64,000 nucleotides of DNA from Phycisphaeraceae bacterium (GTDB lineage: Bacteria > Planctomycetota > Phycisphaerae > Phycisphaerales > UBA1924), in NCBI GenBank assembly GCA_007693965.1, contig RECQ01000036.1, positions 1-64,000 on the forward strand, given 5' to 3'. Position 1 is the first letter of the stretch. The number at the start of each line of letters is the position of its first letter. Of this stretch, positions 1 through 64,000 are shown piece after piece. The notes beneath the pieces were generated by a model. It did not search any database and was not told where the DNA came from. It saw only the letters and a list, made by a program, of their open reading frames with translations. The translations under genes and the position numbers were made by a program.

Positions 1-1
1 G

Positions 2-517
2 CAGGAGGGCACCTACCCGCTCCCCGAGGCCCAGCTCGACCGCTTCATGATGAAGCTGAACGTGGGCTACTCGAAGCTCGACGAGCTGCTGACGATCGTG
101 GACAGAACCACCGGCGCGAAGACGCCCGCCGTCTCGCCGCAGATCGACGGCCCCGGCATCCTCGCGGCCCAGGCGCTGGTGCGTCAGGCGGTGATCGCGC
201 CGCACGTGAAGGAATACGCCGCGAGGCTGGTGCTGGCGACGCATCCCGAGGGCGCCCACGCGCCGCAGGTGGTGAACCGCTACGTCCGTGTCGGCGCCAG
301 CCCGCGCGCCGCCCAGGCGCTGGTGCTGGGCGCCAAGGTGCGGGCCCTGTGCGACGGCCGCTACCACGCGTCGTTCGGCGATGTGCGCGAAATCGCCGCC
401 CCGGTCCTGCGGCATCGCCTGGTGCTCAACTTCGAGGCGGAAGCGGACCGGGTGGTGCAGGATACCGTCGTGCGCGAGATCCTGGAAATGACGCCGACTG
501 AGCCGGTGGGGGTTTGA
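2..517 (+). CDS. MoxR-family AAA+ ATPase, C-terminal part (5' truncated by window edge)
   Basis: The reading frame is open from base 2 and begins with QEGTYPLPEAQLDRF, the conserved stretch following the sensor-1 region in MoxR ATPases. The rest is the helical lid domain, ending at a TGA at 515-517. MoxR proteins are AAA+ ATPases thought to act as chaperones that activate metal-binding VWA proteins. The next conserved genes downstream are a DUF58 protein and a BatA-like VWA membrane protein, the usual partners of this family, so one operon is likely. The junction with the DUF58 gene is interrupted by a repeat-bounded insert (522-1141). The Walker A and B motifs lie outside the window, so catalytic competence cannot be judged. 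Confidence 0.93.
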   Translation, partial: QEGTYPLPEAQLDRFMMKLNVGYSKLDELLTIVDRTTGAKTPAVSPQIDGPGILAAQALVRQAVIAPHVKEYAARLVLATHPEGAHAPQVVNRYVRVGASPRAAQALVLGAKVRALCDGRYHASFGDVREIAAPVLRHRLVLNFEAEADRVVQDTVVREILEMTPTEPVGV

Positions 518-521
518 AGAG

Positions 522-1141
522 TGAACTCAGAGGGCTCAGAGCGGCGCGGAGGGGATAACGCGGAGTGAGACGGAGTTTTTGAGTGAGACGGAGTTGGGAT
601 CTTGTGTGCTTTGGAGCGGACGCATGAAGACTGATTCACGGCACGATGGACGCGGGCGCCGGCCATTCTTCGAATTGCCCTCGGCGTGGGAAGCGCTCAC
701 CGGGAACGTCATCGGGGCGGCGATGGATGTGCATACAGCGCTCGGCCCCGGGCTTCTTGAGCGTCTGTACGAGGACGCCATGGCGCACGAGCTGGGCCTG
801 CGCGGCATCTCGTTCCAACGTCAGCTCGACGTCGTCATCCCCTACAAGTCGATCCAGCTCCGCGGCCAGCGTATCGATCTGATCGTGGAGAACCTCGTGG
901 TCGTGGAGCTGAAAGCCGTCGACGCCGTCGCAGACACCCACCTCGCCCAGCTCGTCAGCTTCATGCGCGCCTCAAACACACCGCTGGGCCTGCTCATCAA
1001 TTTCAACGTCGCAAGCCTTAAGAACGGCATCTACCGCCGCATCAACGAACGCGCCTTCCCGCCAGAAATCAGAATCCCGAAGTCCTTCACAACCCAACCC
1101 TTCTGACTCCGTCTCACTCCAAAACTCCGTCTCACTCCGCG
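522..1141. mobile_element. Repeat-bounded cassette carrying a GxxExxY gene
   Basis: A 36-bp arm at 559-594 and its reverse complement at 1106-1141 match at 35 of 36 positions and bracket one gene. Each arm is itself a tandem duplication of a unit containing GAGTGAGACGGAG. The left side also carries a second repeat (522-554) that recurs inverted at 2306-2338 with one mismatch in 33. The right arm begins inside the stop codon of the gene, and the cassette ends 22 bp before the DUF58 start codon. It sits between moxR and DUF58, genes normally adjacent. No target-site duplication is obvious. Calling it mobile is an inference from structure and position; no transposase is present. Confidence 0.6.
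624..1106 (+). CDS. GxxExxY protein (PD-(D/E)XK-like fold)
   Basis: This 160-residue protein has the family signature G43-x2-E46-x2-Y49 in GLLERLY, and a nuclease-like core with D85 (RIDLIVEN) followed by E95-L-K97. These resemble the PD-(D/E)XK arrangement, so metal-dependent nuclease activity is possible but unproven for the family. I chose the ATG at 624 because GGAGCGGA lies just upstream. The frame extends back to a TTG at 579, but that start lies inside the left inverted repeat. The gene is alone inside a repeat-bounded cassette between moxR and DUF58. It has no evident functional link with them, and a selfish or repeat-associated role is a guess. Confidence 0.85.
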   Translation: MKTDSRHDGRGRRPFFELPSAWEALTGNVIGAAMDVHTALGPGLLERLYEDAMAHELGLRGISFQRQLDVVIPYKSIQLRGQRIDLIVENLVVVELKAVDAVADTHLAQLVSFMRASNTPLGLLINFNVASLKNGIYRRINERAFPPEIRIPKSFTTQPF

Positions 1142-1163
1142 TTCCTTTCCCTGGCATTACCAA

Positions 1164-2144
1164 ATGCTCAAGACAACCACGACAACCCGCCCCCGCACGC
1201 TCGATGAACTGCTCGATCCGCGTCTGGTCTCGCGGCTGACGCAGCTCGATGTCTCCTCGCGCAAGGTCTTTGCGGGCAAGCTCAAGGGCGAGCGCCGCTC
1301 CAAGAAGCGCGGCGAGAGCGTCGAGTTCGCCGACCATCGGCCCTACGTCGTCGGCGACGATCTCCGCCACATCGACTGGAACATCTTCGGACGCCTCGAC
1401 CGGCTCTTCATCAAGCTCTTCCTCGAAGAAGAAGACCTCTCGCTGCACATCGTGCTCGACGCCTCCGCCTCGATGGACTGCGGCGAGCCTTCCAAATTCC
1501 TCTACGCACAGCGGCTCACGGCGGCGCTGGCGTACATCGGCCTTGTAAACCTCAACCGCGTGACGCTCACAGCGCTGGGCGCTGCTGCGGGCGGCGCGGG
1601 CGGCGATGGGGGTTCCGAGGGCGATGGCGGCCCGCCGCGCCCGGCGCCTGTGAGCGAGTCGGTCATCCGCAACCTCCGCGGCCGGCGGCGCGTGCACGAC
1701 ATGGGTCGCTGGCTCTGCTCGCTCACACCCGGCGCCGGCGCCGACTTCACCGAGGCCGCCAAGCGCATCGCACTCACCCGCACCGGCAAGGGCGTGATGA
1801 TCGTCATCAGCGATTTCTTCCTCAAGGAAGGGTACGAGCAGGGCCTGCGCTACCTGCTCGGCCGCGGCTACGACGTCTTCGCAATCCAGACGCTCAGCCC
1901 GCAGGAGATCGAGCCGTCGCTCGGGGGCGATCTGCGCCTGAAGGACATCGAAGACGGCGACCTCGCCGAAGTCACCATCAGCTCGGCGCTGCTGAAGCGC
2001 TACAAGGCCAACCTCAGCGCCTACTGCGACGAGCTCCGCGCCTTCTGCGCCCGGCGCGAGATCACACACATCACCGTCCAGACCGACACACCAGTGGACA
2101 CACTGGTCTTCGAATACCTGCGATCGAGGGGGCTGTTGCGATGA
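1164..2144 (+). CDS. DUF58 domain protein (VWA-like MoxR partner)
   Basis: The 326-residue protein contains the DUF58 hallmark around residues 43-85 (GERRSKKRGESVEFADHRPY, then GDDLRHIDWN and FGRLDRLFIKLF) followed by a VWA-like MIDAS motif D99-A-S-A-S-M. DUF58 proteins are encoded with MoxR ATPases and BatA-type proteins and are presumed clients or partners of the chaperone. A glycine-rich low-complexity insert lies at about residues 146-172. There is no transmembrane segment, so it is probably cytoplasmic. No clear Shine-Dalgarno precedes the ATG, and the right end of the GxxExxY cassette lies 22 bp upstream, so the native leader may have been displaced. Its stop overlaps an ATG at 2141 that opens a doubtful 73-codon frame. 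Confidence 0.93.
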   Translation: MLKTTTTTRPRTLDELLDPRLVSRLTQLDVSSRKVFAGKLKGERRSKKRGESVEFADHRPYVVGDDLRHIDWNIFGRLDRLFIKLFLEEEDLSLHIVLDASASMDCGEPSKFLYAQRLTAALAYIGLVNLNRVTLTALGAAAGGAGGDGGSEGDGGPPRPAPVSESVIRNLRGRRRVHDMGRWLCSLTPGAGADFTEAAKRIALTRTGKGVMIVISDFFLKEGYEQGLRYLLGRGYDVFAIQTLSPQEIEPSLGGDLRLKDIEDGDLAEVTISSALLKRYKANLSAYCDELRAFCARREITHITVQTDTPVDTLVFEYLRSRGLLR

Positions 2145-2150
2145 GAGCGA

Positions 2151-2341
2151 TTGAACACAGAGTGCGCGGAGGCGCGCAGAGAGGGAATTGGAATGGCATC
2201 ATGTGTGATGCGAACCGATTCGAAATTTCAACCGCATGCATTGCGATCGTTGCAACTGGCGCCCAGGCGCCGACGGCCTTCCGACTCCCACTGAACACAA
2301 TCTCCCCCCTCCGCGCCTCTCTGAGCCCTCTGAGTTCATCC
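2151..2341. repeat. Element with imperfect inverted ends between DUF58 and batA
   Basis: The 214-bp gap between two normally adjacent genes begins with TTGAACACAGAGTGCGCGG and ends with the reverse complement of a similar word, GAACTCAGAGGGCTCAGAG. The right end (2306-2338, read on the minus strand) matches 522-554 at 32 of 33 positions, so the same repeat family flanks both inserts in this cluster. A 73-codon frame (2141-2362) runs through it but has no recognisable protein features. It may be a non-autonomous relative of the GxxExxY cassette; that is an inference. Confidence 0.5.
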
Positions 2342-2358
2342 CCCCGAACGAGTGAAGC

Positions 2359-4401
2359 ATGACCTGGCTCTCTCCCATCCTGGCCGGCGCCGCAGCAGCG
2401 ATCGCGATCCCTGCGCTGCTCATTCTCTACTTCCTCAAGCTGCGCCGGCGCGACATCGAGGTCTCGACGACGCTGCTGTGGCAGAAGTCGATCCAGGATC
2501 TCCAGGCCAACGCGCCCTTCCAGAAGCTGCGCCGGAACATTCTGCTGCTGCTCCAGCTCCTCGTGCTTGCAGCGGCGATCCTGGCGCTGGCCCAGCCCGA
2601 GATCGATATGGGCGTCGGCGATGGGCAGCGGTTCGTGCTGCTGATCGACCGCTCCGCCAGCATGTCCGCGCGCGACGAGACGGACAGCCGCGGCAATCCC
2701 GTCACGCGGCTCGAGAAGGCGAAGCAGGAGGCGATCCGCTTCGTGGACACCATGCGCGAGCCCGGCCTCTTCGCGCGCGACCGGCGCGATGAGGCCATGA
2801 TCATCGCCTTCGACACCGGCGCCGAGGTGGTGCAGACGTTCACGGGCGACAAGCGCCGGCTTCGCACCGTGATCGAATCGATCGAGCCGACCGACGCCCC
2901 TGCGCGGTTTGAGGAGGCCGCCCGGCTGGCAGGGGCGCACGCCGTCACCGTCTTCATGGAAGCGGTGGGGCTTGTCACCGAAGCGGGCGACCCGATGTAC
3001 ATCTGGTCCGATGGAGGCTTCCCGGATGCTGATCGTGTGAGCGTCGATCCCTCGACGCCGGTGCACTACCGCTCCGTCGGCGCAGCCGATTCGGTGAACT
3101 TCGGCGTCACTGCGTTTCATGCGGAGCGCGCCTTCGATGCGCCGGAGCGCGTCTCGGTCTTTGTCGGCGTTCAGCGAGTCGGCGCTGCAGGCGGGGGCGG
3201 CGAGGTCGATGTCGAGTTCGCGGTCGACGGACTGGTCAGCGCTGTGCGCACGGTCCGTTTCCCCGAGACGGGCTCCGATGCGCCCGCGTCCGAGATCGAG
3301 GCGCCGCGGCCGTCCGGCGTCGTATTCCGCCTTGACCGGCTCGAGGCCGCGACGCTGCGTGTGCGGCTGCTGGGACAGGATGCGTTGGCGTCGGACGACA
3401 CCGCGTGGCTGCTTCTGCCTCCGGCGCGCCGGCTGTCCGCGCTGTATGTCGCCGAGCGCGAGTCGATGCTGCTCGAAGCCGTCGAGGCCCAGGAGTTGTC
3501 GCGGCTGGTCTCGGCGTCGCCGCAGCAGTTCCAGCGCATGGCCGATGATGGCCGGCTGGCTGAATTCGATGTCATCATCCTCGACGACTGGGCGCCGCAG
3601 ACAGCGCTGCCCCGGGGCCGCTATCTGATCTTCGGCGCCGAAGCGCAGGGATTGAGGGGCCTTGAAGGGATGGGCGAGCGGGTTGAAGATCCCCGAATCG
3701 TGATCGACTGGCGGCGTGATCACCCCGCTCTCCGCGGCGTGAGCTTTGACAATCTCTACATCGCGTCGTCATCCACACTGCAGCTCGGCGAAAGCGCCGT
3801 AACACTCGCCGAGTCGGATCGGGGGCCGGCGATCGTCGAAGTGGGCGACTCGGGCGCGCGGGCCATCGTGACCAATTTCGCTGTGTTGGACACGAACTGG
3901 ATCTGGGATCACAACCTCGTCATATTTCTCGGCACGGCAATTCGTCATCTGGCGGGAGACGGCGCCGCATTTGCGCATGAGCGGCTGACTCCCGGCGCTG
4001 TCCTCAGCACGCGACTTCCGCCCGGCGCAAGCGATGTCGAACTCACGCTCCCCGGCGCCGAGCGCATCAGCCTGACGCCGAGCGCGGACGGACTGGTGAA
4101 TTACGGCCCCATCCGGCGCATCGGCCTGCACCGGTTGCGCTGGACGGGCGTCCCCGGAGAGGCGGATCAGGTCGTCGATGGTCGCCCGCAGCGAACGATG
4201 GCCGCGAATCTGCTTGACCCCTATGAGTCTGACATCCGCCCCGTCGAGCGGCTTGAGCTGGCGACGCGCGACATCGAGTCGGCGCCGGGCGAGGCCGGCC
4301 CGGCGCTGGCGGCCCGCAGCCTGTGGCCGTGGCTCATACTCGCGGCGCTGGGCGTGATCCTGCTGGAGTGGTTCGTTTACAACCGCAAGGTGCATGTGTA
4401 G
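2359..4401 (+). CDS. BatA-like VWA-domain membrane protein
   Basis: The 680-residue protein starts with the BatA-type N-terminal module: a membrane segment at about 5-26, the basic KLRRRDIEVSTTLLW stretch, and a second membrane segment at about 59-79. A VWA domain follows from about 91, with the MIDAS motif D97-R-S-A-S in FVLLIDRSASM. The C-terminus has a third hydrophobic segment (LWPWLILAALGVILLEW) and a short basic tail. Family members are membrane-anchored metal-dependent adhesion-domain proteins in MoxR operons, linked to envelope stress or aerotolerance, but the molecular role is not established. It is the third gene of the moxR-DUF58 group. The middle part (about 230-650) is less conserved and resembles the ligand-binding and glutamine-amidotransferase-like regions common in planctomycete homologues. 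Confidence 0.9.
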   Translation: MTWLSPILAGAAAAIAIPALLILYFLKLRRRDIEVSTTLLWQKSIQDLQANAPFQKLRRNILLLLQLLVLAAAILALAQPEIDMGVGDGQRFVLLIDRSASMSARDETDSRGNPVTRLEKAKQEAIRFVDTMREPGLFARDRRDEAMIIAFDTGAEVVQTFTGDKRRLRTVIESIEPTDAPARFEEAARLAGAHAVTVFMEAVGLVTEAGDPMYIWSDGGFPDADRVSVDPSTPVHYRSVGAADSVNFGVTAFHAERAFDAPERVSVFVGVQRVGAAGGGGEVDVEFAVDGLVSAVRTVRFPETGSDAPASEIEAPRPSGVVFRLDRLEAATLRVRLLGQDALASDDTAWLLLPPARRLSALYVAERESMLLEAVEAQELSRLVSASPQQFQRMADDGRLAEFDVIILDDWAPQTALPRGRYLIFGAEAQGLRGLEGMGERVEDPRIVIDWRRDHPALRGVSFDNLYIASSSTLQLGESAVTLAESDRGPAIVEVGDSGARAIVTNFAVLDTNWIWDHNLVIFLGTAIRHLAGDGAAFAHERLTPGAVLSTRLPPGASDVELTLPGAERISLTPSADGLVNYGPIRRIGLHRLRWTGVPGEADQVVDGRPQRTMAANLLDPYESDIRPVERLELATRDIESAPGEAGPALAARSLWPWLILAALGVILLEWFVYNRKVHV

Positions 4402-4432
4402 ATCGATGCGCGCTGCGGGGGCGCGTGGTGCA

Positions 4433-4467
4433 GGGAATCCCTCGCTCGCGCTTCGGGCTCGTGATTC
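4433..4467. repeat. Dispersed planctomycete-type repeat, single copy
   Basis: The word CCTCGCTCGCGCTTCGGGCT followed by CGTG lies in the 69-bp gap between the convergent batA and amidohydrolase genes. From memory, close variants of CACGAGCCCGAAGCGCGAGC are scattered through planctomycete genomes. Only one copy is visible here, so its repeat nature rests on that recollection and not on this window. Confidence 0.3.
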
Positions 4468-4470
4468 GGT

Positions 4471-6558
4471 TCAACGCTCCAGTGTCGCCACGATCGTGCC
4501 GAAGGGCATGCGCAGCTCGATGTGAAGCGGCAGATGCGTCTCCCGGTCCGTCCACACCGTGGCGTGGAACTCGCCGATCGGCAGCGTGGAGACGGACATA
4601 TAGACATGCGCCGGCGGCGCCGCCTCGTCGGCGTTGGGCGGACGCCGGTCCTCCTCGCGCGTGATCGTGGTGGGCGTGAGCGCGATGCGCCAGTCCGGGA
4701 AGCCGAAGCCCGCCGCCTGCAATTCGCGCGTCTCGCCCGGCGCCAGCCCGAGCGCGGGCAGCACAAAGTAGTCCGCGATGTAGGTCGGCGGGCTGATGAA
4801 GTGCCGATCGGGCAGCGGCGTGCGCTGCTCGGGCAGCGGCTCGCCGTCGCGGGCGGCGCGGGCGATCACGGCGCCGTCCTCCACCACATACTCCGCCTCG
4901 ACCGGGACCTGCGTGAGCTGACGCCAGGTTGCGCGGCGGAATCCGCCATCCGCATCGAGCTCGGTCGTGATGTAGGTGGGTGACTGGGCGCCGCCGACAG
5001 GCCGCAGGTGGGCGTGGATTGTGGAGGCGCCGTCCTGCGAGCGCACGATGGCGAACTCCTCGGTTCCTGCGTCCCACTGCTCATAGCGGAGCGTGTATAC
5101 GCCATGATGAATCGCCAGGTCGCGCAGCGGGCCGATCAGGTCGTCATCGTCGCCGGTGGGCTCCGTGCTCTCGACCAGCCGGGCCACGTCCTCCATCATC
5201 TCGTCGAGCGCAGCGCGATCGAAGTATTCGCCGCGAAGGAAGACAGCCTCGATCTCGGCCGCGTGCGTGATGTCGTCGAGCGGATTCCCGCGCACCAGCG
5301 CCAGCGACGCGACCTTGCCGACTTCGACGGTTCCCAGCCGGTCGTCCACAGCGCAGAAGCGCGCAGGGACGATCGTCGCGGCCCGGAGGATGTCCGGCGC
5401 GGGCACGCCGGCGCGCGCGAACATCGCCATCTCCTCGTGCACCGAGGAGCCGGGGAAGACAAAGGCGTTGGCCAGGTCGCTGCCGATCATCAGCGGCGCC
5501 CCCAGCGCGTGCAGCTCTCCCAGGACCTCCAGCATCGGCGCCACCATCTCCGCGGCGGTGCGGCTGAAGTTCTCGTACTGCGGCCCGGTCCAGAACTGTC
5601 GCGAAGAGTGGGAGATGTAGCGCATCCGCGGATCGTCCAGCGCGTCCCCGCCGGCGATGCTTCCGATGCCGCTGATCACCACGATCGTCGGGCACTGCAT
5701 CACGCCCGACTCGGCGATGGGGCGGAGCGCTTCGCGCAGCTCATCGCGATCGACCTCGTCGAGCTGGAACCAGCCGGTCATAGGCCCGAACATCCCGCCG
5801 CGGCCATCCCCGTCGCCGGCCAGCTCGCGGATCAGTCCGGCGATTCCGTCGAGGTGCTCGATGCAGTCCTGTCCGGCCCGGATCGCTTCCTGCAGCGTCA
5901 TCGAGCCCGGCACGTGCCCGGTCACCGTGAGACCGCGTCGCTTCGCCTCCTCCACCGCCGCGGCGTACACATCGGGCTTGAGCAGCGAATACACCTTGAT
6001 CTGATCGACCCCCGCCTCCGCGAGCCGGCGCACCGCGTCGCGCGCCTCCTCGGGCGTGTCGCACGCCTCCGAGAAGGGCCACACCGGCGGCGAGCCGTCG
6101 ATGATGGCGCCCGTCGCGATGATCTCGGGCGACAGAATCTCGCCCGCCGCCGCCCGGCGACGCAGGTCGAGAATCATCTCTGTGGCGGCGCCGGTGTCGC
6201 GCACGCAGGTCACGCCGTGCGCGACGAGCATCGGTGGGTACGCCTCCGGATCGGCCGAAAGGTGCACGTGCGCATCGAAGAGGCCGGGCATCAGGTACAG
6301 CCCGGCGCCGTCGATGACCACCTGCCCCTCGGCGCCCATACCGGGACGGCCCGCGGGCAGGATCGAGGCGATTCGTTCTCCGTCGATCAGCACGTCGCGT
6401 CCACGCACGATCCGCCCCGCTTCGACATCCACGATGGCGACGTCGCGGATGATCTTCTGCCGCGGCGCCTCGGCGAGCGCCGCCGGAGAAGATGCAATGC
6501 AGGCGAGCACGGCGAGTGAGGCGACAGCCACTTGGGTCGCATGACGCAGTATGAACAT
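4471..6558 (-). CDS. Exported amidohydrolase-family metal-dependent hydrolase
   Basis: The 695-residue protein begins with a signal peptide (MFILRHATQVAVASLAVLAC, cleavage likely after ALA before EAPRQK), so it is exported; the VLAC stretch could alternatively be a weak lipobox. The amidohydrolase barrel shows the metal-binding HxH in FDAHVHLS, further histidines in VTGHVPG and EHLDG, and the aspartate in MIGSDLA. This pattern fits imidazolonepropionase/prolidase-like enzymes, but the substrate is unknown. The last 220 or so residues form an extra domain with no clear family. The start is the ATG at 6558, preceded by AGGAAGGGG; an upstream in-frame ATG at 6582 lacks a site. It is convergent with batA. 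Confidence 0.85.
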   Translation of the reverse strand: MFILRHATQVAVASLAVLACIASSPAALAEAPRQKIIRDVAIVDVEAGRIVRGRDVLIDGERIASILPAGRPGMGAEGQVVIDGAGLYLMPGLFDAHVHLSADPEAYPPMLVAHGVTCVRDTGAATEMILDLRRRAAAGEILSPEIIATGAIIDGSPPVWPFSEACDTPEEARDAVRRLAEAGVDQIKVYSLLKPDVYAAAVEEAKRRGLTVTGHVPGSMTLQEAIRAGQDCIEHLDGIAGLIRELAGDGDGRGGMFGPMTGWFQLDEVDRDELREALRPIAESGVMQCPTIVVISGIGSIAGGDALDDPRMRYISHSSRQFWTGPQYENFSRTAAEMVAPMLEVLGELHALGAPLMIGSDLANAFVFPGSSVHEEMAMFARAGVPAPDILRAATIVPARFCAVDDRLGTVEVGKVASLALVRGNPLDDITHAAEIEAVFLRGEYFDRAALDEMMEDVARLVESTEPTGDDDDLIGPLRDLAIHHGVYTLRYEQWDAGTEEFAIVRSQDGASTIHAHLRPVGGAQSPTYITTELDADGGFRRATWRQLTQVPVEAEYVVEDGAVIARAARDGEPLPEQRTPLPDRHFISPPTYIADYFVLPALGLAPGETRELQAAGFGFPDWRIALTPTTITREEDRRPPNADEAAPPAHVYMSVSTLPIGEFHATVWTDRETHLPLHIELRMPFGTIVATLER

Positions 6559-6686
6559 GACAATTCCCCTTCCTGACAACATCGCGCGAGCGCGCAGTCC
6601 GACCGTCAGGGTATATGGGAATCGAGACCCACGGGTTTCAGGAGCCGCGGCGGCGCCATCTCAGAGCCCCGGAGGCGTCGCCTGAA

Positions 6687-8369
6687 CTACTCCACGCGCA
6701 CCACCACCAGCGTCGTGTCGTCCAGCTTCGGGCTCAGGCCGGCGAAGCGGCGCATCTCCCAGAGGACGTGGTTGGCGATGAGCGTGGCGGGCGCCTCGGG
6801 CTCGAGGCCGAGGATGTCGAGCAGCGCCCTGCGGACACGCGGCTTGCCGAAGCGCTCGCCATCGAAGTTCATCGCATCGGGCAGACCGTCGGTGAAGGCC
6901 AGCAGCACATCGCCGCTCTGCAGGTCGAAGCTGGCCCGCTGGTAGCGCTGCGACGGGTCCACCCCCACCACCATGCCGCCGGTGCTGAGCTCGGCGATGT
7001 TGGCGTCTGTCGGCGCGCCGCTGACGGGCCGATGCACCACCAGCGGCGGCTCGTGGCCGGCGTTGCAGTAGGTCATGCGGCGCGACGCCGGATCGATCAC
7101 GCCGTAGAAGAGCGTGGCGAACTCGTTGTCCATCGTGTCGCGGCACAGGGCGCGATTGGTCAGCGAGATCACATCGTCCATGTCGTAGATGTCATTGGCA
7201 TGGGCCCGCAGCGTGGCGCGGACGTGCGACATCAGAAGCGCCGCAGCCATGCCCTTCCCGACCACATCGCCGACCACCAGGCCCAGGTGCCCGCCCAGAT
7301 CGAACAGGTCGTAAAAATCGCCGCCGAGTTCGAAGCTGGGCGCATAGCGGGCGGCGATATCGAGGCCGGGCGGATCCGGAATCTTCCCCGGCAGCATGCG
7401 CCGCTGCACATCCGCCGCGAGCTTCACCTGCACCGCAACGCGTTCGCTCTCGGCCTGGGCTTCGAGCAGACGCCCGTTGGCCACCGCCGCCGCAAGCTGC
7501 TGACCGATCGACTGCAACAGCCCGCGTTCCCACTGCGAAAACTGGCGCGGCCCGCGCGTGTACAGCGACATCACCCCCACCGGCTTGCCGCGGAAAATCA
7601 GCCCCACGCACACCATGGATCGCAGGCCCGCGCCCTCCAGGCCCCGGCGAAGCCCGCCGGGACACCCGCAGGCCACATCCTCGACGCACACCACCTCACC
7701 AGCGGCGGCGGCTCGATCCAGGGCCGCTTCGCAGGGCGCCTCGCAGGGCTCCTGCCCGCTCTCACCGAGCCCGACGCTGGCGCGGACGCGCAGGCCGTGG
7801 CCGTCGTCATCTTCGTAGAGACGCACAGCGCCGGCGTCGGCCTCGAGCACTTCGATGGCTGATCGCAGTCCGGCGTCGAGCATGGCGTCCACGCCACCCG
7901 CGCCGACGAGGAGCGATGAGAGCCGGTAGAGCGCCTGCAGCTCCTCAGCCCGCTGGCGCTGGGCGACCTCGCGGTCGCACGCCTCGCTGACTGTCTGGGC
8001 CAGATGGCGGATCATGCGCCGGAAGACATCCGGCTCCCCCCCGGCGCCGATCGCGTCAAAGCCGGGAGGCGCGGGCATGACGATCGCGCCGATCTGCTGC
8101 GACGCCGCCACCAGCGGCGCCACGAACTCGACGGAGGCGCCGGTGGCGACGGCGCCATCCGGGTCAGTGCGCCTCAAGGCGCTGCTTGTTTCATCCTCAT
8201 CCTCTTCCGTGCGGTAGACCAGCCGACCGTTGCGCAGCCCCACGATGTCGCGCCCGCGGACATCGCGCACGAAAACCGGGGCATCCGCGACCGAGCTGAA
8301 GAGCTCGCACAGACGGAAGAGCGACCCGTCGGTGATGAAATCCGTGATGGAGAGAGACCGGGGCTTCAT
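6687..8369 (-). CDS. PocR-like/GAF sensor with PP2C (SpoIIE-type) phosphatase
   Basis: The 560-residue protein has three parts. Residues 1 to about 130 resemble a PocR-type ligand-binding domain (ITDFITDGSLFRLCELFSS). A GAF domain follows at about 140-310 (LYRLSSLLVGAGGVD to the helix ending AAAVANGRL). A C-terminal SpoIIE-type PP2C domain has the metal-binding pattern GGDFYDLF, VVGDVVGKGMAAA, NAGHEPPLV and AFTDGLPDAMN. Such enzymes dephosphorylate anti-sigma-factor antagonists in partner-switching pathways. No cognate kinase or antagonist gene is nearby, so the target is unknown. The start has no Shine-Dalgarno but has TACCAT nine bases upstream, compatible with a leaderless transcript. Confidence 0.9.
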   Translation of the reverse strand: MKPRSLSITDFITDGSLFRLCELFSSVADAPVFVRDVRGRDIVGLRNGRLVYRTEEDEDETSSALRRTDPDGAVATGASVEFVAPLVAASQQIGAIVMPAPPGFDAIGAGGEPDVFRRMIRHLAQTVSEACDREVAQRQRAEELQALYRLSSLLVGAGGVDAMLDAGLRSAIEVLEADAGAVRLYEDDDGHGLRVRASVGLGESGQEPCEAPCEAALDRAAAAGEVVCVEDVACGCPGGLRRGLEGAGLRSMVCVGLIFRGKPVGVMSLYTRGPRQFSQWERGLLQSIGQQLAAAVANGRLLEAQAESERVAVQVKLAADVQRRMLPGKIPDPPGLDIAARYAPSFELGGDFYDLFDLGGHLGLVVGDVVGKGMAAALLMSHVRATLRAHANDIYDMDDVISLTNRALCRDTMDNEFATLFYGVIDPASRRMTYCNAGHEPPLVVHRPVSGAPTDANIAELSTGGMVVGVDPSQRYQRASFDLQSGDVLLAFTDGLPDAMNFDGERFGKPRVRRALLDILGLEPEAPATLIANHVLWEMRRFAGLSPKLDDTTLVVVRVE

Positions 8370-8589
8370 GGGCCGGGGATGGTATGCACGTGATTGGCCT
8401 ATGGGTTTCGAAGCGCACCATGTTGTTCGTATGAAGTATCCGAAATCAGGTGCTCAGCCAGGCTCATTGGATCCAAATAACCTCTGAATTCCAAGCACAA
8501 TCACGCAGGGTGTGGGCAACCAGACGTTCCCCGCCAATAGCTGCGGGATCCGGAAAATCTTCAGTCATGCAACGCCGCGACCGCGAAGT

Positions 8590-8868
8590 TCAATGCCGCC
8601 GCCAGAAAGTCCCGGAGCCGCAGCTCCAGGCGGACTCCTTGATGGCGTCCTCGATCTGGCCCTCGTGCTTCGCCCGTGCACCCCGCAGCGACTGCATCGC
8701 GTCGCGGGCCATTTCGAATGCCTCGGGGATCGACTTCGCCTGGGTGTGGACCTCTGGGTCCAGAGGCGTGCTGACGGCGTACCAGCCGTCGCCCGCATCC
8801 TCCAGATGCAGAACAAGCTCACCATCGCTGACGATGTAGGTCGTTCCGTTGGCGCCATGATCGCTCAT
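8590..8868 (-). CDS. Small HicB-like protein
   Basis: This 92-residue protein has the HicB-like partial RNase-H fold pattern: a short beta segment ELVLHLEDAGDGWYAVSTPL, then a helix SIPEAFEMARDAMQSL. HicB proteins are usually antitoxins paired with a HicA mRNA interferase, but no HicA-like gene (short, with a GSH motif) is adjacent. It may therefore be an orphan or have another role. I prefer the ATG at 8868, with AGGA about nine bases upstream, over the ATG at 8877, which abuts the AGG. It lies 38 bp downstream of the TPR gene on the same strand and may be cotranscribed. The C-terminal 25 residues are not conserved-looking. Confidence 0.5.
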   Translation of the reverse strand: MSDHGANGTTYIVSDGELVLHLEDAGDGWYAVSTPLDPEVHTQAKSIPEAFEMARDAMQSLRGARAKHEGQIEDAIKESAWSCGSGTFWRRH

Positions 8869-8906
8869 TCGCGCCATCCTGCCACTGGAATTCGAATCCG
8901 CACACG

Positions 8907-10817
8907 TTATTTCCCGGGGTCGGCCGGCGGCCGCTGTCCGCGCAGCCACACCGCGCGCAGCACGTCGTACAGCGGATCGGGCTGGTCGCCCAGCTCCCTC
9001 GTGATGCGGTCCACAGCATGGAAAGCTTCCCGGACGTCGGCGGGCGTGTCGAACTGGTGGCCGAGGTAGCCGAGGATGATGGCGCCGCTGCGGCCCATGT
9101 CATCATTGCGGGAGACGATGCCTCGTAACTGGGCCCGAACATTGTTGAGACGTTCATCGCCGGGCAGCAGGCTCTCGTCGTAGCGAACGCCGATCAGCTC
9201 CGGGTTGGTGCGCAGAAGCTGCTGCAGGTTGATCGCGGCGGAACGGAACATGCCGGCGCCGATCTGGGCGTTCACCCGTCCCACCGCCGCCATGGCGTTG
9301 CCGGGGCTCATGCGAAGGGCGCTGGTGAAGCGCTCCTCGGCGTCAAACCAGCGTCCGGACGCCAGCGCGCGCTCGCCGGCCCGCATGTGCTCGGCGAAGA
9401 GGTTGCGCTCCGGGCCCGCTGCGGGCGCGAGATTTTCAATTCGCGGCGTCACCCGGCCGAACAGCTCCTCGGCTTCCCGGATCAGATCGCCCCGGTCCAG
9501 CGTCTGGACAGGATCGAAACCACCGGCGGGACGCTGGGCCTGCCCATTTGCGTCTCTTCCGCCGGGAAGCTGCAGCTTGGATGACATCTCGCGGACGCGC
9601 CGATCGAAGTCCGGCGCCGATTCAAACTCGGGAATGGGGACGACCTCACCGGGGCGGCCCGCGCCGACACCGCGCGGTTCGGCGTCGGCAGGGCGAGTCT
9701 CGTCCATCGCATCGGGGTCGCCATCGTCACCGAACTCCGGCGCCCAGCGATTGATGAGCTCCTCCGTCGGATCGACGGCCTCGCGGTCCGGATCCGCAGC
9801 GTCGGGGGTGGCGGTCAGGCTCTCCTGAGCGCGCCGAAGCTCCGCGATGACGCTCTGATGGTCCAGCCGCTGCGATCCGACGCGCCCGGTGACGAGGCCG
9901 GGCTCGGAGCGTCCATCGGTGATGCGGCCGGTCGCGGGCTCGCGATCCAGCCGCGCGTCCGGACGAGTGGACTCGCCCTCATCCGCGGCGCCGCCACGAT
10001 CGGTGGGGGCTTGGCCGGGCGCGGGATCGCCGGGCATCTGGAGCGCCGGGTCGCGCCCGCCGCGCATCTGGGCATCCTCGATATCGCGCCGCATGAGCGG
10101 CCGGACATATCCGGGGGTCTCCTCGAGTGTCACACCCCGCAGCGGGGTGGCGAGCGAGTAGAGCATCGGACTCTCATCATCGATCCTGCCCTGCCCGAGG
10201 ATGCGCGGCGCGAGCACCTGGCCGGCGAGGTAATCGCTGGTGGAGCGCAGCGCCCCGGGACGGAGCGTGAAAGGATCAAAGCGCAGTCCGGAAAAATCTC
10301 CCTGGAAACCCGCGGCGTCGGCCATCAGGTCAGAGACCCCGGCCCCGGCCCCGGGAGAGCGCACCACGGGCAGGCCCAATCGGGCGTCGATCTGACCACC
10401 GATGGAAAGCTGCATCTGGTAGCGCAGCGCATCGGAGCCGCGAAGCTGCTGACCAGGGAGCCCATAGGCGGAGGCGAACGAATCACGCTGGAATGCGAAG
10501 ATGTCGTCGGAGCCGAGTTCGGCGCGGAAGTCGTCGGTGGCGCCGTAGTCGATGTCTCCGCGGAACCCGAAGCCGCCGGGCACATTGCCGGTGACGATGG
10601 CGTTGCGCAGCCGCAACTCTGAGACGATGTCGCGCCCCATCGGATTGATCCCGCCACGACCCTGCTGCAGGTTGGCGTCAAGAGCGCGACCATCGCCGAG
10701 CGCGTTCTGCGCCGACACCGGAGCGCCGGCGAGGATCGCGAGCAGGGCGCCGAAGCCGCAAAGCACGGGGGCCGGGATCGGGCGGACGGAAGATCGATTC
10801 TGGCGGATGTTGGGCAT
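8907..10817 (-). CDS. Exported TPR-containing protein, function unknown
   Basis: The 636-residue protein has a signal peptide (hydrophobic core APVLCGFGALLAILAGAPVSA before QNALGDG). A long, polar, low-complexity middle region rich in D, R, P and G follows, then a C-terminal TPR-like helical block (AGERALASGRWFDAEERFTS, then ALRMSPGNAMAAVGRVNAQI). TPR repeats mediate protein-protein contacts, so it may be a periplasmic or envelope scaffold. The ATG at 10817 has AGAGGA about ten bases upstream; the longer frame to 10994 adds a basic, non-signal-like stretch. It lies 173 bp downstream of the ECF sigma/anti-sigma pair in the same direction, so it could belong to that regulon. No family name is assigned. 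Confidence 0.75.
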   Translation of the reverse strand: MPNIRQNRSSVRPIPAPVLCGFGALLAILAGAPVSAQNALGDGRALDANLQQGRGGINPMGRDIVSELRLRNAIVTGNVPGGFGFRGDIDYGATDDFRAELGSDDIFAFQRDSFASAYGLPGQQLRGSDALRYQMQLSIGGQIDARLGLPVVRSPGAGAGVSDLMADAAGFQGDFSGLRFDPFTLRPGALRSTSDYLAGQVLAPRILGQGRIDDESPMLYSLATPLRGVTLEETPGYVRPLMRRDIEDAQMRGGRDPALQMPGDPAPGQAPTDRGGAADEGESTRPDARLDREPATGRITDGRSEPGLVTGRVGSQRLDHQSVIAELRRAQESLTATPDAADPDREAVDPTEELINRWAPEFGDDGDPDAMDETRPADAEPRGVGAGRPGEVVPIPEFESAPDFDRRVREMSSKLQLPGGRDANGQAQRPAGGFDPVQTLDRGDLIREAEELFGRVTPRIENLAPAAGPERNLFAEHMRAGERALASGRWFDAEERFTSALRMSPGNAMAAVGRVNAQIGAGMFRSAAINLQQLLRTNPELIGVRYDESLLPGDERLNNVRAQLRGIVSRNDDMGRSGAIILGYLGHQFDTPADVREAFHAVDRITRELGDQPDPLYDVLRAVWLRGQRPPADPGK

Positions 10818-10990
10818 GGCCTGATTCCTCTCGGCGAACTCTAGCCGCGGGACGAGCCGGACGCGTGGTTTTTTAGCGCTGCGGGCCTCCGACCCGGGCG
10901 GATGGCCCGGACGGGGTGTCCGACTGAGGTTATGTCTTGAGGCAACCGAGGACGCTACGCACAACATCGGCAGCGCCAGGCGGCCGATGC

Positions 10991-11902
10991 TCACTCGGCC
11001 TCGCCGCCGGAGCAGCCGAGCGCCCGGCGGATGGAGCCTGCGACATCGGGGTCACACGAGACGACGTAGTAGATCAGGTCGTTGGAGCGCCAGCAATAAA
11101 TCGGCGGCTGCGACTGATCATTGCGGGGAACCTGGTAGCAGCGATCATCATCGATCTGGATCAGCGGCGTCTCCCGATCCTTCTGGATGAAGAGGCTGAA
11201 GTAAGAGCCCTCTTCTCCGACGCGGCGGTAGATTGCCTGCACGGCCTGATCGCCTCCGGGAATCTTGCATCTGCCGACACCTACCAACTCGTATTGGACA
11301 TGATCAAGACAGAGCCATGAGAAATCGACGCCGAGATACTTGGTCAGAAATGCTTGCGCCTCATCGGTCTCGTTGATGCTCAATTTCCGAGAGAGATAGT
11401 CGTCTGTCGCGAGGCATCGATCGTGCTCGCGTTCGACATGGGCGATGATGGAGGAGCGGAACGCATCACCGAAGATATCCACAGGGGCGTCCCCGAGACG
11501 GCCGCGCTGCGAAGCGATAAGAAAGACGGAGACCATGACGAGCAGGACCGCCGCCACGGCGCTCCAGCGCCGGGCGCCCGCCCAGAAACTGCGTTGCGTC
11601 GTCGCCGGTCCGCCAACGGTCGCCGGCGTGTCCACCCCGGCTTGCTCCGCGAACAGGGCGAGCACGCCGGCGCGCACGGAGTCGGGCGCCGGCTCGCCGG
11701 CCATGACGCGGCTGACCGCCTGGCGCAGCGACATGTCAGTCTCGATGCGCCCTCGATCGTCCGGATGGGACGAGAGACGCTGCTCGAGCTCGCGCTGCTG
11801 GGCCGGGGTGAGTTCATCATCGGCGGCGCAACGGAGCAGTTCGCTCACGCTGAGCTGCTCGGGCAGCCGGTCGTTCTCGTTGTGGGGCCGCTGTTCACTC
11901 AC
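10991..11902 (-). CDS. Membrane anti-sigma factor (ECF partner)
   Basis: The 303-residue protein has a short acidic N-terminal cytoplasmic region containing LLRCAADDELTPAQQRELEQ (about 22-41), typical of planctomycete anti-sigma factors. A single membrane segment at about 114-130 follows, then an extracytoplasmic domain with several cysteines and aromatic residues. It starts at a GTG (11902) inside the end of the upstream sigma gene; the two frames overlap by 8 bp, which suggests translational coupling and binding of the two products. It would hold the sigma factor at the membrane until an envelope signal releases it. The N-terminus has no clear HxxxCxxC zinc motif, so the assignment rests on topology and context. 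Confidence 0.8.
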   Translation of the reverse strand: MSEQRPHNENDRLPEQLSVSELLRCAADDELTPAQQRELEQRLSSHPDDRGRIETDMSLRQAVSRVMAGEPAPDSVRAGVLALFAEQAGVDTPATVGGPATTQRSFWAGARRWSAVAAVLLVMVSVFLIASQRGRLGDAPVDIFGDAFRSSIIAHVEREHDRCLATDDYLSRKLSINETDEAQAFLTKYLGVDFSWLCLDHVQYELVGVGRCKIPGGDQAVQAIYRRVGEEGSYFSLFIQKDRETPLIQIDDDRCYQVPRNDQSQPPIYCWRSNDLIYYVVSCDPDVAGSIRRALGCSGGEAE

Positions 11903-12461
11903 CTGAGGACACCTCGCCTGCCCGCACCCCCAGCTCGTTGACGACGCCCTCCAGCGACACGGCCAGCATCTGCCTGGCGCGGTGCAGCCGACTCATCACG
12001 GTGCCGATCGGAAGCTCCATCACCTCGGCGATCTGCCGATACTTGAGCCCCTCGACGCCCCAGAGCAGGAGAATGACCCGGAACTCCGGACGCAGGTCGT
12101 CGATGGCGGCCTTCAGCCGCTCGTCCACCTGCTCCCAATCCAGGGATTTGAGGTTCCAGGCGGGCGTCGCCGCCCCCGGCTCGGGAGAGCCGGCGTCCGG
12201 GCTGTAGAAATCTCCCACGGCGGTCGGCGCGCGGGACTCGCGTTTGAGTCGCGTCCGATGCACGTTGTGAAGAATCGTAAAGAGCCACGGACGAATGCCT
12301 CCACCTTTTTCTTCGAAGCGTTCCGCCCATTTGAGCGCACGCAGATACGTCTCCTGAACAAGATCCCCGGCGATGTCCGGATCAGCGGCCAGGTGCATGG
12401 CCATCCGATGCACCGAGTCGAGGTGCTCAAGGGCGAGTCTTTCAAACTCCGATCGCTCCAC
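11895..12461 (-). CDS. ECF-family RNA polymerase sigma factor
   Basis: The 188-residue protein shows sigma region 2 (DIAGDLVQETYLRALKWAER, then GIRPWLFTILHNVHRTRL) and region 4 (LRPEFRVILLLWGVEGLKYR, then QIAEVMELPIGTVMSRLHRA), with a short linker between. This is a standard extracytoplasmic-function sigma of RpoE type directing transcription of an envelope-responsive regulon. Start is the GTG at 12461, preceded by AGAGGA at about 8 bases. The anti-sigma gene overlaps its 3' end by 8 bp. Its own promoter is not evident in the 110 bp upstream. Confidence 0.95.
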   Translation of the reverse strand: MERSEFERLALEHLDSVHRMAMHLAADPDIAGDLVQETYLRALKWAERFEEKGGGIRPWLFTILHNVHRTRLKRESRAPTAVGDFYSPDAGSPEPGAATPAWNLKSLDWEQVDERLKAAIDDLRPEFRVILLLWGVEGLKYRQIAEVMELPIGTVMSRLHRARQMLAVSLEGVVNELGVRAGEVSSGE

Positions 12462-12571
12462 GCGACGGTCCTCTCGCCGAAAGGGTAAACAGTCAGAAAC
12501 GCAGTCCTATTCCTCTTCTACACGATTCCCGGGCGGGTAGTCCATATCCCCCCGCGCAGGCCGCACAATCC

Positions 12572-15500
12572 CTACGACCTGCCATCCAGCCCATCTTCAC
12601 CTGAATAGCGTTCCCGTGCGCGCCGCTTGGCGTCGAGCAGGCTTGATGCGCCGCCCGCATCGGGGGGCTTCTCGGACTTCAGGGCGGGTTTTTCCGCCTT
12701 CCGCTCCGAACCGCCCTGGCCGCTGGCGGCCCGCAGGGCGTCGCGGACCGTCTGGCGACGCTGCCGCTCCATCTCCACATCCGTCTGGTTCGGTCGGCCG
12801 GAAGCCTGCGTCGTCGCCGGGACGACGGGAATCGATCGATCCCGCTCACGTCGTGGAGCGGCCGGAGATGCCTGCCCCTCGGAATCCCGCGCGCCGGATT
12901 CACCCCGGGCGGTTCGTGTGACCCCGCGCAGCCGCGAGGCCGTCTCCGCGGCGGCGGCGCTGCGCTGCTGCAGGGCGCCCGTCGCCTGGCGACGCCACTC
13001 ATCCGCCACCTCGCGCGTGACCAGCCGGTCCCACGCCACCCGCCTGGTGGCGACGTCCAGCAGCAGCACCAGCAGGCACCAGATCATCAGCGTGCGCCAG
13101 ATCGGTGTCGCCGCCCGCACCGGCTGCAGGTCGGCGCGGTTGAACAGGTCCGCCCGCTCGGGGCGATCCGAATCGAGCACCCTCCCGCCCGTCTCCTCCG
13201 CGATGCGGCTGAGGAAGCCGATGTCCGACTGCAGGCGCCGGAACTCGGCCCCGATGGAACGAGAGACGCCGCCGATCACCGGGGGCATCGCCTGCCCCCC
13301 CTGCCGAGGCGTGAGCGCGATGATGTAGTTGCCGCTGGCCTCCGCGTCGATGGTCGTCTCGTACAGGCCGGGGCCGGTCTGGCTGAGGCGGATGTCGCGC
13401 GGCGTGGCGTCGTCGGGGGCGTAGACGGCGCCGGGAACCGTGAGCATGTCCAGCGGGGCGCCATCATCGTCCAGCGCCTCGTAGCGGATGCGCAGTCGAT
13501 CATCAACGACCTCGGTCGAGAGCTGGGTGGCGCCCGCTGTCGTGGGACGCGAGACGCTACGAGCCACCTGCGTCCACAGCGCCGCAAATCCCTCCCAGCC
13601 ACCTTCAAGCCACGGCCGGGCCCAGTCGTAGGTGTCCGAGGTGAACGCCGCGACCTGACCGAGGCCGACGTTCCAGTGCGCCAGCAGCGGCTCGCCCTCG
13701 GACGTATACGCCGCGTAGGTGATCGTCGGCTCTTCGCGCTCCTGCGTCAGCACCACACCGCGAAGCTGCGGCCACTGCCGCGGCACGCCCGCCATCAGCG
13801 GCGAACCGCTCGCCGGCACCACCGGCGTGAAGAGCCCCTCCCGCACCAGCGGCCTGCGGATCACACGGATTTCGTTGATGAAGATGCGAGGCAGCCCGTA
13901 AGGATCGAGCACGCGGTGGAACTTCCCGCCGCCGGCGTCGGCGATGCCCTGGAGGGTCGGCACGTCCGCCATGTCGCCGACCGCAATGGTGGTGACGGTG
14001 ATGCCCTGCGCGGACAGCCGCTCGGCAATGGAGAAGCCGTAATTCGGATCGCCGCGCGAAACGCCGTCAGAGAGCACGATCACGTGTCGCACGTTGGCGT
14101 CCACGCCCTCGAGCTGGCGTCCTGCGTAATCCAGAGCCGGGTAGAGATCGGTGCCGCCTCCCGGCGTGAGCCGGCGCACGCGATCGGCTGCATCCTGCGG
14201 GTTCGAGTTCGGCCCCAGCGGGACGACCTCGCGCTGAACGTGATTGAACTCGAGCACGCCCACCAGATCCTGCGGGTCGAGCGACTCAATGGCGAGTGCC
14301 GCGGCCTCGTTGGCGATCTCCTGCTGGGTGCGCATGCCGCCGAGCACGCGCATCGCCATCGACCCCGAGGTGTCGAGCACGATCATGATCGCGGCCGACG
14401 GCTTAATGAGCTGCTCGGGGATCTCCAGGCCGACGGGCAGGATGGGCTCGATGGGCGAGCCGCGCCAGCCGCCGGCGCCGAAGGACGCCGGGCCGCCCGC
14501 CATCACCAGCCCGCCGCCGAGGCGGTTCACATAATCGGCGAGCAGTGACTGCGTTCGCCGCGGCAGCTCGTCGGCGCCGACGTTGTTCAGGATCACCAGG
14601 TCGTAGGCGTGCAGCGAGAGCAGGTCGGAGGGCGCTGCGGCGGGATGGACCATCTCCACCTCCAACCCGGCCCGCTGCAGGGCGCCGGCGAGGAACCGCC
14701 CCGGTCCGTCGGGGTCGCCCTCGCCTGCGCCGTCAACGATCAGCACCGAGCCTCGCCCGGGCGTGACGGTGAAGGCCTCGGCTCTGTTGTTGGCCAGAAC
14801 GGTGTCCATCGCCGGATCATCCGGCTCGAAGACGGCCTCGAAGCGGTGCAGCGTGCGCTCGTCGAGTTTCACTTCAACGAGCTCGACGTGTCGCCCGGGC
14901 TCCAGCTCCAGCCGACGTCCCGCGCTGGGGCGACCCGGGCTGAGATCGATCCGTTCGCCCTCACGAGAGAGAAAGAGCGTGCCACTGGCGGGCCCGATAG
15001 CGCGCATTCCGATGCGCACCATGACCGTCGATTCACTCTGCGCCTGCGGCGGGGCGTCGAGGAACTCGATCATCACTTCGCGGCGAATGTTGAAGGAGAG
15101 CGGGACGACGTCGATGGGCGTGCCGGCGCGAGAGGCCGCACCGCCGCCGCCGGATGCTTCACGTGCCGCGGCGAGGGCGTCGCCTGCGGTCTGATTGCCG
15201 TCGCTGATCAGCACGAATCGCCGGGCGGCGTCGGGCGGGGCCACCGCGGAGGCGAGACGGATCGCCTCGGCGATGTTCGTCCCCTCGACCATGCGCACGT
15301 CGAGGGGCGCATCCTGAAGTGTGAAGTCGCCGGAGACGCCCGGCGGGAAGGGCGTCAGCAACGCTGCGGCGGCGCCGTCGAATGCGATGAGGCCGAAGAG
15401 GTCTTCATGACGCCGGTCCTGCGTCGCCTGCATCAGCCAGTCGCGCATCCACTGCACAGATGTGAGCGGGCGCCCCTCGGAATCGGTCCCGTAGTCCACG

Positions 15501-15742
15501 AAGCTGCGCGCCGAGTCGGAGACGTCGATCAGGGCGATCACCGCAAGACGCTCGGTGGTGCGCACGGCGCTGGCCCCGGCGAGCATGCCCGCGATGAGGG
15601 CGATGAGCAGCGCCCGCAGCACCACGCTCGACCACGCCCGGGCCCGGCTCATGGTGTGGAACCAGCGCAGGGCCAGCCACCCCAGCGGGATCGCCAGGAG
15701 AATCAGCAGCAGCCAGAGGGGTTGCTCGAAGCTGAGTCCCAT
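12572..15742 (-). CDS. Large VWA-domain membrane protein with two VWA-like regions
   Basis: The 1056-residue protein opens with two membrane segments (about 9-27 and 40-62). A VWA-like region begins VIALIDVSDSARSF, and after a glutamine-amidotransferase-like stretch (LSLHAYDLVILNNVGADELP) there is a canonical VWA domain with MIDAS motif D-T-S-G-S (IMIVLDTSGSM). A C-terminal hydrophobic segment (TLMIWCLLVLLLDVATRR) precedes a charged, probably disordered tail of about 180 residues. It resembles BatA/BatB-related proteins seen with MoxR systems, though here it lies 8 kb from that cluster. The ATG at 15742 is chosen because the signal-like segment follows; upstream codons to 15934 encode a simple repeat. 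There is no Shine-Dalgarno, but TACACT ends 6 bases before the ATG. Confidence 0.85.
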   Translation of the reverse strand: MGLSFEQPLWLLLILLAIPLGWLALRWFHTMSRARAWSSVVLRALLIALIAGMLAGASAVRTTERLAVIALIDVSDSARSFVDYGTDSEGRPLTSVQWMRDWLMQATQDRRHEDLFGLIAFDGAAAALLTPFPPGVSGDFTLQDAPLDVRMVEGTNIAEAIRLASAVAPPDAARRFVLISDGNQTAGDALAAAREASGGGGAASRAGTPIDVVPLSFNIRREVMIEFLDAPPQAQSESTVMVRIGMRAIGPASGTLFLSREGERIDLSPGRPSAGRRLELEPGRHVELVEVKLDERTLHRFEAVFEPDDPAMDTVLANNRAEAFTVTPGRGSVLIVDGAGEGDPDGPGRFLAGALQRAGLEVEMVHPAAAPSDLLSLHAYDLVILNNVGADELPRRTQSLLADYVNRLGGGLVMAGGPASFGAGGWRGSPIEPILPVGLEIPEQLIKPSAAIMIVLDTSGSMAMRVLGGMRTQQEIANEAAALAIESLDPQDLVGVLEFNHVQREVVPLGPNSNPQDAADRVRRLTPGGGTDLYPALDYAGRQLEGVDANVRHVIVLSDGVSRGDPNYGFSIAERLSAQGITVTTIAVGDMADVPTLQGIADAGGGKFHRVLDPYGLPRIFINEIRVIRRPLVREGLFTPVVPASGSPLMAGVPRQWPQLRGVVLTQEREEPTITYAAYTSEGEPLLAHWNVGLGQVAAFTSDTYDWARPWLEGGWEGFAALWTQVARSVSRPTTAGATQLSTEVVDDRLRIRYEALDDDGAPLDMLTVPGAVYAPDDATPRDIRLSQTGPGLYETTIDAEASGNYIIALTPRQGGQAMPPVIGGVSRSIGAEFRRLQSDIGFLSRIAEETGGRVLDSDRPERADLFNRADLQPVRAATPIWRTLMIWCLLVLLLDVATRRVAWDRLVTREVADEWRRQATGALQQRSAAAAETASRLRGVTRTARGESGARDSEGQASPAAPRRERDRSIPVVPATTQASGRPNQTDVEMERQRRQTVRDALRAASGQGGSERKAEKPALKSEKPPDAGGASSLLDAKRRARERYSGEDGLDGRS

Positions 15743-15801
15743 GGCGGAAGTGTAGGAAGCGGGAATGAGCAGGTGAATGGGTGAGGGGTGAGCTGTGAGC
15801 G

Positions 15802-15848
15802 GTGAGTGGGTGAGTGGGTGAGTGGGTGAGTGGGTGAGTGGGTGAGTC
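15802..15848. repeat. GTGAGTGG 8-bp tandem repeat
   Basis: Five perfect copies of GTGAGTGG and a partial sixth occupy this stretch, and degenerate GTGAG words extend leftward to about 15771. It lies just upstream of the large VWA gene (on its leader side). On the opposite strand the unit reads CCACTCAC. It could vary in copy number by slippage and alter spacing of upstream signals, but no function is shown. Confidence 0.8.
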
Positions 15849-15866
15849 CTTGATTCGTACAGGTCC

Positions 15867-15892
15867 CAGCGAGCCGGGGCGTCCCGCCCCGA
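15867..15892 (-). repeat. REP-like 26-bp palindromic repeat, copy 1
   Basis: The 26 bases are the exact reverse complement of 17244-17269. The repeat contains a hairpin, CGGGGCG-GGA-CGCCCCG, followed by GCTCGCTG. The two copies flank the ChaN gene in opposite orientations. Perfect identity over 26 bases in two non-coding spots supports a dispersed REP-type element. The 359-bp gap 15743-16101 holds this and the tandem repeat; nothing else was recognised in it. Confidence 0.75.
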
Positions 15893-16101
15893 GCATGGTC
15901 GAAGCCGAGCGGCGCGAAGTCGCACTTTCTCCATATGCGCCGATGCGAGAAAGACGATGACCGGGGATGTTCGAAGACATCAAAAGAACCAGGGGACGCA
16001 CGCTGGCAGGACGCACAATCCGACGAGGCTGTGTACCTTGCGCGTTTTTCTCTCCTGCCGAGGCACCGGCGTGACGCGCCCGTGAATGGAGCCAGCTCAG
16101 C

Positions 16102-17214
16102 ATGCCCCAACATCTCACACAGTTCGTCCGCCCATCTGTTCATCGTGGCTTGTGCCTCTTGGCCCTCCTCACGCTGCTCGGCTCATTCGGTTGCGCCGGC
16201 CGCAGTGCGTTCGATGCGCTTCCGGCGCCGCTCGGCCCGGAGCGCATCGCGCCGGAGCTGACACACGAGCATGCGCGCGAGCTGCCCATGTTCCGCGGGC
16301 GCGATGGCGCTCCGATCGGCTGGGGCGATCTGATGAGCGCTGTCGCACGGGCCGATGTGATCATGCTCGGCGAGCAGCACGACGACGCCCTGGGCCACGA
16401 AGTGCAGCGCGTCATACTCACCGACGCCCTCGCGGCCCGGCCGCGCGGCTACGCCCTTTCGCTGGAAATGCTCGAGCGGGATGAGCAGATCCTGGTGGAC
16501 GACTTTCTCGAAGGGATCATCGACCAGCCCACGTTCGTGCGGCTGACGCACTCGGCGAACTGGGCGGGCGAAGGGAGCTGGAACGCGTGGTACCAGCCGA
16601 TCATTGATGTGGCGATGGAGGCGGGGGCGCCGGTGATCGCGGCAAATGCGCCGCGCCGATATGTGCGTCTGGCGCGCACGGACGGCTACGACAGGCTCGA
16701 CCGGCTGCCGCGCGAGCGTCGGGCTTTCTTCGATCGGCCGAAGCGACTGCCAGAAGACGCATACCGCGATCGCTTCTTTGCGCTCATGGGCTCGATGTCG
16801 CACGGCGAGCACGTGATGGATGAATCGCGCATCGAGGCGATCTTCCGTTCGCAGATGGTGTGGGACGCGACGATGGCGGCGTCGATCGTGCGTGCGCAGC
16901 GCAGGCATGGCCGCGCGATCGTGCATCTGGTGGGTCAGTTTCACAGCGACTTCGAGGGCGGAATCGTGACGGAGCTGCGCCGGCGGGCGCCGGGGATGCG
17001 GATTTTGACGGTGTCGATGCAGCGGCGGGATGAGCATGCGTTGCAGGAAGAAGATATTGGACGGGCGGACATCGTCATCCACACCGGCGCGCGGCCGGAG
17101 CCGGAGATCGAGGAAGGGGATGAGGACGAGGCGGAGTCGGAGGCTGCGTCTGATGATGAGGTGGATGGCGAACCTGCGGATGTCGAGCCCTTGGAAGTGG
17201 CGCCACACTGGTGA
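16102..17214 (+). CDS. ChaN-family lipoprotein
   Basis: The 370-residue protein has a lipoprotein signal ending LLGSFGC31 (lipobox), so it is probably anchored in a membrane. The mature part matches ChaN/DUF399 proteins: VIMLGEQHDDALGHEVQ near the start, SLEMLERDEQ, WNAWYQPIIDVA and VHLVGQFHSDFEGG near the end. This family belongs to the Tiki/TraB/EreA-like superfamily; ChaN itself binds haem and is linked to iron uptake. The conserved GE-x-H and H residues are present. The C-terminal 50 residues are acidic and low-complexity. A GGAG lies about 11 bases before the ATG. It stands alone, flanked by inverted copies of a 26-bp repeat. Confidence 0.88.
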   Translation: MPQHLTQFVRPSVHRGLCLLALLTLLGSFGCAGRSAFDALPAPLGPERIAPELTHEHARELPMFRGRDGAPIGWGDLMSAVARADVIMLGEQHDDALGHEVQRVILTDALAARPRGYALSLEMLERDEQILVDDFLEGIIDQPTFVRLTHSANWAGEGSWNAWYQPIIDVAMEAGAPVIAANAPRRYVRLARTDGYDRLDRLPRERRAFFDRPKRLPEDAYRDRFFALMGSMSHGEHVMDESRIEAIFRSQMVWDATMAASIVRAQRRHGRAIVHLVGQFHSDFEGGIVTELRRRAPGMRILTVSMQRRDEHALQEEDIGRADIVIHTGARPEPEIEEGDEDEAESEAASDDEVDGEPADVEPLEVAPHW

Positions 17215-17243
17215 ATGGGGGGCCGGGCTGGGCGGACGCTTCT

Positions 17244-17269
17244 TCGGGGCGGGACGCCCCGGCTCGCTG
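17244..17269 (+). repeat. REP-like 26-bp palindromic repeat, copy 2
   Basis: This is the exact reverse complement of 15867-15892. It sits between the ChaN stop and the RimO start, containing the CGGGGCG-GGA-CGCCCCG hairpin. There is no T-run after the hairpin, so it is not a typical intrinsic terminator, although it could slow exonucleases or polymerase. Confidence 0.75.
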
Positions 17270-17321
17270 TGTCACAACCTTCACCCACCCGCTCGCTGCT
17301 TCCCTCCTACACTTCACGCCT

Positions 17322-18956
17322 ATGCCCGCCCCCGGCCCACAGACCGAAACCGCCTCCCGGAGCGTCGCCTTCGTCAGCCTGGGCTGCCCGAAGAACCTTG
17401 TGGACTCCGAGAAGATGCTCGGCGTCCTCACCGGCTCCGGGCTGCGCCTCGTCACCGAGGCCGAGGGGGGCATGGGCGCCGGGGCCGATGCGGTCGTCAT
17501 CAACACCTGCGGCTTCCTCGAGGCCTCCAAGCAGGAATCGCTCGATGTCATCGGCGAGGCCCTCGAGCACAAGAAGGCGGGGCGGATCGGGCGGGTTGTG
17601 GTCGCGGGGTGTCTCGTGCAGCGGCACCGGGCCAAGCTGCTCGAATGGGCGCCCGGGATCGACGCCATGATCGGCGTCTTCGACCGCGATCACATCCTCG
17701 ACGCCGTCGCCCCCAATGGCGCTGAACGCGAGGATTTGCCGGGCGAGGGCGAACGGCCCAAATACTGGATCGCGGGCAACGCGCTGCAGGCGGCCAAGGA
17801 GCGCGGGCGCGATGTCGTCGGCCTCACCGTGCAGGGCAAGGACGGCAAGGGCGTCGGATATTTCGAGGACGATTCACACCGCGTGCGCCTCACGCCCAGG
17901 CACTACGCCTACCTGCGCATCAGCGAGGGGTGCAACCAGCGCTGCGCCTTCTGCACCATCCCCTCCATCCGCGGCAAGATGCGCTCCAAGCCGCTCGACG
18001 CCATCGTGCGCGAGGCGGGCGAGCTGATCGACGACGGCGCTTTCGAGCTCAACCTCATCGGCCAGGACACCACCAGCTACGGCGACGATGTGGGCTTCGG
18101 GCTCAACTTCGACGGCGCCGGCGGCGGCGGGCTGCCGGCCATGCTGCGGGCGCTCAACGATGTCGTCGCCGATCGCGCCGGCGCTTCCGGGGGTGGTTGG
18201 GTGCGCCTCATGTACGCCTATCCCAGCAATTTCAGCGACGAGATGATCGAGGCCATCGCCGAGCTGCCGCACGTGATGAAGTACATCGACATGCCGCTCC
18301 AGCACGCCAGCGACCGCATGCTCACCGCCATGCGCCGCAACGTGACGAGCGCCCACCAGCGCGGCCTGATCGAACGCCTGCGCGAGCGCATCCCCGGCAT
18401 GGCCCTGCGCACCACATTCATCACGGGCTTCCCCGGCGAGACCGAGGAAGACCACGAGCAGCTTCTCGAGTTCATCGACGAGGTGGGCTTTGAGATGATG
18501 GGCGTCTTCGAGTATTCGCGCGAGGATGGCACGCCCGCGGGCACGATGGATCAGGACCCCGCGCTGCACGTGCCCGCCGAGGTGAAGGCGCGCCGGCGCG
18601 ATGAGCTGATGCGCCTGCAGCAGAGCGTCGCCTTCGAGCAGGCGGCGTTTCTCGCATCGCAGTTTGATGAGAAGGACCCGGAGAACACGGGGCTGCGCTT
18701 CGATGTGCTGATTGATGAGGCGCTGGAGAGCGAAGGGCAGGCCACATCGGGCGTTGGCGATGGCGGCCGCCTGCACAAGGGCCGGGCGTATTTCCAGGCG
18801 CCGCAGATCGATTCGGTGATCTATGTGCAGTCGCGCCAGCGGCTGAGCCCCGGCGAGCTGGTGCGCTGCACGGTGGTCGGCTCGGATGGGTATGACCTGG
18901 TTGCGAAGCCGAGCGAAGAGCTGGCGAAGCGACGATCGTTGCCTGTGATCCGGTGA
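17322..18956 (+). CDS. rimO: Ribosomal protein S12 methylthiotransferase RimO
   Basis: RimO is a radical-SAM enzyme that methylthiolates an aspartate of ribosomal protein S12. The 544-residue protein has the N-terminal MTTase cluster cysteines (SLGCPKN, NTCGFLE, AGCLVQRH), the radical-SAM motif C204-x3-C208-x2-C211 in EGCNQRCAFC, and a C-terminal TRAM-like region. It is longer than the usual 430-450 residues: an extra stretch of about 50 residues lies before the radical-SAM motif (including VQGKDGKGVGYFEDDSHRVR). MiaB is the alternative, but SLGCPKNLVDSE and FCTIPSIRGK favour RimO. The ATG at 17322 has no Shine-Dalgarno; TACACT ends eight bases upstream, suggesting a leaderless transcript. 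Confidence 0.93.
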   Translation: MPAPGPQTETASRSVAFVSLGCPKNLVDSEKMLGVLTGSGLRLVTEAEGGMGAGADAVVINTCGFLEASKQESLDVIGEALEHKKAGRIGRVVVAGCLVQRHRAKLLEWAPGIDAMIGVFDRDHILDAVAPNGAEREDLPGEGERPKYWIAGNALQAAKERGRDVVGLTVQGKDGKGVGYFEDDSHRVRLTPRHYAYLRISEGCNQRCAFCTIPSIRGKMRSKPLDAIVREAGELIDDGAFELNLIGQDTTSYGDDVGFGLNFDGAGGGGLPAMLRALNDVVADRAGASGGGWVRLMYAYPSNFSDEMIEAIAELPHVMKYIDMPLQHASDRMLTAMRRNVTSAHQRGLIERLRERIPGMALRTTFITGFPGETEEDHEQLLEFIDEVGFEMMGVFEYSREDGTPAGTMDQDPALHVPAEVKARRRDELMRLQQSVAFEQAAFLASQFDEKDPENTGLRFDVLIDEALESEGQATSGVGDGGRLHKGRAYFQAPQIDSVIYVQSRQRLSPGELVRCTVVGSDGYDLVAKPSEELAKRRSLPVIR

Positions 18957-19040
18957 TTCGAGAGGGGCCGCGGCGAGACGACTCGTGCGACTCCCGATTG
19001 AATCTGACGCGTCTGAATAATACGCGTATCCACAGCAAAC

Positions 19041-19306
19041 ACAGCCCCGAAGGGGCTCCAGGAATGTAGCCACGGGTGGAGCGGAGTCCGACGCAGTCGA
19101 GGGTGCAGCCCGAGACGAGTCGGACGGAGCGCAACCCGTGGAACGGAGTCATTGAAATCTCATACCGCCCCGGATGGGGCGGAGGATGTGCGGGCGCTTC
19201 CTTCACCCCTTCGGGGTGAGAGAGAAGAAACGACATCGACCACGGGTTGCGCCCGCTGGAAGCGGGCTCCACCCGTGGCTACATCCCGCGGCCCCTTCGG
19301 GGCCGA
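19041..19306. repeat. Cluster of nested palindromes in convergent intergenic region
   Basis: The 395-bp gap between rimO and the transporter holds a composite element. TGTAGCCACGGGTGGAGC (19065-19082) pairs with its complement at 19266-19283, and GCGCAACCCGTGG (19130-19142) pairs with CCACGGGTTGCGC (about 19240-19252). Four short hairpins also occur: AGCCCC-GAA-GGGGCT, CCGCCCC-GGAT-GGGGCGG, CACCCC-TTC-GGGGTG and CGGCCCC-TTC-GGGGCCG. Similar words recur in planctomycete genomes as I recall. No T-run follows, so termination is uncertain. No gene is seen here. Confidence 0.65.
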
Positions 19307-19351
19307 TCGTGCGCTTCCTTTCACACATCTGGCCCAAGCCGGCAAAACCAC

Positions 19352-21004
19352 TCATCTCGCCCAGTCGGGCACGCCCTCGAACTGCACGCCCAGCACAAGC
19401 GCGCCGATGGTGTACATCAGCAGCGTCACCAGGAAGACGCCGATGATGTTCAGCCACAATCCCGCCTTCACCATCTGCTGAATGGTCACGTGCCCCGAGC
19501 CGTAGACGATGGCGTTGGGCGGCGTCGCCACCGGGAGCATGAAGGCGCAGCTCGCCGCGATCGCGGCGGGCACGACCAGCAGCAGTGGGTCCATCCCCAG
19601 TCCGATCGCCACGCCTCCGAGTATCGGCAGGAAGGTCGCGGTCGTCGCGGTGTTGCTGGTCATCTCGGTGAGGAAGATGATCAGCGCCACGACGATGAGC
19701 ACCAGCGCCACCGTGGGCAGTCCGCCGAGGCCCGCGACGTTCTGGCCGATCCACGCCGCCACGCCCGTCTCGGTGATGGCGCGGGAGAGGCTGAGCCCGC
19801 CGCCGAAGAGCAGCAGCACGCCCCACGGCAGCCGCTCGGCGGTCTTCCAGTTGAGTGTGAAAACACCTTTGCGCAGATCCACCGGGATGATGAACATGAG
19901 CAGGGCGCCGGTCATGGCGATGGCGGTGTCGTCGATGCGCCCGATCGCGCTGCTGAGGCCGGGGAACGCGCCCGCGAGCCAGCTCCAGTTCGACAGCGGC
20001 TCGCGCAGAATCCAGCTCGCCACCACGCATGAGAAGACGACAAGGACGATCATCTCACCGCGCCCGATCGGGCCCAGCTTATTCAGCTCGTCGCGGATCA
20101 GTTCGCGTCCGCCGGGAAGCTCCTTGATCCGAGTCGGGTAGAGGACGCGTGTCAGCAGCAGCCAGGCGATGAGCAGGAAGACCGCCGAGAGCGGAACGCC
20201 CACCAGCATCCACCGGCCGAAGCCGATCTCAATGCCGAAGTTGGCGCGCAGATATCCCACAAGGATCGCATTGGGCGGCGTGCCGATGATGGTGCCCACG
20301 CCGCCGATGCTGGCGGCGTAGGCGATGCCGAGCATCAGACATGTGGCGAACTTCATGGCGCCGCTCCCGGTCACCGGCCTGGGCTTGCCTTTGCGATCGA
20401 AGGCGATCGGGTCTTCCTGTTCCTTCAGCTTCTCCAGCGTGAGCGCGATGATCTGCACGCCGATGGGGAGCATCATCACCGTGGTGGCGGTGTTGCTCAT
20501 GAACATGCTGAGGACGGCGGTGGCCACCATGAAGCCGCCGACGAGCATGGTCGGGCGCGTGCCGATGAGCAGGACGGTGCGCAGCGCAATCCGTTTGTGC
20601 AGCCCCCAGCGCTCCATCGCCAGCGCCATCATGAAGCCGCCCATGAAGAGGAAGATGATGCGATCTGCGTAGGGCGCCGCGGCCTGCGCCGCCGGAAGGA
20701 CGCCAAGCAGCGGAAAAAGCACAATCGGCAGCAGCGAGGTCGCCGGCAGGGGCATGGCCTCGGTCATCCAGTATACGGCCATGAGCACGCCGATCGCCGC
20801 GGCCATGCGCCCGGCGTCTGAAAGATTCTGCGCCGTCTCAGGCGTCGGCTGGCCGTCTGGCCCCAGCTCGACGCCGGGCAGCAGGAGGTAGACGGCGATG
20901 GCGAGGACGGGAGCGCCGAGGCGGCCGATCCAGCTCACAAGAGCGCCGCCGCCGCCCTGATCGGATTCCCGGGAATCGTCCTTGGACTTCGCGTCGCCGG
21001 CCAT
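19352..21004 (-). CDS. DASS-family (SLC13) sodium:dicarboxylate/sulfate symporter
   Basis: The 550-residue polytopic membrane protein carries the two SNT signatures of the divalent anion:Na+ symporter family, SNTATTVMMLPIG and SNTATTATFLPI, each in a re-entrant hairpin region, and the family's PNAI motif in GTPPNAILVGY and TPPNAIVYGSG. It probably imports C4-dicarboxylates or a related divalent anion with sodium; the exact substrate cannot be read. There are a dozen or so hydrophobic segments and a short charged N-terminus. The ATG at 21004 has no Shine-Dalgarno, but TAGAGT ends eight bases upstream. It is convergent with rimO and followed on the same strand direction by alr upstream. Confidence 0.92.
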   Translation of the reverse strand: MAGDAKSKDDSRESDQGGGGALVSWIGRLGAPVLAIAVYLLLPGVELGPDGQPTPETAQNLSDAGRMAAAIGVLMAVYWMTEAMPLPATSLLPIVLFPLLGVLPAAQAAAPYADRIIFLFMGGFMMALAMERWGLHKRIALRTVLLIGTRPTMLVGGFMVATAVLSMFMSNTATTVMMLPIGVQIIALTLEKLKEQEDPIAFDRKGKPRPVTGSGAMKFATCLMLGIAYAASIGGVGTIIGTPPNAILVGYLRANFGIEIGFGRWMLVGVPLSAVFLLIAWLLLTRVLYPTRIKELPGGRELIRDELNKLGPIGRGEMIVLVVFSCVVASWILREPLSNWSWLAGAFPGLSSAIGRIDDTAIAMTGALLMFIIPVDLRKGVFTLNWKTAERLPWGVLLLFGGGLSLSRAITETGVAAWIGQNVAGLGGLPTVALVLIVVALIIFLTEMTSNTATTATFLPILGGVAIGLGMDPLLLVVPAAIAASCAFMLPVATPPNAIVYGSGHVTIQQMVKAGLWLNIIGVFLVTLLMYTIGALVLGVQFEGVPDWAR

Positions 21005-21058
21005 GGGGGCAGACTCTATCCGATCGCGCTCGCGCGGCCGCCGGACGCTGCGCGCCGA

Positions 21059-22297
21059 TCAGCCCCGTGAATAATCCACCGCCGCGGTGGTCTGGCTGTC
21101 GGTGGAGCGATATGCCCGCTGCACCCGAGAGCTGAGGCCGCAGAGGAAATCGTGCGAGATCGTGCCCGCCGTGCGCGCCAGTGTGGGCAGATGGTTGGGC
21201 GCTTCTCGATCGAGGCCGATCAGTTCGACGCCCGTCCCGACGCCGACGGCGTCCTCGGGCAGGTCGGTGATGTCGATGGTGATCTGGTCCATGCTCACGC
21301 GCCCGACGACGGGGGCGAAAGCGGTTTCCTGGGCGCCGCCCTCGGCGCCGATCTTCACACCGACGCGCCCGCGATCGGAGAGCGTCAGCGGGTAGCCGTC
21401 GGCGTATCCGACGGGCACGAGCCCGAGGCGCGTGCGGCGTTTGGCTTTCCAGGCGCCGCCATAGCCGACGGTTTCACCCTTGCTGACCTGCGAAACGTGC
21501 ACGATCTGGCTGCTCCAGCGCACCGCCGGAAGGAGCGAGCCGGCGTGCTCGACCAACTCGCACGCATCGGGGTCGGCGATTTCCTCCTGCGCGTAGCCGA
21601 TGAGGGCCAGCCCGATGCGCACCATGTCGGCGTGCAGCTCGTGCGAGCGGAAGGCGCCGAAGGTGTTTGCCATGTGGACGATGCAGGCGTCGGTCATCGA
21701 ATCGGCGACGGAGCGGCGCCACGACTCGAAGGCGATGGCCAGTTCGCGGGTGGCGCTGTTGTCAGTGTCGGCGCTGGGGAAGTGGGTGTAGAGGCCGGCG
21801 AGGATGAGCCGGGGATGGGCGTGGATGCGTTTGAGCAGGCGTTCGGCCTCGTCGGGGCGGGCGCCGCCGCGGTTCATGCCCATGTTCACCTCGACGTGAA
21901 CGGGCAGGCGGAGGCCGAAGCGGTCGGTGTGAGAGATCAGGCTCTGGAGCTGCTGTTCGTCGTGGACGGACAGGTGCAGCCGCCCCTCGACCAGGGCCCG
22001 GTGCAGCGTGTCGGTGCGGTTGAAGCTGCGGACGGGCATCAGCACCAGAATCGGGCAGCGGATGGCGGATTCGACCAGCGAGCGGGCCTGGTCGGGGGTG
22101 AAGACGGCCACCATCTCGACCGCGGCGATCTCGAGCCGCTTGGCCACGCGGGGGGCGCCGAGGCCGTAGGCGTCGGCCTTGAGGACGGCGCAGACGCCGA
22201 CGCTGCGGCCCTGGGAGGCGGAGCAGACGCGCCGCATGGTGGCCACATTCCGCTCGATGGCCGTGAGATCGATCTCCAGCCGGCTTGGTGTGTCCAC
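21059..22297 (-). CDS. alr: Alanine racemase
   Basis: The 412-residue PLP enzyme interconverts L- and D-alanine for peptidoglycan. It has the PLP-lysine motif CAVLKADAYGLGA near the N-terminus, the barrel strand EVNMGMNRGG, MVRIGLALIGY, and the C-terminal domain with GYADGYPLTL and GRVSMDQITIDIT. I chose the GTG at 22297, with GGAG seven bases upstream, giving LEIDLTAIERN directly after the start as in other racemases; the frame stays open to 22552 but the extra residues are not family-like. It lies divergently from the DEAD-box helicase gene across a 393-bp gap. Confidence 0.93.
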   Translation of the reverse strand: MDTPSRLEIDLTAIERNVATMRRVCSASQGRSVGVCAVLKADAYGLGAPRVAKRLEIAAVEMVAVFTPDQARSLVESAIRCPILVLMPVRSFNRTDTLHRALVEGRLHLSVHDEQQLQSLISHTDRFGLRLPVHVEVNMGMNRGGARPDEAERLLKRIHAHPRLILAGLYTHFPSADTDNSATRELAIAFESWRRSVADSMTDACIVHMANTFGAFRSHELHADMVRIGLALIGYAQEEIADPDACELVEHAGSLLPAVRWSSQIVHVSQVSKGETVGYGGAWKAKRRTRLGLVPVGYADGYPLTLSDRGRVGVKIGAEGGAQETAFAPVVGRVSMDQITIDITDLPEDAVGVGTGVELIGLDREAPNHLPTLARTAGTISHDFLCGLSSRVQRAYRSTDSQTTAAVDYSRG

Positions 22298-22448
22298 GGG
22301 TAGGCTCCAGGCAGGACGCCGGGCGTCAGGGTGGCGGCGTTGGCGAGGGGCTCGACCAGCCGCGGGGGTGTCGGGGCGGAGCATACACGCGCAGGATCCG
22401 CGCGTGCAGGCCCTCGGTGAATCAATCGTCAATACGGGCCTGAGGCTC

Positions 22449-22477
22449 TTGTATCGACACCTGCATGGCGCTAGGAT
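22449..22477 (+). promoter_or_regulatory. Candidate sigma70-type promoter for the DEAD-box helicase
   Basis: TTGTAT (22449-22454) and TAGGAT (22472-22477) are separated by 17 bp, giving a start near 22484 and a leader of about 200 nt before the ATG at 22691. Long leaders are known for cold-induced DEAD-box helicase mRNAs. The rest of the 393-bp alr-helicase gap shows nothing else definite. Confidence 0.4.
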
Positions 22478-22690
22478 GAGCGGACACCATCTGCCCGGAC
22501 GTCCGGGCCGGCCGTGATGGGTGTGTCCGTACTCGGCGCGGCGGCCCGCCACGACAACATCAACCTCGAAGAGGAGATGGGCGCCGCTCGTGGCGCGCCA
22601 GTCTGGATGGTCTGCGTCGCTCGCCTCCCGCGAGACGACCGACGCGAATCATCCATACGGCGCGTCGCAGGGTCCGGGCGCCCGGAATCC

Positions 22691-24424
22691 ATGTCCAAGC
22701 AAACATCTTCCGACTCCACCCCGCCGGCGGAGGTCGTGCTTCCCGAGCAGGATGAAGCGACCGAACCGCAAGACTCCGACAACACGACTGACGAGCCCAA
22801 GCCGAAGAAGAAGCGCCGGCGCCGTCGCAAGGGACGCCGCGGCGGCAAGAGCGAGACCAGCGCCGATGCCGGCGTCGGGTCCACCGATGAATCGGGCTCC
22901 GACGATGCGTCGTCCGAGGCGGACGCAGATCCCGACGGCCCCAGCGCCATCCCGGCGATGGAGGATCTGGACGAAGATCTCCCCGTCCCATCCCCCGAAG
23001 AAAAGCCCATCGAGGAAATCGTCGTCGCGCCGAGCAAAGGCGCGGACGACATCTTCGCCGACATCTCCTTCGAAGACCTCGGCCTTCGCAACAGTGTGAT
23101 GAAGGGCGTCCGCGATGCGGGTTTTAAGAAGACGACCTACATCCAGGCCCGCCTCATTCCCGAGGTGCTGGCCGGACGCGATGTGCTGGGCCAGGCCAAG
23201 ACGGGCTCCGGCAAGACGGCGGCCTTCGGCCTGCCGCTCTTCCACATGGCCACGCGCAACCTGCCCTTCCAGTCGATCGTGCTGTGCCCGACGCGCGAGC
23301 TGGCCATCCAGATCGCCGGCGAACTGAGCTCGCTGGGCAAGCACACGCCCATCCAGGTCGCCCCCGTCTACGGCGGCCAGGCGATCGGCATGCAGAACAA
23401 GAAGCTGGAGCGCGGGCCCGAGATCATCGTCGCCACGCCCGGCCGCCTCATGGACCTGCACCAGCGGCGCATGCTGCACTTCGACAACGTGAAGTTCGCG
23501 GTGCTCGACGAGGTCGACCGGATGCTGGACATCGGCTTCCGCGACGACATCCGACGCATCCTGCGCTCCATCAAGTCCGAGCATCAGACTATCTTCGTCT
23601 CGGCCACCATCTCGTCTGAGATCGAGAGCCTGGCCCGGACCTTCATGAAGGACGATGCGGAGAAGATCGTCGCCGCGGCGGGCTCACTCACGGTGAGCCT
23701 TGTCAAGCAGCACTACCTCCCCGTCGAGCCGTGGGACAAGCGCCGCCTGCTGCTGCACCTGCTGACGCACGAGGACCCGGCCCTGACCGTGATCTTCTGC
23801 CGCACCAAGCGCACCGTCGACGGTCTGACCAAGTATCTCAACGACAAGAACGTCGACGCCCACGCCATCCACGGCGACATGTACCAGGGCAAGCGCAACG
23901 CGGTGATGCGCCGTCTGCGCGAAGGCAAACTGGGCGTGCTGGTCGCCTCCGACCTCGCGGCCCGCGGCCTCGACGTCGAGAACATCAGCCACGTCGTCAA
24001 CTACGACCTGCCCGATGATCCCGAGGTGTACATCCATCGCATCGGGCGCACCGCCCGCGCCGGCCGCGGCGGTGTGGCGTGGTCGCTGGTCACGCCCGAG
24101 CAGGGTCCCCTGCTCACCGCGATCGAGAAGCTGGCCAACGTCGAAATTCCGTTGATGGAGTATCCCGACTTCAAGCCCGGGCCGGTGCCGGACGACATCC
24201 GCAAGGAAAAGCACCAGCAGGAGAAGCGGCGCGAGCAGACCACGCAGGCGATGAACCGCTACGCCGCGCCCCCGCCGCCGCCGAAGCAGCAGGTCGATCC
24301 CAACCGCTTCCCCGGCGGTCTGGTGCCCACCAAGCCGCCGCCCCGTTCACTTGGCGGGCGCGTGAAGACATCGCGTTCGATGCGCCAGGTTGTTCTGCCG
24401 CCGCCGACCGAGGATGAGGCGTAA
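22691..24424 (+). CDS. DEAD-box ATP-dependent RNA helicase
   Basis: The 577-residue protein has all the core motifs: Q motif (FEDLGLRNSVMKGVRDAGF then YIQARLIP), Walker A AKTGSGKT, PTRELAIQ, motif II as the DEVD variant (AVLDEVDRMLDIGF), SATIS, and the C-terminal HGDMYQGKRN, VASDLAARGLDVE and HRIGRTARAG. The N-terminal 150 residues are acidic and low-complexity with a very basic block (KPKKKRRRRRKGRRGGK), and the C-terminal tail is proline/basic-rich, both likely RNA-binding. Such enzymes remodel rRNA or mRNA, especially in the cold. The frame is open to 22514; the ATG at 22691 (MSKQTSSDS) looks best, but an upstream start cannot be excluded. Confidence 0.93.
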   Translation: MSKQTSSDSTPPAEVVLPEQDEATEPQDSDNTTDEPKPKKKRRRRRKGRRGGKSETSADAGVGSTDESGSDDASSEADADPDGPSAIPAMEDLDEDLPVPSPEEKPIEEIVVAPSKGADDIFADISFEDLGLRNSVMKGVRDAGFKKTTYIQARLIPEVLAGRDVLGQAKTGSGKTAAFGLPLFHMATRNLPFQSIVLCPTRELAIQIAGELSSLGKHTPIQVAPVYGGQAIGMQNKKLERGPEIIVATPGRLMDLHQRRMLHFDNVKFAVLDEVDRMLDIGFRDDIRRILRSIKSEHQTIFVSATISSEIESLARTFMKDDAEKIVAAAGSLTVSLVKQHYLPVEPWDKRRLLLHLLTHEDPALTVIFCRTKRTVDGLTKYLNDKNVDAHAIHGDMYQGKRNAVMRRLREGKLGVLVASDLAARGLDVENISHVVNYDLPDDPEVYIHRIGRTARAGRGGVAWSLVTPEQGPLLTAIEKLANVEIPLMEYPDFKPGPVPDDIRKEKHQQEKRREQTTQAMNRYAAPPPPPKQQVDPNRFPGGLVPTKPPPRSLGGRVKTSRSMRQVVLPPPTEDEA

Positions 24425-24472
24425 GACACCGGCGCCTTCGCTTTATGGAGGCGGATTGGTGAAAACGGGCGT

Positions 24473-24516
24473 CGCTCCCGAGGCTTCGAGGATTCAGCCT
24501 CGGCGTCTTGGGAGCG
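24473..24516. repeat. Imperfect palindrome between the helicase and nadA genes
   Basis: CGCTCCC...GGGAGCG (24473-24479 with 24510-24516) encloses a second stem CCGAGGC (24478-24484) with GCCTCGG (24497-24503). It lies between convergent genes, ten bases from the nadA stop. No T-run follows on either strand. It may be a REP-type element or a stem that protects mRNA 3' ends. Confidence 0.45.
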
Positions 24517-24525
24517 CGGTCGCTT

Positions 24526-25809
24526 TCAGTCCGCCATCGCCGCGGGCGCTGTCAGCTCCAGCATCCGATCCAGCGCGACCGTGGCCCACTTCCGCGCTTC
24601 GGGATGCACCTGCACGCGGTTGACGACCTTGCCCTTCGCCAGGTTGTCGAGCACCCACAGCAGGTGGGGCTCGTCGATGCGGTACATCGTCGTGCACAGG
24701 CACTGGCAGTCGCTGAGAATGCGCACGTGCACGCCCCGCTCCTTCGCGGCCTTCGCCAGGCGGTTCACCAGGTGGATCTCGGTGCCCACCACCCAGCGCG
24801 AGCCGGGCCTGGCGCCCTCGATCGCCCTGATGATGTACTCGGTCGAGCCGTTCAGATCACTCTTGTCCACCACTTCCTTGCAGCACTCGGGGTGGACGAG
24901 GATGGTCGCCTCGGGGTCGTTCTCGCGCACCTCGTCGCAGTGTTCGGGGCGGAAGAGCTTGTGGACCGAGCAGTGGCCGGCCCAGAGGATGACGCTGGAA
25001 TCGCGGAGCTGCTCGGGCGTCGCGCCGCCGAGCGGCTCGCCGCGGTGGGTGGCCTTGGGGTCGTACACCACCGTCTGCGTGCGCACGTCGTATCCATACG
25101 CCGCGGCGGTGTTGCGCCCGAGGTGCTGGTCGGGCATGAAGAGGAGTTTGATGTCTTCGGGGGGAGTACCGAGTTCCGAGTTCCGAGTTCCGAGCCGGGA
25201 ATGAACGAGAGAGCTCTGCGGCTCGCGACTCTGGACTCGGAACTCGGTACTCGGTACTCGGAACTCTTCTCCACCTCCTCCCGCCATCGCCCACTCGAAG
25301 ACGCGCATCGCGTTGCTGGATGTGCACACCGCCCCGCCGCGTTCGCCGACGAAGGCCTTGATGGCGGCGGACGAGTTCATGTAGGTGATGGGTATGATCC
25401 TGCCGCGCCAGCCCTGCTCTGCAAGCGATTCGTGCATCGCGTCCCAGGCGTCGCACACATCGTCGTACGTCGCCATGTCCGCCATCGAGCAGCCGGCCGA
25501 CAGGTCGGGCAGGATGACGCTCACATCGTCGGGCGTGAGGATGTCGGCGGACTCGGCCATGAAGTGCACGCCGCAGAAAATGACGCGCTTCGCCCCGCGC
25601 TCCTCGACGCGCTCGGCGGCGAGCTGGGAGAGCTTGAACGAGTCGCCGGTGAAATCGGCGTGGCGGATGACCTCGTCGGTCTGGTAGTGGTGGCCGAGGA
25701 TGATGAGCGAATCGCCCAGCTCGCGTCGGCGCGCATCGATGGCGGCGCCCAGTTCATCGGGCGTCATCTCGAGGTATCGCTCAGGAAGTTGGGGCTGCCA
25801 GAAGTGCAT
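24526..25809 (-). CDS. nadA: Quinolinate synthase NadA with in-frame repeat insertion
   Basis: NadA condenses iminoaspartate with dihydroxyacetone phosphate to quinolinate in NAD biosynthesis, using a [4Fe-4S] cluster. The 427-residue protein keeps the cluster cysteines C79 (FCGVHFMAES), C162 (AVCTSSNAM) and C309/C310 (HPECCKEV), the ILGHHYQ motif and MPDQHLGRN. Between the WAMA and LLFMPDQHL segments, residues about 181-216 (EEFRVPSTEFRVQSRE and onward) are foreign to the family and are encoded by a palindromic element at 25164-25266. Frame is kept, and every recognised motif is intact, so the protein is probably functional with a surface loop. The start has AGAGGA about 11 bases upstream. 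No nadB or nadC is adjacent. Confidence 0.93.
   Translation of the reverse strand: MHFWQPQLPERYLEMTPDELGAAIDARRRELGDSLIILGHHYQTDEVIRHADFTGDSFKLSQLAAERVEERGAKRVIFCGVHFMAESADILTPDDVSVILPDLSAGCSMADMATYDDVCDAWDAMHESLAEQGWRGRIIPITYMNSSAAIKAFVGERGGAVCTSSNAMRVFEWAMAGGGGEEFRVPSTEFRVQSREPQSSLVHSRLGTRNSELGTPPEDIKLLFMPDQHLGRNTAAAYGYDVRTQTVVYDPKATHRGEPLGGATPEQLRDSSVILWAGHCSVHKLFRPEHCDEVRENDPEATILVHPECCKEVVDKSDLNGSTEYIIRAIEGARPGSRWVVGTEIHLVNRLAKAAKERGVHVRILSDCQCLCTTMYRIDEPHLLWVLDNLAKGKVVNRVQVHPEARKWATVALDRMLELTAPAAMAD
25164..25266. repeat. In-frame palindromic element inside nadA
   Basis: The left arm (25164-25194) is GAGTACCGAG followed by repeats of TTCCGAG. The right arm (25233-25266) is its imperfect inverse, built of CTCGGAA and CTCGGTA words. 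About 38 bp separate the arms. The element adds about 36 codons to nadA without a stop or frameshift. The size and behaviour resemble Rickettsia palindromic elements, although the sequence is unrelated as far as I can tell. Confidence 0.8.
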
Positions 25810-25885
25810 CGGGATTCGGATCCTCTTTGAAAATCCACTTGGGTGGAGATTCTAGAGGGTCCGGCGCCCTGAATCCTGAACTGCC

Positions 25886-26308
25886 TTACGCCGCGACGGC
25901 GAGCGCCGCAGGCTGGTCGTAGGCCACTGCCACCGCCTGCAGGTGGTGATCGATGGGCGTGACGCGCACCACGTGGGCCGGCAGCATGGCCTGCTGCTGC
26001 ACCAGCGGCGACTTGTCCCAGTCGATCGCGACCTCGACGCGGTCGCCCGCGGCGATGGGCTTGTCCCGCTGCACGCAGATCAGGGCGCCGCCGTCGGAGA
26101 CGTTGGACGTCGTGGCGCCGATGAAGCGCGACGACGAGCAGTGGTGCAGCTTGCACTGGAGCATCAGGCTGCGGCGTGTTGAGCGGCGCCGGTCTTGGCC
26201 ATTGTCCATGGCGGGCGGATTCTCCTCGCTGCGAACGATCGCATCGCCAGTGGAGGCGGCGCGGGGATCGGTGATGGTGGCGGCCCGGTCGTCGCTGCTG
26301 ATCTTCAT
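25886..26308 (-). CDS. PilZ-domain protein (probable c-di-GMP receptor)
   Basis: The 140-residue protein has the two c-di-GMP-binding elements of PilZ domains: the arginine motif RRRSTRRSLM (about 40-49) and the NVSDGGALI turn (about 69-77, D/NxSxxG). A short, unstructured N-terminal extension precedes the beta barrel. It probably binds cyclic di-GMP and regulates a surface or motility process; no partner domain or neighbour indicates which. GGAG lies nine bases before the ATG at 26308. It lies 76 bp upstream of nadA on the same strand, possibly cotranscribed. Confidence 0.85.
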   Translation of the reverse strand: MKISSDDRAATITDPRAASTGDAIVRSEENPPAMDNGQDRRRSTRRSLMLQCKLHHCSSSRFIGATTSNVSDGGALICVQRDKPIAAGDRVEVAIDWDKSPLVQQQAMLPAHVVRVTPIDHHLQAVAVAYDQPAALAVAA

Positions 26309-26469
26309 GGTGTGTCGCTCCCGCCGCGACGGGTCCGGGGTGTGAACATCCGGATCGAGCCGTCGGGCCTCCTTGCTATCGGTCCGGGACGGGTCCGAAT
26401 TCGGCCGGGTTGAGGAAATGTGCCGACGGGGTCTCCGACGTGTCCCCGCCGCGGTACTCTGTCGACCCG

Positions 26470-27426
26470 ATGGAGACGCTCGGAGTCATCCCGGCGGAGG
26501 GAACGGGCGGCGCCGCCCCGACGGGGGCGATGCGCACGGTGCTGGGCCTTCCCCTGTTCCTGTGGGCCGTGAACAACCTGCTCCGGGCCATGCCGCTGGA
26601 GAACGTGGTGGTGGTGACGGCGAGCCCGGACATCGAGGCGATGGCGGCCCGGCGGAACGTCCGCACCATCGGGCCCGAGAGCGAACTGGACACCGGGCGC
26701 CTGCTGGTCCACGACCCCGCACGCTGCTTCTGCTCGGCCGAGACGGTGCTGCTTGCCTTGGAAAGCGGCGAGCACGAGCTGGCCGCCCTGCGCACCAGCC
26801 CCATCGAACGCCTCCGCTGCGACAGCGAGGACGATCTCGAGCTGATGCGGGCCGTCGCCGCGGGCCTGGCGCCGGATCATCCGGTGATCCGCGGCGCGCG
26901 GCGGATGCGTCTGGCGGCGCCCGTCAGCGCCGGCGGGCCGCGGCTGGACGCGGTGATCAGCGATGTGGACGGCGTGCTCACCGACGGGCGCGTGCATCTG
27001 AACGACAAGGGCGTCGAGACCCGCGGCTTTCACATGCACGACGGGCTGGGCGTGCGACTGCTGATCGAGCGGGGTGTGCGCGTCGGGTGGCTCAGCGCTG
27101 CGAAAGACACTGGCGCTGTGCGCAAACGCGCCGAACGGCTCGGCGTTCAGGATGTGGACATCTCCGACGGCGAGAAGGGGCAACGCTTCCTCGATATGTG
27201 CGCGCGGCTCGGCGCCAACCCGAAACAGACTCTGTATATCGGCGACGATGTGAATGACCTGCCCGCGATGGAGCGGGCCGGGCTCAGCGCATGCCCGATC
27301 GACGCGCGGCCCGCGGTGCGGGCGCGCGTGGACCTGGTGCTCGAAGCCCAAGGCGGGGCGGGGGCACTGCGCGAGGTGGTCGAGATGGTTCTGGACGATC
27401 CGCGTCCGGAATCGGCGCCGTCATGA
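26470..27426 (+). CDS. KdsC-like HAD phosphatase fused to a reduced nucleotidyltransferase-like domain
   Basis: The C-terminal 160 residues match the KdsC/YrbI HAD family (3-deoxy-manno-octulosonate 8-phosphatase type): DAVISDVDGVLTDGRVHLND with the nucleophile aspartate, GWLSAAKDT, and YIGDDVNDLPAMERAG. The N-terminal part begins ETLGVIPAEGTGG and continues LGLPLFLWAVNNLL and VVVVTASPDIEAMAARRNV, resembling CMP-Kdo/CMP-NeuAc synthetases. It is only about 150 residues, lacks the basic nucleotide-binding loop, and is probably inactive or reduced. Fusions of these two activities are known in CMP-sialic acid synthetases. The frame is open to 26410; the ATG at 26470 is preferred. The stop overlaps the ispE ATG (ATGA), implying coupling. 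Confidence 0.85.
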   Translation: METLGVIPAEGTGGAAPTGAMRTVLGLPLFLWAVNNLLRAMPLENVVVVTASPDIEAMAARRNVRTIGPESELDTGRLLVHDPARCFCSAETVLLALESGEHELAALRTSPIERLRCDSEDDLELMRAVAAGLAPDHPVIRGARRMRLAAPVSAGGPRLDAVISDVDGVLTDGRVHLNDKGVETRGFHMHDGLGVRLLIERGVRVGWLSAAKDTGAVRKRAERLGVQDVDISDGEKGQRFLDMCARLGANPKQTLYIGDDVNDLPAMERAGLSACPIDARPAVRARVDLVLEAQGGAGALREVVEMVLDDPRPESAPS

Positions 27427-28337
27427 GCGGGCAGGATTCCATCACGCGCTGCGCGAATGCGAAGGTGAACCTGGCGCTGGCGGTGGCGCCGCCGAGAGAG
27501 AGCGACGGGCTGCACCCGATCTGCTCGTGGTTCGTCTCGATCGATCTGTGCGACAAGGTGACGATCGAACGGCTTGCGGCGGGAAGTGAGCGACGGGTTC
27601 GCATCGAATGGGCGGAAGACGCCCTGCGCCCCAGCCCGATCGACTGGCCGGTCGGGAAGGATCTTGCAGCGCGGGCGCTGGACCTGCTGGAGCGCGAGGC
27701 GGGGCGAGCGCTGCCGGCGGCGCTGCATGTGCGCAAGCGCATCCCTGTGGGCGCGGGGCTGGGAGGCGGATCGAGCGACGCGGCGGCGGCGCTGATCGCG
27801 GGGCGCGAGCTGTTCGGGCTTGAGATCGACGACGATCGGCTGCGGGCGCTGGGGGCGGAGCTGGGAGCGGATGTGCCCTTCTTCCTGCCGCCGCAGCCGG
27901 GCGGAGCGGCACTGGTGGAGGGGATCGGCGAGAAGATCGAGCGCTCTGCGCCGGCGCGGGCAACGCTGGCGCTGGTGGCGCCGCCGTATGGATGCAACAC
28001 CGGCGCGGTGTACCGGGGGTTTGACGAGGCGATCCCGGATCGGTTCCGCGAGAGAGATGTGCGGGACATGGCGCGGAGCGGGCGCGTGGAGAGCGGGCGG
28101 CTGTTCAACGATCTGGCCGCGCCTGCGGAGCGGGCGGCGCCGAAGCTGGCCGAGCTGCGCCGGGCGCTGCGCGAACTGACCGGTGCGTCGTTCCACATCA
28201 CGGGCTCGGGCAGCGGCGTCTTCGCCGTCATTGAGGAGGCGGACGACGAGGCGCAGGCGGCGCACATGATCGAGGCGATCGGGAAGGCGGCGCCGGATCA
28301 TGGGGTGGTTGTGACGCGAGTGGTCGGGGAGGGGTGA
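27423..28337 (+). CDS. ispE: 4-diphosphocytidyl-2-C-methyl-D-erythritol kinase
   Basis: IspE is the GHMP kinase of the MEP isoprenoid pathway, phosphorylating CDP-methylerythritol. The 304-residue protein has the N-terminal CANAKVNLALAVAPPRESDG, the ATP-binding loop PVGAGLGGGSSDAAAAL, the ADVPFFLPPQPGGAA segment and the C-terminal ITGSGSGVFAV motif. The ATG overlaps the upstream KdsC-like stop by 4 bp, so the two are translated as one unit, although the pathways differ. Length is normal for the family. Convergent with the vapBC pair, whose toxin stop is 6 bp away. Confidence 0.94.
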   Translation: MSGQDSITRCANAKVNLALAVAPPRESDGLHPICSWFVSIDLCDKVTIERLAAGSERRVRIEWAEDALRPSPIDWPVGKDLAARALDLLEREAGRALPAALHVRKRIPVGAGLGGGSSDAAAALIAGRELFGLEIDDDRLRALGAELGADVPFFLPPQPGGAALVEGIGEKIERSAPARATLALVAPPYGCNTGAVYRGFDEAIPDRFRERDVRDMARSGRVESGRLFNDLAAPAERAAPKLAELRRALRELTGASFHITGSGSGVFAVIEEADDEAQAAHMIEAIGKAAPDHGVVVTRVVGEG

Positions 28338-28343
28338 GAAAGC

Positions 28344-28742
28344 TCATCCGCGCCCCTTGAGATAACTCCCGGGACTCAGCACAAGCACGCCCTCGATCGT
28401 CAGGCCGTACAAGGCGCCGAAGTGCGTCTTGTCACCCGTCAGCAGATGCGTGGCGCCGGCGTCGATCGCAGCAGCGAGGATCGGCTGATCCTTCTCCGGC
28501 AGCTCGACATCAGAGAAGAGGCGCTCGTGCTGCACAGGGTCTTCGTGGATTTGAACCTCCCGCAGCAGACGCCCGAGTCGTTCTCGCTTTTCACGATCAA
28601 TCAGGTTGCGGCGAGCCTCATTCACCGCGTACAGCGAAGTGATCAGCTCCACGCGCGAGAGCGTCCAGAGCATGAGCAGACCATTGTCTTCGCTCCATGC
28701 GGCCGAAAACATAACATTCGCGTCGAGGAAGACGCGCTCCAT
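28344..28742 (-). CDS. PIN-domain ribonuclease toxin (VapC-like)
   Basis: The 132-residue PIN-domain protein has the acidic metal-binding set D7 (VFLDANVMFSA), E42 (NEARRN), D85 (PEKDQPILAAA) and D104 (LTGDKTHFG). It is probably an endoribonuclease toxin neutralised by the AbrB-type protein encoded immediately upstream; the toxin ATG (28742) lies 2 bp after the antitoxin stop. The frame extends to 28808 but those codons overlap the antitoxin gene. PIN toxins cleave tRNA, rRNA or mRNA; the target cannot be told. It is convergent with ispE. Confidence 0.9.
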   Translation of the reverse strand: MERVFLDANVMFSAAWSEDNGLLMLWTLSRVELITSLYAVNEARRNLIDREKRERLGRLLREVQIHEDPVQHERLFSDVELPEKDQPILAAAIDAGATHLLTGDKTHFGALYGLTIEGVLVLSPGSYLKGRG

Positions 28743-28744
28743 GC

Positions 28745-29050
28745 TCAGTCCATTGCGCCGGGGCGATCGTGCGGCACCGTGTCGGGATCGACGCCGAGCT
28801 TCTTGCACTCGCGCCGAGCTCGCGCGTAGTCCTTGTCATCGACGGCGTTGTTCAGCAGGAACTCGGCCTGGCGCCGAGCGGTGTAGACCTCGGGAGGCAC
28901 GGGCGTGGCGACGGCCGGGCGCAGGAGAATGCCGTCGTCGCGCTGCTCGATGATCAGCAGCGAGCCCTCGTCGAGGTTGTAGAGGCGGCGCAGGTGCGAA
29001 GGGATGGTGACGACGCCCCTGCGGCCAAGTGTGACGTTCTCTGCGACCAT
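28745..29050 (-). CDS. AbrB/SpoVT-type antitoxin (VapB-like)
   Basis: The 101-residue protein begins with a swapped-hairpin AbrB DNA-binding domain (NVTLGRRGVVTIPSHLRRLY then NLDEGSLLIIEQRDDGILL), and its C-terminal half (ARRQAEFLLNNAVDDKDYAR) probably wraps the toxin. It should neutralise the PIN toxin downstream and repress the operon. GGAGG lies seven bases before the ATG at 29050. A perfect palindrome 40 bp upstream is the likely operator. Confidence 0.88.
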   Translation of the reverse strand: MVAENVTLGRRGVVTIPSHLRRLYNLDEGSLLIIEQRDDGILLRPAVATPVPPEVYTARRQAEFLLNNAVDDKDYARARRECKKLGVDPDTVPHDRPGAMD

Positions 29051-29089
29051 CTGCGGCCCTCCGGCGATGTCTGCCTGACTATCGGTAAT

Positions 29090-29141
29090 TCAGTAATTCT
29101 GAATTACTGACAAGTATACCCCGCGTCCGCCGCCCCGTCGA
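29090..29141 (-). promoter_or_regulatory. Operator palindrome and candidate promoter of the vapBC operon
   Basis: CAGTAATTC-T-GAATTACTG (29091-29109, extended by one matched pair each side) is a perfect inverted repeat and is AT-rich against its surroundings. On the minus strand TATACT (29113-29118) lies 17 bp from TCGACG (29136-29141), a plausible -10/-35 pair that puts the start inside the palindrome. Antitoxins of this type autorepress through such sites. Confidence 0.6.
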
Positions 29142-29145
29142 GGTC

Positions 29146-29182
29146 CAAAAAGAACAGGGCCCGGGCAATGCGCCCGGGCCCT
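29146..29182 (-). terminator. Intrinsic terminator of clpC
   Basis: On the minus strand an 11-bp perfect stem AGGGCCCGGGC / GCCCGGGCCCT with loop GCATT is followed by GTTCTTTTT. It lies 36 bp after the clpC stop and separates clpC from vapBC. Confidence 0.85.
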
Positions 29183-29217
29183 TGTGGGGGATCTTCAGGT
29201 CGGAGTCGTCTCGCCCC

Positions 29218-31740
29218 TCAGGACTCAGAGTCGCTGGTGACCGACGCCTCTTCCTTCTTCTCCTGAACGCCCTCGTGGCCTTCGAAGAAGAGGTTCTCCG
29301 CGCCTTCCTTGTGGGTGACGTTGACGGACGCCTTGCCCTTGAGTTCGCCAGAGAGCAGCATCTCGGACAGCGGGTCCTCGATGTACTGGCCGATGGCGCG
29401 GCGGAGGGGGCGGGCGCCGAAGTCGGGGTTGTAGCCCTTCTCGATGAGGAATTCCTTCGCAGGCTTATCGAGGATGAGCTCCGTGCCCTGCTCCTGGAGA
29501 CGCTGCACCACCTTGACCGTCTCGTACTCGACGATCTGCTCCAGGTCCTCCTTGGTGAGGGGACGGAAGACGATCACCTCGTCGAGGCGGTTGATGAACT
29601 CGGGGCGGAAGTAGCGCTCGATCTCCTTCATCAGGATGGACTTGATGTTGTCGAAGTTGCGCTGGTCGTCGCGCTTCGAGAAGCCGAACCCGCCGCCGCC
29701 CTTGATGAGGTCGGCGCCGATGTTCGAGGTCATGATGAGGACGACGTTGCGGAAATCGACGTTGCGTCCGAAGGAGTCTGTGAGGCGTCCTTCCTCCATG
29801 ATCTGGAGGAGCATGTTGAAGACGTCGGGGTGGGCCTTCTCGACCTCGTCGAGCAGGACCACGGCGTAGGGACGCCGGCGGATGCGCTCGGTGAGCTGGC
29901 CGCCCTCTTCGTAGCCGACGTAGCCGGGAGGGGCGCCGATCAGGCGGCTGACGTTGTGCTTCTCCATGTACTCGGACATGTCGAGATGCACGAGGGCGTC
30001 TGCGTCGCCGAACATGAACTCGGCCAGCGCCTTGGAGAGCAGCGTCTTGCCCACGCCGGAGGGTCCGACGAAGATGAACGAGCCCATGGGGCGCTTCGGG
30101 TCCTTGAGGCCCGAACGGGCCCGGCGGATGGCCTTGGAGATCGCCTTGATGGCGTCGTCCTGGCTGATGACCTTCTTGTGCAGCTCTTCCTCGAGCTTGA
30201 GCAGGCGCTGGGCCTCCTCCTTCTCGAGGCGCGTGAGCGGCACGCCCGTCATCTTGCTGACGACCTCGGCGATCGTCTCTTCATCCACGGTGCCGCCGAC
30301 TTCGGCTGACTTCTGGCGCCACTCGCGCTGGATCTTCTCTTTCTCGCGCCGGACCTGCTCGACCTGGTCGCGCAGCTCGGCGGCCCGCTCGTAGTCGGCG
30401 CCCTTGACGGCCTCGTCCTTCTCGATGGAGAGACGCTCGATCTTCTCTTCGAGCTCGGCGAGGTCCGGCGGCTTGGTCATGCTCTTGAGGCGGACGCGGG
30501 CGCCGCCCTCGTCGATCACGTCGATCGACTTGTCAGGCTGCACGCGGCCGGAGATGTAGCGGTCCGACAGCTCGACGGCGGCCTTGAGGGCCTCGTCGGT
30601 GATGCGGACACGGTGGTGGGCCTCGTAGCGATCGCGCAGGCCCTCGAGGATCTGCAGCGTCTGCGACGCGGTGGGCGGATCAACGTTGATGGGCTGGAAG
30701 CGGCGCACCAGGGCGGCGTCCTTCTCGATGTACTTGCGATACTCGTCGAACGTGGTGGCGCCGATGCACTGGATCTCGCCTCGGGCGAGGGCGGGCTTGA
30801 GCACGTTGGACGCGTCGATTGCGCCCTCGGCGCCGCCGGCCCCGACCAGCGTGTGCAGCTCGTCGATGAACAGGATCACGTTCTTGGCCCGGCGGACTTC
30901 GTTCATGACCGCCTTGATGCGCTCCTCGAACTGGCCGCGGTACTTGGTGCCGGCGACCATCATGGCCAGGTCAAGGACGACAAGGCGGCGCTCGTGGAGC
31001 AGCTCGGGCACATCGTGCGCGATGATGCGCTGGGCCAGGCCCTCGACGATGGCGGTCTTGCCGACGCCGGCCTCGCCGAGCAGCACGGGATTGTTCTTGG
31101 TGCGGCGGCACAGGATCTGCAGCACGCGCTCGATCTCGTTGGCGCGTCCGATGACCGGATCGAGCTGGCCTTCCTTGGCGAGCTCAGTCAGGTCGCGGCC
31201 GAAGCTGTCGAGGGCGGGGGTCTTGGACTTGCCGCGGGCCTGTTCGGCGCCCGCGGGGCCGCCGGCGCCCACGGCTTCTCCGGACTCATCGGCGCTGTCG
31301 ACGCCGGCGCCGAGCAGGTTCAGGACCTCCTCGCGGACCTCTTCGAGCTTGAGGCCGAGGTTCATCAGCACCTGGGCGGCGACGCCATCGTGCTCGCGCA
31401 GCAGGCCGAGCAGCAGGTGCTCGGTGCCGACGTAGTTGTGGTTCAGGTTGCGGGCCTCTTCGATGGCGAACTCGATCACCTTCTTGGCGCGGGGCGTCTG
31501 GGGCAGCTTGCCCATCGTCACCATGTCGGGGCCGCTCTTGACGAGCTTCTCGACCTCGAGGCGGACCTTGCGCAGATCGACGCCGAGGTTCTTGAGAACG
31601 TTGGCGCCGACGCCGGAGCCTTCCTTGACGAGGCCGAGCAGGATGTGCTCGGTCCCGATGTACTCGTGGTTGAACCGCTGGGCCTCCTGGTTGGCCAGGG
31701 CCATGACCTTGCGGGCGCGATCTGTGAAGCGTTCGAACAT
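29218..31740 (-). CDS. clpC: ClpC-type ATP-dependent protease ATPase subunit
   Basis: ClpC is a Hsp100 unfoldase that feeds proteins to ClpP. The 840-residue protein has two N-terminal Clp repeats ([19 protein letters not shown], then [14 protein letters not shown]), the first AAA module with Walker A GEAGVGKT, a UVR-type region ([18 protein letters not shown]), and the second AAA module with [20 protein letters not shown] and the C-terminal D2-small domain. The UVR and N-domains distinguish ClpC from ClpB. The ATG at 31740 has GGAGG about six bases upstream; the frame to 31866 adds non-conserved codons. No mcsA, mcsB or ctsR is adjacent, and no CtsR/CIRCE-like operator is evident. A strong terminator follows. 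Confidence 0.94.
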
Positions 31741-32093
31741 GGGTCGCCTCCAAATTCCGGCGAACGGTGTGTTCCCGGAACCCTGTGTACTTCGTTCCTG
31801 ACGCAGCGTCGATTCATGGGCACTACGCAGGCGCGAGCGAGTATAGGCCGTCCTCCAGACGGTCACTGGTCACGCATACGGACGCAAACCCGGCGCCGTC
31901 TCAGAGTATTTCATCGGCGATCAGGGGCCGCTGGTTGCGGGGAATGCCCCCTCGCGACATGCCGGAGCGTGTCGATTGCAGAATCCGCCTGCCATTTCGA
32001 CGGTCTGTATCCCGTATCCCGGGGGACGCCCCATTCCGGGGCGTCGGGCCCTGCCATCACGCCCTAGGTGCGATGTGCACCGGGTGAGAGGGG
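31741..32093. other. Intergenic region upstream of clpC
   Basis: These 353 bases separate clpC from the pterin dehydratase gene. The only clear structure is a GACGCCCC-(5 nt)-GGGGCGTC hairpin (32025-32045), without a T-run. The clpC promoter must lie in the left part but no convincing -35/-10 pair was identified. No ORF here looks real. Confidence 0.5.
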
Positions 32094-32378
32094 TCAGGCG
32101 CCGCTGATGTCGTCCGCCTTGGAGGCGAGATCGAAATCCTTCTCCGTCACGCCGCCGGCGTCGTGGGTTGAGAGCGTGAGCGTGACCTTGTTGTAGCGGA
32201 TGAGGATGTCGGGGTGATGCTCGCTGGCCTCGGCGGCGTCGGCGATCTGGTTCACAAACGCCATCGACGCGACGAAATCCTTGAACTGGTACGTCCGCTG
32301 GATCGAGCCGCTGCCGCCAGACCATTCAGGGATCCGGTCGAGTTTCTCGTGGATCTGCTCTTCGGTCAGGGTCTGCAT
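32094..32378 (-). CDS. Pterin-4a-carbinolamine dehydratase
   Basis: The 94-residue protein matches PCD/DCoH across its full length: TLTEEQIHEKLDRIPEW at the start, the active-site motif EASEHHPDILIRYNKVTLTL, and STHDAGGVTEKDFDLASKAD near the end. It dehydrates 4a-hydroxytetrahydropterin during pterin cofactor recycling. I prefer the ATG at 32378, with GGAG six bases upstream, over one at 32390. No aromatic amino acid hydroxylase gene is near, so it may act in general pterin metabolism such as molybdopterin or folate. Confidence 0.93.
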   Translation of the reverse strand: MQTLTEEQIHEKLDRIPEWSGGSGSIQRTYQFKDFVASMAFVNQIADAAEASEHHPDILIRYNKVTLTLSTHDAGGVTEKDFDLASKADDISGA

Positions 32379-32531
32379 GGGTGGCTCCATCTCGGGTGAC
32401 GTGAACGCATGCCCCTTCGCGGGGTGAGGCGCGTGTGTTCCGGTATCTTCGTGCGCATCGTGTCCCAGTCAAGCGGAGGTCAATTCGGCGCAGGGAGCAG
32501 GGCAGGGACGATCCCCCCGGATCAGGACACG

Positions 32532-33509
32532 TTGATCGTCGATCACGGCCCCCACGGCGCCGTCGAGACAACCCGGCTGGCGCCCTCGCCCACCGGGGCG
32601 CTGCACCTCGGAAATGCGCGCACATTTTTGGTGAACTGGGCCCTGGCCCGGCAACGCGGCTGGCGCATCGTCCTGCGGATCGAAGATCTCGATGGCCCGC
32701 GCAACAAACCCGGCGCCGCCGATGAAGCCATCCAATTGCTCGAGTGGCTGGGGATGGACTGGGACGAGGGTCCGCACCGCCAGGCGCACGACCTCGATCC
32801 GTATCGCGATGCGATGTCCCGTCTGGCGGCGGCGGGGCGGGTGTATGCCTGCGAACTGACGAGGAGCCAGATCGAAGCGGCGGCCTCGGCGCCGCAGGAG
32901 CAGCCTTCCGGCGATGCGGGGCGTGAATCACACTTTCCGCCTGAGCTGCGACCAACCGGCGCGGGTGAAGTGGTCCGGTTCCAGGACACAGAGAGCAACT
33001 GGCGCTTGATGATGCCGGATCGCGAGGTGCGTTTCGTCGATGAGTTCGCAGGCGAACAGCGACTGAATCCGCAGCGCACCATCGGCGACATGGTGGTGTG
33101 GACCCGGCGCAATGAGCCGGCGTATCAGCTCGCGGTGGTGGTGGACGACCATCGCCACGGCGTGACGCGCGTGGTCCGCGGCGACGATCTGCTCGACTCC
33201 GCCGCCCGGCAGGCGACGCTCTACAACGCGCTGGGGATATCACCCACGCCGCGCTGGATGCACCTGCCGCTGGTGGTGGGCCCGGACGGGCGGCGTCTCG
33301 CCAAACGCCACGGCGACACGCGGGTGATGAGCTACCGCGATGCGGGCGCGGGGCCGGAGCGCGTGATCGGGCTCATCGCCTCATGGTGCGGGCTGGAGCG
33401 GCGCGACATGAGCGCCGCGGAGTTCGCAGGCGCCCTCCGCCCGGATACCATTCCCAGATCCCCGATCATCTGCACCCCCGAGGACGACGCATGGCTGCTT
33501 CGGCGCTGA
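32532..33509 (+). CDS. gluQ: Glutamyl-queuosine tRNA(Asp) synthetase
   Basis: GluQRS attaches glutamate to queuosine in tRNA(Asp). The protein matches the catalytic domain of GluRS: TTRLAPSPTGALHLGNARTF with the HLGN form of HIGH, RIEDLDGPR, EWLGMDWDEGPH, VVRGDDLLDSAARQ, and LAKRHGDT in place of KMSKS. It lacks an anticodon-binding domain, fitting GluQRS rather than GluRS. The frame is open from an ATG at 32409, but the first 41 codons do not look like protein. I suggest the TTG at 32532 (AGGA four bases upstream), giving 325 residues; the true start is uncertain. The zinc-site cysteines of E. coli GluQRS are not visible. Its 3' end overlaps the DUF192 gene by 19 bp. Confidence 0.88.
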   Translation: MIVDHGPHGAVETTRLAPSPTGALHLGNARTFLVNWALARQRGWRIVLRIEDLDGPRNKPGAADEAIQLLEWLGMDWDEGPHRQAHDLDPYRDAMSRLAAAGRVYACELTRSQIEAAASAPQEQPSGDAGRESHFPPELRPTGAGEVVRFQDTESNWRLMMPDREVRFVDEFAGEQRLNPQRTIGDMVVWTRRNEPAYQLAVVVDDHRHGVTRVVRGDDLLDSAARQATLYNALGISPTPRWMHLPLVVGPDGRRLAKRHGDTRVMSYRDAGAGPERVIGLIASWCGLERRDMSAAEFAGALRPDTIPRSPIICTPEDDAWLLRR

Positions 33510-34003
33510 ATCGAATCTTTCTGGCCCTGCTGCTCACAGTCACGCTGCCGTGGATCGCCGGCTGTGATGAAAAGGAGAGCGATGAGCTGGCGCGGGTCCG
33601 CATCAACGGCGTCACCTTCATGATGGAGATCGCGGCGGACGACCCCTCGCGCATGCTCGGCCTGGGCGGACGTGAGGAGATCGACGAGCGCGGCGGCATG
33701 ATCTTCGTCTTCCCTTCGGCGGCGGTGATCCAGTTCGTGATGCGCGACTGCCTCGTCCCGATCGATGTCGCCTTTCTGGATGCGTCCGGCCGCGTGGTGG
33801 CGATGCACGAGATGACGCCGGAGGAGCCGCGGCGCGAGGGCGAGTCGGCGATGGCGTATGAGCGGCGTCTGAAGAATTATCCCAGCAGGTTTCCGGCCCA
33901 GTTCGCGGTTGAGACGGCTGGTGGGCGGCTTCGGGAAGTGGGGCTGGAAGTGGGCCAGCGGGTCGAGTTCGACCTGGAGCGGCTCAAGAACATGGTGAGG
34001 TGA
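33491..34003 (+). CDS. DUF192 lipoprotein
   Basis: The 170-residue protein has a lipoprotein signal with the lipobox WIAGC, then a DUF192 domain (FMMEIAADDPSRMLGLGGRE, GGMIFVFPSAAVIQFVMRD, LVPIDVAFLDASGRVVAMHE). DUF192 proteins are small exported beta-barrel-like proteins of unknown function. An RRLKNYPSRFPAQFAVE stretch extends the domain. Start at 33491 overlaps the end of gluQ, so translation is likely coupled. No functional link with GluQRS is apparent. Confidence 0.88.
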   Translation: MAASALNRIFLALLLTVTLPWIAGCDEKESDELARVRINGVTFMMEIAADDPSRMLGLGGREEIDERGGMIFVFPSAAVIQFVMRDCLVPIDVAFLDASGRVVAMHEMTPEEPRREGESAMAYERRLKNYPSRFPAQFAVETAGGRLREVGLEVGQRVEFDLERLKNMVR

Positions 34004-34103
34004 GCCGATGCGCCGCTGATCGGCGCCGAGGCCCTGCGGCGTGGGTCCCAGAACGTCCGGCCGCGTCGCCGGGCGAATCGCAAGGGCGCCGGCGCTTCTG
34101 GCC

Positions 34104-35405
34104 ATGACCATGCCACCGATCCTTCTCATCGCGCATCCAGATTCACAATCGGCGCTGCGCGAGCTGTGGATGCGTGTGGCCGAGAACTGGCCTGATGGCG
34201 CACCGCCGGAGACCCTGAGCATCACGCCCGATGCCCTGCTCGAAGAGGCGTCCATCGAGGCGGCGGCGTGCATGATGCTGCGCAGTCCGGCTGATCAGAA
34301 CACGGTCTTTCACAAGCTCATCGACCAGCTTGAGGAGCTGCTGATTCCGACCATTGTGCTCTTTGAGGTGACGCCAGACACATCCAACGGCTCAGAGAGC
34401 CGCTCCACCAGGTTCGCAGGGATGGGCGCCATCGCGGCTCCGGCGGACATCGAGCCGGTTGCGCTGGCGGGCATGACGATGGCGCTGTTGCGCCGGCAGG
34501 AGACCGTCGAGTCATTGTCGCGCGAGGTGCGCACGGCCAACCGGTTCCACGGCGGCCTGCGCGATGAAATCACGAAAATGCATGAAGAGCTCCAGCTCGC
34601 CACCGCGGTGCAGCGCGATCTGCTGCCGCCGGAGCTGCCGAACACGCGCGGGCTCGAATTCGCGGTGCTCTTCCGCCCCTGCGGCTACGTCGGCGGCGAC
34701 ATCTACAACGTGGCCCGGCTGGACGAGCGGCGCATCGGCTTCTTTGTCGCCGATGCGGTGGGGCATGGCGTTCCCGCGGCCCTCATGACGGTGGTGCTGT
34801 CGCGCGGGCTGACGATGGTGGACACAACATCCACCGGGCGAAAACGAATCGCGACGCCCGCCGAGGCGATGGAGCGTCTGAACGACGCCCTGCTGCGCGG
34901 CCCGACGCCTGGCAAGCGATTCGCGACGGCGGTGTACGGCGTCATCGACACGAAAACGCGGCGCGTGAAGCTGGCCGGCGCGGGACACCCGCCGCCGCTG
35001 CACATCCGCGCCAACGGCGCCGTCACACCCATTGAGACTGCGGGCGCGCTGCTTGGCGTCTTCGCCGATGGCGAGTTCGACGAGGTCGAATTCACCTTGG
35101 ACGACGGCGACATGCTGGTCGTCTATTCGGACGGTTTCGAAACGGCATTCTCCTCGTCCGACCCCACCGGTCGCGGGCGCAAGCTGCCCAACATGCGTCA
35201 TCTCGACCACTTCGGCGAGCTCGTCGAGGCGCGGCGCCGGGATGGGCTGGCGGGCGCCATGGCCGCCCTGACGCGCCGCATCGACGAGCACGCGGGCTCG
35301 CTGCACCAGGCGGACGATCTCACAGCGCTGGTGATCGGCGCGGGCTCGCCCGGCGGGACGGAGGAAGACGCCGAAGCGCCCTCCCTCGGCGTCGCCGGTG
35401 TGTGA
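34104..35405 (+). CDS. PP2C (SpoIIE-type) phosphatase with receiver-like N-terminus
   Basis: The 433-residue protein has an N-terminal region of about 140 residues resembling a degenerate receiver or sensor (ILLIAHPDSQSALRELWMR, no clear phospho-acceptor), then a coiled-coil (about 140-180). A SpoIIE-type phosphatase domain follows (AVQRDLLPPELPNTRGLEFA, GGDIYNVARLDERRIGFFVA, DAVGHGVPAA, GAGHPPPLHIRA, VVYSDGFETAF). Asp residues for two metal ions are present. It probably dephosphorylates an anti-anti-sigma protein, but no partner gene is near. Residues about 95-102 (NGSESRST) are coded by a dispersed palindromic repeat. The start codon is uncertain between ATGs at 34104 and 34110; no Shine-Dalgarno is evident. 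Confidence 0.87.
   Translation: MTMPPILLIAHPDSQSALRELWMRVAENWPDGAPPETLSITPDALLEEASIEAAACMMLRSPADQNTVFHKLIDQLEELLIPTIVLFEVTPDTSNGSESRSTRFAGMGAIAAPADIEPVALAGMTMALLRRQETVESLSREVRTANRFHGGLRDEITKMHEELQLATAVQRDLLPPELPNTRGLEFAVLFRPCGYVGGDIYNVARLDERRIGFFVADAVGHGVPAALMTVVLSRGLTMVDTTSTGRKRIATPAEAMERLNDALLRGPTPGKRFATAVYGVIDTKTRRVKLAGAGHPPPLHIRANGAVTPIETAGALLGVFADGEFDEVEFTLDDGDMLVVYSDGFETAFSSSDPTGRGRKLPNMRHLDHFGELVEARRRDGLAGAMAALTRRIDEHAGSLHQADDLTALVIGAGSPGGTEEDAEAPSLGVAGV
34384..34409 (+). repeat. In-frame GGCTCTCYGAGCC element, single unit in the PP2C gene
   Basis: CCAACGGCTCAGAGAGCCGC plus TCCACC matches a unit in trmL at 24 of 26 positions and a tsaD arm more loosely. It encodes NGSESRST within the PP2C gene in the same frame used in trmL and related to tsaD. 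One arm only is present here, without the inverted partner seen in the other two genes. Confidence 0.75.
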
Positions 35406-35474
35406 GAGCAGGCACAAGGCATCTGGCATCGGGCATCAGGGCTGGGGGGCGGAAGGTATGCTGCGCGCGTTCGC

Positions 35475-35590
35475 GAAGAAACAACAAAGCGGGACAGCAG
35501 CAAAACAGCAAAGATATTGATGGGTCGCCCGACGTTGGACAGAAGACCGATTTGCTGCTTCCACGCTTTGCTGTTTGCTGTTTTCCCATC
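35475..35590 (+). repeat. AGCAAAGC-type dispersed element, copy A
   Basis: The stretch between the PP2C and M14 genes has ACAAAGC/CAGCAAA words at its left end and their inverse (TTTGCTGCTTCCACGCTTTG, TTGCTGTTTTCC) at its right end. CGATTTGCTGCTTYCACGCT is nearly identical to copy D (46585-46703). It carries no ORF. The M14 start codon lies 27 bp beyond. Confidence 0.7.
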
Positions 35591-35616
35591 TTGCCCTGAA
35601 CTCGGAGCCCACGCCG

Positions 35617-38574
35617 ATGCGTCACACAGTTCTCACCGCATTTCTTTCGCTCTTCACCCTCTCGATCGCCGCAAGCTGCGCCTTCGCCCAGCCCGCCGGT
35701 CCCGAGGCGCCCGCGCCGACGCCGCGAACGCCGCTGGCGGGGCTTGAATACGACGCTCCATTCTTCCCCGGCGCCCGGTACGACGAGCGCATCCCCACAC
35801 CGGAATCGTTGCTCGGATTCCCGATCGGTAAGCGGGCGGCGACGAACGCCGAGATCGAGCGATGCCTGAAGGCGTGGGCCGAGACGAGCGGACGGGCGCA
35901 GCTCGTTGAATACGCGGTGAGTCACGAGGGGCGCTCGCTGTGGTATCTGGTGATTTCCGCGCCGCGGAACATCGGACAGATTGAAGAGATCCGCTCCGGG
36001 CTGGCCAAGATCGCCGATCCGCGCACCACGACGGGCGCCGAGGCGGAGCGGCTGGCGCGCTCACTGCCGGCGGTGGCGTGGATGGCGTACACCATCCATG
36101 GCAGCGAGCTTTCGGGCTCGGACGCGGCGCTGGCGGCGGCCTACCACCTCATCGCCGCGGAGAATGACGATGAGGTGCGGCGCATGCTCGATGAGCTGGT
36201 CATCATCTTCGATCCGGTGATGAACCCGGACGGGCGCGACCGGAACATCAAGCAGATTCGCGAGCATCGCAGCGCTGCGCCGACGGTGGACGACCAGTCA
36301 TTGCTGCACGCGGGCTACTGGCCCGGCGGGCGCACGAACCACTACCTCTTCGATCTCAACCGCGACTGGATCTTCGCAGTGCATCCCGAGACGCGCGGGC
36401 GCATACGGGCGGTGAACGAGTGGAACCCGGTTCTCTTCGTTGATGCCCACGAGATGGGCTCGCAGGACACGTTTCTCTTCTCGCCCTCGCGCGAGCCGCT
36501 CAACATCCACCTGCCCGAGCACCGGATGCACTGGTGGAAGACATTCGCGAAGGATCACGCCGCGGCCTTCGACGCCCAAGGCTGGCGCTACTACACCGGC
36601 GAATGGGCGGACGAGTGGTACCCCGGCTATTCCAGCTCGTGGGCGGCGCTGAAGGGCGCGGTGGGAATCCTGTATGAGCAGGCGAGCATCGGCGACCAGG
36701 CGGTGCGTCGGCCGGAAGGGACGCTCCTCACCTACCGGCGCTCGGTGCACCAGCAGCTCGTCAGCACCATGGCGAACCTGCGCACGCTGCTCGAGCACCG
36801 CGAGGCGCTGATGCTCGAATTCCTGAACGAACGCCGCGCCGCCGTGTCGGCGGACGGCCCCTATGCGCAGCGCGTCTTCGCCATGGCGCCCTCCGCGAAC
36901 GAGACGCGCGACCGCGACTTCGTCGACCTGATGCTGCTGCAGGGCTTCGAGGTCCATCGCGCCGGCCGCAGCTTCACCGCGGATGCGACCGACCGATTGG
37001 GGCGCGCTGTCGAGGGGCGCGAGTTTCCCGAGGGGACCATCCTCATCCCCAACCGCCAGCCCGAAGCCCACCTCGTCGCTGCGATGCTGGACTTCGACCC
37101 GCGCATGACGCCCGAGTTCCTCCAGAAGGAGCGGCGCGAGCTGCTGCGCACAGGCGAGAGCGAGCTCTACGACATCACCGCGTGGAGCCTGATGATGATG
37201 CACGATGTGCAGGGATACACGCTCCAGATGGCGAGCCTGCCCGCCGGCGCCGAGAAGATCACGCAGACGACGCCCGTCCGTGGCGGGCTGGAGCGGGCGG
37301 ACGCCACCGTCGGCTTCATCTTCGACGGCGCGGACGACCGCTCCGTCGCCGCGGCGGCGCGGCTGATGGAGCGGGGCGTGCAGGTGCGCGTCGCCGACAA
37401 GGCCTTCACCTTCGATGAAGACTCCTTCTCGCGCGGCTCGGTCCTCGTGGCCCTCGACGACAACAGCAACTTCGAGGGCGACCTGGTCGGCGCGGTGCGC
37501 GAGGTCGCCGAGATGGTCGGGCTCGGGGCGCTCGGCGTGAGCGCGGGACTGGGCGACATGGTCGAGTCGCCGGACATGGGCGGGCGCCACTTCATCCTGC
37601 TGGAGAAGCCGCGGATCGCGCTGCTGGCGAGGGGGCGCGTGAACATGTACAGCTACGGCGCCGCCTGGCACATGATCGACAACCGTCTCGGCGCCCGCGC
37701 CTCGCACATCGACATCGACCGTCTTGGGGGCGTGGATCTGCGCCGCTACAACGTGCTGGTGATGCCGGAGATCTGGGGCGGGGCGCCGGATGATGCGGCT
37801 CTGGGCGCGCTGCGCGACTGGGTGCGCTCCGGCGGCACGCTCATCGCCATCGGCGCCTCCGCCGCGGCCCTGGCGGGCGAGGAGCCCGGCCTCAGCGCCG
37901 TCCGCCTGCTGCCCGATGTGCTGGACGATCTGGAGGAGTATGAGCTTGCGATCATCCGCGAGTGGCTGGGGCGCGACGGGTCCGTCGACCTCGACGCGGT
38001 GTGGGGACAGTCGGCGCCGACGCAGACGCCCCTCCCGTGGGAGCGACTGGAAAGCCTGCCCGGCGAGGATGATCTGAAGCGGCGCGACGCCTGGCAGCGG
38101 ATCTTCTCGCCGCAGGGATCGATCGTCGCCGCCCGTGTGGACGACCGGCACTGGCTGACAGCGGGTCTGGGCGACTATGTGCCGGCGCTGGCGCAGGGCT
38201 CGATCGCGCTGATGTCCAAGCCCCCCGCCCAGACGCCGGTGCGCTTCGGTTTCGCCATTGAAGGCCAAGGAGATCAGGCGACACACACCGAGACCGACAA
38301 AGGCGCAATGGAGCGACTGCGCATCGGGTGGGCGCCCCCCGCTCCCGATGGCCATGATCTCCGCCTGCGCATGAGCGGTCTGCTCTGGCCTGAGGCCGCC
38401 CAGCGACTGGCCAACACAGCCTACCTCACGCGTGAGCGGGTCGGCGCCGGACAGGTGATTCTCTTCGCCACCGATCCTGTCTTCCGCGGCGGGTCAATGG
38501 GCACGGGGCGAATCTTCTCCAACGCCGTGATCTATGGCCCCGGTATGGGCGCCAGCCATCCGATCCGCCCATGA
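35617..38574 (+). CDS. Exported M14-family zinc carboxypeptidase-like protein
   Basis: The 985-residue protein has a signal peptide (MRHTVLTAFLSLFTLSIAAS, cleavage about CAFA/QPAG). An M14 domain follows, with zinc ligands H161-x2-E164 in TIHGSELSG, the NPDGRDRN substrate-binding motif, FVDAHEMGSQ supplying the third His, and a later Glu in the GILYEQAS region. After about residue 450, a glutamine-amidotransferase-like Rossmann region (ALLARGRVNMYSYGAAWHMI, then NVLVMPEIW) extends to the C-terminus. This two-part architecture is common in bacterial M14 peptidases acting on peptides outside the cell. GGAG lies about 10 bases before the ATG. The preceding repeat (35475-35590) occupies the leader. 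Confidence 0.88.
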   Translation: MRHTVLTAFLSLFTLSIAASCAFAQPAGPEAPAPTPRTPLAGLEYDAPFFPGARYDERIPTPESLLGFPIGKRAATNAEIERCLKAWAETSGRAQLVEYAVSHEGRSLWYLVISAPRNIGQIEEIRSGLAKIADPRTTTGAEAERLARSLPAVAWMAYTIHGSELSGSDAALAAAYHLIAAENDDEVRRMLDELVIIFDPVMNPDGRDRNIKQIREHRSAAPTVDDQSLLHAGYWPGGRTNHYLFDLNRDWIFAVHPETRGRIRAVNEWNPVLFVDAHEMGSQDTFLFSPSREPLNIHLPEHRMHWWKTFAKDHAAAFDAQGWRYYTGEWADEWYPGYSSSWAALKGAVGILYEQASIGDQAVRRPEGTLLTYRRSVHQQLVSTMANLRTLLEHREALMLEFLNERRAAVSADGPYAQRVFAMAPSANETRDRDFVDLMLLQGFEVHRAGRSFTADATDRLGRAVEGREFPEGTILIPNRQPEAHLVAAMLDFDPRMTPEFLQKERRELLRTGESELYDITAWSLMMMHDVQGYTLQMASLPAGAEKITQTTPVRGGLERADATVGFIFDGADDRSVAAAARLMERGVQVRVADKAFTFDEDSFSRGSVLVALDDNSNFEGDLVGAVREVAEMVGLGALGVSAGLGDMVESPDMGGRHFILLEKPRIALLARGRVNMYSYGAAWHMIDNRLGARASHIDIDRLGGVDLRRYNVLVMPEIWGGAPDDAALGALRDWVRSGGTLIAIGASAAALAGEEPGLSAVRLLPDVLDDLEEYELAIIREWLGRDGSVDLDAVWGQSAPTQTPLPWERLESLPGEDDLKRRDAWQRIFSPQGSIVAARVDDRHWLTAGLGDYVPALAQGSIALMSKPPAQTPVRFGFAIEGQGDQATHTETDKGAMERLRIGWAPPAPDGHDLRLRMSGLLWPEAAQRLANTAYLTRERVGAGQVILFATDPVFRGGSMGTGRIFSNAVIYGPGMGASHPIRP

Positions 38575-38659
38575 CTGGCGCGCCGGGATTTCGGGGTTCC
38601 GGGGCGGCGCTCCGGGGCGCTTGTTCACGCCTGATCGCAGTCGGCCCGATAGAGCGTGT

Positions 38660-41407
38660 ATGAAGCGTACGGCTCCCCCCACAACCACGGCCTCGTGGAA
38701 GTTCAGTTTCAATCGTGGTTGTGGGGGCGGTCGTCGCCTCCTCGCCGCCGGCGCTGCAGCTCTGACGACAGCGTTGCTGGCGCCGATGCCCGAAGTGAGC
38801 GCCGAAGGCGATGACCGGGGAGTCACACGGCCCTCCGGCGCCCAGCGCGTGGTGCGCATCTTCGATTTCGAGGAGCGCGACATCCACATGGAGCCGGTGC
38901 CTCTGCACTGGGTGCGCGCGGTGCACAACCCGCCCCAGCGGGAACGGCCCGGGTTTCCGCGCTGGAACGAATCACACCTTGACAACACCGTGAGCCACAG
39001 CGGCGAGTGGTCGGTGAAGCTGCCCACCCGCGGCGGGAGCACTTCGTTGCGGCTGACCAGCGGCGTAGCGCCGGCGATTCCGGGGGCGGACTATGTCGTC
39101 AGCGTCATGGTGCGCACCGAAGGGCTCCAGCACGCCAAGGCCCAGCTCGCGGCCCGGCTGATCGATTCACGCCGCGGACCCATCGACGCCTCCGAGCGAC
39201 GCAGCCGCATGGTGCGCACGGATGGCGCCTGGCAGGAGCTGAGCGTGGAGCTCTCCGGCGGGCACGATGACGCGGCGTGGATTCAGATCGATCTCGAACT
39301 GCTCCAGCCCGAACACCAGGCTCTTGTGGGGGGATTCGACTCGACGGATGCGCACCATGTGATGCTGGAGGACGTCTCCGGCGCCGCGTGGTTTGATGAT
39401 GTGGTCATCCGCCAGAATCCTCGGCTGTCGTTGCGTGCCGGTGAGGGCGCGAACATCGCGATCGCGCCGGATTCTCCGGGCCTGATCACGACGGTGAAGG
39501 ATCTGACCGGTGAATCCCTGCGCGGCCACATGGTGGTGCACGACATCAAGGGGCGCACCGTGGATGAAACGACCTTCGACGCCTCGTGGGCAGGCCGCCC
39601 CACCGTTTGGCGCCCGACGCTGCGCGAATATGGATGGCACCGGGCCCACCTGACCATCACCAGCGAATCGGGCGAACTGGCGAATCAGGCGGTCGATTTC
39701 GTCTGGACGCCCGAGCGCCGCCGCAGCACGGATGAAGACCGCGGTCGCTTCGGCGTCATCATCGAAGAGCTCGACGCCGATCATCGCACGATGCTGCCGG
39801 AGTTGTTGCGGCTGCTGGGAACGGGCGCGGCCAATTTGTCCCTGCCGGCGCTCGGACTCCGGGCAGACGGCGCCGGGGAGATCGAACCAAGCGCGAACGA
39901 GATGATGCAGTCGCTGCTGGACGCCCGCCAGGAAATCACGCTCACGCTGGATCGCACGCCTGATGCGGAGGACAGCGCGCACGACGGCGGCTTCGATCTG
40001 CTCTTTCGCGAATCAAGTGAGACGGAGCCGGCCTTTGAAAACGTCGTCTCGCGTTATGGACAGCGCGTGCGGCGCTGGCAGATGGGCCGCACCGGGCAGG
40101 ACTTCGCATTCTGGGAGCGAGGCATACTGGAAGGCGTGGAGCGGGTGGAGCGGGTTCTGTCGCGGCTCGCCCCCGAGCCGATCGTGACGCTCCCCTGGAG
40201 CGCAACGCTGGCCATCAGCCCCGAGGCCGCCCGCGACGCCGCCCTCACCGTCTCCATGCCCACCGGCATCACACCCGACGGCGTGGTCCATTTCGGCGAA
40301 GCCCTGCCGCTGGACGCGGACATGACGCTGGTCATCGAGCCCACGCCGATCGAGCTCGTCGGTGAGCGGGCGGCGGCGATCGACCTCTTCCGGCGCGTGG
40401 TGCAGGCGTGGCGTTTCCAGCCGGCCCGCATCGCCATCCGCGCACCCTGGCGCCGCGGCGAGGGCGAAGAGCCGGAGCTGCTGCCCACGGCGGAGCTCGC
40501 CGTCTATCGCCAGCTCGTCGAACACCTCTCTGGACGCAGAGCGGTCGCGTTGCTTCCCATCGCCGAGGGCGCCATCGCAATCGTGATGCAGGGGCGCGAC
40601 AGCGACGCAATCATCGCGTGGAATGAATGGGCGACGCCGGAGGACGCCGTCATCCGCGCCTACCTCGCCGAGGGGGCGGTGCAGGTGATTGATCCCTTCG
40701 GCAACATGAAAGAAGTCGCGCCAAGCGACGGCCTGCACAGGATCGCGCTCACCGAGACGCCCGTGATCATCGAGGGTGTGGATGTGCATCTGGCCCAGTT
40801 CCGGGCCGGCTTTCACGTTGAGCCGCCGTTCGTGCATTCCTCAGCGCGGAAGCACGATCTCGAGCTGGTGATCCAGAACCCGTGGCCCGGTGGACTCAGC
40901 GGCACGCTGCGCATCGTGGAGCCGGAGCACTGGCGCATCTCGCCGCGGGTGCACAACTTCAATATCAATCCCGGCGAGACGCTCCGGCTGCCCTTTGAAA
41001 CGAGTTTCAGTGTGGGCGAGGAGGCGGGCCAGATTCCGATCGGCGTTGATTTCAATCTGATCGCGGATCGGCGCTACCCGACCATTCGCCTGGCGCCGAC
41101 GGTGGAGATCGGCCTGCCGCACGTGCAGCTCACTTCCAGCTACGCCATCGAAGACAACGGCGACCTCACCGTGACTCTGGTGGTGAGCAACACCGGCGAT
41201 CGGCCGCTCACCATGCGCTCCTTCGCGATGGCGCCGGGCTTCGCCCGCCAGGAAGCGCCGGTGAGCGAGCTACAGCCGGCGCGCACCACCGTGAAGCGCT
41301 TCACGTTCCGCGGCGGCGCGGAGCGCCTGAGCGGCGAGTCGATCCGCTCCGGTCTCATCGAAGTCGACGGACTGGGACGACTGAACCAGACGCTCAAGGT
41401 GGATTGA
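38660..41407 (+). CDS. Large exported protein of unknown function
   Basis: The 915-residue protein has a signal-peptide core (RRLLAAGAAALTTALLAPMP, ending VSAEGDD). Beta-rich segments follow: an early carbohydrate-binding-module-like region (VVRIFDFEERDIHMEPVPLH, then SGEWSVKLPTRGGSTSLRLT) and C-terminal repeats resembling immunoglobulin-like folds (LELVIQNPWPGGLSGTLRIV, then VTLVVSNTGDRPLTMRSFAM). No catalytic motif was recognised, so surface binding or scaffolding is a guess. The ATG at 38660 gives a signal peptide with an unusually long n-region, partly coded by a palindrome (38676-38727). It follows the M14 gene by 85 bp on the same strand. Confidence 0.65.
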   Translation: MKRTAPPTTTASWKFSFNRGCGGGRRLLAAGAAALTTALLAPMPEVSAEGDDRGVTRPSGAQRVVRIFDFEERDIHMEPVPLHWVRAVHNPPQRERPGFPRWNESHLDNTVSHSGEWSVKLPTRGGSTSLRLTSGVAPAIPGADYVVSVMVRTEGLQHAKAQLAARLIDSRRGPIDASERRSRMVRTDGAWQELSVELSGGHDDAAWIQIDLELLQPEHQALVGGFDSTDAHHVMLEDVSGAAWFDDVVIRQNPRLSLRAGEGANIAIAPDSPGLITTVKDLTGESLRGHMVVHDIKGRTVDETTFDASWAGRPTVWRPTLREYGWHRAHLTITSESGELANQAVDFVWTPERRRSTDEDRGRFGVIIEELDADHRTMLPELLRLLGTGAANLSLPALGLRADGAGEIEPSANEMMQSLLDARQEITLTLDRTPDAEDSAHDGGFDLLFRESSETEPAFENVVSRYGQRVRRWQMGRTGQDFAFWERGILEGVERVERVLSRLAPEPIVTLPWSATLAISPEAARDAALTVSMPTGITPDGVVHFGEALPLDADMTLVIEPTPIELVGERAAAIDLFRRVVQAWRFQPARIAIRAPWRRGEGEEPELLPTAELAVYRQLVEHLSGRRAVALLPIAEGAIAIVMQGRDSDAIIAWNEWATPEDAVIRAYLAEGAVQVIDPFGNMKEVAPSDGLHRIALTETPVIIEGVDVHLAQFRAGFHVEPPFVHSSARKHDLELVIQNPWPGGLSGTLRIVEPEHWRISPRVHNFNINPGETLRLPFETSFSVGEEAGQIPIGVDFNLIADRRYPTIRLAPTVEIGLPHVQLTSSYAIEDNGDLTVTLVVSNTGDRPLTMRSFAMAPGFARQEAPVSELQPARTTVKRFTFRGGAERLSGESIRSGLIEVDGLGRLNQTLKVD
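38676..38727. repeat. Palindromic insertion in the start of a signal peptide
   Basis: CCCCCACAACCACG (38676-38689) and CGTGGTTGTGGGGG (38714-38727) are a perfect 14-bp inverted pair with a 24-bp loop. It encodes PPTTTASWKFSFNRGCGG within the n-region of the exported protein above, between MKRTA and the RRLLAAG core. If the start is real, the hairpin would also sit close to the ribosome-loading site. Confidence 0.55.
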
Positions 41408-41440
41408 AGACTGGGCGCGATACTGAAGGTGCGGCGCCGC

Positions 41441-41944
41441 CTACCGCAGCGGGTGCAGCCCCCGCTCGGCGCGGCGCTGGTTCCACATCCGGAACGCAGG
41501 TGAATGGTCCTTCACCAGTTTCGTGAGCTGGCTGGTTGAGACCTCCAGCCGCAGCGCCGCCATCTTCGGATCCCAGTCCGCATCGGCGATGGCGTCCAGG
41601 GCCTCGGCGAGCAAGGCGGGGAAATCCCGGTGCTCGGTGCTGCAGATGATGCGCCCGCCCTTGCGGCGGGAACGCCACAGCTCCGAGCCGATCTCACCCG
41701 TCGGGACCGCCTCACGATGCTCCAACGCCAGCGTGTATCGAAGCCGCTTCAGCGCCATGCGCTTGTTCTCGATCTGGCTGCGACGCTCGCCCGCCTGGGC
41801 GCTGATCCCGGTGGGCCTGTGCGTGAGCGTCACCTGCGTCTCAACCTTGTTCCGATGCTGCCCGCCGGGCCCGGAGGAGCGGCTGCGTCCGAACTCGCAT
41901 TGGGCGAGGAGTGTTTCGTCTGGAAGTGCGGCGGGGTGGGGCAT
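41441..41944 (-). CDS. GGQ-domain peptide chain release factor-like protein
   Basis: The 167-residue protein carries the peptidyl-tRNA hydrolysis motif GGQ in SSGPGGQHRNKVETQVTLTH, preceded by CEFGRSRS, as in ArfB and RF2-type proteins. It lacks a codon-recognition domain. It probably hydrolyses peptidyl-tRNA on stalled ribosomes, although the basic C-terminal tail here (WNQRRAERGLHPLR) is shorter than in ArfB. It is similar to the release-factor-like proteins of planctomycetes and is not further named. The chosen ATG (41944) lies at the left edge of a dispersed repeat (41938-42062); the longer frame to 42097 is coded by that repeat. No Shine-Dalgarno is evident. Confidence 0.82.
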   Translation of the reverse strand: MPHPAALPDETLLAQCEFGRSRSSGPGGQHRNKVETQVTLTHRPTGISAQAGERRSQIENKRMALKRLRYTLALEHREAVPTGEIGSELWRSRRKGGRIICSTEHRDFPALLAEALDAIADADWDPKMAALRLEVSTSQLTKLVKDHSPAFRMWNQRRAERGLHPLR

Positions 41945-42062
41945 TGGAAAACAGCAAAGCATCAAAGCAGCAAAGCAGCAAATCGGACTGCGTGTCCATC
42001 GTTCGTGGGCAAGACCAAAGCCTGTGCTGCATTGCGGCTTACCCGCTTTGCCGCATTTCCTG
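41938..42062 (-). repeat. AGCAAAGC-type dispersed element, copy B
   Basis: On the minus strand this stretch is close to copy D, sharing GGCTTTGxxCTxGCCCACGA and TCCGATTTGCTGCTTT. It spans the 3' end of tsaD and the leader of the release-factor-like gene. The last eight or so codons of tsaD (to the stop at 42039-42041) lie inside it, so the element supplies that gene's C-terminus. Confidence 0.7.
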
Positions 42063-43157
42063 CACACTGCTCGGCATGGCGCGGAGCGACTGATCATCGA
42101 CCCGACCCGCCAGCAGCAGCGCGTGCCCCAGCCCGGCGATCATGGCGGCGTTGTCGAGGCAATAGGGCATCTTGGGCAGGCGCAGGTCGAGGCCGCGTTG
42201 ATCCGCGAACTCCGTCAGCTCGCGGCGCAGACGCGAATTCGCGCTGACGCCGCCGCCGATCAGGAGCGTGCGGCAGGGGTGGCGCTCAAAGGTACGCTCC
42301 AGTTTCAGCATCACAGCCCGAACAGCCGCCCGCTGAAACGACGCGGCGACATCCGCCTTCTGCTGTTCACTCAGGTCGTGGTGATCGCGCTCGAACCTGG
42401 TGGCGCGCCTCTCCGAGCCGTGTCTTTCCTGGCCTGAAGCGCCCTGTGCATCACGACTCGGAGAGCTGCGCCACCGTTGCGGCACGCCGCGAACCGCGTA
42501 GAGCACCGCGGTTTTGAGCCCACTGAAGGACAGATCAAGCGAATCGGGCGCGATGCGGCTGACGGGAAACTCGTGGACCTGCTCATCGCCCTGCTGCGCC
42601 AGCCTGTCCAGCTTCGGACCGCCGGGAAACTCCAGACCGAGGATGGTGGCGACCTTGTCATAGGCCTCGCCCACGGCGTCATCAATCGTCGATCCGATGC
42701 GCCGGATGTCGAGGATAGAGTCGCAGGTGTAGAGGCTCGTGTGCCCGCCGCTGACGACCAGCCCGAGCGCGGGAAACGCCGGCGCCTCGCGCTCCAGCAG
42801 ACCGGCGTAGAGGTGCGCATGCACATGGTCGACGCCGACGAGCGGCCTGCCCAGCGACCACGAAAGCGCCTTGGCCGCGGCGACGCCGACGACCAGCGAT
42901 CCGATCAGCCCCGGACGCGACCCCACCGCGACCGCATCAATCTCACCCAGCCCGACGCCCGCATCCGCCAGCGCCCGGCGCAGCACCGGCAGCATCCGCT
43001 CGACATGGGCCCGACTGGCGATCTCCGGCACCACGCCGCCGTACTCGACGTGCAGCTCATCCTGCGAAGCGATGACGTTGCAGAGCACATCCCGCCCGTC
43101 GCGAACCACCGCGGCGGCCGTCTCATCGCAGCTTGATTCGATGCCGAGGAGGAGCAT
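42039..43157 (-). CDS. tsaD: tRNA N6-threonylcarbamoyladenosine synthase subunit TsaD with in-frame insertion
   Basis: TsaD transfers threonylcarbamoyl to A37 of ANN-reading tRNAs. The 372-residue protein has the ASKHA fold motifs: GIESSCDETAAAVV, the metal-binding HVHAHLYAG, SGGHTSLY, FSGLKTAVLY, and LLIGGGVSANSRLR plus the late D-N region (YCLDNAAMIAGLG). Compared with the usual 337 or so residues, about 34 extra residues lie at about 225-258, between AVRG and LSEQQKAD. They are coded by an element with inverted arms (42399-42475), which read SRDAQGASGQERHGSERRAT. The frame is kept and catalytic motifs are intact. The C-terminal eight or so residues come from a different repeat. Starts at ATG 43157. 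Confidence 0.94.
   Translation of the reverse strand: MLLLGIESSCDETAAAVVRDGRDVLCNVIASQDELHVEYGGVVPEIASRAHVERMLPVLRRALADAGVGLGEIDAVAVGSRPGLIGSLVVGVAAAKALSWSLGRPLVGVDHVHAHLYAGLLEREAPAFPALGLVVSGGHTSLYTCDSILDIRRIGSTIDDAVGEAYDKVATILGLEFPGGPKLDRLAQQGDEQVHEFPVSRIAPDSLDLSFSGLKTAVLYAVRGVPQRWRSSPSRDAQGASGQERHGSERRATRFERDHHDLSEQQKADVAASFQRAAVRAVMLKLERTFERHPCRTLLIGGGVSANSRLRRELTEFADQRGLDLRLPKMPYCLDNAAMIAGLGHALLLAGRVDDQSLRAMPSSVQEMRQSG
42399..42475. repeat. In-frame GGCTCTCYGAGCC element with inverted arms inside tsaD
   Basis: The arms 42399-42422 and 42452-42475 are inverted copies matching at 21 of 24 positions, each with the word GGTGGCGCxxCTCTCCGAGY. They are separated by 29 bp. Together with bases outside the arms the element adds about 34 codons to tsaD. 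The sense-oriented arm is translated as HGSERRAT, the same frame as NGSESRST elsewhere. Confidence 0.75.
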
Positions 43158-43324
43158 GGGAAAAGCGGAAAAACGGGAAAACGGGAAAACGGGAAATCAG
43201 CAAAGGGTGGTCAGGCACAACCTCTGGACTGATCATGTACTGCCTGGATGCGACTCGCACCACAGGCACATCGTAGTTTCTTCCTCTTTGCTGCTTTGCT
43301 GCTGTTCCGCTTTGCTGATTTCAC
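43158..43324. repeat. AGCAAAGC-type dispersed element, copy C
   Basis: This fills the whole gap between tsaD and the S41 protease gene. It has AAAACGGGAAA repeats and ATCAGCAAAG at the left, and CTTTGCTGCTTTGCTG, then CCGCTTTGCTGATTTC at the right. The ends resemble copies A, B and D, but the interior differs, so it is the most diverged member. The S41 stop codon (43321-43323) lies in the element's last bases. Confidence 0.55.
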
Positions 43325-44976
43325 TCTTCCTTCTTCTCCACCGGAGCGTCCACCAGCCAGCGCTCGAGGTTCTCACCAGTGATCTTCAGCGTCGTGACGA
43401 CCTCGCCCTCGGCGTTGCGGATCTCGATGTCGCCGCCGGTGAGGGTGGCGCTGTCGGGGATCAGGCGGTCTCGTTCGATGGCGTCCTCGGGAACAGCCGC
43501 GGCGAGCGCCTCGATGCGCTGGTCAACGCGGCTGAGTTCGCGCAGGAGCCTGTCGCGTCCGACCTGCATGCGGCGCAGCTCCGCCAGTTCGATGGCGGCA
43601 TCCTTTCGCTGCTCTTCGGCGGGCGCCCATGCACCGGACTGAAGCCGGGTGCGGAGGGCGTTAACGGCGACGGTGAGCTCGCGATCCTTCAGCTCCTTCA
43701 GCACGTCGTCCACATCGAGAATGGCGCTGGCCTCAGCGCGCCGGCGCCGCTCGGCGCCGTTGGAGCGAATCACCTCGCGCTCGCGCCGGATGCGCAGCAT
43801 CTCGGTGTATTCCGCGTCGCTCATCTGCACATAGAAACCGGGTGAAGGATCGACCCCCCACTCGGCCGAGTCGTCCATGCGGTTGATGTTGCGCCCGCTG
43901 GGGCCGTAGTAGTGCTGTTCGGTGAGCTTGAGCTGGCCGCGTCCGGACGGCAGCGGCACCACCGACTGCACGCTTCCCTTCCCGAAGGATCGCGATCCGA
44001 CCACGATCGCCCGATCGTTGTCGCGCAGAGCGCCGGCGACGATCTCACTGGCCGAGGCGCTCTGACGGTTGATCATCACCACCATCGGAAAATCTGGCAG
44101 TGTGCCCTCCGCGACGGCGTGGACGGAGTCCTCCTCATGGCTGCGGCCGCGCGTCGAGACGATCAGCCCCTTCTCAAGGAACATGTCCGCCATCTGCGTG
44201 GCGGCGGGCAGCACGCCGCCCGGGTTGAACCGCAGATCAAGCACCAGCCCCTCCAGACCTGCATCGAGCAGGCCGCGCAGGGCGGACTCGAACTCATCGA
44301 GCGTGGCGCCGGTGAACTGGGAGACCCGGATGTAGCCGATGCCGCTCTCTGGATCGATGATGAAGTTCCAACCGTCGCCATTCATGCGCTCAAAGCCGGC
44401 CACGGTGCGCGTCACGATCTGCCGCCGCACGATGGGCACATCAAAGCGATCCGACTCACGCTCCACGGTCACGACCACCGTCTGACCCGGCTCGCCGGTG
44501 AGCATGTCGATGGACTCCTGGATCTCAAGGCCCAGCGTGCTCACACCATCGACAGCGATGATGCGGTCGCCGGCCATGATGCCCGCGCGGTAGGCGGGCG
44601 AGTCCTCGAGGGGGCTGACGATGGTCAGCCAGCCTTCGTCGATGCGGACCGATGCCCCGATGCCGACGTAGCGGCCCTGGAGCGCCTTGTTGAACTCGGC
44701 CAACTCTTCGGGAGAGACATATTCGGTGTAGCGATCGCCGAGAGCCTCAAGCATCCCGCGGATCGCCGCCTCCTGGAGCTGCTGCATGTCCGGATCGGTG
44801 ACGTACCGGGTGGCGACCAGGTGCTGCACATCGATGATGGGGTCGAACCAGGCGTAGGCGCTGGTCGGCTCGGCGTCGGCCCGGGCGGGGGGCGCCAGGA
44901 CGGGGACGAGGACGGCCAGCGAAGCCGCAGCGGCGGCGAGAATGACAAGCGCGATCTTTCCGGGCCCTTTGAGCAC
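43321..44976 (-). CDS. S41-family carboxyl-terminal processing protease with PDZ domain
   Basis: The 551-residue protein has a membrane anchor or signal segment at about 8-28 (ALVILAAAAASLAVLVPVLA), a PDZ domain (GRYVGIGASVRIDEGWLTIV), and an S41 catalytic domain with the serine in NRQSASASEIVAGALRD and lysine in GSRSFGKGSVQSVVPL. A C-terminal charged coiled-coil extension follows. Such proteases cleave envelope proteins near their C-termini. It starts at a GTG (44976) with AGGAG seven bases upstream; the open frame to 45222 lacks a site. It is divergent from hflX across 239 bp in which no clear promoter pair was found. Confidence 0.93.
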   Translation of the reverse strand: MLKGPGKIALVILAAAAASLAVLVPVLAPPARADAEPTSAYAWFDPIIDVQHLVATRYVTDPDMQQLQEAAIRGMLEALGDRYTEYVSPEELAEFNKALQGRYVGIGASVRIDEGWLTIVSPLEDSPAYRAGIMAGDRIIAVDGVSTLGLEIQESIDMLTGEPGQTVVVTVERESDRFDVPIVRRQIVTRTVAGFERMNGDGWNFIIDPESGIGYIRVSQFTGATLDEFESALRGLLDAGLEGLVLDLRFNPGGVLPAATQMADMFLEKGLIVSTRGRSHEEDSVHAVAEGTLPDFPMVVMINRQSASASEIVAGALRDNDRAIVVGSRSFGKGSVQSVVPLPSGRGQLKLTEQHYYGPSGRNINRMDDSAEWGVDPSPGFYVQMSDAEYTEMLRIRREREVIRSNGAERRRRAEASAILDVDDVLKELKDRELTVAVNALRTRLQSGAWAPAEEQRKDAAIELAELRRMQVGRDRLLRELSRVDQRIEALAAAVPEDAIERDRLIPDSATLTGGDIEIRNAEGEVVTTLKITGENLERWLVDAPVEKKEE

Positions 44977-45215
44977 GTTTGGGCTCCTTTTTTGCGAAAC
45001 TATGCTAGGACAAAAAAGGTCGTCGTCGATCGTAGTGGTACCGGCGCCCTCGGGAGATGGTTCGTTCCGGTTTTTCCTGATCTCGGGCGCCGCCCCGGCG
45101 TCGGGGGGACCATCGCGGGCGTACCATAGCCTTCGAACGCAAACGTCCGGGGAAGCCCAGGATCGCCCCGGCTCACGCCTCCCTCCACCCCGCACCGGAC
45201 CGGCTTCAGCAACGC

Positions 45216-46586
45216 ATGGCACGAACCAAGGAACGCACGGACATCAAGGTCGCCTCTGAGAAGGCGGTGCTCGCGGCCGTCCATCTCCCCGACAGTCGCT
45301 TCGACGAGCGCGATCCTCTGGGCGAGCTGCGCTCGCTGGCCGAGACCGCTGGCGCGGTCGTGGTTGGCGAGCTGATCCAGAACCGGCAGCGCCCGGAGGC
45401 CGGCACATACATCGGCTCCGGCAAGCTCGACGAGTTGAAGGGCCTGTGCGACACCACCGGCGCCACGCTCATCGTCTTCGACCACGATCTCTCCCCGTCG
45501 CAGATCGGCAACATCGAGAAACACTGCGAACGCAAAGTCGTCGACCGCTCCGAGCTGATCCTCGACATCTTCGCCAGTCGCGCCACCACCCACGAAGCCA
45601 AGCTCCAGGTCGAACTGGCCCAGCTTGAATACACCTTCCCCCGCCTGCGGGCCATGTGGGACCACCTCGAGCGCATCGTCGGCGTCGGAGGCGTGATGGG
45701 CATCGGCGCCAGAGGCCCCGGCGAGCAGCAGCTCGAGATCGACCGGCGCATCGTCAAGCGCAAGCAGACGCAGCTCCGTCGCGAGTTGGAGGAAATCCAG
45801 AGCCGCAAGCGCCGCGAGGTCAGCCGGCGCCGGCGCGACCACTACACCGTCGGCCTCGTCGGCTACACCAACGCCGGCAAGTCCACACTCTTCAACACCC
45901 TCACCGCCGGCGGCGCCTATGCCGACGACCGCCTCTTCGCCACCCTCATGACCCGCACCCGCGAGTGGGACGTCGGTGGCGGCGCCGGCGTGATGCTCTC
46001 CGACACCGTCGGCTTCGTCCGCGACCTGCCGCACAACCTCATCGCGTCCTTCAAAGCGACCCTTGAAGAGACCACCCACGCCGACCTGCTGCTCATCGTG
46101 CTCGACGTCTCCGATCCGAGCGCCGAGATGCAGTACGAGACGGTGATGAAGACGCTGGACGAGATCTTCGAGGAAGTCGAAAAGTCTGAGCGCAAGGCCG
46201 GCGCCGCGTGGGAAGCGCCGGAGCGCCAGCTGCTGCTCAACAAGGTCGATCGCCTCCAGGACAACAAGGAAATCCTCTACTGGGTCGCGCGCTCCCCCGG
46301 CGCCATCCCCATCTGCGCCCGCGATCCCGAGGATGAGGGCCTGGAGACCCTGCGCCAACGGGTGCGTGAAAAGTCAATGGGCGATGTGCGCGAGCTGACG
46401 CTCATCACACCCATGGCCGACTCGAAAACGATCAACTCGCTGGAAAACCGATCCGAGGTGCTGGAGCGGAGCTATGACAACGGCGAAGCGCGGATCCGAG
46501 CCCGCATCGGCTCGCGCGTGCTGGACCAGCTCCGCGCAGGCGGGGCGAAGTTCGAGATCGAGCCCGCCGCGAGCGGGGGCATGTAG
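45216..46586 (+). CDS. hflX: GTPase HflX
   Basis: HflX is a ribosome-splitting translational GTPase that rescues stalled ribosomes. The 456-residue protein has the N-terminal HflX domain (GELIQNRQRPEAGTYIGSGK, then ELKGLCDTTGA and FDHDLSPSQ), the coiled-coil-linked segment GVMGIGARGPGEQQLEIDRR, and the GTPase G motifs GYTNAGKSTLFNTL, DTVGFVRDLPH and NKVDRL. A C-terminal extension ends at an ATG TAG where a repeat element begins. It starts at ATG 45216. Divergent from the S41 protease; downstream comes a repeat and the tRNA-Thr gene. Confidence 0.95.
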   Translation: MARTKERTDIKVASEKAVLAAVHLPDSRFDERDPLGELRSLAETAGAVVVGELIQNRQRPEAGTYIGSGKLDELKGLCDTTGATLIVFDHDLSPSQIGNIEKHCERKVVDRSELILDIFASRATTHEAKLQVELAQLEYTFPRLRAMWDHLERIVGVGGVMGIGARGPGEQQLEIDRRIVKRKQTQLRRELEEIQSRKRREVSRRRRDHYTVGLVGYTNAGKSTLFNTLTAGGAYADDRLFATLMTRTREWDVGGGAGVMLSDTVGFVRDLPHNLIASFKATLEETTHADLLLIVLDVSDPSAEMQYETVMKTLDEIFEEVEKSERKAGAAWEAPERQLLLNKVDRLQDNKEILYWVARSPGAIPICARDPEDEGLETLRQRVREKSMGDVRELTLITPMADSKTINSLENRSEVLERSYDNGEARIRARIGSRVLDQLRAGGAKFEIEPAASGGM

Positions 46587-46703
46587 AAAAGTAGCAAAGC
46601 GGAACAACAGCAAAGCAGCAAAGGCTTTGACCTCGCCCACGAATGGTGGGCACACCATCCGATTTGCTGCTTTCACGCTTTGCTGATTTGCTGCTTTTCC
46701 AAA
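46585..46703 (+). repeat. AGCAAAGC-type dispersed element, copy D
   Basis: The element begins within the hflX stop codon. It has AGCAAAGCGG and AGCAAAGCAGCAAAGG on the left and the inverse CGATTTGCTGCTTTCACGCT, TTGCTGATTTGCTGCTTTTC on the right. The core GGCTTTGACCTCGCCCACGA is near-identical to copy B read on its minus strand. No ORF is coded by it. Confidence 0.75.
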
Positions 46704-46827
46704 GCCCCACCGCCCCGCGTCCATGACCCGAGGCGACGGCCCCGCGGTCGGCGCCGCCCGTCCGGGGGCCCTCGTCCAGGGCCCGGCGCGGGTTTCCCGT
46801 CGTCCGGAGCGGAAACGGACGCGCCGA

Positions 46828-46857
46828 TTGGACAACCCGCCCCCCCGCCGCGATACT
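46828..46857 (+). promoter_or_regulatory. Candidate promoter of tRNA-Thr
   Basis: TTGGAC (46828-46833) and GATACT (46852-46857) are 18 bp apart, 12 bp upstream of the mature tRNA 5' end. That spacing fits a short leader before the tRNA. The match to TTGACA/TATAAT is partial. Confidence 0.5.
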
Positions 46858-46868
46858 TCCGCCCCTGC

Positions 46869-46941
46869 GCCACCTTAGCTCAGTTGGTAGAGCGGAGCTT
46901 TCGTAAAGCTCAGGTCATCGGTTCGAGTCCGATAGGTGGCT
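46869..46941 (+). tRNA. tRNA-Thr (anticodon CGT)
   Basis: A 73-nt cloverleaf can be folded: acceptor GCCACCT with AGGTGGC, D stem GCTC/GAGC, anticodon stem GAGCT/AGCTC with loop TTCGTAA, T stem ATCGG/CCGAT with loop TTCGAGT. Anticodon CGT (46902-46904) reads ACG, threonine. The CCA end is not encoded; the discriminator is T. No intron is present. Confidence 0.97.
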
Positions 46942-47161
46942 TTCGCGTCGGGCGGCGCGTTGTCGAATCGTCGTTCATCGCGCCGGTGAATGTCAGTGTT
47001 CGCTCATCGGGGGGTGCGTAGTGTTGCGCTGGTGTTGCGCGATCAGCATGGGCCCGCGCGGATGTCACACCGATCGCATCCTGCTCCTTCTATCCCGACT
47101 GACCGGGGCGCCGCCGGCTCGGCCTCACGCTCCCCCGGATCCGGCGCCGGAGACCGATCCA

Positions 47162-47791
47162 GTGATCAACATCATCTGCGACCGCTGCGAGCGAACCATC
47201 TCCGTCCCGAGTGAGAAGGCGGGTACGAAGCTCGAGTGCCCGGATTGCGGCGACATCAACATCGTCCCAAAGGGCGAAAAGGATCCGCCCGAAGCCGCCA
47301 CCGACCGGGCGACCGCGCTGGGGCTCCCCCCCGACGTCGCCCCGGAGACGCGCATCGCGCTGGTGCGTCCCTCACTCTGGCGCAGCAGACCCTTCACTTT
47401 CGTGTTGCTCGCGTTCGGACCGATCGCCATCTCCATTCTCGCTTTCGCAATGGGATGGGGTTTCGTGCAGAACATCTGGTGGTGGGCGACGCCGGTCGTT
47501 GGCTGGCTGATCCTCCTGGCCGGATGGTTCGCCACAGCCATGTTTTCGTCGCTGGAGATCACCAACAAGCGCACCGTCGAACGCCGCGGCCTGCTCAGCC
47601 GGCGCACCAGCGAAGTTCTGCACGATCACGTCCGCAACATCGAGATCAGCCAGTCATTCCTGAACAGGCTCACCCGCGTCGGCGAGCTGGGCATCTCCAG
47701 CGCCGGACAGAGCGGCGTCGAAATCCACATCCACAACGTCCCCAACCCCCATCGCCTGCGGAAGATCATCGACGCCTACCGGCCGCTCTGA
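47162..47791 (+). CDS. bPH2 (DUF304) membrane protein with N-terminal zinc ribbon
   Basis: The 209-residue protein starts with a zinc-ribbon (CDRCERTISVPSEKAGTKLE, then CPDCGD). Two membrane segments follow (FTFVLLAFGPIAISILAFAM and IWWWATPVVGWLILLAGWFA), then a bacterial PH-like domain (SLEITNKRTVERRGLLSRRT, then VLHDHVRNIEISQSFLNRL). bPH2 proteins are common small membrane proteins of unclear role. GTG at 47162 (GGAG about nine bases upstream) is preferred; the upstream frame to 47021 is proline-rich and not family-like. The combination of zinc ribbon and PH domain is seen in planctomycetes. Confidence 0.75.
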   Translation: MINIICDRCERTISVPSEKAGTKLECPDCGDINIVPKGEKDPPEAATDRATALGLPPDVAPETRIALVRPSLWRSRPFTFVLLAFGPIAISILAFAMGWGFVQNIWWWATPVVGWLILLAGWFATAMFSSLEITNKRTVERRGLLSRRTSEVLHDHVRNIEISQSFLNRLTRVGELGISSAGQSGVEIHIHNVPNPHRLRKIIDAYRPL

Positions 47792-47931
47792 GCCTGCCGA
47801 TCGACGGGGCTCATGTCCCGGGGGAGCGTTTGTCGATCCAGCATCGCAGCCGTCGCCGGGCTACACTGACGCGGTCGCCGCAGGTCGCCTCTGACGGCCC
47901 GTGATCGACGCCACCCCCCACGGACGCCCCC

Positions 47932-48255
47932 ATGACCCTCCCATCGAGAATACGCTTGCGGCTTCTGGCGCTGGTGATCGGCGTGCCGCTGGCGACGGTG
48001 GGCGTTATATCCCTCAGCCCGTCTTGGGCCGCCCTGCCGCTGGTCGGCGTGGCCGTCTATGCCTTCACGGTCAGTGTCAACAAGGTCTCGCACCGCCTCG
48101 CCCAGCCCAGTTGCTGGACCTGCGGCCACGACCTCGCCGCCCAGCCCACGGGTGAATACGGCGTCGCCTGCCCCGACTGCGGCTCGCTCAATCAGCACCT
48201 GGCGAAGCGCGAACTGCACGTCGATGATGACGATTCACCAAATCTGAACGCCTGA
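47932..48255 (+). CDS. Small membrane protein with C-terminal zinc ribbon
   Basis: The 107-residue protein has two membrane segments (about 10-30 and 33-52) and a C-terminal four-cysteine zinc ribbon (CWTCGHDLAAQPTGEYGVACPDCG). The function is unknown, and similar zinc-ribbon proteins with CGYDLxG lie nearby (49417-50430). TACACT about 70 bases upstream could be a -10 box. Confidence 0.65.
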   Translation: MTLPSRIRLRLLALVIGVPLATVGVISLSPSWAALPLVGVAVYAFTVSVNKVSHRLAQPSCWTCGHDLAAQPTGEYGVACPDCGSLNQHLAKRELHVDDDDSPNLNA

Positions 48256-48322
48256 ACACTTCCAGGAATTTCCCCCCACGGACGGACCCACGCACGGCGC
48301 TCAGCCTGTGCGCCTAGCTGCA

Positions 48323-49015
48323 TCACGCGCGCCGGCGCCGCCCGACCGTGAGCAGCGCCAGCCCGGCGGCGCCGAGACCCGCGGCGGAGGGAATGGGAAT
48401 GACGCCCATGCCGCCGTCGCCGTTGTCGTTGCCCTCCCGAACCTCGAGTGTGAGCGTCGGGGTGAGGCCACTGGAGAACCCGAAGATCGAGCTGCGATCC
48501 TCCAGAGGCAGCACCAGATCGTCGACGACAAAGCCGCCCAGCACGGCCATGCTCCCGAGCCGGTCCGTCAGCATCGCCAGGCCATCGGAGTTCAGGGAGA
48601 TGGAGATCATCTGCCCCATCAACGACTCATCGAACGCAATGGAGCCGAAGACGTCGCCATCACCAAGGTCATCGAAGATGTCGCCGCCGCCGATGCGATT
48701 GCTGAAGCTGGAAAAGGGCGTCGATACATCGCGGAACTCGTAGACGCCGGAGTTGGTGATGCCGAATTGGGAATCGATCAGCACTGAGAACGTGGCGCTC
48801 TCGACCACGCCGCTGAGTCCGGTGAGATTGAACCCGAACCAGTTGCGCGAGGTAATGTCGGACTCACCCGCAACATAGTTGAGCGAGTCATTGGCCACAC
48901 CTTCGGAGGAGATCCACCCCCGATCGACGGTGTTGAGCATCGTGGTCCCGGCGTGCGCGGCGGAAGCGCCGACGCCCACTGCGACGACTGCTGCGACAAA
49001 TCCTGAAGGCTTCAT
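48323..49015 (-). CDS. PEP-CTERM-like exported protein
   Basis: The 230-residue protein has a signal peptide (FVAAVVAVGVGASAAHA) and a C-terminal sorting-like tail: a proline-containing IPIPSAAGLGAAGLALLT segment then GRRRRA, matching PEP-CTERM proteins that an exosortase processes. The middle resembles secreted beta-sandwich anchor proteins (SRNWFGFNLTGLSGVVESAT, GDGDVFGSIAFDESLMGQ). No exosortase lies in the window. The ATG at 49015 is chosen because the signal peptide follows directly; the frame to 49060 adds basic residues. Confidence 0.82.
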   Translation of the reverse strand: MKPSGFVAAVVAVGVGASAAHAGTTMLNTVDRGWISSEGVANDSLNYVAGESDITSRNWFGFNLTGLSGVVESATFSVLIDSQFGITNSGVYEFRDVSTPFSSFSNRIGGGDIFDDLGDGDVFGSIAFDESLMGQMISISLNSDGLAMLTDRLGSMAVLGGFVVDDLVLPLEDRSSIFGFSSGLTPTLTLEVREGNDNGDGGMGVIPIPSAAGLGAAGLALLTVGRRRRA

Positions 49016-49416
49016 ATTGAACATCTCTCTCACCATGCGCAAGGCAATGGCTTCAATCACCCACTCTGAACACGGCCGAGCGTTCGCGGCTCAACCCCCG
49101 GTCCGCCCGCGACATACGGACGATCTCGAACCGATGTCTGCCCCATCCCTGGGCGCCCGGCCCCGAACCCACTTGCTGCCTGGTCAGAGACCGAGTGAAT
49201 ACGCAGAAGCAACCCTGACGAGCGACTCCCACTTCTGTGATGCTACCAGATATCGGACCAGATCTCCAGCGCCGCGCCCGGCCAGACGCCGTCGCACAAA
49301 CCTCTGCGCCACAAATGCTTACAGAATCTGCCCCGGCGTTGTCGCCTCAGGCGAACTGGATCAACGCCTCCGTCAGCGCCAGTACCCTTCGTCGGTGAAC
49401 GGAGAGAATCAGCCTC
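49016..49416. other. Gap between PEP-CTERM-like and zinc-ribbon protein genes
   Basis: These 401 bases must hold the divergent promoters of the two flanking genes, but no clear -35/-10 pair, hairpin or ORF with coding character was found. Confidence 0.4.
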
Positions 49417-50430
49417 GTGGACCCACACCGCCATCCCGAATCGGCCGAAGCGCACACCTGTCCGCGCTGCGGCTACGACCTCGCCGGCCAGATCGCGGCG
49501 TGGACCCACGCATGCGAGATGCAGGGCCGCTGCCCTGAGTGCGGCATGGGCTTTTTCTGGGGCGACCTGCTGAGCGAAAGCCGCCGACGCCTGCCCTGGC
49601 TCTATGAACACGCCCGCCATCCCATGGACATCCGCGCCGCGCTGAGCACATTCGCGCGGGCCCTGCTGCCCAACCGGTTCTGGCGGCGCGTCGGCCCCTT
49701 TTGCGAAGTGCGCCCGGGGCGTCTGGCGCTCTGGCTCGCAGGCGTTTCGGGGCTGCTCTTTGGCTTGATGTGGTTTGTGAGCGCGGCCGTGTGGATTCCA
49801 CTGGGGCTTCTCTACGCCCCGCAGCCGGTCTATGCCCCTCCCCCGGGCGAACCGAATCCGATCCTGATGACAGCGCTCAATGCAGGGCTGGCCCAGTTCG
49901 GAGGAATGTGGTTCGGTGAGGAGCTCAAGCCCATCCCATCACCGGGATGGTTGATATCGCTCACTTTCGCGTTGATGTCGTTCATGATGGCGATGGTCGC
50001 CATCTCGGCGCCCTCGTTCTGGAAATCAGTCAGGACGCGCAAGCGCCACATCGCGCGCATCGCGGTGTACTCGCTTGCTGGCCCACTGGTCATGCAGGCA
50101 GTCCACTATCTTTCCACGTTCTGGATTGTTACGAGTTTTCTGTACGGCTTCGACCCGATGGCGCTCGAATGGCGGTGGTGGGCCAGTCCCTTTGAGAGGG
50201 TTTATTCACTGCTCAACGTAGTGATCGTCGCGCAGCTCGGTGTTGGACTGGCGCTGCTCACTGCCTCGTGGTGGTTCGGGCTGCGGCGGGGACTGGGCAT
50301 GAGCCGCCGCAACGCGACGGGCCTCGCCGCGATGTCACTCGCGGTCGCCCTGTTCGCCGCCTTCATATTCGTGGTGATCATCTGGATCGACCTGTATCTC
50401 CTTGAGGATATGACCGCGCTCCCGCAGTGA
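49417..50430 (+). CDS. Zinc-ribbon polytopic membrane protein, function unknown
   Basis: The 337-residue protein has an N-terminal CPRCGYDLAGQIAAWTHACE segment followed by GRCPECGMGFFWG, i.e. a split zinc ribbon of the CxxCGYDLxG type found in many planctomycete membrane proteins. At least five hydrophobic segments follow (such as LALWLAGVSGLLFGLMWFVS, then LAAMSLAVALFAAFIFVVII). No catalytic motif is seen. Start is a GTG at 49417 with GGAGA about 12 bases upstream, slightly long. Confidence 0.7.
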   Translation: MDPHRHPESAEAHTCPRCGYDLAGQIAAWTHACEMQGRCPECGMGFFWGDLLSESRRRLPWLYEHARHPMDIRAALSTFARALLPNRFWRRVGPFCEVRPGRLALWLAGVSGLLFGLMWFVSAAVWIPLGLLYAPQPVYAPPPGEPNPILMTALNAGLAQFGGMWFGEELKPIPSPGWLISLTFALMSFMMAMVAISAPSFWKSVRTRKRHIARIAVYSLAGPLVMQAVHYLSTFWIVTSFLYGFDPMALEWRWWASPFERVYSLLNVVIVAQLGVGLALLTASWWFGLRRGLGMSRRNATGLAAMSLAVALFAAFIFVVIIWIDLYLLEDMTALPQ

Positions 50431-50437
50431 GCGGCCG

Positions 50438-50443
50438 TATAAT
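50438..50443 (+). promoter_or_regulatory. Candidate -10 box for glyA
   Basis: A perfect TATAAT lies 96 bp before the glyA start, in a GC-rich context just after the preceding stop. No good -35 box is at the expected distance (50415-50420 reads CGCGCT), so only the -10 supports it. Confidence 0.35.
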
Positions 50444-50538
50444 GCCGCTGTCGGCCGGCGAGGAAGCGACGATCGTCCTCCCGCGCGCCAACACGACTCA
50501 GTGAGCCGCTCCGCCAAAGGAGATTCAGGAGAGAATCC

Positions 50539-51849
50539 TTGTCCCACGACCCCATCGCCGAATCCGTCCTCGACCTCCTGCGCGACGCCGACCCCGATGT
50601 CGCCACGATCATCAATGCCGAGCAGGAGCGCCAGGCGAGCACCATCGAGCTCATCGCCAGTGAGAACCACGTCTCCCCCGCCGTCATGCACGCGATGGGG
50701 ACCTGCCTCACCAACAAGTACGCCGAGGGCTACCCCGGCGCCCGCTACTACGGCGGCTGCGAGCACCACGACCGCATCGAAACGCTCGCCCGCGAGCGGG
50801 CCAAGCAGCTCTTCGGCGCCCGCTTCGCCAACGTCCAGCCCCACTCCGGCGCCCAGGCCAACATGGCCGCGTTCATGGCGGCGATGAAGCCGGGCGAAAC
50901 CTTCGCCTCCCTCGTCCTCAAGGACGGCGGCCACCTCAGCCACGGGATGAAGATCAACTTCTCCGGAACCTTCTACACCCCCGTCCACTACCCCCTGCAC
51001 TACGACGAGAGCCACCCCGACTTCGAGCGCATCGACTACGAGGCCTGCCGTGAAGTGTGCGTCGAGCACAAGCCCAAGGTCATCCTCTGCGGCTACTCGG
51101 CGTACCCGCGCGAGATCGATTTCGCCCGCTTCCGCGCCATCGCCGACGAGGCGGGGGCGCTGCTGGTCGCGGATATTGCCCACATCGCCGGGCTGGTCGC
51201 CGCGGGCGTGCACCCGAGCCCCTTCCCGCACGCCCACATCGTCACCACCACCACGCACAAAACCCTCCGCGGCCCGCGGGGCGGACTGGTGCTGACCAAC
51301 GATGAAGAGCTTGCGAAGAAGATCGATCGATCGCTCTTCCCCGGCGTTCAGGGCGGGCCGCTCATGCACATCATCGGCGCCAAGGCGGTCGCCTTCGGCG
51401 AAGCCCTGAAGCCGGACTTCAAGGACTACGCCAAACGCGTCGTCGCCAACGCGCAGGCGCTGGCGAACGGCCTCATCGAGAAGGGCTACCGCATCACCTC
51501 CGGCGGCACGGACAACCACCTCATGCTCGTCGACCTCCGCGCTCGCGACGCCGAGCTCACCGGCGCCGACGCAGAGAAGTGGCTCGAAGCCGCGGGCGTC
51601 ATCACCAACAAGAACGGCATCCCCGACGACCCCAGGCCCCCGCGGATCACCAGCGGCCTGCGCCTGGGCTCGCCCGCCGTCACCACACGCGGCTTCGGCG
51701 CCGACGAGATGCGCCGCATCGCGGGATGGATCGACACCGTGCTGGGCTCGAAGGGCGAAGATGGCGCCACCCGGCAGGTCCGCGAAGAGGTCCGCGAGTT
51801 GTGCGCCGCCTTCCCGCTGCCGGGATCGGCCGCTCCGGCACGGGCCTGA
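50539..51849 (+). CDS. glyA: Serine hydroxymethyltransferase
   Basis: GlyA converts serine and tetrahydrofolate to glycine and methylene-THF. The 436-residue protein has [20 protein letters not shown], the [16 protein letters not shown] motif, [15 protein letters not shown], and the PLP lysine K241 in [13 protein letters not shown]. The start is a TTG at 50539, preceded by GGAGA at about six bases; no in-frame ATG gives a better N-terminus. The family's usual length fits. A good -10 box lies 96 bp upstream. It is the first gene of a plus-strand stretch; the following gene is unrelated. Confidence 0.95.
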
Positions 51850-51980
51850 GGCTCGAACGCGGCGAATCTTCACATTCCTTCGCTCATTCGCTGCAATCCG
51901 ACATCGAGCGGAGGCGTTCTGCCTGTGTGACGACGCGGCCCGATCCGCAGGCCGCGCGGCGGAACCAGAGAGGAGCCCAC

Positions 51981-53210
51981 ATGACGCCCCACACGATCAG
52001 GCGACCCTTCGCCAAGCTCGCCTCAGCAATGGCGATCGCACTGCCCGCATCACTCGCTTCGGGCTCGTGCCGGCCGGATCTGTCCTTCATCGCCACAGAG
52101 GTCGAGGCGTTCCTCGCCGAGAACCCATTCGTTCCCGGCATTGCGATCATCATCGGCCGCGATGACGAGGTCATTTACGAACGCGGCTTCGGCGATACGA
52201 CCACGACAAGCGTGATGCCCATCGCCTCGGCGACCAAGTGGATCACCGGCGCTGCACTGATGTCCCTTGTTGACGAAGGCCTGGTTTCACTCGACACACG
52301 GGTCGCGGAGTTCATCCCCGCGTTCGATGACGATGATGGTCCGCTCTCACGCATCACGCTGGGTCACTGCTTTGCGCACACCTCCGGGCTGCCCGCTCAA
52401 TCAGCAGCGCTCAACGACAGGAATCTGCCGCTGCAGGACTTCGCCGTGGTCACCGCCATCGCCGGTCCCCGGCTTGATTTGACGGGCGCGCCGGTCGAGC
52501 CCGGCGCCGAATTTCATTACGGAGGCGTGTCGATGCAGGTCGCCGGCGCCGTCATGGAGCTCGCCGCCGGCGAACCGTTCCAGGCGATTCTGGCGAGCCG
52601 CATCACCGATCCGCTCGGCATGTCATCCACCTTCTTCCCGCTCGGATCGCCCCGCGTCGCAGGCGGCCTGAACTCAAACGCAGCGGATTACGCGGCATTC
52701 CTCCAAAGCCTGTTCGACGGCGCTGCGGGCGCGGGCGGCGTTCTGTCAGCAGAAGCGATCGACACGCTCCTCGAAGACCAGGCCCATGGCGCCATTCGAA
52801 GATTCGTTCCGCCGTCCGTTCCCACAGGGTTCAGTCATGGCGTCGGTGTCTGGCTGGACCTCTTCGACGAAGAATCGGGCGCATCCGTCGAAGCGACTTC
52901 GGTCGGCGCCTACGGCGCCAATGCATGGCTCGATCGCTCCCGAGGGCTCTACGGCATGTTCATTGTCTTCTCAAACAATGGTCTCGTCACGCCACTGGTG
53001 CGCGATCTTCAGCGGGGTGTCGCGGACGCTGTCGATGTCTCACGCGCCGATCTCTCCGGCGACGGCGCCGTCGGCGCCGGCGACCTTGCGATCCTGCTCG
53101 GCGCCTGGGGAACCCAGGGCCCCGGCGATCTGGCAGGAAATGGCGTCGTCGGTTCAGCGGATCTGGCCATCCTTCTCGGCGCCTGGGGCCCGTGCCCGAA
53201 TCCGGACTGA
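51981..53210 (+). CDS. Exported beta-lactamase-family serine hydrolase with C-terminal dockerin-like repeats
   Basis: The 409-residue protein has a signal peptide (KLASAMAIALPASLA, then SGSC) and a class-C beta-lactamase/DD-peptidase-like domain. The SxxK motif is S83-A-T-K86 (IASATKWITG). The second motif is Y180-G-G, not Y-x-N, as in several esterase-like members, and HTSGLP is present. The C-terminus carries two calcium-binding-like repeats (LSGDGAVGAGDLAILLGAWG, LAGNGVVGSADLAILLGAWG). These dockerin-like modules are widespread in Phycisphaerae exported proteins and may attach them to other proteins or the surface. The ATG at 51981 has AGGAG six bases upstream. Activity could be peptidase or esterase rather than drug resistance. 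Confidence 0.88.
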   Translation: MTPHTIRRPFAKLASAMAIALPASLASGSCRPDLSFIATEVEAFLAENPFVPGIAIIIGRDDEVIYERGFGDTTTTSVMPIASATKWITGAALMSLVDEGLVSLDTRVAEFIPAFDDDDGPLSRITLGHCFAHTSGLPAQSAALNDRNLPLQDFAVVTAIAGPRLDLTGAPVEPGAEFHYGGVSMQVAGAVMELAAGEPFQAILASRITDPLGMSSTFFPLGSPRVAGGLNSNAADYAAFLQSLFDGAAGAGGVLSAEAIDTLLEDQAHGAIRRFVPPSVPTGFSHGVGVWLDLFDEESGASVEATSVGAYGANAWLDRSRGLYGMFIVFSNNGLVTPLVRDLQRGVADAVDVSRADLSGDGAVGAGDLAILLGAWGTQGPGDLAGNGVVGSADLAILLGAWGPCPNPD

Positions 53211-53269
53211 ATCCTGCGATTGCGCTGTAGTCGCGCGCCAGAACCAGATCGATCTCTGAAACGGCGTGA

Positions 53270-53875
53270 CTACGGCGAGATCGATCGCCCATCATCACCG
53301 ATCACCAACTCCCCCCGCGCTGCGCACTGCCGCATCCCCTCATAGATCGCCGCGCACACCGCCGTCGCCACGTTCAGCGATCGCTCGCCCGCGACCATCG
53401 GCAGCGACACCAGCCGATCCGGATGCCGCTCCAGCAGCGCATCCGGCAAACCCGCAGTCTCCTTGCCGAAGACCAGATGATCGCCGGGGCGGATCTCGAC
53501 ATCCCAGTGGGGCCGGGCGCACTTCGTGGTGTACAGCCACATCCGCGGCGACAAGGTGGAACGGCTCTCCGAGCCGTTGGTGGAACGACTCTCCGAGTCG
53601 TTGTTCAGCGCACGATCCGCTGATTCAGGCGTCGAGTTCGCACCATCTCGGCTCAGAGAGCCGAGCCACCGCAGATACGCCTCCCAATCATCATGCTCCG
53701 TCGGCGCCAGCCGCGGCCAGTAATCAAGCCCCGCGCGCCGCAGCGCCTTGACAGACGTATCAAACCCGAACGGCCGGATCAGATGCAACGCGCACCCGGT
53801 CGCGATGCACGTGCGCCCGATGTTGCCGGTGTTGTTGGGGATCTCGGGTTGGTGGAGAGTCAGTTGGAAGGGCAT
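53270..53875 (-). CDS. trmL: tRNA (cytidine(34)-2'-O)-methyltransferase TrmL with in-frame insertion
   Basis: TrmL is a SPOUT methyltransferase that modifies the wobble base of tRNA(Leu). The 201-residue protein has the family motifs PNNTGNIGRTCIATG, FGKETAGLPDALL and RSLNVATAVCAAIYE. Usual length is about 155-160; about 38 extra residues at about 71-108 (GSLSRDGANSTPESADRALN, then NDSESRST and NGSESRST) interrupt the region between AYLRWL and RMWLYTTK. These are coded by three units of a dispersed palindrome (53555-53670). Frame and motifs are intact, so it is likely active. Its start lies 16 bp inside the 3' end of the APH-like gene, suggesting coupling. Confidence 0.92.
   Translation of the reverse strand: MPFQLTLHQPEIPNNTGNIGRTCIATGCALHLIRPFGFDTSVKALRRAGLDYWPRLAPTEHDDWEAYLRWLGSLSRDGANSTPESADRALNNDSESRSTNGSESRSTLSPRMWLYTTKCARPHWDVEIRPGDHLVFGKETAGLPDALLERHPDRLVSLPMVAGERSLNVATAVCAAIYEGMRQCAARGELVIGDDGRSISP
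53555..53670. repeat. In-frame array of GGCTCTCYGAGCC palindromes inside trmL
   Basis: Two tandem units (53555-53580 and 53579-53605; GGTGGAACGGCTCTCCGAGC and GGTGGAACGACTCTCCGAGT) point one way and a third (53643-53670) the other way. Unit 1 matches the PP2C copy at 24 of 26 positions. On the trmL strand the two tandem units read NGSESRST and NDSESRST. The array adds about 38 codons. Confidence 0.8.
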
Positions 53876-54858
53876 GGAGTGCTGACTTCGTTTTGGCTGG
53901 GCTCACCGGTCTTTTCAGTCCCAATCGAATCTTCGACACATTTCCAGCAACTCTCAACGAGTTGCACATACCGATTGCGCGGAAAATGCTCGAGGTCACC
54001 TCCGATACGCCCCAGCGATGCGCAGAGAGAATACGAACATTCCAGAAATCCGTACCCGATTGCATCTGCATGGCGCTGCATTTGCCGGCGAATTGACCCT
54101 ACACCCAATCCGAGTGATCTGCACATACGAACCAGATCATAGACGGGGTATCCCCGCGTAGTCGCACCCGCCCAATCTATGACCGCAAATCGATGTCCGC
54201 CCGCGACTACCCCACCCCGAAGTACATTGTCAATACAAAAATCGTTGTGCACCAGTGTGAAACACGGCCTCCAAGTGCCCGATTCAATGGATCGCGCCGC
54301 TTCAGCAGCGCAGCATCTCAAACGCCGGGAAAGCTCTCCATCGCACTCAATACATTGAAGCGCCGCCTTCACTTCATCAAGATCATCGCCTGACTCGCAC
54401 TGCGTGAGGGTCGCAGATACCGCGTCGTGTAACCATCTAAAAATACTTCCACGCACGAACATCGTCTGTGATTTTCTAATTACCTTGGATTCGCTAAAAG
54501 GACGCGCGTAGGGGAAAATTGCGAAAGTTCTTCCCTCGATGTCTCCCGTGGTGTGTGGCAGTAGCACAGCTGAGGCTAATTGAGCGGGCAGCGATTTTGC
54601 GGCCCGCTCTGCCCGCTCCACGGTGCGTGCGATGTACCCGGGCGCCTCCCGCGACGAAATCAAAATGAACGCCCTAGGTTGTCCAGACGAATCACATCCA
54701 ATCATCCTCAGCGGCGAGTCCGCCAACATGCGATCGTATGCCACAGGCTGTACAATGCAATGGGGTAGCGATTCGCTGATGCGCGCCGCGATCAACGCCA
54801 GCCCTTCGCCAAACTGATCACTCTCCCGCGCCTCGACATCAATCGATGATGGATTCAT
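53860..54858 (-). CDS. Aminoglycoside phosphotransferase-family kinase-like protein
   Basis: The 332-residue protein has the APH/choline-kinase motifs TLVHNDFCIDNVLRGG (Brenner HxDxxxxN as HNDFCIDN) and FAVIDWAGATTRGYPVYDLV. The N-lobe lysine is not obvious. Substrates of this superfamily range from sugars and choline to antibiotics, so the name implies no resistance. Codon use and base composition look more AT-rich than neighbours, suggesting transfer. ATG at 54858 has GGAG seven bases upstream. The 3' end overlaps trmL by 16 bp. Confidence 0.8.
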   Translation of the reverse strand: MNPSSIDVEARESDQFGEGLALIAARISESLPHCIVQPVAYDRMLADSPLRMIGCDSSGQPRAFILISSREAPGYIARTVERAERAAKSLPAQLASAVLLPHTTGDIEGRTFAIFPYARPFSESKVIRKSQTMFVRGSIFRWLHDAVSATLTQCESGDDLDEVKAALQCIECDGELSRRLRCCAAEAARSIESGTWRPCFTLVHNDFCIDNVLRGGVVAGGHRFAVIDWAGATTRGYPVYDLVRMCRSLGLGVGSIRRQMQRHADAIGYGFLECSYSLCASLGRIGGDLEHFPRNRYVQLVESCWKCVEDSIGTEKTGEPSQNEVSTPCPSN

Positions 54859-55276
54859 TCCAGAACTCCGCCATAATGCCGGCCGAAGCACCATGCGTTG
54901 CCGCAATGGCTCGACCCGTAGTGAGTGGGTGAAGATGAGTAATCCGAAATCATGGGAGGAATTCCTCCAGATCCAACTCCAGGCTAACGCTGCGAATACG
55001 AATTCCGGTTGAATCTCATCCGTCGAGCAGCTCTAAGTCGCCCTGATTACGGGTACCATAGTGGGCCGGCGTTGCGGCCCGCTAGGCCGCTTGGAACAAG
55101 TGCTTCATCCCTCCAGACAACTATTTTGCAACAAGATTCGTACAAAAGAGAATCCGTTCCAAAATGGGAACAAAACCCCATGGACCAAAGTATGAACTGA
55201 CTCTACCGCACTGAGGAAACTGGATCAACAAGCTCTGCCTCTCCCTACCACCAATTCCCCCTCCTACCATCTCCCC
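54859..55276. other. AT-richer gap between APH-like gene and bioD
   Basis: This 418-base stretch is visibly less GC-rich than its neighbours. A 25-codon frame (54935-55012: MSNPKSWEEFLQIQLQANAA...) has no clear ribosome site and no known family. A longer minus-strand frame reading through 55121-56674 is opposite to bioD and is a shadow. The right end carries TACCAT six bases before the bioD ATG. No RNA gene or repeat was recognised. Confidence 0.45.
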
Positions 55277-56137
55277 ATGTCTCTCTTCGCCGAACTCCAC
55301 CGCCCCGGCTCGCCCGGGCTCTTCATCACCGGGACCGACACCGGCGTCGGAAAGACCGTCGCGGCGTGTCTGATCGCGGACCAGTTCCGGCGTCAGACGC
55401 TCGAAGTCGCGCCGCGCTCGCGCATCGGCGTCTTCAAGCCCATCGCCACCGGGTGCCGGCGCGAGCGCGAGGGGCTCGTCTCCGACGACGCCGAACAGCT
55501 CGCACACGCCGCCGACTTTGACCCCGATGTCGGCAACCTCGCGCTCATCAATCCCATCCGTTTCAGGCCCCCGCTCGCGCCCGCCGCGGCCCTCGAAAAA
55601 CTCGGGCGCTCTGCCCGCCTCGAGGTCGACGAGATCGACGCCTCCCTCCGCCGGCTCGACGAGCGCTGCGCCGCCATCGTCGTCGAAGGGATCGGCGGCG
55701 TGATGGTCCCGCTGGCCCGCTCCGAGTCGCGGGGCGGCGGGCGAAAGGGGCGGGGCCAGTGCGAAACGGTGCTCGACCTGATGGCCGCCATCGGCTACCC
55801 CGTCGTCGTCGTCTGCCGCGCCGGGCTGGGCACGCTCAACCACACCGCCATGACGGTCCGCCTCATCCGCGAGGCCGGGCTCACGCTCGCCGGGCTGGTG
55901 ATGAACGGCTACGACCCCGAATCGACGGACGAATCGATGCAGAGCAACCGCGCCTGGCTCGCCCGGCAGAACCAGACCTCCGTCCTCGCCACCCTGCCGG
56001 GGTGGACCGGGACCGGCAGGTCCCGCAAGGCGATCCACTGGGATGTCCGGGCGATCGACCCGGCCCTCCGCGAGGCCATCGATTCCTGCGACTTCGCAGC
56101 CCTGTGCCGCCGGGGCCGCGGGGTGGGCGCATCCTGA
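55277..56137 (+). CDS. bioD: Dethiobiotin synthetase
   Basis: BioD forms dethiobiotin from DAPA, CO2 and ATP in biotin synthesis. The 286-residue protein has the P-loop GTDTGVGKTVAACLI, FKPIATGCRREREG, EGIGGVMVPLA and GLGTLNHTAMTVRLI, all family-conserved. Length exceeds the usual 220-240, mostly from inserted or C-terminal residues. The ATG at 55277 lacks a Shine-Dalgarno; TACCAT ends six bases upstream, fitting leaderless transcription. No bioA, bioB or bioF is near. Confidence 0.92.
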   Translation: MSLFAELHRPGSPGLFITGTDTGVGKTVAACLIADQFRRQTLEVAPRSRIGVFKPIATGCRREREGLVSDDAEQLAHAADFDPDVGNLALINPIRFRPPLAPAAALEKLGRSARLEVDEIDASLRRLDERCAAIVVEGIGGVMVPLARSESRGGGRKGRGQCETVLDLMAAIGYPVVVVCRAGLGTLNHTAMTVRLIREAGLTLAGLVMNGYDPESTDESMQSNRAWLARQNQTSVLATLPGWTGTGRSRKAIHWDVRAIDPALREAIDSCDFAALCRRGRGVGAS

Positions 56138-56251
56138 TCCGGGTGATTCCGGGAACCGACTGATCCGACGCGTGTTAATGGACGAAGGGTTGAATGCTCG
56201 GGATTGCAAATCTGCGGCCCCGGCGCTTGTGGTTCCGATAGCCTTGCATCC

Positions 56252-56869
56252 ATGGTGACAGCAAGCATGATCGACGCAGCCGAAATGAAGCGTGGCATGC
56301 GCACAGAGGCGCGACGAACGCTCGCGGAGCTGGATGCGCACACGGCCCACCTGCTCTCCGTCAGCGCCTGCAATCGGATCATCAACACCGACAGCTTCTA
56401 CTCCGCCCAGTGCGTGATGGTCTATCTCCCAATGTCGGATGAGCTGAACATCACGCCCGTCGCCCTGCGGGCTTTCCAGCTCGGCAAGACGGTCTGCGCC
56501 CCACGCATCGACTGGGAGCGCAAGCGGATGACGCCCGTCGAGGTCCGTGGCTTCGACGACCGCTTCGAAATCCGTCGCCACGAAGTCCGTGAGCCCTTCG
56601 AGGGCATCCCCGTCGCGCTCTCCGAGATTGAAATGATCCTCGTCCCCGGGCTGGCTTTTGACGCCTCCGGCCACCGGCTGGGGCGGGGCGGCGGGTTCTA
56701 TGACCGATTTCTGGCCCAGCCCGGCTTCCCGCCTCGGATGACCCGCTGTGGGATATGCTACGACTCACAGATCGTCGGAGTGATTCCCACGGAGGACCAC
56801 GATGTCACCCTCGACACCGTGATCACCGATCGGCGGGTGATCCGCATCCCATCCGGGAAGCTCGCCTGA
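56252..56869 (+). CDS. 5-formyltetrahydrofolate cyclo-ligase
   Basis: The 205-residue protein has the family motifs MRTEARR at the start, VMVYLPMSDELNI, LVPGLAFDASGHRLGRGGGF (then YDRFLA) and CYDSQIVGVIP with the following DVTLDTVITDR. It converts 5-formyl-THF to 5,10-methenyl-THF in folate metabolism. The ATG at 56252 has TAGCCT seven bases upstream but no Shine-Dalgarno; ATG 56267 is an alternative. The gap to bioD is 114 bp. Confidence 0.93.
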   Translation: MVTASMIDAAEMKRGMRTEARRTLAELDAHTAHLLSVSACNRIINTDSFYSAQCVMVYLPMSDELNITPVALRAFQLGKTVCAPRIDWERKRMTPVEVRGFDDRFEIRRHEVREPFEGIPVALSEIEMILVPGLAFDASGHRLGRGGGFYDRFLAQPGFPPRMTRCGICYDSQIVGVIPTEDHDVTLDTVITDRRVIRIPSGKLA

Positions 56870-56941
56870 AGCACCGCTGCATTCCTGCGGCGTCGACGAA
56901 TTCACAACCCGAGGCCGCGTTTCCACGGAAGGTTTCACGAC

Positions 56942-58306
56942 ATGGCTCTCATCTCGCAGTCACCCCGCCAGCACGCTTCGATCCGCAGCGCCCCCACCCG
57001 AGGCGGGGGAAGCATGCGCCGCCGCCGCCGCCGCAAGCAGATCCGACTGCTCGCCCTGCTCGCCATCGCCCTCGGCGTCGCTGGTGTGGTGTGGATCTCG
57101 ACCGGCCGCTCGAGCGACGCCGGAGGCGTCGAGCCGGCCACGATCGCCGCCGAACGGGAGACCGAACCGGAGACCCGCGTCGCCGCCGCCACCTCGCAGG
57201 CCGAAACGCCCCGTCCCAGCCGCCCCCTGCCCGAGGCCGACCGTCCCGTCAGCCGACCCTCGACGACACGGACCCCGGATCCCGCCAGCGTCGTGACCAT
57301 GGGCCGCTCCCCGGCGGCCGAGCCGACGCCCCGGCAGACCGCGCCCGCCGCCAGCGAGCCCGAGCGCCGACCCGAGCAGCGCCCCCAGCAGCAGTCCAGC
57401 CGCCCGACAGAGCGATCCGAGCCCGCCCCGGCCCAGAGCACCATCGCCGCCTCCCCCGAAAGATCCACCCGCACCACAGCCACGACGAGCGCGGCCCCGG
57501 TGCGCGAGATGATCCGCCAGGCCGCCGACATGGCCGCCCGCAACCGCCCCGTCCAGGCCCGCGAGATCTACAACCGCGCCCTGCTCGACCAGCGCACCAC
57601 CCACTCCGACCGCGCCATGATCCGCGAGCGCATGGCGGAGCTCAACGAAACACTCATCTTCTCCCCCACCGTCGTTGATGGCGACGCCTTCACCGAGCGC
57701 TACCGTGTGCAGTCCGGCGACACCCTCGTCCGCATCGTGAACCGCCAGAAGCTCGCCATCGACTGGCGCCTGCTGCAGCGCGTCAACCGCATGGACAACC
57801 CCTCGCGCCTGCGGGTCGACCAGTCCCTCAAAATCGTCCGCGGTCCGTTCCACGCCGTCGTCAGCAAGAGCGAATTCCGCATGGATGTCTACGCCGGCCC
57901 CGTTCCCGAGGTCGACGCCCGCGGCCGCATCGTTAACTCCGGACACGCGCCGACGTTCATCCGCTCCTTCCCCGTCGGACTCGGTGAGTACGGCTCGACG
58001 CCCGTCGGCGCCTGGCTGGTGCGTCCGAACAACAAGGTCATCAACCCCGCCTGGACCAACCCGCGCACCAATGAGAGCTTCGCCGCCAACGACCCCAACA
58101 ACCCCATCGGCGACCGCTGGATCGGCCTCGACGGCATCGATGAGAACACGAGATCCCTCTCCGGCTACGGCATCCATGGCACCATTGAGCCCGACTCCAT
58201 CGGCCGCGAGATGAGCATGGGCTGCATCCGCCTCCTCGATGGCGATGTCGAACTCATCTACGAGCTGCTCGCCGAGGGCGAGAGCATCGTCCACGTCGTG
58301 CCCTGA
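56942..58306 (+). CDS. Membrane-anchored LysM L,D-transpeptidase
   Basis: The 454-residue protein has a basic cytoplasmic N-terminus (MRRRRRRKQIRLLALLAIAL) with one membrane segment, then a long proline/alanine/arginine-rich linker. A LysM domain (YRVQSGDTLVRIVNRQKLAI) and a C-terminal YkuD domain follow with H412 in YGIHGTIEP and C428 in SMGCIRL. It probably crosslinks peptidoglycan or attaches a protein to it. That planctomycetes carry such a gene agrees with their having peptidoglycan. No other peptidoglycan gene is adjacent. Start at ATG 56942. Confidence 0.92.
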   Translation: MALISQSPRQHASIRSAPTRGGGSMRRRRRRKQIRLLALLAIALGVAGVVWISTGRSSDAGGVEPATIAAERETEPETRVAAATSQAETPRPSRPLPEADRPVSRPSTTRTPDPASVVTMGRSPAAEPTPRQTAPAASEPERRPEQRPQQQSSRPTERSEPAPAQSTIAASPERSTRTTATTSAAPVREMIRQAADMAARNRPVQAREIYNRALLDQRTTHSDRAMIRERMAELNETLIFSPTVVDGDAFTERYRVQSGDTLVRIVNRQKLAIDWRLLQRVNRMDNPSRLRVDQSLKIVRGPFHAVVSKSEFRMDVYAGPVPEVDARGRIVNSGHAPTFIRSFPVGLGEYGSTPVGAWLVRPNNKVINPAWTNPRTNESFAANDPNNPIGDRWIGLDGIDENTRSLSGYGIHGTIEPDSIGREMSMGCIRLLDGDVELIYELLAEGESIVHVVP

Positions 58307-59020
58307 GCGCAGCCCCGAGGCCCCGGCCCGCTCGCCAACATCCCCGGCCGCTGATGAGCTCCCCACTCCACGCCGTCTCCGAGTGCGGCGTGAACTCGGC
58401 ATGCGTCAACGTGATGGCCCGCCATGCCTGCGAGAGCGCCCGGCGCCGCCGCAGGAGCGACTGAATCAGCGTAAGTACAAATGGCGCAAAGCGGTGGAGC
58501 GCGGCATCGGCTGGTGGAAACTGGTGTCGGCGCATCGCAGCGCGGTGCGAGAAGCTCGCGGTGAACTCACCAGCCGTAGGTCAGGCTCGCCATGAGTTTC
58601 CGATGCTTGCGGCTGCTCGATCCCTTGATCCGTCAAACAGGACCGAATGGGGTGATCAACTTCCTATCTCTCGAGTCCGTTCCGTCAAGACGAGATAAAT
58701 TCGTGGAGTTTTCGCCCCTGTTCGGCTAGAATGCGGCATCGGGCAGGCGAGACGCCCGTCGTACTTTCACGGTCGACCAATCGAGACTCCAAGTCGGAGA
58801 GCCCGAGCGCTCCGCGGACTTGAACGGAGACGGCCTCGTCGGCTCCAGCGATCTGGCGATCCTCCTCGGCGGCTGGGACCCCAGCATTTGAATTTGGACT
58901 CCGCAATCAATTTGGGCCTCCCGACTGAGGCCCCTGTGTCAATTGAGTTGAGTAATGAGGTTGGAAGAATCGCGTGTGTTTCAGTCCGCGTCTTCCGGAG
59001 GGCGACTTCAGGAAAGGATC
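58307..59020. other. Gene-poor stretch with dockerin remnant
   Basis: Over 700 bases lie between the transpeptidase and protease genes. Only a dockerin-like remnant (58730-58891) was recognised. CTAGAAT at about 58726 lies just before the remnant and could be part of a former promoter. The ORFs reported on either strand here lack family similarity that I can recognise. Confidence 0.5.
58730..58891 (+). pseudogene. 3' remnant of a dockerin-bearing gene
   Basis: A frame without start codon, closed by TGA at 58889-58891, reads TVDQSRLQVGEPERSADLNG and onward through LVGSSDLAILLGGWDPSI. The DLNGDGLVGSSDLAILLGGW part is one complete dockerin-like repeat of the type ending two nearby exported proteins. 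A stop (58727-58729) cuts the frame upstream and the first part has no signal peptide. It is best seen as the end of a decayed or deleted gene, or an unused module. Confidence 0.6.
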
Positions 59021-60871
59021 ATGCGAACGATGAAGATTCGACACATTGCAGGATCGGGAGGGGCGTTCATCGCTCTTTCTGCTCTCACACTGATCACACT
59101 CCATGATCCGAGCGACTCAGCGCGTGCCGCCTCATTCGACGCTTCAGCCGAAAGCCAAACGCCTGCAGAGAATGCCGCCGCGACTCCCTCGATGCTGCGC
59201 CCGGTCTCTCCGCAGCGCGCTGTTGCGCGAGACGACACTCGGCTCATCGAGCACATGATGAGCGGCGTGCTGCGCAGCCGGCAGGTCGAAGTCGCCCTCG
59301 ATGTTCTCCCCGACCCCGCCGCGGCGTCGAGCAGTGAAACACCCATCCGGCTTGAACTCTTCGACGATCTCACCCACAACATACGCATTGACAGTCCCGG
59401 CGCCGTGCATCCCGGCGCTCCCGACGTGCGCACGCTGCTCGGCCACGTCGACGGCCGCGAGCACGACTCCTGGGTTGTCATCTCCCGGCTCGGCGACGAT
59501 CTGCACGCTGACATCGTGGTCGCGGGGAGCGCGACGGTTCAGCTCCGCTCCCTCGGCGGCGGCGTGCACGAGGTGCGCGAGGTCGATGAATCCAACTTGC
59601 CTCCCTGCGGCGTGGGCCTGGCGGGACACACCAACCCCACCATGGAAGAGCTGCGCCGTCCCGGCGACCCCGCCCATCGTGAAGATGCGGCGCCCGCGAC
59701 GCAGCGCGGCGAGTTTTTCACGCCTGTGGACGTCCTGATGGTGTACACACCCGCGGCGCTGGCCACCGCCGGCTCGCCTGAGTTCATGGAGCTCAGCGCC
59801 GTCAACTGGTTCGAGACGACAAACTTCGCATACGAAAACAGCGGTGTCGAGCACCGCCTTCGCATGGTCGGCCTCTTCGAGACGGACTACGTCGAAATCG
59901 GCGCCTCCGCGGATCTCGGCCGACTTCGCAATCCATCCGACGGATACATGGACGAAGTGCATGAGCTTCGCGATCTCTACGGCGCAGACCTGGTGCATCT
60001 CATCTCCATGTCCACCGGCGCCTGCGGCGTCGCCTACGTCATGCCCGGCATCACCCCAGGCTTCGAGTCGTCCGCCTTCGGCCTCACGCGATTCACCTGC
60101 GGCGCCCTCACTTTCGCGCACGAGATCGGGCACAACATGGGCTGCGGCCACGACAAGGAGAACGCCAATTTCGCCGCGTTCTGCTACTCCTACGGCTATC
60201 GAACCCCCAACAACCAGTACCGCACCATCATGGCCTATTCGCCCGGCACACGACTCTCGCTCTTCTCCTCGCCGGACGTCATGGCATTCGGCTTCGTCTT
60301 CGGCGTCGACGGCGACGGCTGCCCGGAGGACGCCGCGGACAACGTCCGCACCATGAATGAAACCTCGCCCACGGTCGCCAACTTCCGCGACGAAGTGACG
60401 CCCACGGAGCCGTCGGCGTTCTCCGTCCTCTCGCCGGTCATCGAAGACGGCAGCGTCACCACGCTCACGCCCACGCTCACATGGTCAATCTCGGAGAACG
60501 CCGGCTCCTACTCCGTGGTCATCGCCGCCGATGAAGACCTCGAAAACGTCGTATACAGCGGGAACACGGTCTCCACACAGTTCAATATCCCCAACGGCCT
60601 GCTGCAATACAACACGCGCTATTACTGGCAGGTCACGGCCATCAACAACTTCGGCATGGCCGTCGCCGACGATGGCGTCGCCTCTCTCCACACCAGGCAC
60701 ATCGCGGACTTTAATCTGGACAGCGCCATCAACTCCGCCGATCTTGCGATTCTGCTCGGCTCGTGGGGAGCATGCTCCGGCGCCTGTCTGGCGGACATCA
60801 CCGGCACGGGCTTCATCGGGTCCGACGACCTGTCGATCCTTCTCGGCTCATGGGGCCCCTACGTCGACTGA
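59021..60871 (+). CDS. Exported metzincin-type zinc metalloprotease with dockerin-like C-terminus
   Basis: The 616-residue protein has a signal peptide (AFIALSALTLITL), a long propeptide-like region, and a reprolysin/metzincin-type domain with H367-E-x2-H371-x5-H377 (HEIGHNMGCGH) and the Met-turn IMAYS. An immunoglobulin-like region (LTPTLTWSISENAGSYSVVI) follows, and two dockerin-like repeats end the protein (LDSAINSADLAILLGSWG, ITGTGFIGSDDLSILLGSWG). It probably digests extracellular protein and is anchored or grouped through the dockerin-like part. The ATG at 59021 follows AGGAAAGGATC. A strong intrinsic terminator ends the gene. Confidence 0.92.
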   Translation: MRTMKIRHIAGSGGAFIALSALTLITLHDPSDSARAASFDASAESQTPAENAAATPSMLRPVSPQRAVARDDTRLIEHMMSGVLRSRQVEVALDVLPDPAAASSSETPIRLELFDDLTHNIRIDSPGAVHPGAPDVRTLLGHVDGREHDSWVVISRLGDDLHADIVVAGSATVQLRSLGGGVHEVREVDESNLPPCGVGLAGHTNPTMEELRRPGDPAHREDAAPATQRGEFFTPVDVLMVYTPAALATAGSPEFMELSAVNWFETTNFAYENSGVEHRLRMVGLFETDYVEIGASADLGRLRNPSDGYMDEVHELRDLYGADLVHLISMSTGACGVAYVMPGITPGFESSAFGLTRFTCGALTFAHEIGHNMGCGHDKENANFAAFCYSYGYRTPNNQYRTIMAYSPGTRLSLFSSPDVMAFGFVFGVDGDGCPEDAADNVRTMNETSPTVANFRDEVTPTEPSAFSVLSPVIEDGSVTTLTPTLTWSISENAGSYSVVIAADEDLENVVYSGNTVSTQFNIPNGLLQYNTRYYWQVTAINNFGMAVADDGVASLHTRHIADFNLDSAINSADLAILLGSWGACSGACLADITGTGFIGSDDLSILLGSWGPYVD

Positions 60872-60896
60872 GCGGATCCGGACGCGACATTCGGTC

Positions 60897-60931
60897 ACGG
60901 CGCGGCGCCTGCGGGGCCGCGCCGTTTTTTT
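60897..60931 (+). terminator. Intrinsic terminator of the metalloprotease gene
   Basis: A 9-bp perfect stem CGGCGCGGC / GCCGCGCCG (60898-60906, 60916-60924) with a 9-nt loop is followed by seven T. The run of T abuts the smc stop codon on the other strand, so the convergent genes are close-packed here. Confidence 0.85.
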
Positions 60932-63900
60932 CAGCGCGCGCCGGATGGCGCCTCGCGCTCTTCGCGGAGCGCGGCGAGCTGCTCGCGAAGCGACAACCGC
61001 GAACCAGGGCGACCATCCCCGTTCACTTTCTTGCCGTCACCCGCTTCATTCTCGTGCGCTGCATCGGCGTCAGTTGAACTCTGGTCGGGCGCCTCATCGG
61101 CGTCCAGCGCCAGCGTGGGCGCGTCGTGCTCGCTCGGCGCATCGGCCTGAGAAGCGGCCGCGGGCCTGGCGCCCGTCGTCTTGATCTCGCCGTCCGCGCC
61201 CACCTGGTCCAGCCGCACGCTCACGCGCGTCGAGACGCCGCGTTCCTGCATCGTCACGCCGTAGAGATGATCCACCGACTGCATGGTGCGCTTGTGGTGG
61301 GTGATGACGATGATCTGGCAGCGATCGAGGAACTGGTGAATCACGCTGCAGAAGCGCCCCACGTTCGACTCGTCGAGCGCCGCATCCACCTCGTCCAGCA
61401 GGCAGAAGGGCGAGGGCTTGCTCTCGAAGATCGAGAGCAAGAGCGCCACCGCGGTCATCGTCTTCTCGCCGCCCGAGAGCTGGTTGATCGACCGCGGCTG
61501 TTTGCCGGGGGGCTTGGCCGTCACCTGCACGCCGCTCTCCAGCCAGTCGATTTCGCCGGTTTCGGGGTCGGGCATCAGGCTCAGCTCGGCCTTGCCTCCG
61601 CCGAAGAGCTTGCGGAACATGCCGTGGTCGCCGGTGAAGTTGCGCTGGATCGTCTCGAACGTATCTCGGAAGCGCTGCTGGCTTGCGACGTTCAGCCGTT
61701 CGATCAACTCCTCCAGGCTCTTTCGAGCGGCGTCGATGTCTTCGACCTGGCGCACCAGATCTTCGTTCCGCTCTTCGAGCTGCGTCTCTTCCTCGATCGC
61801 ATCCAGGTTCACGTTGCCCAGTCGTTTGATCTCGACGCGCAGCGACTCAACTTCGGCGCCGACCGCTTCGGCGTCGATGGGCGTCACATCGCCATCGGCC
61901 ATCAGGGCGCGATATTCGGCGTGCTCTCTGTCCAGATCGATGCCGAGGTCCTCGCTCACGCGCTGTTCAAGCCCCTCGCGCTTCACCTCGATTTCTCGCC
62001 GCGCCACTTCCAGGCTGTGCCAGTCCCGCTCGACGTGTCGCACATGCTCGCGCGATGAGTTCACGCGCTCGCCCAGGTTGTGGGCCCGCTCCGCCGCGGC
62101 TCGCAGCTCGGCGCCCAGCGCTGTCAGCCGAGCGCCCGCCTCCGCCGCCTCGCGCTTCGATTCTTCAATCTGCGCCTCCGCCTCGGCGATGACGCGCTCA
62201 TGCTCCGCGATGCGCCCTCGCCGGTGCTCGACCTGCTCAGCCAGGCGTCCGCGCTCATCCGCGATGGAATCGGCCTCGACCTCCAGCCGGCGCAGCTCGC
62301 GCATGGCGCCCTGCAGCATCTCATTGCGCTGACCGACCTCGACCCGGGCCGCGGTGAGCCGTTCGCCCGCTGCATCGAGCTCGGTCTGTCGCGATTCGAG
62401 CGCCTGCTCGGCCTCGCTCGCCGCCGCTTCCTGCTCCTCGTGCAGCCGTCCGAGGCTGGCGACCTTCTCCTGAAGCTCCGACTCCTCGCGCGCCAGCTTT
62501 GAGCTGCGGTCGATGAGCGTCTGCAGCTCTTCTTCGATGCGGGGCAATTCGCGATCCAGCCGGGCTATGTCCGCCTCGGCCCGCTCGGCGCCGGCCTCGT
62601 CCGCGACGAGCGCCCGCTGCTCCGACGCCAGCGCCTGGCGCCGCTCGGATCGCTCGCCATCAAGGTCGCACGCCCGCGCATCCGCCGCCGTCAGTTCCGC
62701 CCGCGCTTCAGCCAATTCGCGTTCGACGCCTTCGAGCTGCGATTCGAGCTGCGCCATCTCCGTGCGCCGTTGCAGCATGCCGGCGCCGCTCTCGCTTCCG
62801 GCGCCCGCCGCGCCCGCGATGATGCGCCCATCCGCCTCCAACGCCTCGCCGGCGCGCGTCACGAATCGGGCCCCGGTCACGTGCGCCATCGGCCCCGCCT
62901 TCAGCATCGTGGCGGCGTCAAGATCATTCACCAGGTAGGTGGCGCCGAGCAATTGCTCCACAGCGCCGCGGGCCCGCTCATCCGCCCGCACCACATCCAG
63001 CAGCGACAGCACGTGCTCGCGCCCGAAGCCGGACGCCTCCGGCCTCCATCGGGCAGCTGCCGCAAGATCATCATTGTGGCCGTCGGCCGGCATGAAGGTG
63101 ATGCGCCCGGGAAGATCGCGCAGCGCGCCCGAGTCGATCAGGGCGCCGATCGAGGGCGCCAAGAGCGCCTGCAGGTTCGCCCCCAGCGCCGCTTCCACGG
63201 CCGCGGCGTGCTCCAGATCGGTGTCGATCAGCTCCGCCAACGGCGCGATTATCTGCGCGAAGGGGCCGTTCTCGCCCTCGGCGTCGCGCCGATCGAGCAC
63301 GGCCCGGGCCGCCTCGCCCAGACCTGCGCGCGATTCGATCATCTCCTGCAGCGCCGCGCGCCGGCTGTCCAGCGCCACCTGCCGCTGCTCCAGCCGGTTC
63401 AAACGATCCGCCAGCGAGCGCTGATCGGCGAAGACCGTCTCGGCCCGCGCATCCAGCCCCGCCAACGTCTGCTCAATTGTTTCGATGCCCCGCCGGCGCG
63501 CCGCCGCCCGCTCCGCGGCGTCGTCCCGGCGCCCCTCTGCCTCGCTGCGCTCGTCGCGAAGTCCCTCGGCCTGCGATCGCAGCCGTCCCGCTTCCTCGCC
63601 CATCGACCGGGCCCGGTGGCGATCCGATTCGATTCGGGCCAGCAGTGCGGCCCGCTCCCGATCGATGCTCGTCGCCGCAGCCCGGCGCTCGGCCAGCTTC
63701 GAGCGCAGATCCGCAATCTCCCCCTGGATTCGCGTGCGCGCCTCGCCCGCCTCACCCAGTGTGCGCTCGGCCTCGGCGAGGGCCTCGCGCACCGACTCGA
63801 TCTCCGATCGATGCGCCTGCATCGCCTCTTCAATGTCCGCAACGCGGCGCTCGATGTCCTGCAGGCGCGTCTCATCCTGCTCGATCTGCCGCGAGGATTC

Positions 63901-64000
63901 CTCCTCGGCCCGGCGCGTCATGTGCAGGCGTTGTTCAGCGGTCTGGGCGGCGTGCTCGGCGCCGGTGCGGGCATTTTCCTGCTCGCGCTCGGCGTTCATC
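60931..64000 (-). CDS. smc: Chromosome partition protein SMC, C-terminal part (N-terminus beyond window)
   Basis: The frame is open to the window edge. Visible parts are coiled-coil arms with many E/R/A heptads, the hinge ([20 protein letters not shown], then [14 protein letters not shown]), and the C-terminal head with signature [20 protein letters not shown] and Walker [15 protein letters not shown], plus [12 protein letters not shown] condenses and segregates chromosomes with ScpA/ScpB; neither is in the window. A tail of about 95 residues after the head is acidic and low-complexity, ending [19 protein letters not shown], longer than usual. The N-terminal Walker A is not in the window. Confidence 0.95.

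Follow-up and report, generated by a model that had tools for sequence, protein, structure and literature searches.

Inverted iteron arms around genes of the GxxExxY family and their dispersed gene-less relatives

Why does a small nuclease-like gene, framed by inverted repeats, lie between a moxR gene and a DUF58 gene? This question is raised by the first part of the window, by which we mean the whole stretch of 64,000 nt of Phycisphaeraceae DNA that was analysed. An original prediction, made from the sequence alone, described a GxxExxY gene between matching arms, one of which starts in its stop codon, and suggested that it is either a minimal mobile unit or a repeat-processing enzyme. The features of the locus are as follows.

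2..517, + strand: MoxR-type AAA gene, 3' part (PF17863), host flank
522..554, + strand: outer block of the left arm, with an inverted partner at 2306-2338 and dispersed copies in the genome
557..594, + strand: left inverted arm, pairing with 1106-1143
624..1106, + strand: GxxExxY gene, 160 aa, PD-(D/E)XK-type, with E46, D85, E95-x-K97 and Q109
1106..1143, - strand: right inverted arm, starting at the last base of the stop codon
1164..2144, + strand: DUF58 gene (PF01882), host flank
2152..2185, + strand: left arm of a gene-less element, score 18 with 2305-2338
2305..2338, - strand: right arm of the gene-less element, pairing with 2152-2185

The GxxExxY gene is intact, with an ATG at 624 and a TGA at 1104-1106. 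Its arms are 38 nt long, complementary at 37/38 positions (97%) and separated by 511 nt. The predicted arm pair therefore held, including the start of the right arm in the stop codon, but two things had been missed. First, the block at 522-554 has no partner adjoining the gene and pairs instead with a second inverted element (2152-2338), which contains no gene, lies between the DUF58 gene and a BatA/VWA gene, and has arms of the same family. Second, the window arms belong to a family that is dispersed in this genome. A promoter or terminator reading of the arms was rejected, as no promoter-like site was found in 450-2400 and the one terminator-like site there (2178-2163, minus strand; shuffle mean 1.3) is in the second element. 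This sole site falls inside the left arm of that element.

The window protein is a member of the GxxExxY family, as both profile scores exceed their curated cut-offs (PF13366: E 1.3e-36, 125.9 bits, cut-off 22; TIGR04256: E 1.6e-37, 128.4 bits, cut-off 35). PF13366 is its only Pfam match at E 0.001. No solved structure close in sequence was found, the one match having an E of 0.38. A structure model of the protein (pLDDT 89.2) was nearest to SSO0001, which we take to be a Cas4 (Z 8.9 over 101 residues at 3.4 A, the best VIA match). Chains of Hjc resolvases reached only Z 5.3-6.5, and a Z under 8 may reflect merely a common arrangement. The top Foldseek match was a Cas4 as well (E 5.9e-3), and no Foldseek match reached E 0.001. 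Residues E46, D85, E95-x-K97 and Q109-x3-Y are nearly invariant in the family outside a lineage without arms, discussed below; the window protein has F in place of Y in the last motif. The putative catalytic lysine, K97, is kept in 71/71, 8/8 and 79/80 rows outside that lineage. Thus, the window protein meets the criteria of the PD-(D/E)XK nuclease superfamily (the E, D and ExK residues together with the fold), the residues being conserved and the fold being predicted from a model. It shares the E...D...ExK...QxxxY layout and the fold with Cas4/RecB-type and Hjc-type nucleases. Cas4 proteins have conserved cysteines for an Fe-S cluster; the window protein has no cysteine in its 160 aa and so lacks a Cas4-type iron-sulphur site.

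Armed GxxExxY genes are under purifying selection, with dN/dS of 0.06-0.41 in six pairs, although dS was mostly above 1 in these pairs and so near saturation. Two readings of the gene were rejected. Its PADLOC defence matches were weak ones only (best Cas4, E 0.013), which does not support a defence system. Cargo of phages or plasmids is not supported either, as tblastn with the window protein (E 1e-5) matched 0/50,697 phage records and 8/72,556 plasmid records.

The layout of one small gene between inverted repeats is also that of the intervening sequences of 23S rRNA with their S23 genes. It could be argued that the unit is likewise an RNA-level element, whose arms act as an RNA stem that RNase III cuts and whose spread in DNA is a by-product. 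In favour of this, the terminal inverted repeats of an intervening sequence pair with each other around an S23 gene, and RNase III excises the sequence (PMC4990558). However, the GxxExxY protein has a nuclease fold, not that of S23, the iterons differ, and the unit is not in rRNA: no Rfam match was found in window positions 1-2600 up to E 0.1. Judging from sequence alone, we consider this explanation very unlikely.

Are the arms a peculiarity of this locus? In our flank test, the 250 nt upstream of a gene were compared with the reverse complement of the 250 nt downstream, a score of at least 17 was taken as positive, and control positions were obtained by a shift of 1000 bp within each locus. 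The source genome has three GxxExxY genes, two of which have inverted arms (scores 36 for the window gene and 34 for L001). The remaining one, on C70, has neither arms (score 12) nor the catalytic lysine. The family was present in 81/101 genomes searched, our own included. Among high-scoring loci from this genome and its relatives, 67 of 71 testable loci had arms, compared with 1/138 shifted controls, whose highest score was 17. This set was drawn from the top-scoring rows (30 returned loci, 40 further rows, and L001 and L002 of the source genome, 72 in all), and L071 was excluded because its flank was too short. Lower rows were left out. So were two or more high rows, of which one shares a piece with L088 and another (G090:C336) lies at a contig end.

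The arms were also found in named genomes across phyla, where 56/76 genes scored at least 17, compared with 7/261 controls; at a score of at least 20 the figures were 51/76 and 0/261. This sample consisted of 80 of 587 confirmed matches, less L150, L174, L180 and L225, whose flanks were too short. According to record titles, the scan included Proteobacteria, Planctomycetota, Acidobacteria, Chloroflexota, Verrucomicrobiota, Cyanobacteria and Bacteroidota; two of three archaeal loci had arms. Twenty of the 76 genes fell below the threshold. Bacteroidota were weak (5/14 with arms, 9/14 below threshold), and so were Ignavibacteria (arms in 1/3). These results show that the association of arms with GxxExxY genes is broad and is no local accident; local chance is rejected as their source by the shifted controls. 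The check that the original prediction had called for, namely whether other GxxExxY genes are also flanked by self-complementary repeats, was positive in the source genome, in its relatives and across phyla.

One lineage of the family lacks arms. It consists of L003, the C70-type gene, and L128-L147, 20 rows of about 83-98 bits that were selected for their score and their resemblance to L003, irrespective of arms. After L133 was dropped for a short flank, 0/20 testable members reached a score of 17, although shifted controls in these GC-rich loci did so in 4/40 cases, with scores up to 20. The lineage forms one side of a tree branch (99*). K97 is present in 0/21 of its rows, and the other active-site residues are kept unevenly (E46 in 8, D85 in 14, E95 in 15 and Q109 in 2). 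The lineage looks vertically inherited in place, because all members but L146 (19/20) have, by tblastx, one or more neighbours in common with L003. Its dN/dS was 0.12-0.19 in three pairs. It is likely that this lineage is a domesticated, non-catalytic form. As it represents one evolutionary event, it is suggestive as a negative control but is not a statistic.

These data bear on the possibility that the repeats are passive, that is, that template-switch correction of quasi-palindromes during replication matches the arms and the gene is a bystander. It is true that the inverted match extends past the iterons into flanking DNA in several loci (e.g. L068, L103 and L126), which template switching would produce. 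However, the shifted controls are, with few exceptions, free of such repeats (1/138 and 7/261), and the armless lineage (0/20) provides a negative control within the family. We regard this explanation as very unlikely.

What are the arms made of? By eye, an arm is mostly two to four iterons of 7-10 nt, and its outer end is frequently TTNACC or TTGAAC. The iterons are CRCRGAG and kin. Among units ending in GAG, AAG or GAT, the only ends that our pattern admits, the commonest are CACAGAG, CGCAGAG, CACGGAG and CGCGGAG, followed by CACAAAG, CACGAAG, CGCGAAG, CGCCAAG and CACAGAT. The window arms fit this pattern only partially. Units had a median length of 493 bp (10-90%, 450-576 bp; 67 units), and the right arm started a median of 6 nt past the stop codon, or ahead of the end of the stop codon in 22/67. 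The version of the arm varies among loci but is common to both sides of a locus: over 71 loci, the left-right match was 26.4 within a locus versus 12.3 between loci (0/10,000 permutations as high), and the arm's own partner was the best or tied best match in 44/71.

The iteron type also follows the tree of GxxExxY proteins. It required 9 changes on the tree, compared with a mean of 17.0 after shuffling (0/500 as low). The six GAT rows required one change, compared with 5.9 (0/500 as low), and the signal for AAG against GAG alone was weaker (8 changes compared with 11.1; 3/500 as low). The tree rests on 120 columns, 44/97 of its forks are open, and 28/100 rows carry no iteron label.

The arms are not confined to genes. 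The left arm of the window gene, searched as 79 nt, matched 59 places in the source genome, three of them inside the window, and one place in 11 other genomes of the family. Forty-six of the 59 form 23 opposite-strand pairs with 72-188 bp between them and 157-340 bp across, a span too short for the gene, so that these pairs are without it. All 20 places that we read were inside inverted elements of 169-322 bp; this reading had no control of its own, and the other 10 of the 30 loci were the window, G018 or second arms. Fifteen of the 20 elements are crossed by no open frame of at least 100 aa. We rejected the idea that their loops are remnants of the gene, as they match it over only 8-13 nt (best E 0.002). 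Within these elements, as around genes, the two arms resemble each other: the match was 34.5 within versus 28.1 between elements, and 28.4 versus 24.1 in fixed 45-nt windows (0/20,000 permutations in both cases).

Three arms in all were searched in 12 genomes each. The L001 arm had 9 matches at home, 11 in G006, one in G013 and none in nine genomes; the GxxExxY protein of G006 is the sister of the L001 protein (SH-aLRT 94). The G016 arm had 23 matches at home, one each in three genomes and none in eight. Thus, cognate gene-less copies are dispersed in the genome that holds the gene.

Do whole units move? We found one clean presence/absence difference. The L062 unit is present in G071 and also in G083, the genome closest to G071 in identity. 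Three congeners (G063, G067 and G079) lack it in the corresponding stop-to-start gap, where both neighbours are 77-84% identical. The empty site of G063 holds CCTCTGTGGTTGGAT, a single arm-end-like stretch, so that a target and a remnant cannot be told apart there. No target duplication could be defined at this sole clean empty site. The whole 3.35-kb L062 query had 38 matches in G071, 14 in G083, 6 in G067, 4 in G079 and 2 in G063, the extra ones being mostly short pieces at arms. A second candidate empty site (L079) lies in a diverged region and was not used as proof. Among nine compared pairs of similar proteins, four were at the same locus and five at different loci; in the latter, likeness ends within the unit and only the unit is shared.

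The moxR-DUF58 junction, in turn, is a place where the gene seems to have stayed. We could read the junction at all but one of the 30 best DUF58 loci, our own included (none was found for G033). A GxxExxY gene is present in 8/29, including the window. G034 holds a weak remnant (28 bits), and in G011 (L277) the gene has lost an internal part in frame, with both arms intact (score 31). The G011 deletion represents a possible route from a master gene to a gene-less element. Five genera (G012, G014, G022, G024 and G029) hold other sequence of 452-715 bp, so this junction may be a general insertion spot; the remaining gaps are two of 186 and 248 bp and 12 of 13-140 bp. The eight junction proteins required two changes on the tree, compared with a shuffled mean of 7.8 (0/500 as low), and a single clade of the eight was not rejected (p-AU 0.885). 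These results fit one old insertion followed by vertical inheritance, but do not prove it. Six of the eight genera have pairing arms (scores 23-36) and two do not (10 and 13). The observation that would have refuted the original prediction, relatives that keep the gene at the same locus without arms, was therefore mostly not made. The suggestion of a minimal mobile unit needs correction: here the gene appears to be an old resident, and most dispersed copies are gene-less.

At this same locus, the left arms of different genera are mostly unlike each other, whereas left and right arms still match. Over nine genera, the match was 26.1 within a locus versus 11.7 between genera (permutation p 1e-5). 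Three closer same-locus pairs (L085/L093, L107/L117 and L073/L083) showed no excess of within- over between-copy match, so that turnover is seen only over long distances. Over such distances, the sequence of the arms turns over and their pairing is kept. This suggests a concerted evolution of the arms, which is a puzzle of its own.

One explanation for matched arms is a homing-type nuclease that cuts gene-less or empty iteron sites, after which the gene is copied in by recombination. Recombination would also keep the arms matched, and gene-less copies would be internal deletions. This is supported by the deleted G011 copy, which has intact arms (score 31) at the same site, and by the arm-end-like stretch CCTCTGTGGTTGGAT at the empty site of G063. 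Against it, the loops of the 20 gene-less elements match the gene over just 8-13 nt, and full units occur also at unrelated loci. We consider it unlikely.

We have instead proposed a model in which a family of iteron-armed elements with inverted repeats has the gene and its arms as its 'master'. In this master-nuclease model, the GxxExxY protein would be a small PD-(D/E)XK nuclease with a RecB/Cas4-type QxxxY motif that recognises short iterons and cuts the paired arms (as hairpins or cruciforms) or the arm ends. Host replication and repair may then help the unit, and more often its gene-less copies, to reach new sites, the gene-less units being served in trans by the protein. Whole units would move at times, and some would settle and be inherited vertically, as may have happened at moxR-DUF58. 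Because an element would change the sequence of its arms without losing their complementarity, each lineage would obtain its own arm version and its own gene-less copies. Binding of iterons, cutting, and movement as a result of the cut are all inferred; biochemical evidence for binding or cleavage of the arms by the protein is lacking, and the repeat-processing enzyme of the original prediction remains an inference as well. Taken as a whole, we judge the model to be the best explanation available, with the balance of evidence modestly on its side. It provides a testable function for a common protein family that has none, and it proposes a source gene for CACAGAG-type repeats that are dispersed across genomes. 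Should the nuclease prove to be the mover, it would form a very small, single-protein system of DNA mobilisation that reads short iterons.

How does this model compare with known systems? The closest in lifestyle is REPIN-RAYT. There, a dispersed population of repeats is maintained by a transposase that is inherited vertically and present in single copy (PMC8049555); the repeats are REP palindromes with a GTAG-type tag. The likenesses are a repeat-flanked, nuclease-type gene that fits vertical inheritance (although this is not proven), cognate gene-less repeats dispersed in the same genome, as met here for three arms, and the lack of phage matches with only 8/72,556 plasmid records. There are also differences. 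RAYTs are tyrosine (HUH/Y1) transposases. The protein studied here is of PD-(D/E)XK type, and its sole Pfam match is PF13366; its arms are mostly tandem iterons, and whole units occur also at unrelated loci. As protein and repeats are unrelated, GxxExxY units are not members of REPIN-RAYT, though they would work alike. This suggests that the lifestyle of a resident nuclease with satellite repeats has arisen again from unrelated parts.

Insertion sequences and their MITE derivatives also have a gene between inverted repeats and shorter, same-ended copies without the gene. However, the window unit contains no DDE transposase, only the PF13366 gene; the arms are made of iterons, and no target duplication could be defined at the one clean empty site. 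The heptameric inverted repeats of Xanthomonas and Nostoc consist of short units repeated in tandem, which form convergent pairs between genes, and no general link to mobile elements was reported for them (PMC4692102). GxxExxY arms are likewise short tandem units in inverted pairs, but the heptamer GGGAATC resembles the arms of a gene for a four-helix-bundle protein (L323), not those of GxxExxY genes. We found no description of the GxxExxY-arm association in the literature searched, which included no preprints and few subscription papers, and the family is named there only in passing (cf. PMC8934634, PMC12085832). Within that literature, we regard as new the unit with a PD-(D/E)XK protein only, the iteron arms and their concerted turnover; the lifestyle itself is known from REPIN-RAYT. 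The recurrence of the units in many bacteria and some archaea leads us to lean, without certainty, towards an undescribed kind of tiny mobile DNA.

The main rival to the master-nuclease model comes from a second class of genes. Four-helix-bundle (PF05635, S23-type) genes in the source genome and its relatives (L052-L056 and L312-L340) have inverted iteron arrays at both sides, and 27/34 of these loci scored at least 17, compared with 0/65 controls. Their layout matches that of GxxExxY units although the iterons differ, so both classes might share a mover that acts in trans. It is possible that an unknown transposase or reverse transcriptase moves both iteron-armed classes, and that the small proteins are accessory, e.g. 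iteron-binding or hairpin-handling factors. The use of one gene-in-inverted-iterons layout by unrelated proteins (PF13366/TIGR04256 and PF05635) speaks for this. Against it, each class has its own iteron style, the GxxExxY iteron type follows the GxxExxY tree, and the catalytic lysine is lost in the armless lineage. We consider this rival rather unlikely, though less so than the others.

A bolder form of the master-nuclease model would include both classes. In this form, the units would be a new superfamily of prokaryotic mobile DNA, present in many bacterial phyla and in Methanosarcinales-type archaea. Its sole protein would be a PD-(D/E)XK nuclease with three roles: to recognise the short iterons of long inverted arms, to mobilise itself along with gene-less satellites, and to keep the arms matched during turnover; the S23-type genes with heptamer-like arms would be a second, parallel branch of the same lifestyle. 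If true, this would explain several orphan families of intergenic repeats. We are slightly inclined to doubt it.

Some further observations concern the four-helix-bundle iterons, which vary by locus (GGGCAATG, GAGTACC, GCGAGTC, CACGAGG and others). An inverted pair of GAGTACC/GAGTTCC units lies in the window at 25164-25259, and the same units are found in the arms of a four-helix-bundle gene of the source genome (L054, on C23). Further inverted arrays, of AGCAAAGC-type units, lie at 35479-35576, 41947-43322 and 46573-46713; this unit resembles the GCGGCAAA arms of the four-helix-bundle locus L340. Last, it is the left arm of L323 that holds GGGAATC, the inverted-pair heptamer of Xanthomonas (PMC4692102), and this gene is a possible source gene for such repeats.
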